IMG/VR virus record: IMGVR_UViG_3300032271_000996
Coordinates: 1 to 58,117 of that record
Source of the DNA: a virus
Strand: one strand, 5' to 3'
Length of the DNA stretch: 58,117 bases
The number at the start of each line of letters is the position of its first letter. Positions within the stretch are counted from its first letter, which is position 1. Below, piece by piece: positions 1 through 58,117 of this stretch. The position numbers and the translations under genes were made by a program. Under the pieces are notes generated by a model. The model did not search any database. It saw only the letters and a list, made by a program, of their open reading frames with translations, and was not told the DNA's origin.

Positions 1-993
1 AGCAGTTACTATTCCACCAGAAATATTAACTGAACCTAGAGTTGATGGGCCTGTAACGTTTAATGATGTTACTGAAGAAATTCCACCAATAACGTTTGTT
101 GAAACTCCAGATAATGTTGAATATGTAGAAATACCGGCCAAGCTTGCATAAGTTGAAGTTCCGATTAAGTTTCCATATAATGTACCAACAAAATTTGAAG
201 ATTTAACCTCAGTATTGGTAACATTAAGTGCTCCAACAGCTAAGCGAACACCTGATTGAATTTGATTTGTGCCAATCCCAACTCCATAATTAAAAAGAAA
301 GGCATCGGTATTTAATCCAGCAAAAGTGCCGGATTTAATCCACATTAATTGTTTGTAAGTATCGGGTAATGAATTTATACCAGCAATACTGAAAGAGAAT
401 AGTGGACTTCCAACGGTACTTGCTATTGCAATACCACCGTGATTGGCTGTTAAATCTGTGGATATGTCATTGCCAAAGGCATCGGTTGTTATACCTAAGG
501 TTATATCTTTATCTTTAATTTGTAAAGATTGTGCATTTAATACAACAGATGTTCCACCAACACTTAAATTATTTGAAACGTATAAATCACCTAGAACATT
601 AAAATTGTTTGCTGTATTAAGTCTTGATGCTGGAATGAAACCCGAACTTAAATTGCTGGCATTTGTATAATAATTACTGGGATAACCGTTTAAGTATTCC
701 GCATTTAGATTCTGTACTAAAGTTGAAGAAGCGACAGAAATAGGAGAAGTTCCAGTAGTGACTGTGGAAATAAATCTTCCACTTGTTATAACACCACTTA
801 TTACAAGACCACTTGTTGTGAAATTTGTAAAAGAAAAATCACCCTTTACCTTTAATGTATCGGTCGTTAAATCTGTAGTAGATGTGACACCTAGAACAGA
901 TCTACCAATAACATTTAATACGGTTTTAGATTCCGTATAACTGCTTATACCAATATTTAATTCTAATTCCCTTCCGCTAAGATAATCTGACAT
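1..993 (-). CDS. Tail-fibre-like virion structural protein (partial, C-terminus beyond left edge)
   Basis: An open frame of 331 codons starts at the ATG at 993-991 (MSDYLSGRELELNIGI...) and is still open at base 1, so the gene is truncated by the window. The protein is rich in Ser, Thr, Gly, Asn and Ile, typical of beta-structured fibre proteins. It contains the segment LVQNLNAEYLNGYP; this 'LNAxxLNGx' signature recurs in tail fibres and virion proteins of marine T4-like phages. The start lies two bases after the stop of the upstream 113-aa gene, so the two are probably co-translated. Likely a distal tail or fibre component; the exact T4 counterpart is not identifiable. Confidence 0.75.
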   Translation of the reverse strand, partial: MSDYLSGRELELNIGISSYTESKTVLNVIGRSVLGVTSTTDLTTDTLKVKGDFSFTNFTTSGLVISGVITSGRFISTVTTGTSPISVASSTLVQNLNAEYLNGYPSNYYTNASNLSSGFIPASRLNTANNFNVLGDLYVSNNLSVGGTSVVLNAQSLQIKDKDITLGITTDAFGNDISTDLTANHGGIAIASTVGSPLFSFSIAGINSLPDTYKQLMWIKSGTFAGLNTDAFLFNYGVGIGTNQIQSGVRLAVGALNVTNTEVKSSNFVGTLYGNLIGTSTYASLAGISTYSTLSGVSTNVIGGISSVTSLNVTGPSTLGSVNISGGIVTA

Positions 994-995
994 TT

Positions 996-1337
996 TTAAT
1001 TTTTAGTGTTCAAGATACTGGCAACTAGTTTCATATCGGTTCCATTATCACCGTAGACTATCAAAGAATCCCCACTCTCAAGTGTAAATTTTCCGTAAAA
1101 TGGTTTAAAGCTATCTTTAGCTGGAACTGGTTTTTGTATATGAATTTCTGTAGTTATAGTGACACCAGAAACAACTCTTTGGTGTGAAATAGATACAACG
1201 TGAGTTGTATTTCCGCTATTGACAATATTACAAAAAAGAGTAACACCAGTATAACCAACAGGGGCAGTATATACTACTTCTGGCGTAGTACCTACAATTT
1301 TAGTAATTGTTTTAAATACATTAAGAGCCAGTGCCAT
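996..1337 (-). CDS. Small virion structural protein, hypothetical
   Basis: 113 aa starting MALALNVFKTITKIVG. It has a good ribosome site (taGGAG about 11 bases before the ATG) and a perfect late-promoter octamer at 1366-1373. The sequence alternates hydrophobic and polar residues (ESGDSLIVYGDNGTDMKL) as in small beta-sandwich tail accessory proteins. I recognise no named family. Its position, directly ahead of a tail-fibre-like gene and behind its own late promoter, supports a virion role. Confidence 0.6.
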   Translation of the reverse strand: MALALNVFKTITKIVGTTPEVVYTAPVGYTGVTLFCNIVNSGNTTHVVSISHQRVVSGVTITTEIHIQKPVPAKDSFKPFYGKFTLESGDSLIVYGDNGTDMKLVASILNTKN

Positions 1338-1364
1338 TATATTATATTATCTCCTATATTATTC

Positions 1365-1724
1365 TTATTTATATGCCTTAAATTCAGTAATCTCTGAGTG
1401 AAAAAACTCATTAATTTCTTTCTTGACTTTAGAGCGTAAGTCATTAGCCTTGTAAACGCTCCTTGCTAAATCTACAAATTCTTCAGAAAAATTATTTTCC
1501 TTTTCCATTTCTCTTAGAGCATCTTCTATATCCCATAACATAGAATTAACAGTATAAAGAATTCTAATAAAATTACTTTCTAAAACATTGTGTACTTTTG
1601 CAATCTCGGAAAGTTTTTCTAATTCTTTACCTACATCAGTATTTTTAGTATTCTGATATTTTAGCATCAAAATTGTAATCTTATCTAAAAGTTCACCTAC
1701 TGATACTGGAATTGAAACAATCAT
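1365..1724 (-). CDS. DUF6165-like protein
   Basis: 119 aa. The opening IPVSVGELLDKITIL, the central LWDIEDALREMEKE and the C-terminal LARSVYKANDLRSKVKK match what I recall of DUF6165, a helical family found in cyanophages and bacteria near glycosylation or fibre genes. Function is unknown. It is almost entirely alpha-helical, unlike the beta-rich fibre genes on both sides. It starts two bases after the stop of the 1138-aa structural gene, so it is probably co-transcribed with it. Confidence 0.6.
   Translation of the reverse strand: MIVSIPVSVGELLDKITILMLKYQNTKNTDVGKELEKLSEIAKVHNVLESNFIRILYTVNSMLWDIEDALREMEKENNFSEEFVDLARSVYKANDLRSKVKKEINEFFHSEITEFKAYK
1366..1373 (-). promoter_or_regulatory. 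Late promoter TATAAATA
   Basis: The minus strand reads TATAAATA, the exact T4 late-promoter octamer, about 30 bases before the ATG of the 113-aa gene. It overlaps the stop end of the DUF6165-like gene. Confidence 0.65.
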
Positions 1725-1726
1725 AT

Positions 1727-4700
1727 TTAATCTCCACCTAGAGCTAGAATAAAGGGAGTCAGCGTTGAAAATAGACTCTTAGTATATGAAGAACCAGAAA
1801 CTGTACCTGTATTTTGATTTACAATAACACCATCTCCAATTCTAAAATTACCCGATTGATCTGTGCTAGTATAAACTACAAGACCACCATTTTTTGATAC
1901 GGTCTCATTTTCCTGTACTGGCACACCACCTAACCAAGGAAGTGCATTATCAATATAATCTCCCGCTCCTATATATTGGAAAGAATGGCCAGATGCTAGA
2001 ACTCTACTCTGTTTGAAGAAAGGTACTAAAGTTCCTGCCGTTACATTAAACGGCACATTTTCATTAAGAGTTATTCTAAAAATATTATTACCTAGAGGAA
2101 CTGAACGAGATATTGAATAATAAGTTGGCTTTATTTCTGCGGAAAGTCTAGCGGTACTGAAACCAACAGAGGGTGAACCAATAGTGATTTTTGGAACCCT
2201 AGTATAACCACGACCGGAAGATACAATATCAATAGAAGTTATAGAGCCATTTTCAATTGAAGCCACCGCCTGAGCCGCAATTCCCCAAGATGTGTCAGGT
2301 TCTTCAATCGTGATATTGGGAACAAATGTATAACCAGTTCCACCATATCCAACTTGAATTGTATCAATTTCTTTATATAAATCTCCAAAATAAACAACTT
2401 GCCCATCAAAAGGTCTAACTGAATTTGTTGTTACTTGTCCACCAGAATTATAATAATGTCTAAGAGTTGATACTCCCACATTTACAGTAAAAACTGTGCT
2501 GGCAAGAGAAACACTAGGTAGGGAATTTAGATTTCCATTACCCAAATTTGTAGTTAAAATTCCAACCAAATTGTCAATATTTGATAAAACATCTGAACAG
2601 GAAAGAGGACTATTATTGGAGCCGGTTACTGGGTCTGGAGCAAGAGCATAATTTTTTATGTTTAGCTGATTGTTTAGGGCAAGTTTTGAGAAGTTTCTTG
2701 CGGCAATGAATGCTATAATAGATTCATTCATTTCACCAACAAGACCATTAGTAATTAGTGTCCCATTTTGATTAAAGTATGCTTTGGTTGCATTGATTAT
2801 TTCTCTGTTCGTATAATTCTTGAGATCGGAAGCTATTGCATCTACAATATAACCAATATCTCTTGCACATTTATTGGTCGTAGAGATGCCAAGATTAGTT
2901 GAGGGTAATGCTGAAATATTTCCAGAACCAATAGTGGTAGTAATTATGCTCACTAGTGTATTGATGTTACTTTGAACATCCATACAGGAATTTGCATTGC
3001 CAGATTGATCAACGGGAATATTGCTTCCACTTCCTTGATAAGTTGATAAGCCAGAACTAACTGTAAGATTCTTTAAATTTAGTTGATTTGTTACCGCCTT
3101 TTTGGCATAGTCTCTTGCCGCATTAAAAGCAGTAATAGATTCATTTGTTTCACCAATCAAACCATTAGAAATTGGAATACCCGAATTGTCAAAATATTGT
3201 AAAGCAAATCCCTTTGCATAAGCATTGCCACCAGTAAACACGTCTGTTGCTAGTGCATCAACAAGGTATCCAAGGTCTCTGGCACATTTTGTTCCACCAG
3301 TAGAAAATCCACCAACATTTACGGTAGGAAGAGAAGAAGTGTTTCCGGCCCCAATTGTAGTTGTTATTATAGATGTTAAATTATCAATATTGGTTCTTAC
3401 ATTAGAACAAGATAGTGGATTAGTATTTGATAAAGTAACTGGATCTACTGTAAGCGTTAAATCCGAATATGCTGCACCAACAAGAGTATTAGTTATAGCA
3501 CTCTTCATTAAGTTTCTTGCCTGTTGAAAGGCATTGATTGATTGAGTTTCTTCTCCAACTAATCCATTTACTATTGGCACTCCAGCATTATTAAAATACT
3601 GAAGAGCGAATTGTCTTGAGTAGTTATTTCCTCCAGTAAAAACATCAGCAGAAATTGCATCAACAAAGAAACCAATATCTCTTTTACATTTCGCCTGAGT
3701 TGTAGATATTCCAGGATATAAAGCCAGAGTATTTGACCAGGCTGTATCTACAATTACATCCCGGTTTCTTTGAATTAGGCGATAAGAATCGTAGTATCTA
3801 TTTCTATTATTAGGTTGAGCATCACCCGGAAAATAGAAATCTGAATGTGCAATAGCGACTGCTGCAATTGACTTATCAATAATTTCTTGTTTATTGATTT
3901 GAATTAAACGAGATGCATCATAATAGCGATTTTGAACGTAAGGAACTGGGTCGGTTGGAAATCTAAAAAATGATGTAATTCCTACAGCAATCGCTGCAAG
4001 TGACTTATCAACAATTTCTTGTTTGTTTGCAATTATTGAATTAGAGGCATCTAAATATCTACCTGGAGCTACAGTTTTAATCTCAAAAGTATAACCTTTA
4101 TTGCCGCTGGGATATGTTAAAATACCTGCTGTAGTATTGCAAGTAAATCCCAGTCCAGAAATAGTGACGGACATTCCGGGATTAAACCCGTGTGCCTGGT
4201 TTGTATAGATTGTAGTAATACCACTAGTATTATCATAAATTGCATTTGTAACACCAATTGAACCGGCTGAGAGATTGACATCAAATGTGTCATTATCAAC
4301 ACCAGCATTTGTGGCAATAGAACCTGTATATTTTAATGGACTAACTCCATCTGCAATTAACCCATAGGTTCCAAATGATGAGTTTGAGTTTGTAAGGTCA
4401 CAGGCTCCGCCTGAACCACAGTAGATTGCAATATTTGGACATATTGTAAAAATTGAAACTAACTGTGCATATGCACTATTGGTAATAGAAACACCAATGC
4501 CACCTTGATTGTTCTGAGTATATGAGTCTACAACCATACTCTTAAGTGGACCAATGGCCTTATCGCCATCAATCTGTAGTCCAATACTACCTGGAATAAA
4601 GTTAGTACAGTTCCTCACATATGGTGATTTTACAATATTTCTTTGAGTGATGGGGTCAAATGAAAATACAGCCTTTCCCGGCATAGTGCCAACGAAAGAG

Positions 4701-5143
4701 GCATTCTCAAACATATTCCCTGAACCCCAGTAAAATAGGTCTTTATTAGAATTTTGGGGTTGAATGAAAACTTCTCTAAGATTGGTTGCGCTAAAACTTA
4801 CATAATCTGGAATGGTAACTGGATTATCTTCAATATAATACCCTGCTGCAATTTCAATAGATGTGCCAGCCTTAGCAATAGCTGCTGCCCCTTTAATTGT
4901 AGCTTTTGCGTCTCCCGGCTTTAGACCACTATTTGTATCTTTACCATCTTTATTGACATATAAAATATTTGGTACAGATGAACCTACTGATACTCTTACA
5001 ACATCTGAACCTATTCCGGCTCTATCGCGAGTAATATAAAGTTCTGCATCATATGTATTGATGGCAATTTGACCCATATCTAAAGATGTGGGCTTCTTTC
5101 CAGGAATAGAAGAACGCTTAAAGCGAATACGTGGAGCAGCCAT
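1727..5143 (-). CDS. Large virion structural protein with internal repeats (tail fibre/appendage)
   Basis: 1138 aa. The N-terminus (IRFKRSSIPGKKPTSLDMGQ, then IAINTYDAELYITRD) is the anchor domain seen at the start of many marine phage fibre proteins. Residues about 60-260 resemble a right-handed beta-helix (YVNKDGKDTNSG, YYIEDNPVTIPDYVSF, NMFENASFVG). The middle carries two RYYDASRLIQxN-type units and three longer repeats of about 70-100 residues with the core KCARDIGYxVDAxxxD, NGLVGExxxSIxAF and SxIxTTIGxGN. The C-terminus has GYGGTGYTFVPNITI and SSGRGYTRVPKITI, the 'GxGYTxxPxI' beta unit shared with the gp14 and gp7-like proteins here. Exact position in the virion is inferred. A late promoter lies just upstream. 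Confidence 0.7.
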   Translation of the reverse strand: MAAPRIRFKRSSIPGKKPTSLDMGQIAINTYDAELYITRDRAGIGSDVVRVSVGSSVPNILYVNKDGKDTNSGLKPGDAKATIKGAAAIAKAGTSIEIAAGYYIEDNPVTIPDYVSFSATNLREVFIQPQNSNKDLFYWGSGNMFENASFVGTMPGKAVFSFDPITQRNIVKSPYVRNCTNFIPGSIGLQIDGDKAIGPLKSMVVDSYTQNNQGGIGVSITNSAYAQLVSIFTICPNIAIYCGSGGACDLTNSNSSFGTYGLIADGVSPLKYTGSIATNAGVDNDTFDVNLSAGSIGVTNAIYDNTSGITTIYTNQAHGFNPGMSVTISGLGFTCNTTAGILTYPSGNKGYTFEIKTVAPGRYLDASNSIIANKQEIVDKSLAAIAVGITSFFRFPTDPVPYVQNRYYDASRLIQINKQEIIDKSIAAVAIAHSDFYFPGDAQPNNRNRYYDSYRLIQRNRDVIVDTAWSNTLALYPGISTTQAKCKRDIGFFVDAISADVFTGGNNYSRQFALQYFNNAGVPIVNGLVGEETQSINAFQQARNLMKSAITNTLVGAAYSDLTLTVDPVTLSNTNPLSCSNVRTNIDNLTSIITTTIGAGNTSSLPTVNVGGFSTGGTKCARDLGYLVDALATDVFTGGNAYAKGFALQYFDNSGIPISNGLIGETNESITAFNAARDYAKKAVTNQLNLKNLTVSSGLSTYQGSGSNIPVDQSGNANSCMDVQSNINTLVSIITTTIGSGNISALPSTNLGISTTNKCARDIGYIVDAIASDLKNYTNREIINATKAYFNQNGTLITNGLVGEMNESIIAFIAARNFSKLALNNQLNIKNYALAPDPVTGSNNSPLSCSDVLSNIDNLVGILTTNLGNGNLNSLPSVSLASTVFTVNVGVSTLRHYYNSGGQVTTNSVRPFDGQVVYFGDLYKEIDTIQVGYGGTGYTFVPNITIEEPDTSWGIAAQAVASIENGSITSIDIVSSGRGYTRVPKITIGSPSVGFSTARLSAEIKPTYYSISRSVPLGNNIFRITLNENVPFNVTAGTLVPFFKQSRVLASGHSFQYIGAGDYIDNALPWLGGVPVQENETVSKNGGLVVYTSTDQSGNFRIGDGVIVNQNTGTVSGSSYTKSLFSTLTPFILALGGD

Positions 5144-5168
5144 TTATATCGTCTTATTGATTATATAT

Positions 5169-5176
5169 TATTTATC
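5169..5176 (-). promoter_or_regulatory. Late promoter (GATAAATA)
   Basis: The minus strand reads GATAAATA about 25 bases before the ATG of the 1138-aa structural gene. It differs from the T4 late octamer only in the first base. Confidence 0.55.
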
Positions 5177-5182
5177 GGACTA

Positions 5183-6013
5183 TTAATACTCCCCTTCATC
5201 TATTAATATATTTTGAAGTTGTAAACTGTTATTCAGGCAATCAATTACCGCTTTTGGGCCAGATGTGCAACTATTATTTAGCCATAGGCTATCCATTTCA
5301 ACTGGGGCAAAACTTGTTGCAACTAATTGCGGACTATCATAAAGACTTGGTTGATTTGATTGAGAAAAACTGCTAGCAAATTGGTATCTTTTATTGGAAT
5401 ATTCCCAAATTAGTGCAGTTTTGTTTCTAGTATTATTTTCACTATAATTAAAAACTATACCTAAATCCCAGGTAGTATTTATTACGGTTCCAATTCCACT
5501 ATTGGCATTTCCGATCTCAAGTGTTCGGCCATCAATAGTAAGAGCTGGTGTATTAGAGAAAAGATTTCCCAATACTGTTAGATCTTTATTGACTACTACA
5601 TTTCCCTTAAATTCGGCATCACTTCCGGCAACACCGACTACCGTATTACCAGATGACGAAAGAACACTGTTTCCACCAAGACGTATTTTTCCACTGAAAG
5701 AAGTAATTCCAGTGACAGAACCATTACCAATATAAAAAGAAGTTGGACTGTAAATTAGATGGTCTGGACTAATTTGAATACTACTTCCAATGGATAAATT
5801 ACCAATTGATGGATTGTATGTTAATCCATAATTAGTATAAAGTATTTCCTTTGTTGCTGGGTTATTATTTGAATTAACAAATGTTAAATATAAATTTGCA
5901 TCAGAAGTTGTACTTTGAGTGTAAACCTTATATGCACTATCAACCAGTGGGTCTTGAACTGTGCTGACCCTGTAAATTCCTGGTCCCAATCTTACCTTAG
6001 TTTGATCGCTCAT
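5183..6013 (-). CDS. Virion structural protein, hypothetical
   Basis: 276 aa starting MSDQTKVRLGPGIYRVSTVQ. It is Ser/Asn/Thr/Gly-rich with short beta motifs (NVVVNKDLTVLGNLFSNTPA, GRTLEIGNANSG) like those in phage fibre shafts. The segment 'DLTVLGNL' also resembles 'NFNVLGDLYVSNNL' in the fibre gene at the left edge. Its start overlaps the stop of the upstream 110-aa gene by four bases (ATGA), indicating coupled translation. No family recognised; a fibre or baseplate-attached role is inferred from context. Confidence 0.55.
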   Translation of the reverse strand: MSDQTKVRLGPGIYRVSTVQDPLVDSAYKVYTQSTTSDANLYLTFVNSNNNPATKEILYTNYGLTYNPSIGNLSIGSSIQISPDHLIYSPTSFYIGNGSVTGITSFSGKIRLGGNSVLSSSGNTVVGVAGSDAEFKGNVVVNKDLTVLGNLFSNTPALTIDGRTLEIGNANSGIGTVINTTWDLGIVFNYSENNTRNKTALIWEYSNKRYQFASSFSQSNQPSLYDSPQLVATSFAPVEMDSLWLNNSCTSGPKAVIDCLNNSLQLQNILIDEGEY

Positions 6014-6342
6014 ATTGATGCTGTATCCTCCACGATTATTGACCCTCTGACTGGTTTAATAGTTTCGTATTGATTAGTGAGAAGAACATCAAAATAGTTT
6101 CTTCCAGCGGATAGTTGTTTTGTTGTTTCTTTATCCATACTGATAGTTACATAACCAGTTTCGCCTAAAACTTCGGCAACGAAAGATTTATATGATTTAG
6201 ACGATGGATACTTTCTTATTTTGGCAACTGCGGTATAATCACTTACATTTAATGGTGTTCCGTCAAATGAATCAATTAAAAAGGATACAGAAAAATCTGC
6301 ACCCTTTTCAATAATAATTGAAGTAATTTCTTGAGTTGCCAT
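6010..6342 (-). CDS. Small structural protein with BppU-like N-terminal fold (tentative)
   Basis: 110 aa: starts MATQEITSIIIEKGADFSVS, then LNVSDYTAVAKIRKYPSS and GRNYFDVLLTNQ. The pattern of a lead strand with 'KGADFS', a 'DYTAxAKIR' strand and a final strand ending 'GxIIVEDTASI' resembles the small beta-sandwich modules in phage baseplate-attached proteins. That assignment is by pattern only. It overlaps the next gene by four bases and begins six bases after the stop of the 88-aa gene, so the three form one tight unit. Confidence 0.5.
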   Translation of the reverse strand: MATQEITSIIIEKGADFSVSFLIDSFDGTPLNVSDYTAVAKIRKYPSSKSYKSFVAEVLGETGYVTISMDKETTKQLSAGRNYFDVLLTNQYETIKPVRGSIIVEDTASI

Positions 6343-6348
6343 TTTATT

Positions 6349-6615
6349 TTAGTTGGTAAACCCTACTTTATTGGCCTTAATAGCAGAGCTGGTATGAATA
6401 ACATCAGTCGGTAGTTTTTGTAGAAACTCTACATTATACCTGGGGAGTGTTAGGACGTTTGCCGTTCCTGCTCCAACTGAAGTTGAAATACTAACGGTGA
6501 CTTCAGCTCCAGTATCGTTACATATTCTAACACAAGTTGCAGAATTGAGACTGGTTGCAGCCCCGGCACTAGTGGGGGTTGTGATCTGAGTTTCAATTAG
6601 TTTAGTGATTTGCAT
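6349..6615 (-). CDS. Small virion protein, hypothetical
   Basis: 88 aa, MQITKLIETQITTPTSAGAA..., ending SSAIKANKVGFTN. The core 'CVRICNDTGAEVTVSISTS' and 'VEFLQKLPTDVI' suggest a small beta-sandwich; similar short proteins sit beside fibre genes in marine myoviruses. It is the first gene after a perfect late promoter (6639-6646), heading the fibre transcription unit. Confidence 0.5.
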   Translation of the reverse strand: MQITKLIETQITTPTSAGAATSLNSATCVRICNDTGAEVTVSISTSVGAGTANVLTLPRYNVEFLQKLPTDVIHTSSAIKANKVGFTN

Positions 6616-6638
6616 TATTATAAATCGTTCTTATGTAT

Positions 6639-6646
6639 TATTTATA
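6639..6646 (-). promoter_or_regulatory. Late promoter TATAAATA
   Basis: Exact TATAAATA on the minus strand, about 24 bases before the ATG of the 88-aa gene. It directly abuts the terminator hairpin at 6646-6694, so a new transcript starts where the upstream one ends. Confidence 0.65.
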
Positions 6647-6694
6647 GTAATAAAAAAGAAGTAGGTGTTTTAGATCTACTTCTTTTTTATTACT
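6646..6694. terminator. Bidirectional terminator, 19-bp perfect stem
   Basis: A perfect 19-bp inverted repeat: 6646-6664 (AGTAATAAAAAAGAAGTAG) pairs with 6676-6694 around an 11-base loop. The arms contain A6 and T6 runs, so the hairpin should terminate in both directions. It ends the long morphogenesis transcript after the gp67-like gene and isolates the fibre cluster. Confidence 0.85.
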
Positions 6695-6712
6695 ATAATT
6701 CAAATGAATTTA

Positions 6713-6874
6713 TCATTCATCTTCAGAACCGTTAAACAGGGCAGATGATACTTCTGGTACTAATTCGTCAATCTTATCCAAAGCTTTTCCTGTAAGAATT
6801 TCCTTAATTCTATCACTAATTTGTGACTGAGAATCGTCGGCTGCAATTAAATCAAGTAAATCTTGTTCGTCCAT
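6713..6874 (-). CDS. Small acidic prohead-core-like protein (gp67 position)
   Basis: 53 aa: starts MDEQDLLDLIAADDSQ and ends SSALFNGSEDE. It is acidic and helical. It lies directly after the portal gene, where T4 and cyanophages carry gene 67, a small acidic prohead core protein. No sequence match is claimed; the assignment rests on position, size and charge. The start is the ATG at 6874-6872, 25 bases after the portal stop when read on the minus strand. Confidence 0.5.
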   Translation of the reverse strand: MDEQDLLDLIAADDSQSQISDRIKEILTGKALDKIDELVPEVSSALFNGSEDE

Positions 6875-6899
6875 TTTAGTGTATAATAACTAAGTCTAT

Positions 6900-9071
6900 T
6901 TAGATTTCTCCACCCTTGGGCATTTTCGGTTCTTTGAGTTTAATGGTCGGTTCAACCGGAACTTTACCAGATTGACCATTTATGTTATCACCCGCCTGAG
7001 AGGGCGCTACAGGCGCTCCTGTGGCCCCTACAGAGCCTTCTGGTGGCGCCATATTGGGATCTATGGGTAAACCAGTTTGTGGGTCAATTTGAGCATTGGG
7101 GTCAGGAATAACTCCATCATCAATTTCCTTATTGATAAGCTCATCCTGCTCAATAATTTCTTCATCGGTCTGACGAAGAATCTTACGACGAAGATAGTCT
7201 TGAGAGAAATATCTACCAACATAAGGTTCGGCCATTGTTACCATATTCAAACGTTCGGTAAATAGCTCAGATTCCTTAAGTTCAGCAAAATGGTTATCAT
7301 AAAGGAAATCAAACTGAATATGCTCAGCCATTCTTTTCCAATCTTCTGGTGTAACAATATTCTTTAATTGAAGTTGTGTTCCCAGCAAGTCAATAAAAAG
7401 CTGAGAGAATCTCTTGCGTAGTCTTCCAACAAATTTTGTAAACTTAACTTCGTCTCTTAGAATTTCAGTTGACCGCCCTAGATTGAAACCGCTATCTCCA
7501 CCAATTCTAGTTTCTGGAACGTTTAATGACTTATATAGATTTCTTTTAAAATATTCCAAATCCGTTAATTCGCCCAAATTGCTGTTTTTAGTATAAATGC
7601 CACAGGAAAGAGCAAAAGTATGATAGTTATGAATAGTCTCATCGGAATCAATTGTTAGAGTGCCCACTTCAATTTCATCATTTAGATATTCAATATTTGT
7701 GACTGTTATATTTTCATTTTTATGGAGGGGAATCATACTCTGTCCTACAGACAAATCCTTTGCATCAACAAAGCCAATATCATAAATTGGGAATTTGTGG
7801 TCGTAGGTACAAATGATACTTTCTCCATTGTCAAGAGTAATTCTCATAACCTTAGCACTCTTTTGAGTAACCCCCGCCCAAGAAATTAAACCGGGTGCAA
7901 ACTCACCAGTTGTTGGGTGGCAAGAATAAGTCCAAAGTTTCTTACCATCTTTCATTTCAGATTCAATCTCTGAAATTGTTAATTCTCTTCCATCTAGTAG
8001 AGATACCTTTGTATCCATTGCTAGACAGCCCGCAGGTAAGGTATCAACTTCAGTACCTCTACCACCTTCACGTCTAGCAAACCAGTAATCTTCCATAAGA
8101 CTCATAAACTTACGGGAAGTGTCAACTTCGCCTGTAATATTATTATAGTTCATCTTATTACGATACCGCAGCATAACCTCGCGCAGATATTGCTCAGCCT
8201 TGGGCTTTGGCATATTACCAACATCAATGTAGAAAATTCTCTTCTCTGTGCTTCGGCTGAGACGATAAATCACAATACTATCTTCAATCATTCTAAGTTG
8301 ATTGAGAATTTTAATTGCCTTATTGAGATACGAAAGAGTAGTTCCCTTGTTTCGGTCAACAAGACCAGAGGTGCAATATGCGATAGACTCTTTTGTAAAT
8401 CTAATTCCCTTTTCGGCACCGGCTGACATATCACCGGCTCCCACTGGATAGGATTGTTTTGGATTATAAACAAAATATTCTTCTAGTTCTGGAAATACCA
8501 TTTCATTTGGACTTTGGTCTCCATACATTTTGGGACCCATAATATCGCGCTTTTGCTTCTTAGTCTGTCTAACAAAGCGGATTTTCATAGAATCCACATA
8601 CCTAAGATCTTGAATACCGGCGTGTGGGTCTTTGAAATCAATTAGCTTATGATAATGCAATCGTCCATCAATATACCAATTTCTAAAAATTTCGTGACAT
8701 TTATTGTCAAAATCAAGCATCTCAAGAATATACCTAAATTCTCTACGAATAGAATCTTTTATGCCATCACTTGCATTAAGATTTGATAGTTCAATTTCAA
8801 CAGGAGAATCATTAGTATCGGAAACAATTGCCTCATTTACAATATCTTCAATCGCAGTATCAACTTCGTGGTGAAGTGACATCTCACGATACCTCTTAAT
8901 TAGGTCAAATTCAGTCCGGTAGACACCTTCAATATCTACATAAGAGCCAAAAAAGCCAGTAGTCAAATAATGGTCGGAGCCATCTTCATTATTTGGGGGT
9001 ACTGGCGATAGAATATTTTTAGATAATTTCTTAGAATCATCCTCAATAGAAAAACCAAATAATTTAGCCAT
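6900..9071 (-). CDS. gp20: Portal vertex protein gp20, interrupted by a mini-intein
   Basis: 723 aa precursor. Removing residues 349-496 (the intein) leaves 575 aa, a normal size for cyanophage gp20. Recognisable portal segments are FGSYVDIEGVYRTEFDLI, EVDTAIEDIVNEAIV, RNWYIDGRLHYHKLID, RFVRQTKKQKRD, MEDYWFARREGGRGTEVDTL and, after the intein, NLGELTDLEYFKRNLYKSLN. gp20 forms the dodecameric DNA gate at one head vertex and the docking site for gp17 and the neck. The C-terminus is Pro/Gln/Gly-rich. The gene follows gp19, as in T4, but is followed by a terminator rather than by genes 21-23. Confidence 0.95.
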   Translation of the reverse strand: MAKLFGFSIEDDSKKLSKNILSPVPPNNEDGSDHYLTTGFFGSYVDIEGVYRTEFDLIKRYREMSLHHEVDTAIEDIVNEAIVSDTNDSPVEIELSNLNASDGIKDSIRREFRYILEMLDFDNKCHEIFRNWYIDGRLHYHKLIDFKDPHAGIQDLRYVDSMKIRFVRQTKKQKRDIMGPKMYGDQSPNEMVFPELEEYFVYNPKQSYPVGAGDMSAGAEKGIRFTKESIAYCTSGLVDRNKGTTLSYLNKAIKILNQLRMIEDSIVIYRLSRSTEKRIFYIDVGNMPKPKAEQYLREVMLRYRNKMNYNNITGEVDTSRKFMSLMEDYWFARREGGRGTEVDTLPAGCLAMDTKVSLLDGRELTISEIESEMKDGKKLWTYSCHPTTGEFAPGLISWAGVTQKSAKVMRITLDNGESIICTYDHKFPIYDIGFVDAKDLSVGQSMIPLHKNENITVTNIEYLNDEIEVGTLTIDSDETIHNYHTFALSCGIYTKNSNLGELTDLEYFKRNLYKSLNVPETRIGGDSGFNLGRSTEILRDEVKFTKFVGRLRKRFSQLFIDLLGTQLQLKNIVTPEDWKRMAEHIQFDFLYDNHFAELKESELFTERLNMVTMAEPYVGRYFSQDYLRRKILRQTDEEIIEQDELINKEIDDGVIPDPNAQIDPQTGLPIDPNMAPPEGSVGATGAPVAPSQAGDNINGQSGKVPVEPTIKLKEPKMPKGGEI
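7584..8027 (-). other. Mini-intein (148 aa) in the portal gene
   Basis: The extein sequence breaks after TLPAG and resumes with SNLGEL. The insert starts with Cys (CLAMDTKVSLLDGRELTISE), the block A nucleophile. It contains a block B TxxH motif (CTYDHKFPI). It ends with a block F/G-like stretch (TIHNYHTFALSCGIYTKN) whose last residue is Asn, followed by Ser +1. There is no room for a homing endonuclease, so this is a splicing-only mini-intein. The usual penultimate His is Lys. Splicing should restore a 575-aa portal. Confidence 0.9.
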
Positions 9072-9104
9072 TATTAATTGACAATTTTAACTGAGCTATT
9101 TAGC

Positions 9105-9731
9105 TTAAGAAATCACGCTATTTACTTGGTCTTTTTCGCCCTTGGCATCGCCTGCTGTCCAGTGAGTCATATGAAACTCTACTGTAAAAGTTTGAATTTG
9201 GTCAGTAGAATCCCAGCTCAAATCAATCGGACTAATATTTGAAGGCCAGGCATTATGTAGAACATAAGTGCGAATTGGGTTAAAAGAAGAATTACTTGTT
9301 GCATTTGAAATGGTTGAAGATTCAATACCCGTGTCATAACCCCGACCGAATTGCTTGATGTAAATCTCATTAGCAGTATAAGAAAGTGGTTTGGTTACAC
9401 CAGTTCCAGTTTCCATACGATTGATGGCATTTGACCAAGCCTCAAATGCAGTACGAATTTTGAAATTCTCATCATTAATAATAGTAGCAGTCCAGGGATC
9501 ATAAGTTCTATCACCGGGAACCTTTAGTGACCTACCTCTAAAATTAACATCAACTGGATTGACATTAGATCCTGGAATTGCACCGCTTTTAGCCATAAAG
9601 GTAAAAGTGTCGTTGTCCCAACCTGGAACAATTGTAGGAAAAGCTGGAATACTGAGTTCAAATAAATTAGCTCGGGTGCCACCACCAGCAAGTTTGGCCT
9701 TAAAATCTGTAATCGTTTTTAATGTTGCCAT
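9105..9731 (-). CDS. gp19: Tail tube protein gp19
   Basis: 208 aa. The opening FKAKLAGGGTRANLFELSI, 'PGSNVNPVDVNFRGRSLKVP', 'DPWTATIINDENFKIRTAFE' and 'NAINRMETGTG' are characteristic of the T4-type tail tube subunit, which stacks as hexamers inside the sheath. It lies between gp18 and gp20 as in T4. A good Shine-Dalgarno sequence (GGAGG) precedes the ATG by about 15 bases. Confidence 0.95.
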   Translation of the reverse strand: MATLKTITDFKAKLAGGGTRANLFELSIPAFPTIVPGWDNDTFTFMAKSGAIPGSNVNPVDVNFRGRSLKVPGDRTYDPWTATIINDENFKIRTAFEAWSNAINRMETGTGVTKPLSYTANEIYIKQFGRGYDTGIESSTISNATSNSSFNPIRTYVLHNAWPSNISPIDLSWDSTDQIQTFTVEFHMTHWTAGDAKGEKDQVNSVIS

Positions 9732-9771
9732 TTTAGTTCTTAAACCTCCGTGTTATTGTTGTAAAAATAAA

Positions 9772-11937
9772 TCAAGCTCGGCCAATCACTTCTTCAAAGC
9801 TAACTCCAGTGCGAGTAGCAACAAAGGTAAGAGTGACGTAATTGATTGATTTGACTGGTTTCAGGTAAATATCAGCTCTGAACTCATTGTTATCAATTAC
9901 TGCATCAGTATTATTGGAAGCATCACAAATAACTCTATAATCATAAATACCACCTTTAGACTGAATATCTCTCAAATAGGGTTCAACAATATTGATGAAG
10001 TTTGAGCGAGTTTGTTCAGTGTTGTTTTCAAATAGAGTTGCATTTGCAGTTGAACCTAGAGCTTGTTCAACAGTAAGAAATAGTCTACGAACGTTAATTC
10101 TATCAAAAGCGGAGGCATATCCTAGGGCAGTCTTATCACCCCATAGAGTAGGTCCAAAACCAGGGACATTAACAATGGCATTAACGCGGGCTGAATATAG
10201 TCTATCGCGTTGATCCTTGTCTGGACTGTAGGCTAGATTAATTGCACCATTAAGAACTCCACGTTGTTGACCTGCTGGAGAGTTCCAAGGATATGCAATA
10301 ATGCTAGTACGAATCATCAGACCAGCAATATCTGGATTACAAGAAATGTAGCGATAGCGATTATTGAAACGGTCAAAGACATACTTATAACCAGAATCAA
10401 ATACCGCAAAGGAGCTACTGGAAAGTGAGGTGAAGAACTCAATTACATTATTGGTCTGAGTTTCAGTGTCAGTTAAACCGACAACATCTGTTCTATGAGG
10501 CGAAATGGTTGCAATACAATCCTTTCTCTGATTAGCAAGTGAAATGAGTTGATTTGCCTTGGCTTGTGAGTCAATCTTATTGACATAACCAGGACCCATA
10601 ATGAGATAATCTAGAGGGTACTTTTCCTTATTGGAGAATAGTTGATAACCAGAAATAATTTCAGCTAGTGTGGGTTGCATACCACCATTAGCCCCATAAT
10701 CTTTACCACCTAAAAGTGAAAATACTGAATTACCAATGGCACTAAAGGTTTTACTTTGAGTGGGAAGATTCCATAGACCTTCAGCAACAGTTAGTTTGGT
10801 GAAACCAGAACTAAATCCGGTTGAATAAACAGTTTCGTTGTTGCTATTATCAGAAGGGTTATCGCCAACATAGATGTAATTTGAATTGCTGGCAATGTAT
10901 TCTTTCCAGAAAATACTTTGAGGTGCATTTACAGTTGAGCGAGCATCATTTGCCTTAGATAAATTTAAATGCTTCTCCAGTAAATTGCCCTGAATACCAG
11001 TAATGCTGCCAGTATCATCAACAACTACAACGTGAATGGCATCATTCTTGCTATTTCTTTCTGAGGAATATTGATTAGTGAAAGGCTTGGCTGCAATGGA
11101 CTTCCAATAAATTGTACTATTGGTAAGAGGAATAACTTGTTCGTTGTACCAATCTTTAACAACAGATGCAGTAGTTGTGGCAACACTGACTCCACTATTG
11201 TTGATAATTGATACCGAGTTTGAGGATAGAAAAGACCTTAGCTGAGCACGTTCGGCATAGGTTACTTTAGTTTCAACGTTGGATGAATCTACAACTGAAA
11301 CAATCTTTACATCAACTGTGCTATTGCCAACACCAGTTACAATGGATTTAAGATAACCATTAAAAAGAGTGGTAGTACCAATACCGGCTGAGGGTTGATT
11401 TACTAGAGGAGTTGTGATACCATAACCGGCAACAACTTGAGTTGCAGCAACTCCTACTGTAAGAATTTGATCGGCCTTATCATCAATAATGGCAACCTTT
11501 AGATTGTTTGCCCATTCACCTGGAGTTTTGGCTGCAAAAATATAACTTTTTACGTCATCAGTGAAGTTGAGGCTATAGTCTTGAAAATTTTTAATCCTTA
11601 AATCAGCCTGACCAACAGTAGAAACACCTAGATTATCGTGCTTAGAATTAGCATTTACTAGATTACTACCATTACTCCGAACTACCTTTAGAGTTCCACC
11701 ATAAGAGAGAAATTCTGATGCGGATAGCCAATACTCATATTGAGCATCAGTATTTTGGGGTTTACCAAATACTGTGATTAGTTCCTGTTCATTTCTAATA
11801 TTTACAGCCTGTTCTACTGGTCCAATACTAAAAGGACCGACAATCGCGCCGATATTATCAACAATGTTATCTACACGTCCAACTGTTTGATCAACCTCTC
11901 TAATGATATAACCAGGAGATAGTTGCGGGGTCGCCAT
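9772..11937 (-). CDS. gp18: Contractile tail sheath protein gp18
   Basis: 721 aa. Starts MATPQLSPGYIIREVDQT and has the early motif GPFSIGPVEQAVNIRNEQEL with LSASEFLSYGGTLKVVRS. The C-terminal polymerisation domain includes TLWGDKTALGYASAFDRINV, RRLFLTVEQALGS and LKPVKSINYVTLTFVATRTG. Length is near T4 gp18 (659 aa). It forms the contractile sheath around gp19. A perfect late promoter lies about 30 bases upstream. Confidence 0.95.
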   Translation of the reverse strand: MATPQLSPGYIIREVDQTVGRVDNIVDNIGAIVGPFSIGPVEQAVNIRNEQELITVFGKPQNTDAQYEYWLSASEFLSYGGTLKVVRSNGSNLVNANSKHDNLGVSTVGQADLRIKNFQDYSLNFTDDVKSYIFAAKTPGEWANNLKVAIIDDKADQILTVGVAATQVVAGYGITTPLVNQPSAGIGTTTLFNGYLKSIVTGVGNSTVDVKIVSVVDSSNVETKVTYAERAQLRSFLSSNSVSIINNSGVSVATTTASVVKDWYNEQVIPLTNSTIYWKSIAAKPFTNQYSSERNSKNDAIHVVVVDDTGSITGIQGNLLEKHLNLSKANDARSTVNAPQSIFWKEYIASNSNYIYVGDNPSDNSNNETVYSTGFSSGFTKLTVAEGLWNLPTQSKTFSAIGNSVFSLLGGKDYGANGGMQPTLAEIISGYQLFSNKEKYPLDYLIMGPGYVNKIDSQAKANQLISLANQRKDCIATISPHRTDVVGLTDTETQTNNVIEFFTSLSSSSFAVFDSGYKYVFDRFNNRYRYISCNPDIAGLMIRTSIIAYPWNSPAGQQRGVLNGAINLAYSPDKDQRDRLYSARVNAIVNVPGFGPTLWGDKTALGYASAFDRINVRRLFLTVEQALGSTANATLFENNTEQTRSNFINIVEPYLRDIQSKGGIYDYRVICDASNNTDAVIDNNEFRADIYLKPVKSINYVTLTFVATRTGVSFEEVIGRA

Positions 11938-11966
11938 ATTTTATGCCATTCATTAAGTCTTATTAG

Positions 11967-11974
11967 TATTTATA
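11967..11974 (-). promoter_or_regulatory. Late promoter TATAAATA for gp18
   Basis: Exact TATAAATA on the minus strand, 30 bases before the gp18 ATG and inside the short gap after gp17. Confidence 0.65.
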
Positions 11975-11995
11975 ATAACGGGCATTTAGGTATTT

Positions 11996-13678
11996 TTAAT
12001 AATTATATTCCCAGAAATAAGATGCCGCATCATCATTATCGGTTGAAAACCACACGTTACCATCTTGGTCTGTTGTTCCATCTTTTGCAAGAGAAAGGTA
12101 TCTTTCTGTGATTTCTGGAATAGAAACTGATAATGGAGCAAATCCAAAGGGTAAACCTTCATTTTCTTCCATTTCCTTTTCGTGTTCTTCTCGTATATAC
12201 TTACGAATGTCAGTCTCTGTCATTTCTTTAAAATAATCTTGAGTGACAATCCAGGCGAAAAGGACTAAACACATTACAAGGTCATCATTTTTACCTTCTT
12301 CTGCACTAAAGCTATTATATCTTGATACAAAAGTGGTAAGTTCACCATAAATATCAGAATCTCTAATTAATAGCTTATCCTCTTCAATGAATTGTTTAAG
12401 GCTCATACAGCCTTTACTTTTAACTGGCTTTGACATTTTAATGCCATACTTGACACCTTTACCCGAAAAATTCTGACCGGCAACTTGGCCACCTCTACCC
12501 AAAGTTTTAGTTTGAATTACATTTGGATACCCATATTCATTGTGTAAAATGTCGGCAACGTGTGCATCGTTATTAATTTCACATAATACATAAGCATTGT
12601 TATATGCCCTGGCAACTGGTTCAATAATATCTGGAAATCTTAGAGATGGAATATTATTATTTCTGTATTTTGCAACAACTCTATATGGTATTTGAGATGC
12701 ATCAAAAATAATAAAGGCTGAATAATCTAATTCAATTCCTTCTGCAATATCTACAGTTATTACATATATTTTATCTGGTTGGGGTTCTTCATATACATCT
12801 AGAAGTTCTTGATTGCGTATTGGATGGTCTAAAACCATATTGGATAGTTTTGCGCCACTGATGAGTGTATCAGATGAACCTAAAAATGCGCACTCGTATT
12901 CCGCATCCCAACGAGATTGTCCAATATTTGCAATAGTTTCATCTTTAAATGCGACATCATATTTGTCTTGCCAATAAACTCTCATTGGGATGTAATTATT
13001 CACTCCCTTTATTGCGTCATCCCACATTCTATAATAATGATTCATACCCGCTGGAGTTGAAACTATTATAACCTTTGATTCTTTACCAGAAGTAATAGTT
13101 GGATAAACCGAACTCATAAATTCATCGGCAACTTGGTGCGGCACGAAAGCAAATTCATCAAGAAAGATAATATTATAAGAACCACCTCGCACGGATGATG
13201 CGGAAGTTGATGCCGAAAAGATTTTAGAGCCGTTTTCTATTTCTAATGATGCTTTATTCCAAGAAATAACGCCTTGTTGGAGCCATTTTGGAAGATTTTC
13301 ATAACCTTTTTGTAATCTACTAAGAAGCTCCTTTGCGGTGCTTGCTTTATTTGCCAGGACTGCAATGTTTACGTTATCATTAAAAATGGCATAGTGAAGT
13401 AGAAAAGATACTACCGCAGTAGATTTTCCAACTTGGCGAGGGCATAACACTATATTGAATCTATTAGCTTGAAATGAAGTTAGCATCCTTTCTTGAAAGG
13501 GATACATATTAAAATTTTGCAACCCGTGGTCAAGGGTTACAATTTTCATATATTTTTTGGCAAAATAAATCGGATCTAGAGAACACCTGATCAATTCTTC
13601 TAACTGTTCTGCATTCAAATCAACTCGGGTATTCGCTTTCTTTAAAAGCGGATTACCAAGATAATGTTCTTCCGGCAT
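11996..13678 (-). CDS. gp17: Large terminase subunit gp17
   Basis: 560 aa packaging motor. N-terminal ATPase domain: Walker A CPRQVGKST at about residue 84, Walker B IIFLDEF with the catalytic Glu near residue 174, and a coupling-type motif VSTPAGMNHYY. The C-terminal RNase H-like nuclease has acidic segments VITVDIAEG, VLCEINNDAH and a late Asp in NDDLVMCLVLFAWI. It cuts concatemeric DNA and pumps it through gp20. Its ATPase domain has a diverged paralogue at 47591-48496. A GATAAATA late promoter lies at 13701-13708. Confidence 0.95.
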   Translation of the reverse strand: MPEEHYLGNPLLKKANTRVDLNAEQLEELIRCSLDPIYFAKKYMKIVTLDHGLQNFNMYPFQERMLTSFQANRFNIVLCPRQVGKSTAVVSFLLHYAIFNDNVNIAVLANKASTAKELLSRLQKGYENLPKWLQQGVISWNKASLEIENGSKIFSASTSASSVRGGSYNIIFLDEFAFVPHQVADEFMSSVYPTITSGKESKVIIVSTPAGMNHYYRMWDDAIKGVNNYIPMRVYWQDKYDVAFKDETIANIGQSRWDAEYECAFLGSSDTLISGAKLSNMVLDHPIRNQELLDVYEEPQPDKIYVITVDIAEGIELDYSAFIIFDASQIPYRVVAKYRNNNIPSLRFPDIIEPVARAYNNAYVLCEINNDAHVADILHNEYGYPNVIQTKTLGRGGQVAGQNFSGKGVKYGIKMSKPVKSKGCMSLKQFIEEDKLLIRDSDIYGELTTFVSRYNSFSAEEGKNDDLVMCLVLFAWIVTQDYFKEMTETDIRKYIREEHEKEMEENEGLPFGFAPLSVSIPEITERYLSLAKDGTTDQDGNVWFSTDNDDAASYFWEYNY

Positions 13679-13700
13679 AATGAATTATATTATTGTACGC

Positions 13701-13708
13701 TATTTATC
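13701..13708 (-). promoter_or_regulatory. Late promoter (GATAAATA) for gp17
   Basis: GATAAATA on the minus strand, 22 bases before the gp17 ATG. Confidence 0.5.
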
Positions 13709-15305
13709 AACACTTCCAACTTTTTCTTGCGGCTAATCCACGCTCACCGTGCCAACCTCTAGAACGAGCGCAAAAACTCTTGCGTCGGTTTGCCGCTTCA
13801 CTACCAGGTTTAACTTTTCTAGTTACTCGTGCCTGAAGATGTGAACCTGTTGCACTATTTAATATTCTTCTTCCCTCTGGCGTTAAACCTGCTCCTTTTT
13901 TTACTGGATACTTTTCACCTCTACCCACAGAAAGACTTGGGCCTTCTTCACTTAAACCACTACGTCTTCGATCTAATCTTTTATTGTCATTTCTTATTGC
14001 AACTACGGTTCGGTTATCCTCTCCATTCTCCCAGGGGCAAGGCTTATCTTTTGTTTCTTGTTGTTTGGGGGTTGGTTCTTGATTATTTGATGCTTTTTTA
14101 TTTCTCCAAATCTCTTTTCTAACCTCTCTATTCTTTCTACCATTAGCTACCCTTTTATCGGCTTGAGCTTTTTTTCTTTTTTCCAAATAATCAAAAAGAC
14201 CTTCTTCAACAGATTCAACTTCTTCCCCAATGGTTTTATTATTAAGTAGATAATTTTTTGAATGACTATTTGGCACTTGAATTAATGGTTGGCCAACATT
14301 TTGACTACTTAATTTATAATTTAATACCTTTGCCTCTGGATAAACTTTAACAATGGCATCTGTAACTTCTCTACGGTTAGGAACTCTAACTTGAGGAAAG
14401 AAGAGTTGTGAAGACATCATCTTTCCTCTCCAGGAAAAAAGAATCTGCATCACTTGTCCATTTTGGACTGGTATAACTGCTTCTTTAACACAATTTGGAA
14501 CAGTTTTACCCCTCTTCTTTTTTGTTCCAATCATCTCATAACCCTTCCAACAGGGATCGTCTTTCATCTTTCTAACTTCGGAAAGAGTATAAGGCTTAAC
14601 TAGGCCAATAAATTCAAACTTGGGATTACCTAAAAGGTCTGTAACTATGGTAGATTCTGTTTGAACAGTCTCTACCTTTTTTAGTTTGCTATAATAATCT
14701 GGCTTTTCTGCAAGATGTTGAAGAGCAATTCCTTCGGCTTCTTCTTTATTTGTAGTATGTTCTCCTTCTATTTTAATTCCCATCTTCAGTTGCTTTTGAA
14801 TAGTTGCAACTGAAACACCGTGCTTTTCTGCAATTTTCTGAACACTTCTTACTGGCTTTGTTCCCTTCACTGACCCTTGTTCTTTTTCGTTTGGATTGCT
14901 TTCATCACAGGAACATTCTTCTTCTGTGAGTGATTTCAATACCCTATCAACAACAGATTCACCAAAATTTGGTAGAAGTGGAGTATTTTTTGTTACTTTT
15001 TTGATATTTGGAACTGTAGGGAGTTTACTTGTTGGAATATTTCTAGCTGCCTTTGCTCCAGGTTTAGGTTTAGCTTTTTTATGTTCTTCTGGGTCAATTT
15101 TAAAAGATGCCTCGTCTATCTTTTCACCAGTATTCAAATATTGTGCAGCATCGGTTGTATAATCGGCAGCTCGGGTAATTTTAGATTGAATCCAGGCTGG
15201 GAGCTGTTGGTCTTTACTCTTGATTTTGGATTTCAATAGTTTAATATTCTTTTCAATAGTATCTAATTCAACATTAGACATATACCCTTCAGTATCTTTC
15301 TTCAT
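13707..15305 (-). CDS. Mosaic protein between gp16 and gp17 (DUF5661-like and C-terminal basic domain)
   Basis: 532 aa, strongly charged, with at least three recognisable pieces. Residues about 170-210 (IKIEGEHTTNKEEAEGIA, then LQHLAEKPDYYSKL) resemble DUF5661. Residues about 250-275 (DDPCWKGYEMIGTKKKRG, then VPNCVKEA) match a motif common in marine phage proteins. The C-terminal ~80 residues (GLTPEGRRILNSATGSHLQ, then RRKSFCARSRGWHGERGL and ARKSWKC) resemble another small phage-borne domain, possibly DUF6321. Function is unknown; the modules may be virion or head-associated. It separates gp16 from gp17, which overlap in T4. A late-promoter-like octamer (CATAAATA) lies at 15334-15341. Confidence 0.6.
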   Translation of the reverse strand: MKKDTEGYMSNVELDTIEKNIKLLKSKIKSKDQQLPAWIQSKITRAADYTTDAAQYLNTGEKIDEASFKIDPEEHKKAKPKPGAKAARNIPTSKLPTVPNIKKVTKNTPLLPNFGESVVDRVLKSLTEEECSCDESNPNEKEQGSVKGTKPVRSVQKIAEKHGVSVATIQKQLKMGIKIEGEHTTNKEEAEGIALQHLAEKPDYYSKLKKVETVQTESTIVTDLLGNPKFEFIGLVKPYTLSEVRKMKDDPCWKGYEMIGTKKKRGKTVPNCVKEAVIPVQNGQVMQILFSWRGKMMSSQLFFPQVRVPNRREVTDAIVKVYPEAKVLNYKLSSQNVGQPLIQVPNSHSKNYLLNNKTIGEEVESVEEGLFDYLEKRKKAQADKRVANGRKNREVRKEIWRNKKASNNQEPTPKQQETKDKPCPWENGEDNRTVVAIRNDNKRLDRRRSGLSEEGPSLSVGRGEKYPVKKGAGLTPEGRRILNSATGSHLQARVTRKVKPGSEAANRRKSFCARSRGWHGERGLAARKSWKC

Positions 15306-15333
15306 TTAATTTGAATAATAGAGAGCTTTTTGC

Positions 15334-15341
15334 TATTTATG
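15334..15341 (-). promoter_or_regulatory. Late promoter (CATAAATA)
   Basis: CATAAATA on the minus strand about 28 bases before the ATG of the 532-aa gene, overlapping the end of gp16. Confidence 0.5.
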
Positions 15342-15765
15342 ATTCCTCACTCATTTGCTTCTTTATTAATTTTAATGCTTCAGCCGTTGTTCCAGTAAAT
15401 ACAACATTATTAGTTGTAACACTTGAAGGGCCTTTTGGTCTTTTATCGTCAATATCCTTCATCTTTTGTTGAAGATTAATTAATTTATCGGCTGCATCCG
15501 AGACGCTCTTGATAAGATGACCAACAACTTCATATCCCCTGGCCGTATCAAGCTCTTGAGCGAGACTGAGAGCATTTTCAATAGCTTCTTGGCCCTTTTC
15601 TATAATTGTATAATAATTATCTCTCGAATACTTATAATCAGTCTCAATATCATTTGATGCCTCCTTGACTACGGGTTCAGATTTAACAATTTCAGCCTCA
15701 ACATCAACAGGATTAGCAATGTTGAAAGTGTCATTCAATTTTGTAAACTTTTGTGATCTTGCCAT
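15337..15765 (-). CDS. gp16: Small terminase subunit gp16
   Basis: 142 aa from the ATG at 15765 (MARSQKFTKLNDTFNI). The frame is open for 13 more codons upstream, but those overlap gp15, and this ATG lies one base after the gp15 stop. 'DYKYSRDNYYTIIEKGQEAI' followed by a long helical segment is the conserved signature of T4-type gp16. This protein recognises DNA and stimulates the gp17 ATPase. Confidence 0.9.
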   Translation of the reverse strand: MARSQKFTKLNDTFNIANPVDVEAEIVKSEPVVKEASNDIETDYKYSRDNYYTIIEKGQEAIENALSLAQELDTARGYEVVGHLIKSVSDAADKLINLQQKMKDIDDKRPKGPSSVTTNNVVFTGTTAEALKLIKKQMSEES

Positions 15766-15766
15766 T

Positions 15767-16771
15767 TTATTTAATATTAGATGAAAAGCCAAAACTATCG
15801 TCATAAGGAATTAAAGAATTATCGGCTATAGTAATTCTTTTTACGTCTGAACCACTTGGATGAACTTTTATTTCAGTTCCATCTTGACCACGTTTAACCT
15901 TTAATTTATTATTATCTTTGCTTTCAACTATTACTTCTTCGCCACCAATATCAAGATAAGAATTGACCGCGATGTTACTAGCATTTAGAACCTCAATCAG
16001 TATATCATTGGATGAAATTTCTTTCGTTAAAGTGGTTTCAACAATTCCTGTATAATTTTGAATAGCTCTAGGGGTACTTTCTAAAACTGCATCTCTTATT
16101 GGTGATGCTGTCAATTCTCCGGCAACCAAACCAATAGAAACTTTTTTGATTATTTGTGAATCTAAAGAGTTAGAAGAAACCGGACCAAAAATATAAGTTT
16201 TTACTGTAAACTTCAAAGTATAAATGAGGGCACGTCTTTCTCTAAAATCTCCTTCATAAGTATCTGAAGTTGAGATATTATCTAAGACTATATCTAAATC
16301 TCTTTTCTCCGCTATTGAATCTAGCAAGGTTGCGCTTATTTTTAAGTTTGGTTGAAAATATGGTATAATCTGCTCAATAATTTGGAGCATATCATCATTA
16401 TGTTTTGTTAATATGCTCAGCTCAAAATTAATATTATAAGGAGCTGGCATAAAAGTCATTCTTAGTGCATTATTATTAATATCTTTAGCACAAAATGAAG
16501 TAGTTGTAGTAACTTTTCTAGATGAATCGTAACTTAGACCAACCAATTCATAAGACATTCTGGGTAATGTAATCTGAACTGGCTTATTGAGGTCGGGGAC
16601 TTCTCTCAATCGGGCTAAAAACTTTTGAGTTGGACCATATGCGATTGGAACCTTTCCTTTAAAAAAGACTTCACCTTCATCGTTTCTCTGTTGAATTTGA
16701 ATATTATTAAAAAGGCTGCCAAAAACAATAACAACTTTACGAATTGATTCGTTATAAAAATATTCAAACAT
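15767..16771 (-). CDS. gp15: Tail terminator/proximal sheath stabiliser gp15
   Basis: 334 aa. The start MFEYFYNESIRKVVIVFGSL with 'FNNIQIQQRN' and 'VPIAYGPTQKFLARL' parallels T4 gp15 (MFGYFYNSSFRR..., NIQIKR...). 'LPRMSYELVGLSYDSSRK' follows as in the family. gp15 caps the finished tail and joins it to the neck. It is longer than T4 gp15 (272 aa), with an extra C-terminal module (NSYLDIGGEEVIVESKD, LKVKRGQDGT). That module resembles units in the gp7-like and DUF4815 proteins here (DSEIITYTNKT). Start overlaps the gp14 stop by one base. Confidence 0.92.
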   Translation of the reverse strand: MFEYFYNESIRKVVIVFGSLFNNIQIQQRNDEGEVFFKGKVPIAYGPTQKFLARLREVPDLNKPVQITLPRMSYELVGLSYDSSRKVTTTTSFCAKDINNNALRMTFMPAPYNINFELSILTKHNDDMLQIIEQIIPYFQPNLKISATLLDSIAEKRDLDIVLDNISTSDTYEGDFRERRALIYTLKFTVKTYIFGPVSSNSLDSQIIKKVSIGLVAGELTASPIRDAVLESTPRAIQNYTGIVETTLTKEISSNDILIEVLNASNIAVNSYLDIGGEEVIVESKDNNKLKVKRGQDGTEIKVHPSGSDVKRITIADNSLIPYDDSFGFSSNIK

Positions 16772-18150
16772 TAGAAATCACCAAATGGGTTTTTAATTGT
16801 AAAATCTACTATACTATTAGATTCCTCTTGAATATCTATGTTATCTGCATATTTATCTAAAATATTGTCACCATAACTGGGAATCTCAATCTTATAGGTA
16901 GCACCACTTTCTTGGCCAATTATCGTTTCACCTTGTTTGAATATTCCAGTTGGATTGGAAAGTTGTAGAATACTTGTAGGAGAATCCCAGCTCTTAACTC
17001 TTGCGGTTATACTGGATGCACTACTAGTAACTATTTCATTATATTTGTAAGTTCCATATCCAACAAATACTGGACTGGAAATAACAATTGTGGGTGGAGT
17101 GGTATAACCTAATCCTGAATTAATTAACTGAATTGAGGTAATAGAACCATTTTCAACTATTGCCTTTGCTTGTGCTGGCTGCGAAGAAATTCCAACAAAA
17201 GAAACCGTAACTATTCCAACATAGCCACTACCGCCATCTGAAACTGTAACCGAATTGAGAACACCATTTCCTATTGTTGCTATAGCCTCAGCTTCTGAAC
17301 CTCCCCCGCCATTGAATATTACAGAAGGTGCGACAGTATAACCAAAGCCAGAATTTGTTATATTGACTGCCTGGACTCTTAATTTATCGGGGTCTGGTCC
17401 GCATAAATCTACAATACCACCAATCATTTCTGCAATTCCAGTTGCAGTTTGACCATTAGAAGGAGCAGTTCCAAAAATTACATTTGGAGCTGCCGTGAAC
17501 CCATAGCCTCTGTTTATCATTGTTACAAATCTTACGCCACCATTTACAACATTTGCAGTTGCTATGGCACTAGAACCTGCACCAACCATTATGTAAGTTT
17601 GAATAAAACCTTCGGTTGAAACTTTATCATCAATAATATCAACGTTAGTGTTAATAACCTCATTTTGATAGCGAAACAATTCACAATTTAGACTGTAAGT
17701 GTATGTTTTTCCTAACTGATAAAAAGGTTTTTCGTGCTCAACAAATTTTATCTCAAAAATTCTATCCCCCAAGGGGAAATAAATTAAATCTCCTTCTTTA
17801 GGGCGAGTTGACAATTCTACATTTGGGAGTCTTTGTATTAGGGGTGCAATATAGGTTTCAAATCTTTCTTTGGATATTGTAATAGTTAAATCATTCATCG
17901 GCTGAATACCGAATTTTGTCATCAATGTCCCAGCGCCTTCATAACCATCATATGTTTCAACATATGCTTCTATAGGATAAGCATTATTAAATTCTGACTC
18001 AATAACTTCACGAATTACCTTTTTCTTGGTAAGATAAAATCTCGGTAGATAGAAAACATCTACACCATAGATTTTAATAGACTCATTGATTATATCCTGG
18101 AGAAGTCCTTGTTCTACTTTGGAATCGTTATGAAAGAATGGATTGAGCAT
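16771..18150 (-). CDS. gp14: Neck protein gp14, with repeat insertion
   Basis: 459 aa against about 256 in T4. The N-terminal ~175 residues are clear gp14: NPFFHNDSKVEQGLLQDIIN, 'IYGVDVFYLPR' and 'GDRIFEIKFVEHEKPFYQLG'. The extra length comes from at least four beta units of the form 'xxGxGYTxxPxVxF' (NRGYGFTAAPNVIFG, NSGFGYTVAPSVIFNG, DGGSGYVGIVTVSF, NSGLGYTTPPTIVIS) between the core and the conserved C-terminus (IVDFTIKNPFGDF). gp14 and gp13 form the collar. The inserted repeats probably decorate the neck. Confidence 0.92.
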   Translation of the reverse strand: MLNPFFHNDSKVEQGLLQDIINESIKIYGVDVFYLPRFYLTKKKVIREVIESEFNNAYPIEAYVETYDGYEGAGTLMTKFGIQPMNDLTITISKERFETYIAPLIQRLPNVELSTRPKEGDLIYFPLGDRIFEIKFVEHEKPFYQLGKTYTYSLNCELFRYQNEVINTNVDIIDDKVSTEGFIQTYIMVGAGSSAIATANVVNGGVRFVTMINRGYGFTAAPNVIFGTAPSNGQTATGIAEMIGGIVDLCGPDPDKLRVQAVNITNSGFGYTVAPSVIFNGGGGSEAEAIATIGNGVLNSVTVSDGGSGYVGIVTVSFVGISSQPAQAKAIVENGSITSIQLINSGLGYTTPPTIVISSPVFVGYGTYKYNEIVTSSASSITARVKSWDSPTSILQLSNPTGIFKQGETIIGQESGATYKIEIPSYGDNILDKYADNIDIQEESNSIVDFTIKNPFGDF

Positions 18151-18152
18151 AA

Positions 18153-18959
18153 TTATCCAATTAAATCAAAGACAGGCATTTCATAATCATAAGTCATTCT
18201 TTCCATTATAATATCAATTTCTTTTTGGGCATCATCATAAATCTGTCTACCATTAAATTCAACACCACCTGGAAGTTTCATACCTTGATATTTTATTAAA
18301 TTCTGACCCCACTGACGTTTAATAATAGCGGTAGCGTACCGCTTTATGAATGAATCGTTCCATACTTTATCAGATTCTGATGGGTCCATCGCCCTGTAAC
18401 AATCAATAACAATAAAATTACCAGCTTGAATATCTGTCCAATTTACATCAAGATATAGTTTGTCGCCTCTTTTATTGAACCGAACAATTTTTTCTGGAGT
18501 TAAAATCCAGTCAATATCGGAAAGATACCTTTGTACCATTGTATAAGAAAGAAGTTCCATTGAACCCCAATAATATAAATCATTCAAAAATAGTTGATAT
18601 TTGATATTAAAAAGGCCACTAGAAAGTGTACTCCCCATAGAGAAATTGAATATCTTATTGACACCAATAATATGTGGAGGGATCTTAATATAATTTGCAG
18701 TTTCTGAAAAATTGTAACCGTCAATTGAAGTTGTTGCGGCTCCAACAGGACCTTTAGCTCTATCAATATCTTCTTGTCTTATTTGGTACTTAAGATACGT
18801 TTGAATAACACCATCAAAATGGCGCTCTTGGAATAGCTGTAGAGCATCATCAATCAAATCATCAAGTTGTTCATCGGCAATAGCGATATTGATTACAGGA
18901 GCCCCCAATTTGCGGAGGCAATAATCAATTAATTCTTGACGAGAAGCTGGTTTAGCCAT
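18153..18959 (-). CDS. gp13: Neck protein gp13
   Basis: 268 aa. 'SRQELIDYCLRKLGAPVINI' and 'DEQLDDLIDDALQLFQERHF' are diagnostic of T4-type gp13, which completes the head after packaging. Internal 'LLSYTMVQRYLSDIDWILTP' and 'KRYATAIIKRQWGQNLIKYQ' are also family-like. It starts 39 bases after the stop of a 76-aa gene and sits two bases before gp14. Confidence 0.95.
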   Translation of the reverse strand: MAKPASRQELIDYCLRKLGAPVINIAIADEQLDDLIDDALQLFQERHFDGVIQTYLKYQIRQEDIDRAKGPVGAATTSIDGYNFSETANYIKIPPHIIGVNKIFNFSMGSTLSSGLFNIKYQLFLNDLYYWGSMELLSYTMVQRYLSDIDWILTPEKIVRFNKRGDKLYLDVNWTDIQAGNFIVIDCYRAMDPSESDKVWNDSFIKRYATAIIKRQWGQNLIKYQGMKLPGGVEFNGRQIYDDAQKEIDIIMERMTYDYEMPVFDLIG

Positions 18960-18998
18960 TATTTATTTTAAAATTGACTCTACTACTATGTATTAAAG

Positions 18999-19229
18999 TT
19001 ATTGAAATTTACTTAAGATTGTTTGCAGGATGTTTTTTATCTCTGTAATATCGTCTTTAAGATATTCAATCTCACCCTCAATTTTTTCAACTTTGGTCTT
19101 TTCAACCTTTTTAACTTGTGATGCTATGATATATTTTTCATATTCACTTTTATTATTATTCAATATGGCATTGGTTTTTATATCCCTAATTAAGTCGGGA
19201 TGACCTTCTATTTTAGTATGTTTCATCAA
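18999..19229 (-). CDS. Small coiled-coil protein, hypothetical
   Basis: 76 aa: starts MMKHTKIEGHPDLIRDIKTN, followed by 'ILNNNKSEYEKYIIAS' and a C-terminal coiled coil ('VEKIEGEIEYLKDDITEIKN'). Similar short ORFs occur in marine myovirus morphogenesis clusters, but the function is unknown. Its start overlaps the stop of the 835-aa gene by four bases (ATGA), pointing to coupled expression. Confidence 0.6.
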   Translation of the reverse strand: MMKHTKIEGHPDLIRDIKTNAILNNNKSEYEKYIIASQVKKVEKTKVEKIEGEIEYLKDDITEIKNILQTILSKFQ

Positions 19230-21733
19230 TAAGATCCAGCTAGAGCTACAACTCTTAATTCTTTAATTCTAGGAGGATATGCCTGATTAGTAGATGTTCC
19301 TACTAATTTGATACTGTAATATCTAAATGATGGTAGATTATCAACGGTAAAGTTATATTCTTTGTACTTAACCTCGTCACCTTCAAATCCAAGAGAATCA
19401 TTCTTAATAACTTTAGTATCATAAAGTCCACTATTTTTAGAAGAATCTACTACCTTATTAAAAGAATTTAAATTATTATAGCCCGGAAATGGATAATACA
19501 CTAGGGAATCATCTTTAGTGTTTGAGATTGAATATAGACATTTAATTTCACTGAATACATTAATATGGCCTAACAGATAGATTTTAATTGCATTTGCCGG
19601 TAACTCAAGTTCAATTGGAACATTTGCATAAACAAATGCAGATGGGTCTCCATTGAGTGTAGAAACTCTATCATCTAGAGCAAAATCTGTAATTAAATTA
19701 TCAACTCTATTAGTCGTAAAGCTCAATGCAACTCGCTGTAATTCAATTGCGGGAGATACATATGGATTTTGAGTATTCAGTTGCATATTGAGAGTCAATG
19801 ACTTATTGCCAATAAATGAATTAAGGTTTTGCTTTTCATTTACCTTTGATGCAACAATTCTTGTGGAATTTAAGTAGTTATTTTCATTTAAAATTATATC
19901 AGTAAATCCAGAATCAACATATGATAATTCGTTGCCACCGATGCTAGTTCCCGTTACAGTCCTCATTTTAGTTGTCAAATTTGTCTGAGGAAGAACAACA
20001 GCATCTACTAATGGATGAACTATTTCAAATTGAATATTTTGGGTAGCTTCAACATTAGCCCCGCCAGTTGATTTTTCTAGATTGAAATATAATTTACCTA
20101 AAGCTGATCCAGAACTTCTATCTGTTAATCCTTGTGGTAGGGATACATTATTTGGTGTGTTTGAAAAGTCTATTTTAATTTTATAATAATCTAGTCCAAT
20201 TGAATTAGGTTCGGTTGAATCACTAAGAATATGCTCCTTGTTTATTCTTCTTAGAGAAACACCATTCAATTCATATTTCATTACTGGATCTAATGCTGAA
20301 TAATATCCAGCCAAAGTTTGGTCAATTTGGCGAGTAATTCCGGTTAAACTGTTTCCAGATATTCCAGTATATGCAATAATTTCTTGTCCTATTAAAATGT
20401 ATCCTGGATTTGAAACAGAAACTGTCACATTCTCAAATACTGTAAAATTGGAAGTATCTTGGATTGCAATATTTCCAGTTGCAGTATTAGAATAAACTGC
20501 TGTCAATTTTGTGCTATTTACATCACTAGATATATTTTTCAATATTACTTTATTAACACTGGAATACATTCCGTGATTTTTATGGTTTACCTTAATATGC
20601 TCACCATTTTCAATTGTTACTAAACTACTTGGATAAGCCTTGGTTAAATCTGAAGAGTAAATATCACTTGTTACACCGGAATTATTAACATAGCTGAGTG
20701 TTTTAGCTGAATTTCCTGAAACAAATTCACCTTGAACGTTATTAACTATAAGTTCATTTATTCCCGCAACATTCTGGACGGAAAGTTGCAAATTCAATCC
20801 TAGACTTGAGCTACCTATTTGCGGAGCAGTTAAAACATCTCCAATTAAATATCCATTTCCACCATTAGCAATAGTAGCACCATATGATGCAACCGAACCA
20901 TTAGTAATGGTAATATTGGCGGTTGCATTTCTACCATTTCCGGTTAGAGAAGTTAAAGGAACATTGTTGAATGTGTATGAACCGGCTAAAGGGGTATAAC
21001 CAATACCAGCATTAATAATTCCCAGGGTATTTGTTGCTGAACCAGCATAGCCAACATAAATGCCAGTTCCAGTTGAATTAACTTGAGATAGCTTATTACC
21101 TGGAGATAAATTTGTTGGGAGTACAGTGGAACCTAGACCTATTCTAATTTCCCTAGAATTTATCTCTAAAGGATTATTAATTAGATTAGCGATCTGATGA
21201 TTACCTATAGCAAGTTCTGGATTGTAAAAATTAATATCTCCAACTGTTGATTTGAAATTTGCCCTATAGAGAGTAAATTTTAGGTCATCACTTTGAATTG
21301 GGGTCCAGGTTGTTCCGTTTTGTGATTTATAAAGAGAACCAGAGAGAGGTTGTTTAGTAACAAAAACACCACTGGTGGAGCTAGAGGCTAAATCCTTTTC
21401 TGTTAGTCTTGAAATATGAACGAGGTATTGGTCAGAATTTGATAATAGGCAAATACAATGAAATGTATCACCTTTAATGAAAACTGGAGAATCAAATGTT
21501 ACTCTAGTTGCTAATGTCCCATCATTAGATGTTGAAATTTTATCTGGAGTTAGAACAACTTCAGAATGACGATAAACAGAATCTGTCGGTAAACCATATT
21601 CTAAAGAGCGCAATTGAACAGTTACTGGCAATTCTGCATCTTTACTATAGAAAAATAAATCTAAAGAAGTTACAAAGTAACCACTAATGGGTTTAACATA
21701 AAAAGATTGTGCAATCGGGTCTACTAATTTCAT
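19226..21733 (-). CDS. Baseplate/tail structural protein
   Basis: 835 aa. Starts 'MKLVDPIAQSFYVKPISGYF' followed by 'TSLDLFFYSKDAELPVTVQL', a start common to a large virion protein of cyanomyoviruses in the gene 9-12 region. It ends 'LPSFRYYSIKLVGTSTNQAY' and 'PPRIKELRVVAL'. It also carries a 'GYILIGQEIIAYTGISGNSL' unit and 'GIINAGIGYTPLAGSYTF' beta repeats like its neighbours. It lies between gp8/DUF4815 and gp13, where T4 keeps baseplate periphery genes 9-12, so a peripheral baseplate role is likely but not proven. Confidence 0.7.
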   Translation of the reverse strand: MKLVDPIAQSFYVKPISGYFVTSLDLFFYSKDAELPVTVQLRSLEYGLPTDSVYRHSEVVLTPDKISTSNDGTLATRVTFDSPVFIKGDTFHCICLLSNSDQYLVHISRLTEKDLASSSTSGVFVTKQPLSGSLYKSQNGTTWTPIQSDDLKFTLYRANFKSTVGDINFYNPELAIGNHQIANLINNPLEINSREIRIGLGSTVLPTNLSPGNKLSQVNSTGTGIYVGYAGSATNTLGIINAGIGYTPLAGSYTFNNVPLTSLTGNGRNATANITITNGSVASYGATIANGGNGYLIGDVLTAPQIGSSSLGLNLQLSVQNVAGINELIVNNVQGEFVSGNSAKTLSYVNNSGVTSDIYSSDLTKAYPSSLVTIENGEHIKVNHKNHGMYSSVNKVILKNISSDVNSTKLTAVYSNTATGNIAIQDTSNFTVFENVTVSVSNPGYILIGQEIIAYTGISGNSLTGITRQIDQTLAGYYSALDPVMKYELNGVSLRRINKEHILSDSTEPNSIGLDYYKIKIDFSNTPNNVSLPQGLTDRSSGSALGKLYFNLEKSTGGANVEATQNIQFEIVHPLVDAVVLPQTNLTTKMRTVTGTSIGGNELSYVDSGFTDIILNENNYLNSTRIVASKVNEKQNLNSFIGNKSLTLNMQLNTQNPYVSPAIELQRVALSFTTNRVDNLITDFALDDRVSTLNGDPSAFVYANVPIELELPANAIKIYLLGHINVFSEIKCLYSISNTKDDSLVYYPFPGYNNLNSFNKVVDSSKNSGLYDTKVIKNDSLGFEGDEVKYKEYNFTVDNLPSFRYYSIKLVGTSTNQAYPPRIKELRVVALAGSY

Positions 21734-21755
21734 TTATTTTTCTATTCTTATATTC

Positions 21756-21763
21756 TATTTATT
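21756..21763 (-). promoter_or_regulatory. Late promoter (AATAAATA)
   Basis: AATAAATA on the minus strand, 22 bases before the ATG of the 835-aa structural gene. Confidence 0.45.
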
Positions 21764-24700
21764 TACCAGCAAGTCTTTTGGCTGTTGCATTTAATTGATT
21801 TAGGTCTGAAATGCTATTAATCTTTTTAATTCCAGCCTCATTTCTCAACTGCTCAACACTAAAAGATGTTCCATTCTGAGAATTAATACTATCAACCAAA
21901 CGCTGTCCTTCAGCGTCTTCAGTAATTTTCTTACTACGAATATCAATAACTCCATCTTTCCAGGGGTTTGAAATTTGTACTGTTGGTGTTGGAGCTGGAC
22001 TCGCAACTTCAACTGTTGGTTCTGTATATTGTGGAGTGCTTTGAGGTTGTTGTGGTGGAGTTGGTATCGGTTGTGGAGGAGTTTGGGGTGGTTCATTCCT
22101 AACAATATTTTCCTCAATTGAATTAAGTCTACCTGAAGAGTAGTATTTTTCCTCAGAGAAAGTCGTGGCTACTCCATCAACTAAAGAATTTGTTGAACTA
22201 TTGGTTAATCTGAAAACTCTAGTTCCGCTTTCAAAAGATGGGTTTTGTTGTATATTTCTATCTGGAATAAATACGCAGCCTACTACATCCCCTGAACTAT
22301 CGGAAATAAGTTTAATGTCAGTATTAATTATGGCTTCTGCTCCTGAAGTTTGACCTTTAAGGGTCATACCGCTGTCAATATAGCCTCCAAAATTTCCTTG
22401 AACCATATTCGCAAGACTGTAAGTGTCAACATTTAGAATTGTTGTTGTTGAAGAATAGTATTCAGGAATGATTTTATCTGTTGAGTATGGGTTTTGTGTA
22501 TATGTTACAGTTGGAGCATCATATGGACCAAATTTATGGTTACTCTTTGCATTCCTAAATTTAATTTTTGCTCCAGTATTGTTGTTTGTGCCAACTATAA
22601 CTTCACCGTAATTGAATGTGCCACTAATCATAGTAATTTCAATCAATTTAGGTACGATGAACTTATCCATTGACCTGCCATCAAAATATGAATACATTTT
22701 TGTAAATGGCTTCATTCTTTTTGCGGTAAATTCAATATTTCTTGAGCGAAGATAAGGTACAATTTGACTGCTAAGAAGACTATTTCCCTTAGACCAGATG
22801 CTAGATACAGCATCCCATAAAACTGGATTTAGACCAGTCTGTTGATCATATCCAAGTGCAAGAAGTTGTTGTGGAGTTGGAGTATAATTAGAAGCCGCAG
22901 TGACAACTCTAGTTGAGACTGTTACTTGATCGGCCCAAACATCAGATGAAGGGTATAGTACAATAGTACCACTGAATGTATTATTGCGATATGATGCAAC
23001 ATTATCAACTCTGGTTGAATATGGTTGAACTATTTCTACAACCTCATCGTAATCTAGGGTAACCAGTTCTCCAGTTTTTTTTATATTTGAACCAATCAAA
23101 TCATTTAAGTATCTTAAGTCAACAAGAGTGTCGGCAACTGTTCCAATTCCAACAATAGAATTAGACGCGATGATAAGGTCTAGTTCGGTAGTATAATGGC
23201 TAGGGCGAAGCTCTTCTCGTTTAATATCGATACTATTTTTAATAATAGTATCTTTTTGTTGTGCCATTGTTGATGTAAAATTATCAACAAAAAATCCTGA
23301 CTTAAATCTATTTAATCCTGAATCGTCTGGAATGAAAAGATTAGACGTATCAGTTTCTAATAATGTCAAAGAAGTATAGTATTCTAAACTTGAAATCCTA
23401 TCTTCAAGATTTTTAATATCTTCCATTCTGTATCTTTTATGAGATACAAGTTGAATATTTACACCATTTGTGTCACACAAATATGCTGGTAAATACACCG
23501 AAGCGATTTCCAATGCCCCATCAATAGGATTTGGCGGTTGCGGCAATTCAGCGGGAACACCAGTTACCAATTGAATTTGACTATTTTTGGTTAAAAATAG
23601 CTTATCATATCTGGGGAGATAGAAAGAATAATCAAGATTGATAGATTCATCCGATGCTAAAATATTTTTTGGGTTAGATGATATAGTTGAGAAATCCCTA
23701 CCCAAAAATTCAAAAGGAGACCTAGAATTTTCTGAGACAAAATATTGAGATACTCTAGGTCTTACATCAACAATATCCGATAAAGGAATTCCATTTACAT
23801 TAGGTAAATCGCAATAATCAAAGTTTGTATAAGAATTTACTGTTACAATATCTCCTCCGTCTGATGTTAAATAGTTAGCTGATTCAAATACTACAGTTAC
23901 CTTTTTAGTTGGCTCTTTTACGTTTGGATTTCTTGTGAGTTTTGAATAATCGTAAATTGTAGATTTTTGCCCCGAATCAAATGTAAAGTGTGATGTAATG
24001 TTGGAATCGCCAATTTGATTTGATACGATATTTGCAGTAACGCCAGTTTCTTGGAAAGTGACCGTTTCATTTACAGAGAAACTGTCAGAGTTTAAGTACA
24101 CGAAGTTAATGCTAAGGTCATCTACAGCTCTCACGTAAACGCCCACTGCCCTTGATAAATTACCAATAAACTGTTCTCCAATTAGAAAATCACCAGTTTT
24201 ATTAGTTTGACCGTTGATGGATGATAAGATTAATTTAGGTAAGGATGCCGAATTTACTGTAGAAGATTCAAACACACCATAAATTTTAGTAACATCTGGA
24301 GAAAGTAGACAAATATCATTATCTTGAACTCTTGAACCATAGGGGTAGTTGCCAAAGGTAAGACCATCATTTAATGTGGTATTACCGATACCAGAACCGC
24401 TATATTTTGATTTATCAAATGTTACAACATTAATTCTATTTTTATATTTTACTTTTTCTTTAACATTTACCCGCCTTAATGTTGCAATAAGTTTTGCATT
24501 TGAATTACTACCTAAACCACTAATGGTTAAAGTTGATGAGCCGTTTCCATATGTAAATTTATCTGGTGTTAGGACTTCAGTTGCTCCGTCTTCTCGGATT
24601 AAAACATAACGCTCTTCATCAAATGGTAGAAAAGTTTCATTTGAATCAGATGAAATTGGACCAACCGCATTGGAAGAAATTGTAACATTAAATTGTTTTC

Positions 24701-26792
24701 TAATAACAAGATTAGAATTTGAGAGATTAACGTTAGAGACTTTATCTTTTGGGAATTTAGTGTAAAGGGTATTATCCTGAGATTTTGTAAATTGTGAAGA
24801 AAGAATTGTAAAATCAGACGGATTGATTGCCGATAGTGGAAGTTTACCATCACAAATTCCAGCAACTGAAGATACGCCAACTATAGTTAGAGTTTTTGGA
24901 TTAACTTTAGTTACCTTTGCATAGGTGCTAGTTGTTATTCCGGGTGAAGTGAATGCTACAATATTTCCAACACTAACGTTACCAACAAAAGTGTCAGTTG
25001 TTCTCGTTACAGTAGAAATTCCAGAGTCCAGGGCACTGATATTTACCTGGCCTACTTGTAGAGTTGGATACTGTTTAATATCAGCAGTAAAAGTATATGC
25101 AGTACCAACTATTCCATAAACAGATTTTACGTCATTTAGCGAATATGCTGTAACGGCAGTTGCTACTCTTGAATTTTCAATACCATCAAAAACAAGTTTT
25201 TCGCCTACCGCAAAAGTGCCCCTAATATCATAGGCAGTGACAATTCCACTATTTCTTGAATCATAACGAAGAAAACCAGTTGCTCCACTAGATTTTCCTA
25301 CAACTTGACAGGGAATATTGTAAAAATTGCTGCCATCTAAGTTTTGATTGAGAGTAATTTCAGTATATGCCTGAACATCAAATAGCGAGATGTCCCATTC
25401 ATTTAGATTGAAATTAGTTGAAGAATAAGAACCTGATTCAAGAGCAAAATCGTAAACTCTAGCTAGACCAATTTCTTTTCCAGCCGCAACCGTTTGAATG
25501 TTGCCCACTCTTGAATCTCTAAGACTTAACGTGTAATTTGTTGAGATTCCGATGATAGGGGAACCATAAACTCTATTAAGTGTTAAAGTTGACCCAGTAT
25601 AATAAACAAGTTCTTGCTTTTCTAGTAATTTGGTTGTTCTTGGCTTTTTAAAATCAACAAAAGATGGACTTATCTTTTTGGATTCATACCCCTGAACATA
25701 AGCTTTTACTGGTGATACCTGATAAATTCCTAATTCCTCACTAGGAATATTTCCATCATATGTTATTTCTGATGAATTATATACACCATTGTTCCCTAAA
25801 AGATTATTTAATGATTCACTAATGGAAACGGACGGTGGATTTACATAATAGTTTCCAGACTCGTCAAAAGTTCTTTTTGCAAATTCTTGCTCTAAAACAT
25901 TGTAAGAAGAAACTTCTTGTTCCGATACTAAATTTCCATCTCTAACTTCTAAAAGTTGGACAAAATTACTAGGCTTATCTTCATTTGAACCATATTTTGT
26001 TAGAATTAATTGTATAGAAAACCTATCAGCTCCGGGTGCGGTATAGTTTGGTGAACCGCTGGCGTTATCCAAAAGTTCAAGTTTATCATAAGAACTTATG
26101 ATAGTTTCATCAACAAAAAAACCTACCTTATATGACGAACGATTTGAATATTGGTCTAATAGTAAAGTTTGCTTGTAAACGTTTACAAAAGTTCCCCTAA
26201 TGAAATAAACTCCATCTGTAATTGTAACAGAAGAAGCAATAGAATTACAGTTACTTGTTATGGTGGCTACAACCGTCTCTCCTGCGGTGAAAACTACAGT
26301 TTCTCCGGTTGAAATGGTTTCAGTTGAAGATGTTTCTAATGTAAGTTCCTCACCATCTGCAAATAGTTCATTTGTACCATTTGATGAATTTGAACCGATA
26401 TACTTGAGATAAAGAGTGGCATTACCTCTAGTTGATTCTTCTTGAGTTTTAACTAGTATTACAGTTGCTCTAATACCGCTGGTTTTTCCTCTAATTGTTT
26501 TATTAACAAGAAGGGGAATATAGGATGATACGCTAATTCCGTTATATGAATTTTGAAGTTCTACTACTTGGAGATTATTATCATAATCAATATTTCCAGG
26601 AATTACAACCGAACCTTCTTTAAAGACGTGACTCCCAAATTTTTCAATCTGATCTTGTAAGATTGATTGTAAATTATTAATTTCTCTTGCCTGAACAGGT
26701 TTTGATGGTTTAAAAAGAACCCGATGATAATTATCACCAGGATTAAAATCGTCGTTATAAGGAGTAATATTTAGATTTGTTTCCTGGGGCAT
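21759..26792 (-). CDS. DUF4815/VrlC-like virion structural protein
   Basis: 1677 aa. The N-terminus (TPYNDDFNPGDNYHRVLFKP, then PVQAREINNLQSILQDQIEK and HVFKEGSVVIPG) is the DUF4815 signature: 'YxRVLFxPxxxxQARELNxLQ'. Cyanophage homologues are often annotated VrlC. A later segment, 'RYRMEDIKNLEDRISSLEYY', is also typical. The C-terminal 150 residues are Pro/Gln/Thr-rich (PPQTPPQPIPTPPQQPQST) and then form a short helical tail, suggesting a flexible linker. Probably a baseplate-peripheral or short-fibre component. Ends immediately before the 835-aa gene. Confidence 0.8.
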   Translation of the reverse strand: MPQETNLNITPYNDDFNPGDNYHRVLFKPSKPVQAREINNLQSILQDQIEKFGSHVFKEGSVVIPGNIDYDNNLQVVELQNSYNGISVSSYIPLLVNKTIRGKTSGIRATVILVKTQEESTRGNATLYLKYIGSNSSNGTNELFADGEELTLETSSTETISTGETVVFTAGETVVATITSNCNSIASSVTITDGVYFIRGTFVNVYKQTLLLDQYSNRSSYKVGFFVDETIISSYDKLELLDNASGSPNYTAPGADRFSIQLILTKYGSNEDKPSNFVQLLEVRDGNLVSEQEVSSYNVLEQEFAKRTFDESGNYYVNPPSVSISESLNNLLGNNGVYNSSEITYDGNIPSEELGIYQVSPVKAYVQGYESKKISPSFVDFKKPRTTKLLEKQELVYYTGSTLTLNRVYGSPIIGISTNYTLSLRDSRVGNIQTVAAGKEIGLARVYDFALESGSYSSTNFNLNEWDISLFDVQAYTEITLNQNLDGSNFYNIPCQVVGKSSGATGFLRYDSRNSGIVTAYDIRGTFAVGEKLVFDGIENSRVATAVTAYSLNDVKSVYGIVGTAYTFTADIKQYPTLQVGQVNISALDSGISTVTRTTDTFVGNVSVGNIVAFTSPGITTSTYAKVTKVNPKTLTIVGVSSVAGICDGKLPLSAINPSDFTILSSQFTKSQDNTLYTKFPKDKVSNVNLSNSNLVIRKQFNVTISSNAVGPISSDSNETFLPFDEERYVLIREDGATEVLTPDKFTYGNGSSTLTISGLGSNSNAKLIATLRRVNVKEKVKYKNRINVVTFDKSKYSGSGIGNTTLNDGLTFGNYPYGSRVQDNDICLLSPDVTKIYGVFESSTVNSASLPKLILSSINGQTNKTGDFLIGEQFIGNLSRAVGVYVRAVDDLSINFVYLNSDSFSVNETVTFQETGVTANIVSNQIGDSNITSHFTFDSGQKSTIYDYSKLTRNPNVKEPTKKVTVVFESANYLTSDGGDIVTVNSYTNFDYCDLPNVNGIPLSDIVDVRPRVSQYFVSENSRSPFEFLGRDFSTISSNPKNILASDESINLDYSFYLPRYDKLFLTKNSQIQLVTGVPAELPQPPNPIDGALEIASVYLPAYLCDTNGVNIQLVSHKRYRMEDIKNLEDRISSLEYYTSLTLLETDTSNLFIPDDSGLNRFKSGFFVDNFTSTMAQQKDTIIKNSIDIKREELRPSHYTTELDLIIASNSIVGIGTVADTLVDLRYLNDLIGSNIKKTGELVTLDYDEVVEIVQPYSTRVDNVASYRNNTFSGTIVLYPSSDVWADQVTVSTRVVTAASNYTPTPQQLLALGYDQQTGLNPVLWDAVSSIWSKGNSLLSSQIVPYLRSRNIEFTAKRMKPFTKMYSYFDGRSMDKFIVPKLIEITMISGTFNYGEVIVGTNNNTGAKIKFRNAKSNHKFGPYDAPTVTYTQNPYSTDKIIPEYYSSTTTILNVDTYSLANMVQGNFGGYIDSGMTLKGQTSGAEAIINTDIKLISDSSGDVVGCVFIPDRNIQQNPSFESGTRVFRLTNSSTNSLVDGVATTFSEEKYYSSGRLNSIEENIVRNEPPQTPPQPIPTPPQQPQSTPQYTEPTVEVASPAPTPTVQISNPWKDGVIDIRSKKITEDAEGQRLVDSINSQNGTSFSVEQLRNEAGIKKINSISDLNQLNATAKRLAGK

Positions 26793-26798
26793 TGGGGG

Positions 26799-28346
26799 TT
26801 AGAATAGCAAAATTACTTTAACGTCTTCTTGTTGATTGATAGACCGAGGTGTAGATGGCCTGTTGTCAACGTGAACAATATCTCCAGAATATTTCCTTAC
26901 TTCAGGATTTGATAGGCCATTTGTAAAGTTTTGCCCTAGATAACTATTATTTATTGTATTGTAATCACCGTTAAAATTAGTATCAATGGGTACAACATTT
27001 GATTTACAATATAAATTCAAAGAACCACCAGATGAAGGTGCATTTGTAAACTCATTTACATTGAATCCATAAACAGGCGAGGTATTTTGTGTGCCATCCG
27101 TATTAAAGCCCACGAGAGAGCGATCTTGCCAATATTTTAGAACATTATTTGTATAATCAAATGATGCAACTCTCCCGACAGCAGTTACTCCAAGTCCAAT
27201 AGTTTGCGTGAATACTGAATTTGCTGGAAATGTATTTGAATTTAAATTAGAACCTGAAACTTTAATTGCATATAATGCACTAGCTTTATCTTCACTTAAT
27301 AATGCTGTTGATCCATTAGTCTGTGCATTTTTTATGATTCCAAATCTAGCTGTCTGGTTGCCGACAATAAAATCTGGATTAAGAGGGTCGTTTTCAAATC
27401 TGGAATATAAAATAACCCGAGTTGAGCCCAATTCTCTATAAATATCATAACCGTGACCACCTTTAGGTGGAATGATCACATTAAATACTGGAGCAGTTGT
27501 TCCAACTTGAATGTTCGCTGAACTCAAATCAACAGTGCCATAAGTATATCCTGAGCCACCTTTAGTCACAGTAATGGATTCAACCTTTGAATCATTATTG
27601 ATTACGACTGTTGCTTCCGCTCCAGTACCATCACCTTTAATTTGAACCTTAGTATATGCAGTATTAGGTGTTCCTACAGATACCCCTCTATTTGTAACAG
27701 TTACAATTTTTAATTGACCACTTACAGTTGCATTAGACCTTATGGGTGAATATTCTGAATTGGTTTCCCAATCTAGTGGAACTGGGATATAATTGGTTGT
27801 GACAAATTTAATTATATCACTAGGTTTTATTGTGTAAATATATTTCCAAATATAACCGTCTGATCCATCCCCGGCACCTCTTGGCTCTAAATCAGTAAAA
27901 GTTGGCTCATTTAATGAGGGTCTACCGTTAGGATTTTCTGGGTCTGTGCCATTGAATAAGCAACTGTAAACTTTATAATCCTGATTTACCACATAGTAGT
28001 TTGAGGAATAAAGAGAGGTTGCCCCAGAAGGCTTAGATATATTAGTTCTGGTAATATCATTACGATACATATCATAAGTTGTTCCAGATGTCCAGGTTGC
28101 TTTTCTAATTACAAGTCTGGCATTATTTGTGGATACCTTTTTAAGAGCAATCATTGTGTCCCAATAATCATTCTCCTGATCAAAGCTATCTTTCGGTGCA
28201 GGGGGATATGAATTCCAATCGGGTTGATAATCCGTTGCATTAGGAAGACCAATAAAAGTATAATAGGTATCTTTACCAGTAGACACAGAATCTACAAAGT
28301 TCTTCGCTAATGATATTCTGTGTTGTTCTGTAATTATTGCGGACAT
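26799..28346 (-). CDS. gp8: Baseplate wedge protein gp8
   Basis: 515 aa. Parallels to T4 gp8 (334 aa) are the early 'NFVDSVSTGKDTYYTFIGLP', the central 'GAGDGSDGYIWKYIYTIKPS' (T4: GDGYVWEYLFEI) and the C-terminal 'NRPSTPRSINQQEDVKVILL' (T4: NRPPIIMAMDQTEEINIL). An insertion of roughly 180 residues contains 'KGGSGYTYGTVDL', the same beta unit as in gp14 and the gp7-like protein. gp8 dimers form part of each wedge. A late promoter lies 16 bases upstream. Confidence 0.9.
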   Translation of the reverse strand: MSAIITEQHRISLAKNFVDSVSTGKDTYYTFIGLPNATDYQPDWNSYPPAPKDSFDQENDYWDTMIALKKVSTNNARLVIRKATWTSGTTYDMYRNDITRTNISKPSGATSLYSSNYYVVNQDYKVYSCLFNGTDPENPNGRPSLNEPTFTDLEPRGAGDGSDGYIWKYIYTIKPSDIIKFVTTNYIPVPLDWETNSEYSPIRSNATVSGQLKIVTVTNRGVSVGTPNTAYTKVQIKGDGTGAEATVVINNDSKVESITVTKGGSGYTYGTVDLSSANIQVGTTAPVFNVIIPPKGGHGYDIYRELGSTRVILYSRFENDPLNPDFIVGNQTARFGIIKNAQTNGSTALLSEDKASALYAIKVSGSNLNSNTFPANSVFTQTIGLGVTAVGRVASFDYTNNVLKYWQDRSLVGFNTDGTQNTSPVYGFNVNEFTNAPSSGGSLNLYCKSNVVPIDTNFNGDYNTINNSYLGQNFTNGLSNPEVRKYSGDIVHVDNRPSTPRSINQQEDVKVILLF

Positions 28347-28361
28347 ATTATTCTTTTTAGC

Positions 28362-28369
28362 TATTTATG
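28362..28369 (-). promoter_or_regulatory. Late promoter (CATAAATA) for gp8
   Basis: CATAAATA on the minus strand 16 bases before the gp8 ATG, overlapping the end of the giant gene. Confidence 0.45.
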
Positions 28370-31300
28370 TGTAATTTTTATATTTAAGAGGATTAATTCT
28401 CTTGACGGCAGGAGATGTGTTTATCCCCGAAATTCCATTATTATAAATTGAAAATTGCCCAGAAGAAATTCCATTTGGTATGGTAATTCTCCCCCAACTG
28501 TAAGTTCCATAAAAATTGGTAACTCCAATACCACTTACATTGTTATTATCTACTGAAGTGATAACTTTAACAATAGATGTAGTTCCAATACCGGAAACAT
28601 ATGTACTGGCAATTGAAACTGCTGCTACTCTGTAAACATTATCTATGTATGTTGTACTATTAGAAATTAAATTACCATTCTCATCTAAAGACTTATTGCC
28701 GCTGCCGATATAAGAATTTTTAACGACAAAATAGTATCCGGTTTGAATACCACTAATTGTAATTGCAGAACCAACAATATTAGAATTTCTTAAGAAAGAA
28801 TCTTCGGGGATATAGAGATCAAATACAAGAGCCGTTGATGCAATTCCGACAGAGGTTTTTCCTATGCCAGATATTAGCCCAAAATCTCCCTCATATTTAC
28901 TTGCAGTTACATCCTGAAAATTATTCTTGGGGCTTTCAATCATAACTTGCGGAGGTGAAGTAAATGTATATCCAACTCCCGGTGTGTTTATCACAATTGA
29001 ACTAATTGAACCTGTGGTAACCGTTGCGGTTGCATATGCTCTCGATGCCGTAGTTAAGCCCACTGGAATTGGGAATGATATAGCCGGAGGTGTAACATAT
29101 CCCTTTCCACCATCATTAATGGTTACAGAATTTATTGATCCAGAATTAGATACGGTTACTGTGGCAATTGCAACTCTAACATCATCTTGAGTGATAATTC
29201 TCAGTTCATTTCTATAATTTTGAATAGTATTTTCACGTTCATCATCAAAGATTGTCTTAACATTTTCAACAAATAGTACAGTTGTATTAATTCCAACGTT
29301 TTTAATAATTTTTGTTGTTGGCTCTATAATTTCCTCATAAATTACTCTATTTTTTGTAACTTCAGCTTGATTAATGAATAGGTCTTCTGTCTGCTTTCTC
29401 CATCGTACTGGCCGCACGTATGATACATCTTCGGAAATTCCAGCTCCAGTGTATGTAATAGTATTAACCGAGTCAGATGAAGTAACACTTGAAACTAATC
29501 TGTCAGTTTCAGCATAGCCAAAATCATCATCCAATCTAACTAAATCTCCGGGTTTTATAGTCTCTAAAACATCTACGTCAATAACATCTGTTGTACCAGA
29601 GCCGCGATAAAATAAAATTGTGCAGGAACAGGTTTCCTTAGGGGGTTCAGTAAATGTTATAAAGCTACTGCCTGTAACAGAATAACTTTCTCCTGGATTT
29701 TGAAGGATTCCATTTACAAATATCAAAAGAGTAGTATTAATATCAATTAATGATCCATATGTAGTTCTAATACTCCTTAGTTCATTGTCAATTTTGATTG
29801 GGAAAGACCGTCTAATTCCATCAAATAGGCTCTCAATTGAGTCTATAAGCTGCAATTCGCCAAACGTCCAGCCTGAAAATTTATTGTTGTAAATTTCATC
29901 CACCAGAATCTTGAACTCAGAATATGATGGGGATAATACAGTAGGAATACCCACTGTACCACCAGTGGCCAAGGTTAGTACATCACCTTTCCTATAACCA
30001 AATCCACGTTGAATCATTTCGACATCTATTACACTTGATGCAATACCGACAGTAAGATTAATTTTAGCACCAGTTCCAATTCCAGAAGATAATAGTGGAA
30101 TATTTGCATAGGGTAGTGGACTGTCAAATTTTACTGTGGGTGGATTTGTGAATGTAAAACCTGCACCAGGATTGGTCAAATTGACCGAAACAACTCTACC
30201 ATTTAAGACTGATGCTACTCCAACATTTTGAAATGTTGATAATCCAGAAGTCGGAGAATATACTTTAACGTTTACCGTTTGTAGACCCACTCTATATCCA
30301 GAACCAGAATTATTAACTGATATTGATGTAATTGTTCCGGCTAAAGAAACGTTAGCGGTGCCACCGGCTGAAACTAATGGTTGTAGACCAAACCCTTGAG
30401 TATAGCCGATAGAAACGATAACTCCACCTACAGGTAGTCCAGATCCATTTACATCATTTGACTGTGTTGCAGGGGCTCCTAGGAATCTAATAGAGGAGAT
30501 TCCAGCCGTTTGTGAAATCGTATAGCTGTTGTAAGCCCTATTAAAACCTGTCAATTCTGATGGTTCTTGAAAAACTTCATTGATAAGAATTGCTCCAGTA
30601 TTTGTTGCAATTCCAGTAATATTTTGTGAATTGTTTTTTAGTGTGAATGTTGACGAAATACCATTAAATCCACTAGAAATGTCATCAAAAACAAAATTAG
30701 TATAATAGGCATCATTAATTGTATTTTTAATACCATTTCGCATAAAAACTCTACCGTTAAAGTTTAATGTTGTTGTAATACCAATAAAATCTTCAACGGG
30801 TTGATTTACTACTCCGGGTGAAGTTATATTCATATTAGACGGATTTACAGTAATAGTAATAGTTCCACCACTATTTTCAGTGCGGTCACCTTGACCTATA
30901 TTACCGTTGTTAATATTACTAAACGCGGTATATTGAAGTGTGCCTGTCCTGCCAGATGCCCCAAATACAATGTTATAGATATTGCTAGTCAAGCTATTTT
31001 GGTTTCCAGCCCAATTGATTCCACTATTAGATTCATCAATATATTGAGCTTGTCCTACTGAAGAAGCACTAAGTATGCCTACGGCATTGGCTGGACCACA
31101 AAAATCTAAACTACCATCAAGATAGAACGACCCAAATGAAAGGTCAAGATTATTAACCCACTGATTGATTTGAGGTGGACCCGTAATTATTGAAGTAGCA
31201 GCCTCAAAATAATAATCAAATCTTTGTTCATTTGGTCCTAGACTACCAGTTCTACCTGTCTGTCCCACAGGAATCAAATTACCAGCCGGGGCATAATTGC

Positions 31301-34300
31301 CACTCAAATATTGATAGATAAAGTTTCTTGTGTTAGGTATTACTCCTGTAGACAAAGCAAACCCTCTTCTGTTCAATTGAAGTGGTCGGGTGTTGGTGTC
31401 ATAGTCGGGAATACCCAACCAGGTTGCCTGGTCAGTGGTATAGGTAATTGTAATAATCCCCTCAGTTCCAACTCCAGATGTAGACCCCTGCGAATTACCA
31501 GAAAAACAGCAATCAGTTCCAGTTGGAGAAGGCCCCTTGGGTGGTTCAACAAAATGGATAGTATTGTCAACGATATTGTAATCACCTTGTATTTTATAAA
31601 CAGAAGAATTTATTGCGTGAGTTGCAATACCAGTCCCAACCCATCCCCGATTAACTGATACGCTATTAGTTGAGGCAACACCAACAGAGATTACTTTTAC
31701 GATTTCATCGTCAATTTTAGCATAATCTCCGCTAGAAAAATCACCAACGCTCATAAATGAAATTGTTGTAGATCCTATTCCAACATAAGAGGTAGTCCGA
31801 GTTGATGTAGCCGTTGCCACAATTGGCGCCTGAATAATACCACCTAGAGAAATAATTGCTTTAGTATTTTGGATAGTTGATTTTAGTATATGTGTACTAC
31901 CTGTACCAACAGAAGAGAGAGTAAGTGGTACTGGTTTTCCTTTAATTGCATTTTCAGCAGTATCCGCAAATCCAATGTCAGTTTCGCTATATTTAATGAC
32001 ATACAGTGTTGATGGTAATTTATTCGTTAAACCAATTCCACTGATATTTGTTGTTTGGATTCCAATTGGAGAGCCGGTATATGAATATGAAACTTTTTCG
32101 CCGTTTGTGAAATAATGATTTGGTATTTTTATAATATTATTATTAACATCAACTACAGATTGACTGCTACCATCAAAGTTTCTAAGAAAAATATTTTTAT
32201 TACTACTGGTTAAATTAAATTGACGAGCAATTCCATCAAAATTTGAACTAATATCATCAATAACTAGAACCCTATTGCCAACTGCTTGTGAGTAGTTTTG
32301 CAATATCCTGTTTGTAAAATAAATTTGATTTGAGGCAATATTGGAGCCTATTTTATAGTTATTCTCTGTACCCAAATCGTAGTCATCAATAGCATTTAAA
32401 TCAACTTCGGAGATGATGAATAGATTTGCATCAGAAAGACCAATATTCTGGTCGGTATCAATACTACTAGACACTTCAGACTCAAGGATAAAATCTGCAA
32501 ATTTTTTGAAACCAGCAGTGTGAGTTAGACTACTTACGGGATTATTCCAAGTTTCGTAATCAATTTTAGATTTAAGGGAATATGCAAAGGCTTGATAATA
32601 ATTACTATCTTGTATTCTTTGAAACTCATTGTCAAAAAATCCCTTTTCAGTATTCCATCCTTTTTTTACAATAGATGAAGATTTTATTTCATACTCAGAT
32701 TTAAATTCATAAACTTTATCCACTGTTCCTTGTGACAGAGAATCGGTTCCTAGAACTACTATTCCTGAGCTAAACTCATCTGCGGTTGATAAAGTTAAAA
32801 GTTCATTTTGTTCATTCCAAAATTGAACTTTTCCAATAAGATTTCCCGATGTAACAATTTCATCTCGTAGGAAAGAATTTTTAGTCAATTCAATCGTAAA
32901 TTGTGGAAAAAACTTTTCGGGGATTACTGAACCCGATGATACTGCGGTATTAAAGATACCTGGGTATTCTCCATAGTTTAACTTATCGGATAAATTATAG
33001 GTTATAGTCCCATTAGCACCGCCTATATTTGGAGAGATTTGCTTAATTTCAAATCTTGAATAATCATATGAAGACGAGTTATAACCTTTAGCGGTAGGAT
33101 CTGTATAGATTGAAACATTTTCAATCAATACTTTATCGCCAACAATAAAGGGAAAATCTAATGGGTTACTATAACTTTGCGCTAAAAATAAAGTTACATC
33201 TTTAGTAATATTATTGAATGTAATTGAATTTATTCCGATAGCATTTGAATTATTGGTTGGAATAATTATTGGTTGAACGTTATTGATACCCTTGCTATTC
33301 TTAAAAATTGTAACGATACTATCACCAAGAGTGTACCTCAAATCAACATCAGTGACTCTCTTTAATGTTAGACCATCCAATAATACTAAAAATGGAGCTG
33401 TATTATAGTTCTTACCTGGTGCGGAAATGACAACGCTTTTGAGTGTTGTTTGTGGAACTACTTTTAAAACTATGGGCGTCTGCGTTATTGGGGTTAATGT
33501 TAAATCTGCTGGATAATCATAGCCAATATCATTAATGTTTACATTGTTTATTCTACCAATAGATTTGCTAAAAACTTCAAATATGGCATTTGAACCATTA
33601 TCTGAAATAACTGAACCAATTCCAGGAAGAGTTTTATAACCACTTCCGCCGGAAGTGACTACAATTCGATCAATAGGGCCACTTGCACTATTTGAATTAG
33701 TTGTATATTTTATGTTATTGATATAAATAGATTGTTCGGGAATAGATGCTAGGGTATAATTAAATGAAGTTGAACCAATACCACTAACAATATGTTCACC
33801 TGAATATGTGCTTTCAACGAAAATAATTTTGTTGAAATTTGTAATATTCTCTTTATCGTTGTAGACAATTTTATCTGAATTTGGAATTAAATTGTAATAC
33901 AGTTCATTTGGCAAATTATTGTCATATCTAATGGTAACGTTAGCCGTTGAGTCTATACCGATTTTTCCAGCTTTAATAACATTAAAATTGCTATCGCTAT
34001 AAGTTGTGTAGAATTTATTGAAAAATTGTTTATCGGTAAATATATCAAAATTAAAAGATGATATTCTTTCAAATCCATTAAAATCAGAAAGGCTTGAATC
34101 TGATAAGTCAAATATTATTGAATTACTGTTTAAAACATTAATGCTAGGATTGATTTCTGAAAATGCTCCGGCTGAGGTCCCAGTTAATTCTACAATTTCA
34201 TTACCTACCACTGAACCATAGTAAGAATTGCTTAATCCAATTTTATCTGAATTTATTACAATTGCATAATAAATACCATTATTCTCTAGACCCATTGTTG

Positions 34301-37300
34301 GATTGCTTGAGGTGTGAATGATTTTTTTGCCGTTATAGTAACCGTGATTTTTTAACGTAATAAAATTTCCAAAAACATCTGATGTGGTAAAGGTTCTAGG
34401 GTTAAGTAGAAGCCTCTGAGTTTCTTTGTTATATGCAACCTTAATAACTTGACTATCTGATGGTAAAACTGATACAGTAACACTATCTCCAGCGGATAAT
34501 TCCGAAAAATAATCCGTAAAAACTGATACTAGATTTTTATTAACCTGTCCAATAGTTGAGTCGTATGTAGTAATAAGACTATGCTTATATCCTGAACCGC
34601 TTGTGTTGTAATATAAAATTTTAGCAGCACTTGTGGTATTATAGCCTACAAAATTGCCAGTTGAACCTATACCAACCTTTTGAGTTGAAAGTCCAACAAA
34701 ATCACCCGAAAATGATACAACATAGACTGATGTATTATCGTTTAATGTAGTTGTAGTAATTCCATTTGTTACGCTAAATGATGAACCACCATTACTCTTG
34801 TAGATCAACTTATCGCCAGTGGTTAAACCGTGTTCGGGAATATAAATTGATTTTGTCGGAACATATACACTCGTTGGGCCAATACCCGGATTGGAAAAAA
34901 CTATGGTATTACCATATCCAATACCTACCGATTCTGACGGATTAAAATATATTTCCCTATTAAAAGTAGAATTAGTGAAATTCTGCTTTCCTGATGGAAT
35001 AAAGAATTTTCTAGGAATTTCTTTAATTGGGGTTCCAACGTCGTGTGTAGTTCCAACTGAACCGCCATACTCTCTCTCAACTCTTAGTCTTGAAGATTTT
35101 TTGTCAACATTTAAGACTCTTACCTTTTCACTGTTTATTTGAAAAATATCATTTTCTCTAACATAGGGGAAGTTAAAATTTCCGTATAAATTGATATAAG
35201 TGATATTTCCGGTTGCAGTTGGGTCCCCTATGCTAGTATTTAAAGTGTAGACTTGAGGAATAACTGAGGCATTGAAAGAATTTTGCAAATATGATTTATT
35301 ATGAAATAAATTTGAGATGCTTACGTTGTCTTTATCTTCAATAGAATGTGGAATTTTACAATAACCTATAATGCCAAATTCAGAACTTGGAGTAAATTCA
35401 ACATCATAGAAAGATGTTGAGGCGATGCTAATTGAAGATACTGGCTTTCCAGATATTGAGGCAACTTCAGCAGTTGCATTTATACCACCAGAAATATCAC
35501 TATTGAATACTAATTTGTCTGCAATTTTATAATTAACACCGCCACTGGAAACAATAACTCTTTCAATTGAACCTGGAAGGGTACTAGTTACAGTTGAGGA
35601 TTGTTCGTATTGATTAAAAGGTTGAATTAAATATTTGTAAAAACTATTTTCCGAGTTGAAAGCAAATGGAGTTATATTTCTCAACCATCCTGTATCATTT
35701 AAATCAATTATATCTTGATTTGAGGCATAACTAAAATTGAAATCTATAATTTTTGAATGATATGTATTTCCAATAAAGTATGGAAATACCGGCTTAAAGT
35801 AATTAGCAAATGCACCTGTAGTTTCGTATCCATTTTTTGAAACTGTTGCAAAATAAGCATAAGTTCCATTTGGGAATTCAGGAGTTACACAATAGCGACC
35901 ATTATGCTCGTCTAAATCTCCGGTATTTGTAAATTGATAATCTTCAACAAAAAATCCTTGAGGATATAAAGTTAAATTGGGCCTATAGCTAGAAAGAGCG
36001 ATTTTATATGAACTTTCTACAATTTTTATCTTACCTCCATTTTGAGCCTCATAGCCATATGGACCATAAATCGGATTTCCATCATATGCCCACCCTAGAA
36101 TAGGTGAATGTGAATCAGAAATCTTTTCTTTGTTATTAACAAGTTGTAAATCCGGCTGATAAGTTAAATTACCGGAAACATATTTGGAGGCGGATAAAAT
36201 TTTCCTTAACTTTCTTGGGGCATAACCGTGGACATATTGTAAACCATATTCAGAATTTATACTCTTAGTGATGATACCATCGTCATCTACAATTTTATTT
36301 GTTTGTATTAAACGTTCAATATTATTAATCGTCCATCTTTTCATATTAGCTCTAAGTTGAGCATCCGTGCCGGATGAAATGACATTCAGATATGTATTCC
36401 TAGAATCATAACCATAGCCAGAGTTAATAATTTTTACTTCTTTTAACTCACCATTTTTTACAATAGGGGTCAACTTAACCCCAGTACCAGTACCAGAAAC
36501 GCTAATAATTGGGGGTGCATTATAACCAGAGCCGGAATTTATTACAAGAACTTGAGTTATTTTTCCGTCAATTATAATTGGCTGTACTTGTGCAGACTCT
36601 CCACTATTAATCTTGATAGATGGTTGTCTATTATAATTCAGTATATCTTCCTGGCCATATTTTTGACCACCATTTTCAATTGAAACAGAGGTTATTTCCC
36701 CCCTGAAAATTGGTTGAATTTCTGCTGAAAAATAAGAACCAGTATTAGTTCCAACTCCAGAAATTCCATCAATAGTTACAACAATTGGCTCATAATTGAA
36801 ATAATGAGTACCACTGCCCGAATCTGTAAGAGTTACAAATTGACCAGTTTTAAAATTATAATCTGGGGTAGTTGCTGCAACTTCAGATAGTTTAAAGCTA
36901 TTTTCATTTAGAGGAGTAACATAGTAACTTTCAGTTGTGGTTATACCTGAAATTGGAATATTAGTATAATCTTGATAAACAATCAATTCACCACTCTTAA
37001 ATCCGTGGCCAACCTTGTTGATTATATTTGTTTCGGTACTAATTCCAGATGAATCAATTGAAACTTTGTGATTTACATAACCAGTTCCATAATTAATTAC
37101 ATTAACGGAAGAAACTCGTGTCTTTGCATCTGCCGAAACGATTCTATGAATTGCTATTCCACTTGGGGTTAAGGTAATAGTATTGATACCAGAGATTGCA
37201 TCACTATACGTCTTATGAAGCTTAAGTTGCAGAGAATCTACGGTATATGTAAAGTATTGTGAATCGGTTGTTATTCCACTAACTTTAGACTTTCCATCAG

Positions 37301-39698
37301 GCTTGAATAATACTTTTTCTGCATTATTAAATCCGTGAAATGTAGAGAAACCAATAGTATTATTTACGATTGATGTTGAATCAAAACTAGAGGAATGTTC
37401 AAAAAGGCTAATCTCAGCCCTGGCTTTAGCATTTTTACCATTACCACCCGAAATTGTAATGGAAGGCTCAGATGTATAATTAAGTCCAGGATTTACAATT
37501 CTAATTTCTTTAAGTTTCCCTATTACTTCACAATTAGCCCGAGCATTAATTCCAGTTTCGTCTGTTATTTCAATTACAGGAGGATTAATAACATCATAGT
37601 CACTTCCTGGAGAAATTACAACAATAGAGTCTATAGGGCCATAAAAAACAGCATCTTGTGACTTGTAATTCAAAATCTCTACGCCATTATTCAGAATACC
37701 AGTATTTCCAATAGGTGTTTGCGCTGGTTCTGTTGCTGAAACTGATTGAGAAATTTTTCTAAGAAGCTTTTGGTGATTTAATGTCTTGCCCGAAAAATCA
37801 TTATAAGATAAAGTGTTATTTGTTACAGTACCAAAAAGACTAATAAAATTTCCAGCCTTTAAATTTGTTCTACTTGTTGCAAGAGATAAAGAATCCTTTG
37901 TAACTTTCTTTATGTAATAAATTCCTTTTGCAATTCCTAGATTGCTGCTTGAATAATCATAAACTACTACATCCCCGCTAATAAAACCGTGATTTGTATA
38001 ATTTATTACTGTGCCACTAAAAGAACCATTTAAAGAAATTTCTCTAGCTGATGCAGCTAATGGTTCCTGAAAGTAAACAGGAAGTGATGGTGATGCAACA
38101 TAATAGTTTTCAGTTGAATCCACATAAACATTTTGAATATTTGCTGAATAGTTACTAACATCTGCAAAATTGGAAGAGTTTGCTCTTGCAACTTGATTTT
38201 CAATATAATCAATATTTGAGAATACTAGTTGCCCCTGACCTTGAACGACAAATGTTGTAAAATTTACCTTTGAATATATTGTGGTGCTTATAACAGTTCC
38301 ATTTTTATAATAAATTTTGATCGCATCGCCAACATTGAGGAAATTATTATCAATAGTTTTGATTTCATATTGACTCGTTAAAGAATCTAATAGCTGTACT
38401 GATTCTAAATTATAACAATTTGGAATATTATAGAACCAATTCTTTGAACGAATGTCGGTGCTAGATTTACCCAGTGATTTGGGGCGAATAATATCATCTA
38501 CGTTCAGATGATATGCCTCATCAATCTCTTTAAATTCACCAATAACTCCTGTTACCCGAACGCTAACTGTATTCGTGGCATTTTGATCAACGTAACCGTA
38601 AGCAAAGGCATTTACGGCAACAGTATCGCCAGAATTAAGGTTAAATGTAACACCTGAGCAACCAAAAAATTGATTAATGGATTTTGATGTATATGTTAAA
38701 ATTGAATTATCACTTAAAAGTAAAGAACCAGATTTAGGAAAACCTACAGTAGAATCTACATCTAAAGTTTTAGCCCCAACTGGAGCAAAACTTGTTAGTT
38801 GAGTCTTTGGATGAATTGAAAATTCTCCAAAATGGCTGTTATTTCTATTAAAATCATAATCTAGACTAATAACATAATAAGTTTTTTCTCCACGATAAAT
38901 TTTCTCTACTTTGCTAATTGCACCAGTGGCTTTGGAGTAATTTTCGGTTTCATCTTGAAAAAGAGTCCTATTTTCTAATAGTAATGGGTCCCCGAAAATG
39001 GACTCAACAACTAAATCTTTTGATACTCTATATTCTGCATCAGACGGTGTGAAAAGATAGTCTCTGGGCTTTATTACTGATACTGGTTCACCATAAAGAG
39101 CACCAAAAAGAATTTCAAATGCTCTATCTGTTCCTTTGGTTGCATAGAAATCCTTTGACTTTTCTATAAAAGTAGTCTGATTTAGGGTATCTGTAAATTC
39201 TCTGCCTTCAAATCCTGGAATCAGTTGCTTTTTTAGCTTTTCTAGAAATCTATTAAGAAAAATAACACTAAGGTTTTCAACAACAGAATTTGCGGAATGA
39301 CTGGCAGATTCTGATGTTGAAAATTCTAATTCGTAATTGGATGTACCACAAAAACCTCTGACGCAATTATTGAATGTGGTATCGGTTTTATTGGTATATG
39401 TTATAATTTCCGAATCTATTTTCAATAAGCCATAAGAATCTGGAAATCCTTTCGTTGATGTTACATTTATTTCTGTATCGGAAAAAGAAATGCCAGTAGA
39501 TAAGACAGTTGATTGTATATTTTTTGTTAGACTTTCTAGTTTGGTGTAGCTATCAATATTTGAGATTAAATCAAATGGCCCGCCCGCATACTCCCCGGAA
39601 ACAAAGTATTGCCGTATAAATTCCACCAATAGAGGTGATTCTTCTCTTAGAAAAGAAGGAATTTGACTTTCAACGATAGAACTTATTTTGACTTTCAT
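28365..39698 (-). CDS. gp7: Giant baseplate wedge protein, gp7-like (3777 aa)
   Basis: At 11.3 kb this is the largest gene in the window; it lies between gp6 and gp8, the place of gene 7. Residues about 178-205 (FIEKSKDFYATKGTDRAFEI, then LFGALYGEPVSVI) match the C-terminal part of T4 gp7 (SRSYDFYSTKGIEASYKFLF). The gp7 core module is therefore at the N-terminus here. The rest is a long string of beta units: 'SGSGYNAPPIISVSG', 'DGGKGYVTPPAISF', 'GVGYTFTSPPQVMI', plus repeats such as 'INKVGHGFKSGELIVYQD'. Around residues 1190-1290 a YHYH-like domain appears (ILGWAYDGNPIYGPYGYE, NGRYCVTPEFPNGTYAYF). It ends three bases before gp8's promoter. Confidence 0.85.
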   Translation of the reverse strand: MKVKISSIVESQIPSFLREESPLLVEFIRQYFVSGEYAGGPFDLISNIDSYTKLESLTKNIQSTVLSTGISFSDTEINVTSTKGFPDSYGLLKIDSEIITYTNKTDTTFNNCVRGFCGTSNYELEFSTSESASHSANSVVENLSVIFLNRFLEKLKKQLIPGFEGREFTDTLNQTTFIEKSKDFYATKGTDRAFEILFGALYGEPVSVIKPRDYLFTPSDAEYRVSKDLVVESIFGDPLLLENRTLFQDETENYSKATGAISKVEKIYRGEKTYYVISLDYDFNRNNSHFGEFSIHPKTQLTSFAPVGAKTLDVDSTVGFPKSGSLLLSDNSILTYTSKSINQFFGCSGVTFNLNSGDTVAVNAFAYGYVDQNATNTVSVRVTGVIGEFKEIDEAYHLNVDDIIRPKSLGKSSTDIRSKNWFYNIPNCYNLESVQLLDSLTSQYEIKTIDNNFLNVGDAIKIYYKNGTVISTTIYSKVNFTTFVVQGQGQLVFSNIDYIENQVARANSSNFADVSNYSANIQNVYVDSTENYYVASPSLPVYFQEPLAASAREISLNGSFSGTVINYTNHGFISGDVVVYDYSSSNLGIAKGIYYIKKVTKDSLSLATSRTNLKAGNFISLFGTVTNNTLSYNDFSGKTLNHQKLLRKISQSVSATEPAQTPIGNTGILNNGVEILNYKSQDAVFYGPIDSIVVISPGSDYDVINPPVIEITDETGINARANCEVIGKLKEIRIVNPGLNYTSEPSITISGGNGKNAKARAEISLFEHSSSFDSTSIVNNTIGFSTFHGFNNAEKVLFKPDGKSKVSGITTDSQYFTYTVDSLQLKLHKTYSDAISGINTITLTPSGIAIHRIVSADAKTRVSSVNVINYGTGYVNHKVSIDSSGISTETNIINKVGHGFKSGELIVYQDYTNIPISGITTTESYYVTPLNENSFKLSEVAATTPDYNFKTGQFVTLTDSGSGTHYFNYEPIVVTIDGISGVGTNTGSYFSAEIQPIFRGEITSVSIENGGQKYGQEDILNYNRQPSIKINSGESAQVQPIIIDGKITQVLVINSGSGYNAPPIISVSGTGTGVKLTPIVKNGELKEVKIINSGYGYDSRNTYLNVISSGTDAQLRANMKRWTINNIERLIQTNKIVDDDGIITKSINSEYGLQYVHGYAPRKLRKILSASKYVSGNLTYQPDLQLVNNKEKISDSHSPILGWAYDGNPIYGPYGYEAQNGGKIKIVESSYKIALSSYRPNLTLYPQGFFVEDYQFTNTGDLDEHNGRYCVTPEFPNGTYAYFATVSKNGYETTGAFANYFKPVFPYFIGNTYHSKIIDFNFSYASNQDIIDLNDTGWLRNITPFAFNSENSFYKYLIQPFNQYEQSSTVTSTLPGSIERVIVSSGGVNYKIADKLVFNSDISGGINATAEVASISGKPVSSISIASTSFYDVEFTPSSEFGIIGYCKIPHSIEDKDNVSISNLFHNKSYLQNSFNASVIPQVYTLNTSIGDPTATGNITYINLYGNFNFPYVRENDIFQINSEKVRVLNVDKKSSRLRVEREYGGSVGTTHDVGTPIKEIPRKFFIPSGKQNFTNSTFNREIYFNPSESVGIGYGNTIVFSNPGIGPTSVYVPTKSIYIPEHGLTTGDKLIYKSNGGSSFSVTNGITTTTLNDNTSVYVVSFSGDFVGLSTQKVGIGSTGNFVGYNTTSAAKILYYNTSGSGYKHSLITTYDSTIGQVNKNLVSVFTDYFSELSAGDSVTVSVLPSDSQVIKVAYNKETQRLLLNPRTFTTSDVFGNFITLKNHGYYNGKKIIHTSSNPTMGLENNGIYYAIVINSDKIGLSNSYYGSVVGNEIVELTGTSAGAFSEINPSINVLNSNSIIFDLSDSSLSDFNGFERISSFNFDIFTDKQFFNKFYTTYSDSNFNVIKAGKIGIDSTANVTIRYDNNLPNELYYNLIPNSDKIVYNDKENITNFNKIIFVESTYSGEHIVSGIGSTSFNYTLASIPEQSIYINNIKYTTNSNSASGPIDRIVVTSGGSGYKTLPGIGSVISDNGSNAIFEVFSKSIGRINNVNINDIGYDYPADLTLTPITQTPIVLKVVPQTTLKSVVISAPGKNYNTAPFLVLLDGLTLKRVTDVDLRYTLGDSIVTIFKNSKGINNVQPIIIPTNNSNAIGINSITFNNITKDVTLFLAQSYSNPLDFPFIVGDKVLIENVSIYTDPTAKGYNSSSYDYSRFEIKQISPNIGGANGTITYNLSDKLNYGEYPGIFNTAVSSGSVIPEKFFPQFTIELTKNSFLRDEIVTSGNLIGKVQFWNEQNELLTLSTADEFSSGIVVLGTDSLSQGTVDKVYEFKSEYEIKSSSIVKKGWNTEKGFFDNEFQRIQDSNYYQAFAYSLKSKIDYETWNNPVSSLTHTAGFKKFADFILESEVSSSIDTDQNIGLSDANLFIISEVDLNAIDDYDLGTENNYKIGSNIASNQIYFTNRILQNYSQAVGNRVLVIDDISSNFDGIARQFNLTSSNKNIFLRNFDGSSQSVVDVNNNIIKIPNHYFTNGEKVSYSYTGSPIGIQTTNISGIGLTNKLPSTLYVIKYSETDIGFADTAENAIKGKPVPLTLSSVGTGSTHILKSTIQNTKAIISLGGIIQAPIVATATSTRTTSYVGIGSTTISFMSVGDFSSGDYAKIDDEIVKVISVGVASTNSVSVNRGWVGTGIATHAINSSVYKIQGDYNIVDNTIHFVEPPKGPSPTGTDCCFSGNSQGSTSGVGTEGIITITYTTDQATWLGIPDYDTNTRPLQLNRRGFALSTGVIPNTRNFIYQYLSGNYAPAGNLIPVGQTGRTGSLGPNEQRFDYYFEAATSIITGPPQINQWVNNLDLSFGSFYLDGSLDFCGPANAVGILSASSVGQAQYIDESNSGINWAGNQNSLTSNIYNIVFGASGRTGTLQYTAFSNINNGNIGQGDRTENSGGTITITVNPSNMNITSPGVVNQPVEDFIGITTTLNFNGRVFMRNGIKNTINDAYYTNFVFDDISSGFNGISSTFTLKNNSQNITGIATNTGAILINEVFQEPSELTGFNRAYNSYTISQTAGISSIRFLGAPATQSNDVNGSGLPVGGVIVSIGYTQGFGLQPLVSAGGTANVSLAGTITSISVNNSGSGYRVGLQTVNVKVYSPTSGLSTFQNVGVASVLNGRVVSVNLTNPGAGFTFTNPPTVKFDSPLPYANIPLLSSGIGTGAKINLTVGIASSVIDVEMIQRGFGYRKGDVLTLATGGTVGIPTVLSPSYSEFKILVDEIYNNKFSGWTFGELQLIDSIESLFDGIRRSFPIKIDNELRSIRTTYGSLIDINTTLLIFVNGILQNPGESYSVTGSSFITFTEPPKETCSCTILFYRGSGTTDVIDVDVLETIKPGDLVRLDDDFGYAETDRLVSSVTSSDSVNTITYTGAGISEDVSYVRPVRWRKQTEDLFINQAEVTKNRVIYEEIIEPTTKIIKNVGINTTVLFVENVKTIFDDERENTIQNYRNELRIITQDDVRVAIATVTVSNSGSINSVTINDGGKGYVTPPAISFPIPVGLTTASRAYATATVTTGSISSIVINTPGVGYTFTSPPQVMIESPKNNFQDVTASKYEGDFGLISGIGKTSVGIASTALVFDLYIPEDSFLRNSNIVGSAITISGIQTGYYFVVKNSYIGSGNKSLDENGNLISNSTTYIDNVYRVAAVSIASTYVSGIGTTSIVKVITSVDNNNVSGIGVTNFYGTYSWGRITIPNGISSGQFSIYNNGISGINTSPAVKRINPLKYKNYT

Positions 39699-39700
39699 TT

Positions 39701-41611
39701 TTATCTGGTTAGATTTCCATTGAGATAGCTTGAGGACATAATGTAGGTTGAACCTGATATATCACTACCAGAAGAAATATCATCTGATACCATATTAACC
39801 GTTGAATAATTTAGGTCCATTTGTAGATATAAATCTTGTAAACCTATCACATCATTTGATTTTGGAATAACGGAAATTTCAACTATATTTTGAACTCCAT
39901 TTTTCTTAACCGTTGATAAAATATTTATTGAACTTATTTTAATCTCTCCGGTGGAATAATTAATGGTTCCAACATTATTACGAATGATTGTTGGAGTATC
40001 TTTATTGGTAAACAAAAATAGAGAACCAGTATATTCGTCAAATGGCTTATCTGATAAGTAAACTGTATCAGCTATTCCACTAACAGTGAACCCAGATGAC
40101 TTTATATTGTAGCCATTAATATTTTTAATATGAAATGGGTTTCCAAAACAGGATTCATAATTGACAAAAGTGTTTAGAATTACTCCGATGTCGCGTCTTA
40201 GTTGAACTTTTGTTATATTAGATGTAATGGCAGCGTGACTATCATCAATTAATTTTTGTAATCTGCTATATTTAAATCTGGCACCAAAACTATTAAGATC
40301 GTAAGAACTTGAATAGTTTTGAATGTTTTTAGTTACAATATTCTTAATATATTCTGGAGATGAGGCTAAATTTGGATTGTAATATACATCACTGAATATT
40401 TCAATATAGAGATATTTTAAATCAATAATTTCTGGAACTATTCCACTTACCGCATAACGCTTTAGTTTATTTTTAAGATTATCTTTAATGCTATTTGGTA
40501 CAAAATTACCATAAAATGGCTTAATTGTAATGAATACTTTACCATATTGAGGTGGTGATAGAGTTTCCCCGCCATATGCAGTTACACTTTCTGCTTCTGG
40601 ATAGATTCTCGGAATGATAGATTCATAATCTTCAGGTGTTACACATCTACCTTGAGCTGCATAGTTCTTGGGGGCAAGATTTTTGATTGAATTTATAGAT
40701 TCAATTTCCTTTCCACCACTAGATGCAATATTGGTTGTAATTACAGAAACACCAGATGTTACTGAATTATTGTTATTATCTACAAGTCTTCCAATAAACG
40801 AAAAAGAAGAAACACCATTAGCAGCAAAATCATTAGTTGTAACATAAGAAACCTCAATGTAATTTTGATTTTGTAGATTAACACCAAAGATTCCGTCACC
40901 AAAAATTAGTTCATATCTTTGGTCTTCAATTTCTTGAATGAAGAATATTTTGGATGTTGGATTTACATTGAAAAGATTATCAGCAAATGTGAACTTATTT
41001 GAATTTGATTCATTTGCACTCTTTCTTACGGTTACTCTAATTGTTGAAGTATCAATCTTTGGATTGTCTAAAATATATCTTTGCGGTGGAGCTGGATTTA
41101 ATGATTGTACTGTAAATGTATCAACTACAAATGATCCCTCAATTACATCAATAGAATCAAAAAGGGCAATATTATTAACAACTGGTACTGTTATATCGTT
41201 AGCAATGGAAAAAGTATAAGATTCATTTCCAAAGGCTAATGAAGAGCACACAAGGCCCTTTTTAAGAGTCAATGAAACTGGATTGCTTGAAAAAGAAGAC
41301 GTATCAATAAAAAATGAGATATTAGCCCTTGCTGCTGTAGAACTTCTTGGTAAGTAGCCAATTTCTCTTGCTGCTGATACTACATTTTCTCTTAATGTCG
41401 CACTATCAAGAAATACTTCATTAGAAATCATATTTCCAATGAAGGCATTAGTATAGGTATTATAGGCAAGAACGTCTATAATTACCGATAGATTTGAGCC
41501 TTCAAAATCATAATCGGTAAAGTTTGAATTAGACCTTAGATACTCCTTTAGAGAAGTTCTTATCTGGTCGTAATCTAATGTTGTAAAATTGACTATGGGT
41601 GATGTAGCCAT
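39701..41611 (-). CDS. gp6: Baseplate wedge protein gp6
   Basis: 636 aa, near T4 gp6 (660 aa). 'FTTLDYDQIRTSLKEYLRSN', 'FTDYDFEGSNLSVIIDVLAY', 'NTYTNAFIGNMISNEVFLDS' and 'RENVVSAAREIGYLPRSSTA' are the conserved gp6 N-terminal block. 'KNYAAQGRCVTPEDYESIIP' is the baseplate_J-type motif. gp6 dimers form the continuous ring of the baseplate. The start shares one base with the end of gp25, and the stop is two bases from the gp7-like gene. Confidence 0.95.
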   Translation of the reverse strand: MATSPIVNFTTLDYDQIRTSLKEYLRSNSNFTDYDFEGSNLSVIIDVLAYNTYTNAFIGNMISNEVFLDSATLRENVVSAAREIGYLPRSSTAARANISFFIDTSSFSSNPVSLTLKKGLVCSSLAFGNESYTFSIANDITVPVVNNIALFDSIDVIEGSFVVDTFTVQSLNPAPPQRYILDNPKIDTSTIRVTVRKSANESNSNKFTFADNLFNVNPTSKIFFIQEIEDQRYELIFGDGIFGVNLQNQNYIEVSYVTTNDFAANGVSSFSFIGRLVDNNNNSVTSGVSVITTNIASSGGKEIESINSIKNLAPKNYAAQGRCVTPEDYESIIPRIYPEAESVTAYGGETLSPPQYGKVFITIKPFYGNFVPNSIKDNLKNKLKRYAVSGIVPEIIDLKYLYIEIFSDVYYNPNLASSPEYIKNIVTKNIQNYSSSYDLNSFGARFKYSRLQKLIDDSHAAITSNITKVQLRRDIGVILNTFVNYESCFGNPFHIKNINGYNIKSSGFTVSGIADTVYLSDKPFDEYTGSLFLFTNKDTPTIIRNNVGTINYSTGEIKISSINILSTVKKNGVQNIVEISVIPKSNDVIGLQDLYLQMDLNYSTVNMVSDDISSGSDISGSTYIMSSSYLNGNLTR

Positions 41612-42012
41612 TAACGTGTCGGCTGAAGAGCAAAGGATAATTGTTGAGGTTGAGCATCAATTCCAATAATATTGTATCTTATGACAACATCGTAGGCATT
41701 TTCATCATAATTTGGATTTACTTCAACTGTTGATAAAAATACTCTGGGCTCATAGTTTCTTATTGTGTTCTCAATTTCACTCTGAATAATTGAGGCTGTT
41801 GAATCTGTTAAGTTTTCAAATAAACTTCTTGAGACGTTGCAGCCTAGATTACTTTGAAAAAACCTCTCACCCTGTAAAGTATAGACTAAATTACGAATAG
41901 AGCGAGATATTGCTGTTTCATTTTTTATTACAATAGTATCAAAAGTTAAAGGATTAACCTTAAAAGAAGAAGAAATGTCTTTGAAAGATTGACTTATTCG
42001 CTCTACTGCCAT
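41611..42012 (-). CDS. gp25: Baseplate wedge protein gp25
   Basis: 133 aa, same size as T4 gp25 (132 aa). 'IRNLVYTLQGERFFQSNLGC' with 'SRSLFEN' and 'IENTIRNYEPRVFLSTVEV' are the conserved gp25/GPW features. gp25 joins the wedge to the sheath and hub. First large gene of the minus-strand morphogenesis run. A late-promoter octamer (AATAAATA) lies at 42036-42043. Confidence 0.95.
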   Translation of the reverse strand: MAVERISQSFKDISSSFKVNPLTFDTIVIKNETAISRSIRNLVYTLQGERFFQSNLGCNVSRSLFENLTDSTASIIQSEIENTIRNYEPRVFLSTVEVNPNYDENAYDVVIRYNIIGIDAQPQQLSFALQPTR

Positions 42013-42035
42013 TATTATAAAGTAATCATTATATC

Positions 42036-42043
42036 TATTTATT
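42036..42043 (-). promoter_or_regulatory. Late promoter (AATAAATA) for gp25
   Basis: AATAAATA on the minus strand, 23 bases before the gp25 ATG and touching the stop of the preceding 41-aa ORF. Confidence 0.5.
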
Positions 42044-42167
42044 AGCCAAGAATAACTTTTTCTTTATCTTTAGTTTCCTTGCGTTCAAATAGCTCGGTTT
42101 CCTCTTCTAATGAAGATTCCATAAACTCTTCGCTATCCACTTCTCTGATTAGTTTTGCTTGTTCCAT
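42042..42167 (-). CDS. 41-aa acidic small protein, hypothetical
   Basis: An ATG at 42167 opens a 41-codon frame, MEQAKLIREVDSEEFMESSL..., ending KEKVILG. It is highly charged and helical. A GATAAATA octamer lies upstream at 42190-42197 and gp25 follows 29 bases downstream. No family recognised; called because it fills the gap neatly and has its own late promoter. Confidence 0.45.
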   Translation of the reverse strand: MEQAKLIREVDSEEFMESSLEEETELFERKETKDKEKVILG

Positions 42168-42189
42168 TGTATTATGGTATGAATGTTAT

Positions 42190-42203
42190 TATTTATCTAA
42201 ATA
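42190..42203. promoter_or_regulatory. Divergent late promoters
   Basis: The minus strand carries GATAAATA at 42190-42197 facing the 41-aa ORF and gp25. The plus strand carries TCTAAATA at 42196-42203 facing the 268-aa gene at 42226. The two overlap by two bases, so this 14-bp site appears to serve both directions. Confidence 0.5.
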
Positions 42204-42225
42204 ATGTTACATTAACAGAAATAAA

Positions 42226-43032
42226 ATGGAAAGCAGGGATTTTACTGGTCTATATGAATCTTATCTTGGTGTTTATGAACAGGAAATTGATGAAGTTACT
42301 GGTGGTGGCGAGGTGGAATATAAGCGAGTATTTAGTGGCTCTTCTACAAGACCAGGTGTAAGAATCAACCCGAAGAGAGAAAACGATCCGTACAAAAGAA
42401 AGATGGGTAGTTACCCAGCCTATAAAACGCAAGATAAAATAAATCAATTAAATTATGAAAGATCTAATACCCCGAAGGAATCGAGAAGTAAATTAGATAC
42501 AAGAATTGCAAAATTACAGGCAAGATTTGATAAAGATGGTGGAGAAATGCAAGCTTATAAAGAAGAAGTAGATCTCTACGATCTAGTTCTTGAGTATCTA
42601 CTAGATGAAGGTCTATGTGAATCGGTTGAAAATGCAGAAATTATGATGGCTCATATGAGCGAGGGTTGGGTTGATTCTATTGTTGAATCGTATCCTATTG
42701 GGGATAAAGTAGGACGACAACCAATTATGAGAGTTGTATCTCCAGATGGGGTGGAAAGATCTAAAATAAGAAAAGGGGCTTGGGGTCCATCTGATTACTA
42801 TATGCACGAGAATCCTAAAGAGATTGCAAATAGAAGATTTCATCAGCATCTAACGGATAAAGAAAGGGAACGAGAGCAAAGAATGGCCGCTGGACGAGCA
42901 ACAGTTGCACGGAAACGTGGAATTGATAAAGCTACAAATAGATCAGATAGATATGATAGATATGAAGATTACACCACAGATGAGCCTTCGACCGATTATC
43001 GTGCTAGAAAGCGCAGAGCAAGCGGTAGATAA
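42226..43032 (+). CDS. Charged late protein with 'LYESYLxVYE' N-terminus and MSExW domain
   Basis: 268 aa. Starts MESRDFTGLYESYLGVYEQE, an opening shared with the gene at 46484 (LFNLYESYLNIYEA). The middle (YDLVLEYLLDEGLCESVENA, then EIMMAHMSEGWVDSIVE) is a helical domain also present in the genes at 44293 and 46484. The C-terminus is very basic (KEREREQRMAAGRATVARKR, YRARKRRASGR), as expected for a DNA-contacting or head-internal protein. No named function. It ends just before a strong terminator. Confidence 0.6.
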   Translation: MESRDFTGLYESYLGVYEQEIDEVTGGGEVEYKRVFSGSSTRPGVRINPKRENDPYKRKMGSYPAYKTQDKINQLNYERSNTPKESRSKLDTRIAKLQARFDKDGGEMQAYKEEVDLYDLVLEYLLDEGLCESVENAEIMMAHMSEGWVDSIVESYPIGDKVGRQPIMRVVSPDGVERSKIRKGAWGPSDYYMHENPKEIANRRFHQHLTDKEREREQRMAAGRATVARKRGIDKATNRSDRYDRYEDYTTDEPSTDYRARKRRASGR

Positions 43033-43039
43033 TCCCAAC

Positions 43040-43067
43040 AAAAAGCCCTCCTAATCGGGGGCTTTTT
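43040..43067. terminator. Bidirectional terminator between convergent genes
   Basis: AAAAAGCCC at 43040-43048 and GGGCTTTTT on the far side form a GC-rich stem flanked by A and T runs, with a loop of about nine bases. It lies between the plus-strand 268-aa gene and the minus-strand 44-aa gene and should serve both. Confidence 0.8.
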
Positions 43068-43071
43068 AATG

Positions 43072-43206
43072 TCAACCTTGACCGCGATAACGCTTTCGGG
43101 CCTTATTTGAGCTAGTGGAAGCATATTTGGTATGCTTTCCGTCACCTTGTCTTGACTTCTTTGGTCTTGATTGAATGTCGCTGGAACTCTTTGCTTTTAC
43201 TGCCAT
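43072..43206 (-). CDS. Conserved small basic cyanophage protein
   Basis: 44 aa: starts MAVKAKSSSDIQSRPKK, then 'SRQGDGKHTKYASTSSNKAR', ending KRYRGQG. I recall 'RQGDGKHTKYAxTSxNxxxKxYRGQG' as a widely conserved short ORF in marine cyanophages; its function is unknown. A run of pyrimidine-purine GGAG (gGAGaaaaac) precedes the ATG. It ends five bases after the shared terminator. Confidence 0.7.
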   Translation of the reverse strand: MAVKAKSSSDIQSRPKKSRQGDGKHTKYASTSSNKARKRYRGQG

Positions 43207-43217
43207 TGTTTTTCTCC

Positions 43218-43358
43218 TTAGATGTATTGAAAGTCAATTTTGTCTTCGTCAATTTCGCCATTATAGGCTTTTTCTGCTAATTCAACTAAAATAACCAGAG
43301 ATTCTTCTTCGGTTATTTGCTTATGAATTACCTCACCGTTGTAAAGAATGTTTAACAT
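43218..43358 (-). CDS. Small conserved hypothetical protein
   Basis: 46 aa from the ATG at 43358 (MLNILYNGEVIHKQITEEES), which lies two bases after the stop of the glycosyltransferase gene. An open frame extends 18 codons upstream but would overlap that gene. 'LYNGEVIHKxTxEE...ELAEKxYNGEID' recurs in cyanophages as a short acidic protein of unknown function. Confidence 0.6.
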   Translation of the reverse strand: MLNILYNGEVIHKQITEEESLVILVELAEKAYNGEIDEDKIDFQYI

Positions 43359-43360
43359 AA

Positions 43361-44197
43361 TCAGATTGCGAATGTCTTTTCGTGGCCAACTCTGATTCTG
43401 GGATCTACCCATACTTCAAAGCCTTTTTCCTTTGCGGTTAAACAGAAGCCAACATCTTCACCGCAATAATCAACGATTTCTCCATTATTAAAGGATTGAA
43501 GCAAAGGTGGCCACCAGGGATATTCCATACTTTCAAATACACCCTTTTGGACCATCAGCCAACCACCACCAACATAATCACAAGTAAATGGCTTCTTTCT
43601 GGCAGTCATTGTTTCAATTCTCTCCATATTCATCATACCCTTGTTCTTGACAAATTCATCGGATTCTAACCAAAAAGCACAAGCAGTATGTTCGCGATCT
43701 TCGGTTGAATACCAGCCAGATGCAATGGGCCTAGTTTTAGTTTGGTCTACGAATTGTTGAAGACCGAGTAGCTGGTCATTCTCATCGCGCACTTCTTGAT
43801 AAGAAACTGCATCATCAGGAAGAGCTAGATCACATAGTTGCCAGAAATTCTCAGGAGTGAACGCAATATCACTATCAATCCACATCTGATAATCATATTC
43901 TAATTGACCCTGCCAGGGCTTTTGATTAGGACCAGCGAGAACATTAGCCCCTAGAACCTTACAACGGGCAAAATTTACCATACTGCTATAATCTTGTCGT
44001 ATTTGCACTTGCATATTGTTTGATGCAATTTCAAAACACAACTGAACGAAATTCTTTAGAAAGTTATAAGAACAACCTCGTCCAGGTAGACATAGAACTA
44101 TGGATTTTCCTTGCATTTTCTGCTTGATTTTATTATAATCCCATTCAGGCTGAACTACTGTAGGTTGCCTTTCCTTAATTTGAAAACCTTTTGCCAT
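43361..44197 (-). CDS. Glycosyltransferase, GT-A-like
   Basis: 278 aa from the ATG at 44197 (MAKGFQIKERQPTVVQPEWD); 22 upstream codons are open but look untranslated. 'GKSIVLCLPGRGCSYNFLKN' starts the fold. 'DYQMWIDSDIAFTPENFWQL' contains a DxD-like IDSDI, the metal/nucleotide-sugar site. 'CDYVGGGWLMVQKGVFESM' and 'DYCGEDVGFCLTAKEKGFEV' are acceptor-side motifs of family 2-like enzymes, ending WVDPRIRVGHEKTF. It probably glycosylates a virion or host surface component; the substrate is unknown. It lies in a minus-strand island within plus-strand late genes. Confidence 0.75.
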   Translation of the reverse strand: MAKGFQIKERQPTVVQPEWDYNKIKQKMQGKSIVLCLPGRGCSYNFLKNFVQLCFEIASNNMQVQIRQDYSSMVNFARCKVLGANVLAGPNQKPWQGQLEYDYQMWIDSDIAFTPENFWQLCDLALPDDAVSYQEVRDENDQLLGLQQFVDQTKTRPIASGWYSTEDREHTACAFWLESDEFVKNKGMMNMERIETMTARKKPFTCDYVGGGWLMVQKGVFESMEYPWWPPLLQSFNNGEIVDYCGEDVGFCLTAKEKGFEVWVDPRIRVGHEKTFAI

Positions 44198-44260
44198 ATT
44201 GTTTGCTTGTATAAAAATAAAGGGTTTGCAATAATGCGTCCTATATAGGTGCTCTTCAAC

Positions 44261-44268
44261 CATAAATA
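44261..44268 (+). promoter_or_regulatory. Late promoter CATAAATA
   Basis: CATAAATA on the plus strand, 25 bases before the ATG at 44293. The leader has a good ribosome site (cGAGGa about 8 bases before the ATG). Confidence 0.55.
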
Positions 44269-44292
44269 ATTTGAAGAACCGAGGATTTTTAG

Positions 44293-44784
44293 ATGATTGA
44301 TACGGATAAATTAAAGAAACTTATTGATAAGAAATCTGCTGAACTGAGCAAGCCTTCGCCCCAGGGACAGTCACATAATACTCAAACGAAAGATGCTGAG
44401 AATAAGTTTAGACGTGACCGCGATAAAATGAAGGAAGATATTGAAATTGTTGCCGATATTCTATTCAATGAAGGATATGTTGATTCTCAAGAATCGTTAA
44501 ATGTTATTCTTAGTGTTATGAGTGAAGAATTTATTATGGAGGTAGCTCAGAATTATAGAAACGGCTACTTTGATTTTAAAGGTGGAAATTTGGATTCAGG
44601 CAGCACTCCCCAGGGAAAATTAACAAGAAAGGCTCTAAAATTAATTGATAGCCCCAAGTTAAAAGATAGACAACGCGCAAATAAAATGGACAGAGTTCTT
44701 AAATCATTAACGCATCAACCAGAACTCAATAAAAAGAATGGTTTGAAAAATTCTGCAAATTCTATCGCATATACAAACCGATGA
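44293..44784 (+). CDS. Small protein with MSExF helical domain, hypothetical
   Basis: 163 aa: MIDTDKLKKLIDKKSAELSK, then a charged linker, then 'DIEIVADILFNEGYVDSQES', 'LNVILSVMSEEFIMEVAQ'. The last part is the same helical domain as in the 42226 and 46484 genes (VxDxLxxEGxxxSxExxxxIxxxMSExxxxxI). The C-terminus is basic. It ends in ATGA overlap with the MKTF gene that follows, so translation is coupled. Confidence 0.6.
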   Translation: MIDTDKLKKLIDKKSAELSKPSPQGQSHNTQTKDAENKFRRDRDKMKEDIEIVADILFNEGYVDSQESLNVILSVMSEEFIMEVAQNYRNGYFDFKGGNLDSGSTPQGKLTRKALKLIDSPKLKDRQRANKMDRVLKSLTHQPELNKKNGLKNSANSIAYTNR

Positions 44785-45419
44785 AGACATTTGACGAATT
44801 TATCATCGAGGCCAAACATGGTCCCAGAACTCCACGCGAACGAAGACAACAGAGAGGTGAGAATCTCTCAAAAATTTTACAGAGAAGAATGGGGACTAGA
44901 GCAAAAATAAGAGGTGGAAGTAAGGAACACATTCATACAACTGCTGAGCCCGATGATGTTTCAATAGAAATAAGAAAATATAAAAATCCTGCTCACTATG
45001 CCGCAGGTGAAACTCCGAAAGTCAACACGATTAACGGTAAAAATAAGGTGATCAAAAACTCAGAAAGAGCATTTAGAGCAAGACAGTTATTAAAACAGGT
45101 AACTAAAAATCGTAGAAATCCAAAAGGAGCTGTATTTACTACTGATATTGTTCCAAATCTAGAAAGAGAGCACGGTGATTTTGAGAATATCAAAAAGAGA
45201 ACTCAAAATCTTAAAAAGGCGGTGGAAAATGTACCCAGAGAAATTAAAAAAGCTGGAGCAAAAATCGGTGATGTAGTAATAGGAAAGCCTGGACAGACTC
45301 AGAGTGGTGGCCCGGAAAAAGCCGGGAGAAATTCCAGAGCCAGACTATATAAAAAATTACTCCCTAATGCCAGTAAAATGAACCCGGTTACAAATCGTAT
45401 GATGGGTAGAGTAAATTGA
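44781..45419 (+). CDS. Basic protein with T4-type capsid-targeting N-terminus
   Basis: 212 aa. The N-terminus MKTFDEFIIEA closely matches the T4 internal-protein capsid-targeting peptide MKTYQEFIAEA, including the prohead-protease site I-x-E|A. The remainder (KHGPRTPRERRQQRGENLSK, RNSRARLYKKLLPNASKMN) is strongly basic with no recognised enzyme fold. It is expected to be packed in the prohead with DNA, trimmed by the gp21 protease and ejected into the host. Start ATG overlaps the upstream stop (ATGA). The stop overlaps the next gene's TTG start. Confidence 0.65.
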   Translation: MKTFDEFIIEAKHGPRTPRERRQQRGENLSKILQRRMGTRAKIRGGSKEHIHTTAEPDDVSIEIRKYKNPAHYAAGETPKVNTINGKNKVIKNSERAFRARQLLKQVTKNRRNPKGAVFTTDIVPNLEREHGDFENIKKRTQNLKKAVENVPREIKKAGAKIGDVVIGKPGQTQSGGPEKAGRNSRARLYKKLLPNASKMNPVTNRMMGRVN

Positions 45420-45802
45420 AAACATTTGAAGAATTTATAAATGAGGCAAATCAGCCTAAACCCGATGCTCTTAAAACCATCAGTAAAAACTGGGAAAGAA
45501 GGCCAAATTATAGAGGAGTGAATGTTTATGCATCTCAAAATAAAGACCATATAAAAGTTCACGACTTATTTGTACCATCTCATTTGAGAGGTAAAGGTGC
45601 TGGTAGTAGAATTATGAAGGGTATCACAAAATTAGCCGATAAACAAGGGTTCAAAGTATCATTAAATCAGGCTCCAGCACCTGGTTATAAGAAAAAGTTG
45701 GGCACTTTTTATAAGAATTTTGGATTCAAGCCCAATAAAGGAAGAAATAAAGACTTTACGACAAGAGATACTCATATTAGGCAACCCAATCAAAATAAAT
45801 AG
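45416..45802 (+). CDS. GNAT acetyltransferase with capsid-targeting N-terminus, TTG start
   Basis: 128 aa. The start codon is TTG at 45416, inside the upstream stop (aaTTGAaa); it gives MKTFEEFINEA, the capsid-targeting-like peptide. The rest is a compact GNAT fold: a beta strand (HIKVHDLFVPSHLRGKGAGS) with the acetyl-CoA loop RGKGAG, a helix (RIMKGITKLADKQGF) and the C-terminal 'FYKNFGFKPNKGRN'. GNATs transfer acetyl groups to amines on proteins, tRNA or small molecules; the target here is unknown. The natural reading is an acetyltransferase delivered from the virion. Confidence 0.75.
   Translation: MKTFEEFINEANQPKPDALKTISKNWERRPNYRGVNVYASQNKDHIKVHDLFVPSHLRGKGAGSRIMKGITKLADKQGFKVSLNQAPAPGYKKKLGTFYKNFGFKPNKGRNKDFTTRDTHIRQPNQNK
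45794..45801 (+). promoter_or_regulatory. Late promoter (AATAAATA)
   Basis: AATAAATA on the plus strand, 22 bases before the ATG at 45823, overlapping the end of the acetyltransferase gene. Confidence 0.45.
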
Positions 45803-45822
45803 TTCATCTAATTGTAACATTA

Positions 45823-46449
45823 ATGAAGACTTTTAACGAGTTTATAACCGAAGCAAGAGCAAGACCCTCTCAAAGGGCTAGTAAAGGTGGTAAAACTCCA
45901 AAATCTGGCAACAGAAGTGGAAAGTCGGAACTAAACCACGATGTTATTATGAGAGGTGTTCCGGGGTCAGGTAAATCCACAATGGCAAAAAGACTTGCAA
46001 AAGCGACAGGAGGTACATCTTATGGATTCGATGATGCCCGTAAAGAAATTCACGGTCATCATAGCGTTCAGGGTCCAATAAAACCTGTTAAAGATCTGAC
46101 TTATAAAACACTTTCTGGGGCAAATCGTATAAAACCTAGAATTTTAGATAATACTGGAACTGCTAAAAACTTTAAAAAGTCAACTGAAAATGAACTTAAG
46201 GATATTGGATTCAGAAATCCACAAGAGGTTTCACCTGATACTAAATCTAGAGCAACATTCCGTCGCAACAGAAAAAGAGACCATTCGGTTCCTCAGTTTG
46301 TTCTAAGAAGAATGTCTCAGCAGAATAGAGAAAATCCTGGCAGAAAAGAAGCAATTGAAAGAGGTAGAGAACTTACAAAACGTTATAGGCTTAACCGTAA
46401 ATCAACCGGGGCCAAATTAGGATTACCAAGAAGAAGAGGTTCAGAATAG
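45823..46449 (+). CDS. P-loop kinase-like protein with capsid-targeting N-terminus
   Basis: 208 aa. N-terminus MKTFNEFITEARARPSQRAS repeats the capsid-targeting motif with a predicted protease site FITE|A. Then comes a P-loop domain: 'HDVIMRGVPGSGKSTMAKRL' with Walker A GVPGSGKST, 'YGFDDARKEIHG', and 'RILDNTG', as in the polynucleotide/zeta-type kinase families (AAA_33-like). The C-terminal third is highly basic (RRNRKRDHS, RRMSQQNRENPGRKEAIERG). Substrate unknown. It is expected to act in the new host cell if ejected with the genome. Confidence 0.7.
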   Translation: MKTFNEFITEARARPSQRASKGGKTPKSGNRSGKSELNHDVIMRGVPGSGKSTMAKRLAKATGGTSYGFDDARKEIHGHHSVQGPIKPVKDLTYKTLSGANRIKPRILDNTGTAKNFKKSTENELKDIGFRNPQEVSPDTKSRATFRRNRKRDHSVPQFVLRRMSQQNRENPGRKEAIERGRELTKRYRLNRKSTGAKLGLPRRRGSE

Positions 46450-46494
46450 ATGAAAACATTCAATCAATATAAATACTATAAAAATGGATACTAA
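46450..46494 (+). pseudogene. Remnant capsid-targeting mini-ORF (MKTFNQY...)
   Basis: Immediately after the kinase stop an ATG opens MKTFNQYKYYKNGY and stops after 14 codons. The first five residues equal the MKTF(N) start of the neighbouring genes. It overlaps the late promoter at 46468-46475 and the start of the 237-aa gene. It may be the decayed 5' end of a lost MKTF gene or chance. Confidence 0.3.
46468..46475 (+). promoter_or_regulatory. Late promoter TATAAATA
   Basis: Exact TATAAATA on the plus strand, eight bases before the ATG at 46484. A start 6-7 bases after the octamer would make a nearly leaderless message; upstream read-through may supply the rest. Confidence 0.45.
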
Positions 46495-47197
46495 AGAACT
46501 TTTTAATTTATACGAGTCTTATCTGAATATTTACGAGGCCCCGTTTGAGATTACTGGTCCACACTCTTATAAAACTGGTGATGGTCGCCCTCAAGATGAT
46601 TCTATAATAAAGAATACTCCAACCGTTGTGGGCACTTATAAAGGTGACGACAGCGCCACAAGAAAAAAAGCAAGAAATAAGGCCGACAAACTTAATCAAG
46701 AATATGGGGCTAGTGTCTATAGAGTTAATCGTACCGATGAGCCCAGGAAAAGAGGAACAACTGTAAAAGATTCAGTTGAATCTGATTACGATAAGTTGAT
46801 TAATGAGAGAACCAATATCAGTTATGCAAGAGAGGCAATAACAAACATTAGAAATAATTTAAAGAAATACCCTCAAGGCTATAAAGGTGATGACTTTAAT
46901 CACGAACTTAAACTTGCTAAAAGCGCATTTAAAAATCAAGTTAAGCAGGAAAGAGAGAAAAGAAAAGCAAATGAAGATGTAGAATACGTTCTAGATTATC
47001 TTGTAAATGAAGGCTTTACTGATTCTTATGATGGGGCAGAAGCCATTTTAGAAACAATGTCAGATGAATGGTTAGATAGTATTATTGAGGCCAGAAAAGT
47101 TAAAATTAAGGTTGATGTTAAACGGCCAATAGAATGGAAAATCGCGGATATTGGTCCGGGTAAAAAAGAATACAATATAAAAACTTCTAAAGACTAA
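46484..47197 (+). CDS. Charged late protein with 'LYESYLxIYEA' N-terminus and MSExW domain
   Basis: 237 aa. The opening MDTKELFNLYESYLNIYEAP parallels the 42226 gene and ends in I-Y-E|A, itself a possible prohead-protease site. The middle is lysine/arginine-rich. 'DVEYVLDYLVNEGFTDSYDG' followed by 'AEAILETMSDEWLDSIIEA' is the third copy of the helical domain found in the 42226 and 44293 genes. No named function; a head-associated role is inferred. Confidence 0.6.
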   Translation: MDTKELFNLYESYLNIYEAPFEITGPHSYKTGDGRPQDDSIIKNTPTVVGTYKGDDSATRKKARNKADKLNQEYGASVYRVNRTDEPRKRGTTVKDSVESDYDKLINERTNISYAREAITNIRNNLKKYPQGYKGDDFNHELKLAKSAFKNQVKQEREKRKANEDVEYVLDYLVNEGFTDSYDGAEAILETMSDEWLDSIIEARKVKIKVDVKRPIEWKIADIGPGKKEYNIKTSKD

Positions 47198-47234
47198 ATT
47201 GCAAAAGACTGCAACATTAACAATATAATAAATC

Positions 47235-47242
47235 AATAAATA
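47235..47242 (+). promoter_or_regulatory. Late promoter (AATAAATA) of an ORF-less unit
   Basis: AATAAATA on the plus strand, 38 bases after the stop of the 237-aa gene. No gene follows; a terminator lies about 300 bases downstream. Transcription should start near the hairpin at 47249. Confidence 0.45.
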
Positions 47243-47247
47243 GTAGT

Positions 47248-47566
47248 GAGAAGAGAAATCTTCTTATTAGAAGTTAAAGATTTATTACTAAAAGATTCCA
47301 GAAATGGTCCTTTCATTAATGCTTCACCTCTAATTGGTATTAAAATCCAATTACAATGAGTAATAATCCCAGACGACTTATTTAAAGTCATTTGCGGAAT
47401 AATTCGTCTGGCATTATGTCGGGAATGAATTGGATTTTATTACCTCAAAAGTAAAATCCCATTCTTTACCTAAAAATAAAACAAATGGCAGACACAATTT
47501 ATGCGCGTTTGTTATTAAAATTTGCGTAGTTGTGTAATAAAAAAGACCCTTCGAGGGTCTTTTTTA
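47248..47566 (+). ncRNA. Candidate structured non-coding RNA
   Basis: This 319-base stretch has a late-promoter octamer in front and a terminator at its end, but no ORF beyond about 14 codons. It begins with a 6-bp stem closed by a GAAA tetraloop (47249-47264). GGTATTAAAATCCAATT (47336-47352) pairs with 47427-47443 over 17 bases with one mismatch, enclosing CCAGACGA/TCGTCTGG (47369-47376 with 47404-47411). Local alternatives exist: TAATTGG/CCAATTA, GGATTTTA/TAAAATCC and ACACAA/TTGTGT. It matches no RNA family I know. A very small peptide (MADTIYARLLLKFA at about 47486) cannot be ruled out. Confidence 0.45.
47539..47566. terminator. Bidirectional terminator with UUCG loop
   Basis: AAAAAGACCC - TTCG - AGGGTCTTTTTT forms a strong stem with a UUCG tetraloop. 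A runs on the left and T runs on the right allow termination in both directions. It closes the plus-strand late cluster and candidate RNA, and lies just downstream of the minus-strand terminase paralogue. Confidence 0.85.
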
Positions 47567-47590
47567 TTTCTTATTAATAGTGTCAGGAGT

Positions 47591-48496
47591 CTATGTAAAC
47601 TTACATTCAAATTCTTGGTTCCAGGCATCAACACCAACAGTATTAATTATCCGTTCTTTCCATTCCTTATCTTTTCCCGGAATATCATACCATTTGATTA
47701 GAGTTCTTACGAACTGATTCTTACCGTCTTCAGAGTCTTTCCAGATTTTATTGAAGCAATCATCCTGTCGTTTAACTGAAGATGCAATGATGACTTTAAT
47801 GGAGTTATCCCCAGTAAACATAGGAAAAATCTTAAGGAAGAGGTCTTGTGCATCCTTATCTGAAAAAGATGCAAACTCATCAAGATATACAAGGTTAAAA
47901 TTCCAACCCTTAAAACTACTGTAAGTTGTATTATTCATAATAACCCTAGAACCATTCTCCAATTCTAATGTAGACTCATTCCATTTGATAATTTTATGTT
48001 GCATCCATTCTGGAAGATTTTCATAGGCATTCAGTAACATTTGAAAAGCACCACGCCCCATTGCGATTTTGGGGAAAAATATTCCATCATTTACATTATC
48101 ATTAAAGATTATATGATGTAAAACATAGAAAAGGCCGGTTGAAGTTTTACCTGCTACTTGTCTGGGTGCCTTCAAAATATTGAAGCGGTTATTGTGATAT
48201 TTATTGATAAGTTTCTCTTGTGGTTCATATAATTTAATATTAGTCAATCCATCTTTAAGATGTTCAAATTTTACATAATTATTGATGAAATATACTGGGT
48301 CGTCCTTGCACTTTTGTAGTTCTTCAATGTGTTTTCTGGATTTCTTGTATTCATCCGTGGACCAATGGTAATTATCCCATCCACACATTATTGCATTTGC
48401 AAACCAGGAGAGCATTAGGTCTTCGTCGCCACCGTATAGTTCTACAAATTCTTTTGCCCATCGTTGAGCGTTCATATCAGTATTTAAGGGTTTCAT
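47591..48496 (-). CDS. Terminase-like protein: gp17 ATPase domain without nuclease
   Basis: 301 aa. From residue about 65 it aligns along the whole gp17 ATPase domain of this phage: KDDPVYFINNYVKFEHLKDG, FNILKAPRQVAGKTSTGLFY, IIFNDNVN, NAYENLPEWMQHKIIKWNES, TLELENGSRV, FNLVYLDEFASFSD and NQEFECKFT. It stops exactly where gp17's nuclease domain would begin. The Walker A region has one extra residue (PRQVAGKT against PRQVGKS). The first ~60 residues (WAKEFVELYGGDEDLMLSWF, ANAIMCGWDNYHW) are not from gp17. It could be a regulator or decoy of packaging, or a decaying paralogue, though the frame is intact. Confidence 0.75.
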   Translation of the reverse strand: MKPLNTDMNAQRWAKEFVELYGGDEDLMLSWFANAIMCGWDNYHWSTDEYKKSRKHIEELQKCKDDPVYFINNYVKFEHLKDGLTNIKLYEPQEKLINKYHNNRFNILKAPRQVAGKTSTGLFYVLHHIIFNDNVNDGIFFPKIAMGRGAFQMLLNAYENLPEWMQHKIIKWNESTLELENGSRVIMNNTTYSSFKGWNFNLVYLDEFASFSDKDAQDLFLKIFPMFTGDNSIKVIIASSVKRQDDCFNKIWKDSEDGKNQFVRTLIKWYDIPGKDKEWKERIINTVGVDAWNQEFECKFT

Positions 48497-48570
48497 AGTG
48501 TTTGGGTTTGGGGGGTGTTATATATGGTTATGAAAACGGGGATAGTATGAATAGGAAGACTCCGAAGAGA

Positions 48571-49332
48571 TTAAAGAATAGAAGGATTTGGAGCATTTTG
48601 AGTTTTTGGTTTTCTATGCTTCCAATTTTGTTTTCCAGTATTTGCTTCTTTTGTTCGTTGTATTATTTTATCCCTACAAATACCTTCCCCTGAATTTGGA
48701 TTTTTATCTCCAGACCAAGCGCCCCTTTCTATTGCTTTTTGAGAAATTTTAGCTCTAACTTCTTTGTCGTCCATAGGATTTCCATAATCGTTTCTATGTC
48801 TTATTTTAACTTTCATTTCATCTAATGATTTTCTAATCCAAACTAATCCACATCCCATAATAGTTTTTATTTCCCTTAAGGTTTTGCCTTCTTTATAGAG
48901 CTTTGCAATTTGTTCTGGAGGATAATTATTTCTTAAATCATTTATTTTCTTCTCATTTAATACTTTTAAATGAGTTTTTTCTTTCATTATTTTGCTATGC
49001 TTTGGTCTCTTCTTTCCTCTACGTATATCTCCCATTTTTTTCCTTTGTTCTTCTGTATAAACATATCCAGAGGGACCATCCCCACCATCAGTTAAATTAT
49101 AGAGAATACCAGTTTTTAAATCCTTTCTACCAAAGATAGCAATCATATAAATTTCGTGTTTGAATGCTTCTTCTTCTGTAAGATTTTTCTTCAGAAACAA
49201 AATCCTATTTTTTGAAGGCACATAGGCACTATGTCGTCTTCTATCATATGCCCTTTTTCCCTTCCCTTTACCAATATAGTAAGGAGAACCATCTTCTCTC
49301 AAATAAGCATAGGTATAATATACATTTTTCAT
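48571..49332 (-). CDS. Free-standing GIY-YIG homing endonuclease
   Basis: 253 aa. The N-terminus carries the GIY-YIG fold: 'VYYTYAYLREDGSPYYIGKG' (YxY...YIGKG), the Arg of KGKRAYDRRRH, and 'EAFKHEIYMIAIFG' with the catalytic Glu. C-terminal DNA-binding modules follow: 'YTEEQRKKMGDIRRGKKRPK' is NUMOD3-like and 'IAKLYKEGKTLREIKTIMG' is helix-turn-helix-like. Family members nick DNA at specific sites to spread themselves or nearby introns. It sits between psbA and the terminase paralogue with its own late promoter (49361-49368), in the manner of T4 seg genes. Confidence 0.85.
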   Translation of the reverse strand: MKNVYYTYAYLREDGSPYYIGKGKGKRAYDRRRHSAYVPSKNRILFLKKNLTEEEAFKHEIYMIAIFGRKDLKTGILYNLTDGGDGPSGYVYTEEQRKKMGDIRRGKKRPKHSKIMKEKTHLKVLNEKKINDLRNNYPPEQIAKLYKEGKTLREIKTIMGCGLVWIRKSLDEMKVKIRHRNDYGNPMDDKEVRAKISQKAIERGAWSGDKNPNSGEGICRDKIIQRTKEANTGKQNWKHRKPKTQNAPNPSIL

Positions 49333-49360
49333 TACTTCTACTCCAAAGTTAGTCCTATAC

Positions 49361-49368
49361 TATTTATA
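49361..49368 (-). promoter_or_regulatory. Late promoter TATAAATA for the GIY-YIG gene
   Basis: Exact TATAAATA on the minus strand, 28 bases before the ATG at 49332 and immediately downstream of the psbA terminator. Confidence 0.65.
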
Positions 49369-49391
49369 AAAAAGGAACTCCAAAGAGTTCC
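49368..49391 (-). terminator. psbA: psbA terminator
   Basis: On the minus strand GGAACTC-TTTG-GAGTTCC is followed by six T residues, about 30 bases after the psbA stop. It is a textbook intrinsic terminator. It directly abuts the late promoter of the endonuclease gene. Confidence 0.9.
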
Positions 49392-49420
49392 CTTTATTAT
49401 ACCAGTATTAGGTTTTTATA

Positions 49421-53400
<3,980 letters not shown>

Positions 53401-53516
53401 ATTTGAAAAAAAGGTAACAAATATTCGCGGGGACGAATGTGATTATTATTTCTTCTCACCCCCAGAGAAGATATGAGAGACGTATTTAACGTGCAAAGTC
53501 TCGGTAAGCGCGGGCA

Positions 53517-53542
53517 GCAAGTTAGGATTTCCTGACTTGCTT
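53517..53542 (-). promoter_or_regulatory. psbA: 5' leader hairpin of psbA
   Basis: An inverted repeat AGCAAGT...ACTTGCT with inner AGGA/TCCT lies exactly where the psbA transcript should begin. It would fold at the 5' end of the message and could protect it from decay. The remaining leader (53401-53516) shows no ORF and no clear Shine-Dalgarno sequence. Confidence 0.5.
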
Positions 53543-53548
53543 ATGTAT

Positions 53549-53577
53549 ATAGTAGCATTGTTTTAAGGTTTTGTCAA
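53549..53577 (-). promoter_or_regulatory. psbA: psbA promoter, host sigma70 type
   Basis: Minus strand TTGACA (53577-53572), a 17-base spacer, then TACTAT (53554-53549): a near-consensus sigma70 promoter unlike the late octamers elsewhere. It lies about 150 bases before the psbA ATG, so the message has a long leader. Confidence 0.75.
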
Positions 53578-53591
53578 GGGGTCTGGGCCAG

Positions 53592-53873
53592 TTAAGAAAG
53601 TGTCCCATTCCTATTAAATTTAAAATTGAGATGATTACTTTCATCATCAATAAAGTTAATAAAAAGACTATCAACCTTACACATTTTTAAAATTTTATCT
53701 GCACATTCTAAAACCAATGCCAGTTTATACTCACAGTTTCTTATGTTAATAAAGACCGAATCAATTCTTTTGCTATCACCCTTAAGACGCCTAATTTCTT
53801 TCACTAAGGCTATAATAAAATCAAAATAGTGATCATATCTTGAGAATGCTTGTTCAAATGTTCTTTCTTTCAT
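53592..53873 (-). CDS. Hypothetical protein
   Basis: 93 aa, MKERTFEQAFSRYDHYFDFI..., with a helical N-terminal half and Asn-rich C-terminus (DDESNHLNFKFNRNGTLS). Not recognised. Overlaps the upstream gene by four bases (ATGA). It is the last gene of a run of overlapping small minus-strand genes that ends before the psbA promoter. Confidence 0.55.
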   Translation of the reverse strand: MKERTFEQAFSRYDHYFDFIIALVKEIRRLKGDSKRIDSVFINIRNCEYKLALVLECADKILKMCKVDSLFINFIDDESNHLNFKFNRNGTLS

Positions 53874-54178
53874 TTCGTATTTTTAAACATTTCAGGAAAC
53901 TCTTCTGGTTTTAATTCCACTACATTACACTCGGAAACATTTTCGGGCTCCTCTAAGTAAAAATATTCAAACAATAGATCAGTCGGGCTATCTGCAAAAT
54001 AATCACCAAAGGCTTTAGGTGTACTTAAATCATCATAATCGTGCTGATTTGCATTAAACCCAATATAAAAAGTAACTTTATAAACGCGCATATCTTTGCG
54101 AGATTCTTTATGAATTTCAATATCTGTTTGAAGTTGTGTAAGCTCTTCAAAGGAGAGTTTGCTCAAATCAATTTTCAT
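53870..54178 (-). CDS. Hypothetical acidic protein
   Basis: 102 aa from the ATG at 54178 (MKIDLSKLSFEELTQLQTDI), chosen because a GGAG lies ten bases upstream; another ATG at 54196 is possible. 'DYDDLSTPKAFGDYFADSPT' follows. It overlaps the upstream gene by 11 bases. No family recognised. Confidence 0.5.
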   Translation of the reverse strand: MKIDLSKLSFEELTQLQTDIEIHKESRKDMRVYKVTFYIGFNANQHDYDDLSTPKAFGDYFADSPTDLLFEYFYLEEPENVSECNVVELKPEEFPEMFKNTK

Positions 54179-54533
54179 CGTGGGTGTTCTCCACATTATA
54201 ATTTAAATTATTCAATCGTTCTTCTCCATTGAGACGACACCTCATAAAATATCTTTCAACTCCCTTTAAAAATTCAAGAGTATTGTCGTCGTTTTTATAT
54301 TTATACTTATCTGTAATATCTCCAATAAGACGGTAAACTCGTTCGAGTAAAAAAGTTCTTTCAATAGTTGCCGAGTTGGTTTTGGGCGCATCTCGAAGTT
54401 CTGTGCTTAAATGATCAAGCAAATATTTCGGGTCATCAATACTTTCTAAATCTCTACAAAATTTCTCATAGGTAAATAAATTGTCTAGTTCTCTTAACGG
54501 AAGCTCTTCTGGGCTAAAAAAATCAATTTTCAT
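54168..54533 (-). CDS. Hypothetical protein
   Basis: 121 aa from the ATG at 54533 (MKIDFFSPEELPLRELDNLF), preferred over an ATG four codons earlier because GAGGA stands six bases before it. Helical, with 'IERTFLLERVYRLIGDITDK' and 'FLKGVERYFMRCRLNGEERL'. Its opening MKID resembles the following gene. Not recognised. Confidence 0.5.
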   Translation of the reverse strand: MKIDFFSPEELPLRELDNLFTYEKFCRDLESIDDPKYLLDHLSTELRDAPKTNSATIERTFLLERVYRLIGDITDKYKYKNDDNTLEFLKGVERYFMRCRLNGEERLNNLNYNVENTHDEN

Positions 54534-54541
54534 AAGATTCC

Positions 54542-54712
54542 TCATTCTTTAGTGTATTCTAAACCAATCATAGTCCGACGAGCGATAATTGCATCAAAAA
54601 CCTGACCAAGGCTATTCTCTCGCCCGCAGTAGTCATCAATACCATCGGGCCCATCATACAATGACCATTCATAAGAATCTGTTTCTGGTATGTAACATAT
54701 TTCAATGTTCAT
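54542..54712 (-). CDS. Small hypothetical protein (56 aa)
   Basis: An ATG at 54712 opens MNIEICYIPETDSYEWSLYD, then 'GPDGIDDYCGRENSLGQVFD', ending IGLEYTKE. The stop lies nine bases before the preferred ATG of the next gene, fitting the tight packing of this cluster. Composition is like its neighbours. No family recognised. Confidence 0.5.
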   Translation of the reverse strand: MNIEICYIPETDSYEWSLYDGPDGIDDYCGRENSLGQVFDAIIARRTMIGLEYTKE

Positions 54713-54772
54713 ATTATTAAAAATTGTAGTTTACAGGAAAATAATAAGAGTTTCTAACCGATTAAATTATGA

Positions 54773-55174
54773 TCATAAGTCCAAAAGAAACTCAAATGCC
54801 CTCTTAGTTTGAATAATTTCTCTAGTTGAACTTGTATTGTTTTCAACCCAGTAGCGAACCCAAGAATCCTCATCTTTTGCAAGAATGATTAGAGTTTCTG
54901 GTGGTGTGTTGGAGTTTTGAGCAACCCCCAAGCGAACACACCAATCCTTATCTTTTGCAAGAATGATTAGAGTTTCTTGTGGTGTGTTGGAGTTTTCGGC
55001 AACCCTACAGCGAACCCACCGTTCCTCATCTTTTGCAAGAATGATTAGAGTTTCTGGTGGTGTGTTTGAGTTATTGGCAACCCTATAACGAACATTCACA
55101 TTTTTATCTTTTGCAAGAATGATTAGAGTTTCTTGTGGTGTGTCAGCACTTAATGCTAAATCAAATTTGTCCAT
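54773..55174 (-). CDS. LRV/HEAT-like repeat protein A
   Basis: 133 aa made of four 26-residue repeats of the form TPxETLIILAKDxxxxVRxxVAxNSN plus a helical cap (STREIIQTKRAFEFLLDL). The pattern matches leucine-rich-repeat-variant or short HEAT-like solenoids, which bind other macromolecules. The DNA shows the repeat with a 78-bp period. A paralogue with the same cap lies at 55748-56158. Function unknown. Confidence 0.7.
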   Translation of the reverse strand: MDKFDLALSADTPQETLIILAKDKNVNVRYRVANNSNTPPETLIILAKDEERWVRCRVAENSNTPQETLIILAKDKDWCVRLGVAQNSNTPPETLIILAKDEDSWVRYWVENNTSSTREIIQTKRAFEFLLDL

Positions 55175-55180
55175 AATAAA

Positions 55181-55411
55181 TTATTTGGTCCAAGAATGTC
55201 CAATAAAATCAATAGAAAGATCAAATTTCCAAAAGCATAACAAAAAACTTAAAAAGGGATTTTGACTAATTTGAATTTGCAGAAAATAAACGGGAGTTTT
55301 GCTATACCCAACTGAAATCTGTAGAAACGAACGACGACGAATTTCCAAAATCCCGAGGTTAAAACAAACTCCATAGTCATCAGTTCTGTTAAATTTAAAT
55401 AGTTTCATCAA
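55181..55411 (-). CDS. Hypothetical protein, conserved in cyanophages
   Basis: 76 aa: MMKLFKFNRTDDYGVCFNLG, then 'ILEIRRRSFLQISVGYSKTP', 'LLCFWKFDLSIDFIGHSW'. It is rich in aromatic and hydrophobic residues, with a possible weak membrane segment. I recall similar short proteins ('FxRTxxFGxxFNL') in cyanophages without a known role. It overlaps the upstream 118-aa gene. Confidence 0.5.
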   Translation of the reverse strand: MMKLFKFNRTDDYGVCFNLGILEIRRRSFLQISVGYSKTPVYFLQIQISQNPFLSFLLCFWKFDLSIDFIGHSWTK

Positions 55412-55751
55412 TCAAATCTCCAAGATCTTCAAAGAAATTTTCATTCAATGGAACACAATCATCTAGATTGATGTTTGCAGTCACTTTTATCAAATCCTCT
55501 AAAAACTCTTTAGGATAGGTATCATCATCATTCAAATCATACCAGAAAGTTAAATAGCATTGTTCAAAAGGATCATCATCATTTAAAAGAACATAATTCT
55601 TCTGATTATCGGGAAACCATACAAGGTCCATCCAAGTATGAAAATTATAATAAATTGATGTCCATCCAGTCATCCAACAAAGTTCAATCCAATAATTCCA
55701 CCAATTTAATTTAATCTTATCAGATGCTCTAATGAATCTTGAAAATGTCAT
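55395..55751 (-). CDS. Hypothetical aromatic-rich protein
   Basis: 118 aa: MTFSRFIRASDKIKLNWWNY, 'WIELCWMTGWTSIYYNFHTW', with an acidic C-terminus ('NENFFEDLGDLIDETI'). Unusually rich in Trp and Tyr. Its start overlaps the stop of the LRV-like gene upstream by four bases (ATGA), and its end overlaps the 76-aa gene. No family recognised. Confidence 0.5.
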   Translation of the reverse strand: MTFSRFIRASDKIKLNWWNYWIELCWMTGWTSIYYNFHTWMDLVWFPDNQKNYVLLNDDDPFEQCYLTFWYDLNDDDTYPKEFLEDLIKVTANINLDDCVPLNENFFEDLGDLIDETI

Positions 55752-56158
55752 AGTTTTGCGTACTCAAGAAAAAAGTTATGTGCTCTTACGGTTTGAATAA
55801 TTTCTCTGGTTGAATTAGGATTGTTTTCAACGTTATCGCGAACATCAAAAACCTTATCTTTCGCGAGAATGATTAGGGCTTCTGGTGGTGTGTTGGAGTT
55901 TTTGGCAACCCAATAGCGAACACCAGAATCCTTATCTTTTGCAAGAACAATTAGAGTTTCTGGTGGTGTGTTGGAGTTTTTGGCAACACACAAGCGAACA
56001 TCCCAATCCTCATCTTTTGCAAGAATGATTAGGGCTTCTGGTGGTGTGTTGTAGTTTTGGGCAACCCTACAGCGAACATAAGAATTCTCATCTTTTGCAA
56101 GATTGATTAGAGCTTCTTTTGGAGTGTTGGGGTCTATACTTTCGCTAAATTGACTCAT
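55748..56158 (-). CDS. LRV/HEAT-like repeat protein B
   Basis: 136 aa, paralogue of repeat protein A. Four 26-residue units TPxEALIxLAKDxxxxVRxxVAxNxN end in NPNSTREIIQTVRAHNFFLE, matching the cap of protein A. The variable positions in each unit (e.g. EDWD, KDSG, KVFD) are surface positions that could set binding specificity. Overlaps genes on both sides by four bases. Function unknown. Confidence 0.7.
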   Translation of the reverse strand: MSQFSESIDPNTPKEALINLAKDENSYVRCRVAQNYNTPPEALIILAKDEDWDVRLCVAKNSNTPPETLIVLAKDKDSGVRYWVAKNSNTPPEALIILAKDKVFDVRDNVENNPNSTREIIQTVRAHNFFLEYAKL

Positions 56159-56526
56159 AATGTCTCTGGAATGTGATGTTTAAGTTTCATTAACAATTCA
56201 TACTCAGCACCCGAACCTTTATCTGCAACCGATGCCTCATAAAAATCAATTGCCTCATTGTGATACTCAAAAGAATGAGAAGTCCCGGTTGTTACATTAT
56301 TTACAATGAATCTAATGTTATCATCGGGAGTGTCTTTCTCAAGTTCAACATCTTGAGGTAAAGGGGAAATACTAAGGAATAGAACTTCCTTGACTTTAAG
56401 TTCTTTAGCAGTCTTGGCTTCTAATTCTAGAAGACTCTTTTTAACGAGGTTCAGTGGACCTGGTACAATTCCTCTTCCCACAACTCCACCATCAGTAGAA
56501 TAGTGAATCAAATAAGTTGTTGACAT
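56155..56526 (-). CDS. Hypothetical protein
   Basis: 123 aa from the ATG at 56526 (MSTTYLIHYSTDGGVVGRGI); the open frame also includes a TTG three codons earlier. 'NVTTGTSHSFEYHNEAIDFY' and 'GSGAEYELLMKLKHHIPETL' follow. It lies two bases after the 66-aa gene and overlaps the LRV-like gene by four. Not recognised. Confidence 0.55.
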   Translation of the reverse strand: MSTTYLIHYSTDGGVVGRGIVPGPLNLVKKSLLELEAKTAKELKVKEVLFLSISPLPQDVELEKDTPDDNIRFIVNNVTTGTSHSFEYHNEAIDFYEASVADKGSGAEYELLMKLKHHIPETL

Positions 56527-56528
56527 AA

Positions 56529-56729
56529 TCACCAAAGATAAATTGCATCAGTATCGCCATCTTTATCATCTTCGTGAGGACCATAATACCAGGCACTATT
56601 GATATTTAACTTTAGTTTAACATCTTCAACGTGTGTAACATCGCTGAGACCACCTTCATAACCAGGAATTACTACCATAGTGTCATCGGGATAATCAAAC
56701 ATCATTTCAATCAATTCGGCTTTTGTCAT
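56529..56729 (-). CDS. Small conserved phage protein
   Basis: 66 aa: MTKAELIEMMFDYPDDTMVV, then 'IPGYEGGLSDVTHVEDVKLK', ending GDTDAIYLW. The pattern 'MTKxELIxxLxxxPDDxxVxVxGYEGGxxDV' is common in small phage and bacterial proteins of unknown function. It is the first gene of the minus-strand run and sits 24 bases after the repeat/promoter at 56754-56799. Confidence 0.6.
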   Translation of the reverse strand: MTKAELIEMMFDYPDDTMVVIPGYEGGLSDVTHVEDVKLKLNINSAWYYGPHEDDKDGDTDAIYLW

Positions 56730-56753
56730 TTTGGGGTTGGTGAACTATGCGAG

Positions 56754-56799
56754 TATTATGAACCAATTTTCAGATTAATGGAGAAATGGTGGACAGTTT
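56754..56799 (-). repeat. 46-bp repeat copy 1, candidate early promoter
   Basis: Matches 57891-57936 at 42 of 46 positions. On the minus strand it ends TTCATAATA, a -10-like box 24 bases before the ATG of the 66-aa gene. Copy 2 has nearly the same spacing to its gene, which supports a promoter or operator role. Confidence 0.6.
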
Positions 56800-56823
56800 G
56801 AAAACTGACTCGAACGATTTTTT

Positions 56824-56831
56824 AATAAATA
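56824..56831 (+). promoter_or_regulatory. Late promoter (AATAAATA)
   Basis: AATAAATA on the plus strand, 22 bases before the ATG of the MKTFEEF gene at 56854. This is the same spacing as for the kinase gene at 45823. Confidence 0.5.
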
Positions 56832-56853
56832 CTTCAACTAACATTTAAATGTA

Positions 56854-57543
56854 ATGAAAACTTTTGAAGAGTTTATTTCGGAAAGGTATTACTCACCTAA
56901 TACAAAACTTCCAGGTTCTGGTAAAACTCCAGTAGAAAAAGCCGTTAATAGGAATAAACAAAGAAATGATAATATTGGACCAAATTCAGATATTGTAAGA
57001 GCAGTAAAGCACAAGTCATTGATACCAAAAGTAAAACATGGAGCCGATAACAAAAATTACAATCCACATTCAAATCATCCTGATGTAGATATAGATGCTC
57101 ATAAAGACCATTATATGACTGTTCATCATCATCCTTCTGGAATTAGTTTTAATGCAACAAAATCAGCAGATGGTATTCATAGTGTTGAATGGGAACATGG
57201 TAGAAATACGCGGAACATGAGACCTAGTGAAAGAGTTAGATTGGCAAAAACTGCTAAGCACGTATGGGATAATCACGTTGTTACAAATATTCCGCACAAT
57301 TCAATAATTCATAATCGCCCATATTTTGATATTAAAAGAAGTACCGGTGAGGAAAGAAATAAGAGAGCAGAGATTTATCAAAATAGAGGAGGATTTGGAC
57401 CAATGGATAAACATGGAGATCAATTTGGTTTTGTGGGTCGCCCTCTTTCACCTAAACAAAAAGCAAAAGGTAAAAAGCAAGTTCAACCAAGAAATCCAGA
57501 AGAGGTTAAAAAATCTGTCAATTGGGACGGACCAATGTTGTAA
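56854..57543 (+). CDS. Protein with capsid-targeting-like N-terminus
   Basis: 229 aa. Starts MKTFEEFISERYYSPNTKLP, the fourth copy of the MKTFxEF opening, here with Arg after the FISE site. The body is His- and Asn-rich (YNPHSNHPDVDIDAHKDH, YMTVHHHPSG) and ends with a basic region ('NKRAEIYQNRGGFGPMDK', 'VGRPLSPKQKAKGKKQ') that I recall from other cyanophage proteins. No enzyme motif recognised. A lone late gene amid minus-strand genes, with its own late promoter. Confidence 0.65.
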   Translation: MKTFEEFISERYYSPNTKLPGSGKTPVEKAVNRNKQRNDNIGPNSDIVRAVKHKSLIPKVKHGADNKNYNPHSNHPDVDIDAHKDHYMTVHHHPSGISFNATKSADGIHSVEWEHGRNTRNMRPSERVRLAKTAKHVWDNHVVTNIPHNSIIHNRPYFDIKRSTGEERNKRAEIYQNRGGFGPMDKHGDQFGFVGRPLSPKQKAKGKKQVQPRNPEEVKKSVNWDGPML

Positions 57544-57559
57544 TGATTAATAGGAAAGT

Positions 57560-57868
57560 TTATTGATTGGAGATCTGTTTAGATAATCTCTTAAGTTTGG
57601 CTTTTCGTTTTTGTAATCTCTCCATCCGAAGCGAATATTCTGCATCTGATTCAATTCTCTCGTAGTATAGAGAAGTTCCATGACCAGATGGCCCGCCAAA
57701 TCCAATACCAAGATATTTGATTCCAGTTGAATCGGGTTCATCGGTATCTGGATTTCTTAGTGTTTGAGACCACTCTTTTAGATGTTGAAGTCTTTCAAAC
57801 AATTCATCAAAAGTTCCTTCTAGGGCATCAATTTCAAGACCAAACTCTTTCAATGTTAGCTTTTGCAT
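57560..57868 (-). CDS. Hypothetical protein with coiled-coil C-terminus
   Basis: 102 aa: MQKLTLKEFGLEIDALEGTF, 'DELFERLQHLKEWSQTLRNP', 'GIGFGGPSGHGTSLYYE', and a basic coiled coil at the end (MERLQKRKAKLKRLSKQ). Not recognised. Convergent with the MKTFEEF gene; the 16-base gap shows no terminator. The 46-bp repeat copy 2 lies just upstream. Confidence 0.55.
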   Translation of the reverse strand: MQKLTLKEFGLEIDALEGTFDELFERLQHLKEWSQTLRNPDTDEPDSTGIKYLGIGFGGPSGHGTSLYYERIESDAEYSLRMERLQKRKAKLKRLSKQISNQ

Positions 57869-57890
57869 AGTTTGTTTTATAAGGCTTTCT

Positions 57891-57936
57891 TATTATGAAC
57901 CAATTTTCTGATTAATGTGAAAATGGTGGACAGTTT
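57891..57936 (-). repeat. 46-bp repeat copy 2, candidate early promoter
   Basis: Second copy of the repeat at 56754-56799, ending TTCATAATA on the minus strand, 22 bases before the ATG at 57868. Confidence 0.6.
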
Positions 57937-58117
57937 TCCTTTTGACCCTTTTGGTGAAAATTTTTTGGCGGGAAAATTTTTTATGAACGAGGGGTGTCTT
58001 AAAACATATGGGACCCATTGACTTTTTATTTAAAACGCACTTGGGGGGTATGGGGTATCTTATCGCTAGGCCACGGGACCGGCCACCGATGGACGGCTTG
58101 GCTACTGTCCCTAGTAC
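57937..58117. other. Gene-free right edge, partly GC-rich
   Basis: No ORF is supported here. The first half has runs such as TTTTTTGGCGGGAAAATTTTTT, and the last ~80 bases are markedly GC-rich (GGGACCGGCCACCGATGG). It probably belongs to a regulatory intergenic region continuing beyond the window; I found no tRNA fold. Confidence 0.4.

Follow-up and report, generated by a model that had tools for sequence, protein, structure and literature searches.

The window, as we call the whole stretch analysed, is a viral record of 58,117 bases (IMGVR_UViG_3300032271_000996) from a T4-like cyanophage, and it carries structural genes, a terminase, and what is left of psbA, together with group I introns and a PhotoRC-II element. 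We examined an orphan region (47235-47568) that sits between two convergent genes. Its left neighbour is a + strand ORF (46484-47197), a mosaic gene whose last 37 residues match, with 78% identity, the interior of a 544-aa protein encoded near the structural genes of L018. Its right neighbour, on the - strand (47591-48496), is a truncated second terminase large subunit of 301 aa that holds the ATPase domain only; the full terminase at 11996-13678 continues past the point where this copy stops. The truncated copy is 36% identical to the full one and ends at a conserved ECxF motif, and similar truncated copies adjoin the same GIY-YIG gene in L004-L008. Six group I introns above the Rfam gathering score lie on the - strand over about 3.7 kb (49498-53231), in and around the psbA pieces, with homing-endonuclease-like ORFs between them; psbA is uninterrupted in the relatives L008 and L029. 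Several small proteins encoded on the + strand at 44781-46449 and 56854-57543 start with MKTF.EFI.EA or a similar sequence, a putative likeness to the capsid-targeting starts of T4 internal proteins.

The orphan region opens with the late-promoter octamer AATAAATA on the + strand (47235-47242, with ATAAATA at 47236-47242), recognized by motif match at the place where an earlier note on this DNA had put it. ATAAATA lies 8-29 nt upstream of the start in 13 of the 37 window genes, against 0.42 expected, and we therefore take the octamer to be the late promoter motif of this phage. The published cyanophage late promoter is NATAAATA (PMC2984593). At the other end, a bidirectional intrinsic terminator (47536-47568, both strands) ends the orphan unit as well as the convergent truncated-terminase gene. 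The earlier note was right to place a terminator here, but its UUCG loop is in fact UCG closed by U-A, not the canonical C(UUCG)G. Its statement that no gene exceeds 14 codons holds for ATG starts, with the ATG at 47485 rather than 47486; a GTG start gives 37 codons.

A late-gene leader in mostly uncultured cyanophages

A direct DNA search of the INPHARED phages returned only chance or terminator-like matches, so that no phage in that set carries the RNA, and an exact 22-mer scan of IMG/VR gave no match. The first homologue was found in contigs fetched through neighbouring genes, L029 and its duplicates. Over 260 nt, the L029 leader and the window share 78% identity; the match extends from the octamer as far as ATGGCAGA, where a 275-aa gene starts. 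In IMG/VR, relatives of this gene occur at 52 loci, with about 20 further loci carrying the leader, and the protein-based search yielded 15 distinct leader sequences besides the window. The search of related phages suggested earlier thus recovered homologues at about 20 loci, all from IMG/VR. A second search, a degenerate motif scan independent of the protein, yielded 26 complete copies from the tested loci. For twenty-three of these, the gene that follows the leader was already known from the same contig. Two are new sequences, L206 and L207, whose leaders run into ATGGCAG and ATGGCCGAA, respectively, and the L221 copy (near L136) reaches the end of its contig at the ATG. A further three copies are incomplete, truncated where their contigs stop.

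In the relatives, about 225-300 nt separate the late octamer from the start codon of a late gene. TAAATA directly upstream and ATG directly downstream are present in all 16 aligned leaders, and wherever the downstream sequence is readable the leader leads into the gene of the same all-helical protein. Each phage record holds one copy, on the + strand. Among bacterial genome contigs, the 21 motif hits included none that matched the covariance model, and no leader was found under strict filters in 100 genomes from the order of one cyanobacterial hit. The cyanophages that share the conserved RNA form a group that is mostly uncultured. The region described earlier as an ORF-less late transcription unit is gene-less in the window copy only, where the gene has been lost; in the relatives it is the leader of a late protein gene.

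These searches also bear on whether the region could be an inserted palindromic mobile element or a fragment of a group I intron akin to those of psbA next door. In L009 only a short spacer with a terminator occupies this place, L020 and L021 diverge after 47225, and six group I introns lie close by. Yet neither group I introns nor any other Rfam family match the region, each genome has a single copy, and in the relatives the element has a fixed place, with a late promoter before it and the start codon of one gene behind it. Copy number, fixed position, and the lack of an Rfam match contradict an insertion, which we consider extremely improbable.

The product of the gene behind the leader is an all-helical protein of about 235-300 aa, predicted to form one long helix (residues 10 to 263), and searches of Pfam, PHROG, and INPHARED returned no match. 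In the loci read, the next gene is collagen-like and has tail-fibre and collar PHROG matches. Together with the helical prediction, the matches of this neighbour suggest, without proof, that the helical protein is a fibre or another part of the virion. Gene and leader do not always travel together: distant relatives of the protein are mostly without the RNA, and the closer relatives L133 and L137 have other upstream sequence. The protein of L147 is only 42% identical to that of L118, yet its leader is 82% identical.

Fold of the leader RNA and selection on its pairs

The consensus was drawn on a sequence-only MAFFT alignment, and 19 distinct sequences, including the window, entered the final count of pairs. 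It begins with P1 and has two conserved domains, a three-helix one in which P2 encloses P3 and P4, and another in which P5 encloses P6 with its apical stem; the ribosome-binding site usually sits in a weak hairpin. All features below lie on the + strand. P1 (47246-47267) stands where the 5' end of the RNA is predicted, and the GAAA-capped 5' stem proposed earlier is indeed present there. Its loop reads GAAA, GCAA, GAGA, or AAAA in the relatives, mostly GNRA, and the spacing from TAAATA to the P1 core is 6-8 nt in 16 of 16 leaders. The closing helix P2 pairs AUUAGAA with CUCUAAU (47266-47272 with 47328-47334), with one pair broken in the window. Within it lie P3 (47279-47287 with 47317-47325) and P4 (47291-47299 with 47306-47313), both from the consensus fold, and the internal loop between them, CUA/CAU, is nearly invariant. 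An optional arm of about 60 nt is found 3' of P3 in 5 of the 16 aligned leaders (L122, L136, L138, L139, and L146), in several of which it forms a hairpin of its own.

P5 is a long-range helix (47336-47352 with 47428-47444). It corresponds to the 17-bp helix with one mismatch of the earlier note, which is paired at 16 of 17 positions in the window, although the second arm had been placed one nucleotide too far 5'. The 8-bp stem inside it also exists but is longer than described: P6 joins 47363-47379 to 47401-47417, and its apical extension is weak in the window copy. Between P5 and P6, AUGUCAGGGA and AAAGAGAA are unpaired and invariant or nearly so. The Shine-Dalgarno hairpin, with a strength of about -3 to -6 kcal/mol, keeps 4-6 of its 6 pairs in all leaders except L140. 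A covariance model (R1) built without the window recovers the structured core of the window copy (47247-47449) at 161.6 bits (E 2e-33).

Covariation among the relatives is the decisive evidence for the structure. Across the 19 sequences and 66 consensus pairs, 96.0% of cells are paired, compared with 37-50% when the registers are slid. Two-sided changes occur at 20 of the 66 pairs (55 cells), and none of 500 shuffles was as good as the observed covariation, which was the check on homologues that had been called for. RNAalifold gives a z of -17.2 against column-shuffled alignments, none of which reached the observed score. L206, found after the structure was drawn, has a two-sided change from G-C to A-U at a P2 pair that had been invariant until then. 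In single-sequence folding, the window reaches a z of -7.2 for 47235-47572, terminator included, and -3.9 for the leader alone. With the covariation, the absence of an Rfam match, and homologues in many phages, the idea of a new structured RNA has been borne out.

The strand of the selected RNA can be read from the alignment. There are 125 G-U cells against 16 A-C cells, which indicates that the + strand RNA is the one under selection and rules out a reverse-strand RNA; the alifold score is -90.1 for the + strand and -69.9 for its complement. The same data bear on the idea that the conservation stems from a small peptide encoded by the leader on one of the strands. Short ORFs do exist: the - strand has one of 27 codons that starts MKGPFLESF... 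and may have a Shine-Dalgarno sequence, and the + strand has the 37-codon frame that starts at GTG. However, the leaders share no + strand ORF in position and frame, their indels are not multiples of three, and their changes compensate each other in pairs; the 27-aa - strand peptide has no credible match. Pair compensation, strand asymmetry, and the lack of a peptide match contradict a coding explanation on either strand, to which we give next to no credence.

The local stems had also been proposed to form a switch, and this part was not supported. The alternative stem (47421-47439 with 47452-47470) is paired in 73% of cells, against 96% for the consensus fold, while neighbouring registers reach up to 69% and L140 retains only 5 of the 19 pairs. 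Across the leaders we found no conserved alternative pairing able to form a switch.

The orphaned copy in the window

In the window, 47236-47505 corresponds to the complete 5' leader of the relatives, from the octamer through the first codons. The alignment shows a degenerated Shine-Dalgarno segment at 47470-47480 (+ strand), where CTAAAAATAAA replaces the TTAAGGAGAAA of most relatives and AAGGAG has become AAAAAT. The truncated start of the lost gene follows (47485-47529, + strand): MADTIYA (47485-47505) matches MADTVYA or MPDTVYA of the relatives, the gene is cut right after it, and the frame runs on through RLLLKFA to a stop. The 14-codon ORF, weighed earlier as a conserved small peptide that might explain the region, is this truncated gene start. 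Synteny points the same way, as in both L029 and the window the leader converges with psbA and the GIY-YIG gene, and the gene cluster of the leader is present in this arrangement in L029 but missing from the window. A deletion would have removed the gene body and its neighbours and joined the promoter, the leader, and seven codons to the terminator. As judged from the sequence, the window copy is most likely a deletion relic, perhaps still transcribed. Late in infection, the window phage may transcribe the region into a gene-less RNA of about 320 nt whose sequence is beginning to decay. The window is a 58-kb fragment of a genome that may have an intact leader and gene in another place.

The window copy keeps 59 of the 66 pairs, with losses in P2, P3, P4, P5, and the apical stem. 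Eight of its substitutions fall at otherwise invariant columns, and three of these break pairs. At one P6 pair (columns 223/248) the change is compensated, from C-G to U-A. L118 folds more strongly (z of -8.1 versus -3.9 for the window copy). Because the divergent leaders L139 and L146 keep 57-58 of 66 pairs, as few as the window, this signal of decay is only moderate and is suggestive rather than proven. With its compensated P6 pair, the window leader may still be under selection.

Alternatively, the window copy may be no relic but a stand-alone late small RNA: once the gene was lost, the leader would have retained its promoter, acquired a terminator, and taken on a role in trans, such as that of a decoy for a factor that binds the leader. 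It forms a clean unit that retains the octamer at one end, P1-P6, and a strong terminator at the other, and the compensated P6 pair fits this reading too. It is nevertheless known from a single contig, and the motif scan, from which records near the window may be left out, found no other complete gene-less copy; the broken pairs in P2, P3, P4, and P5 and the weaker fold relative to L118 also argue against it. We regard a trans-acting RNA as unlikely. In our reading, 47236-47505 is a copy of a conserved late-gene 5' leader, which probably acts in cis on its message in the family and was probably orphaned here by a deletion.

Possible roles of the leader and its novelty

We propose that the leader serves as a cis-acting element that would protect the message of the late protein, meter it, or both, with the RNA of each family member acting on its own message. 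P1, at or near the first nucleotide, could guard the 5' end against 5'-end-dependent decay. The folded core, whose internal loops are nearly invariant, might control access to the ribosome-binding site or bind a factor, and with this site held in its own weak hairpin, the core would thereby set the output of the late protein. The leader length, the strength of the Shine-Dalgarno hairpin, and the 5' hairpin fit stability, translation control, and sensing alike.

A narrower version of this explanation would make the leader a riboregulator with a sensing role, either riboswitch-like or a protein operator, with the invariant loops as its binding site. The conserved unpaired segments (CUA/CAU between P3 and P4, AUGUCAGGGA, and AAAGAGAA) speak for it, as do a complexity beyond that of a plain stabilizing hairpin and the placement of the ribosome-binding site in a weak hairpin. 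There is also precedent in the T4 gene 32 and 43 mRNAs, which have autoregulatory leader structures (PMC3014915). Since conserved alternative pairing and an Rfam relation were both missing, we put sensing forward tentatively, as a possible refinement. That the loops in front of a virion-gene message bind a metabolite, an ion, or a phage protein and so meter a late protein, and that the window copy in addition acts as a decoy in trans, seems to us quite improbable.

Stabilizing leaders of the bacterial ompA type have a stem-loop at or near the first nucleotide and need no conserved internal-loop sequence. The cyanophage leader is predicted to share the terminal stem-loop, but differs from this type in that large parts of its downstream domains are conserved in sequence. 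T4-type late genes usually have very short leaders, as at the 13 window genes above, and a folded leader of 225-300 nt fixed at one late gene in about 20 phage contigs suggests post-transcriptional control. The likeness to the T4 gene 32 and gene 43 operators lies in structured mRNA leaders by which T4-type phages control their own message, a control that is our proposal in the present case (PMC3014915). In those operators the gene product itself binds a short pseudoknot or an 18-nt hairpin (PMC3014915), whereas the cyanophage leader is large, has multiple helices, and stands on a late gene.

Searches of Rfam with the window and three relatives, at gathering and relaxed thresholds, assigned the RNA to no family, and every window hit below threshold includes the terminator. 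PhotoRC-II, wcaG, manA, and group I intron models gave no gathering-score match at the leader, although a PhotoRC-II element is present in the same window near psbA. In comparison with the systems described previously (PMC2864571, PMC9964418), the present leader starts from a late promoter, and the gene behind it is a late one rather than a host-derived metabolic gene. We found no description of this leader RNA in the openly accessible literature. This RNA family is new, though of a known kind, the structured phage mRNA leader, and its size is unusual for a T4-type late gene. The orphan copy, in which a deletion would have turned promoter and leader into a gene-less RNA, illustrates a plausible route to new phage small RNAs.

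A different long leader stands behind the late octamer in two distant relatives of the helical-protein gene (L149:2195-2490 and L151:2247-2490). It has no Rfam match, and the two copies share the motif CCCG.A.CGGTA.CGGCGACG..CACCGT.AGTCTT, possibly marking a second leader RNA family on the same gene.
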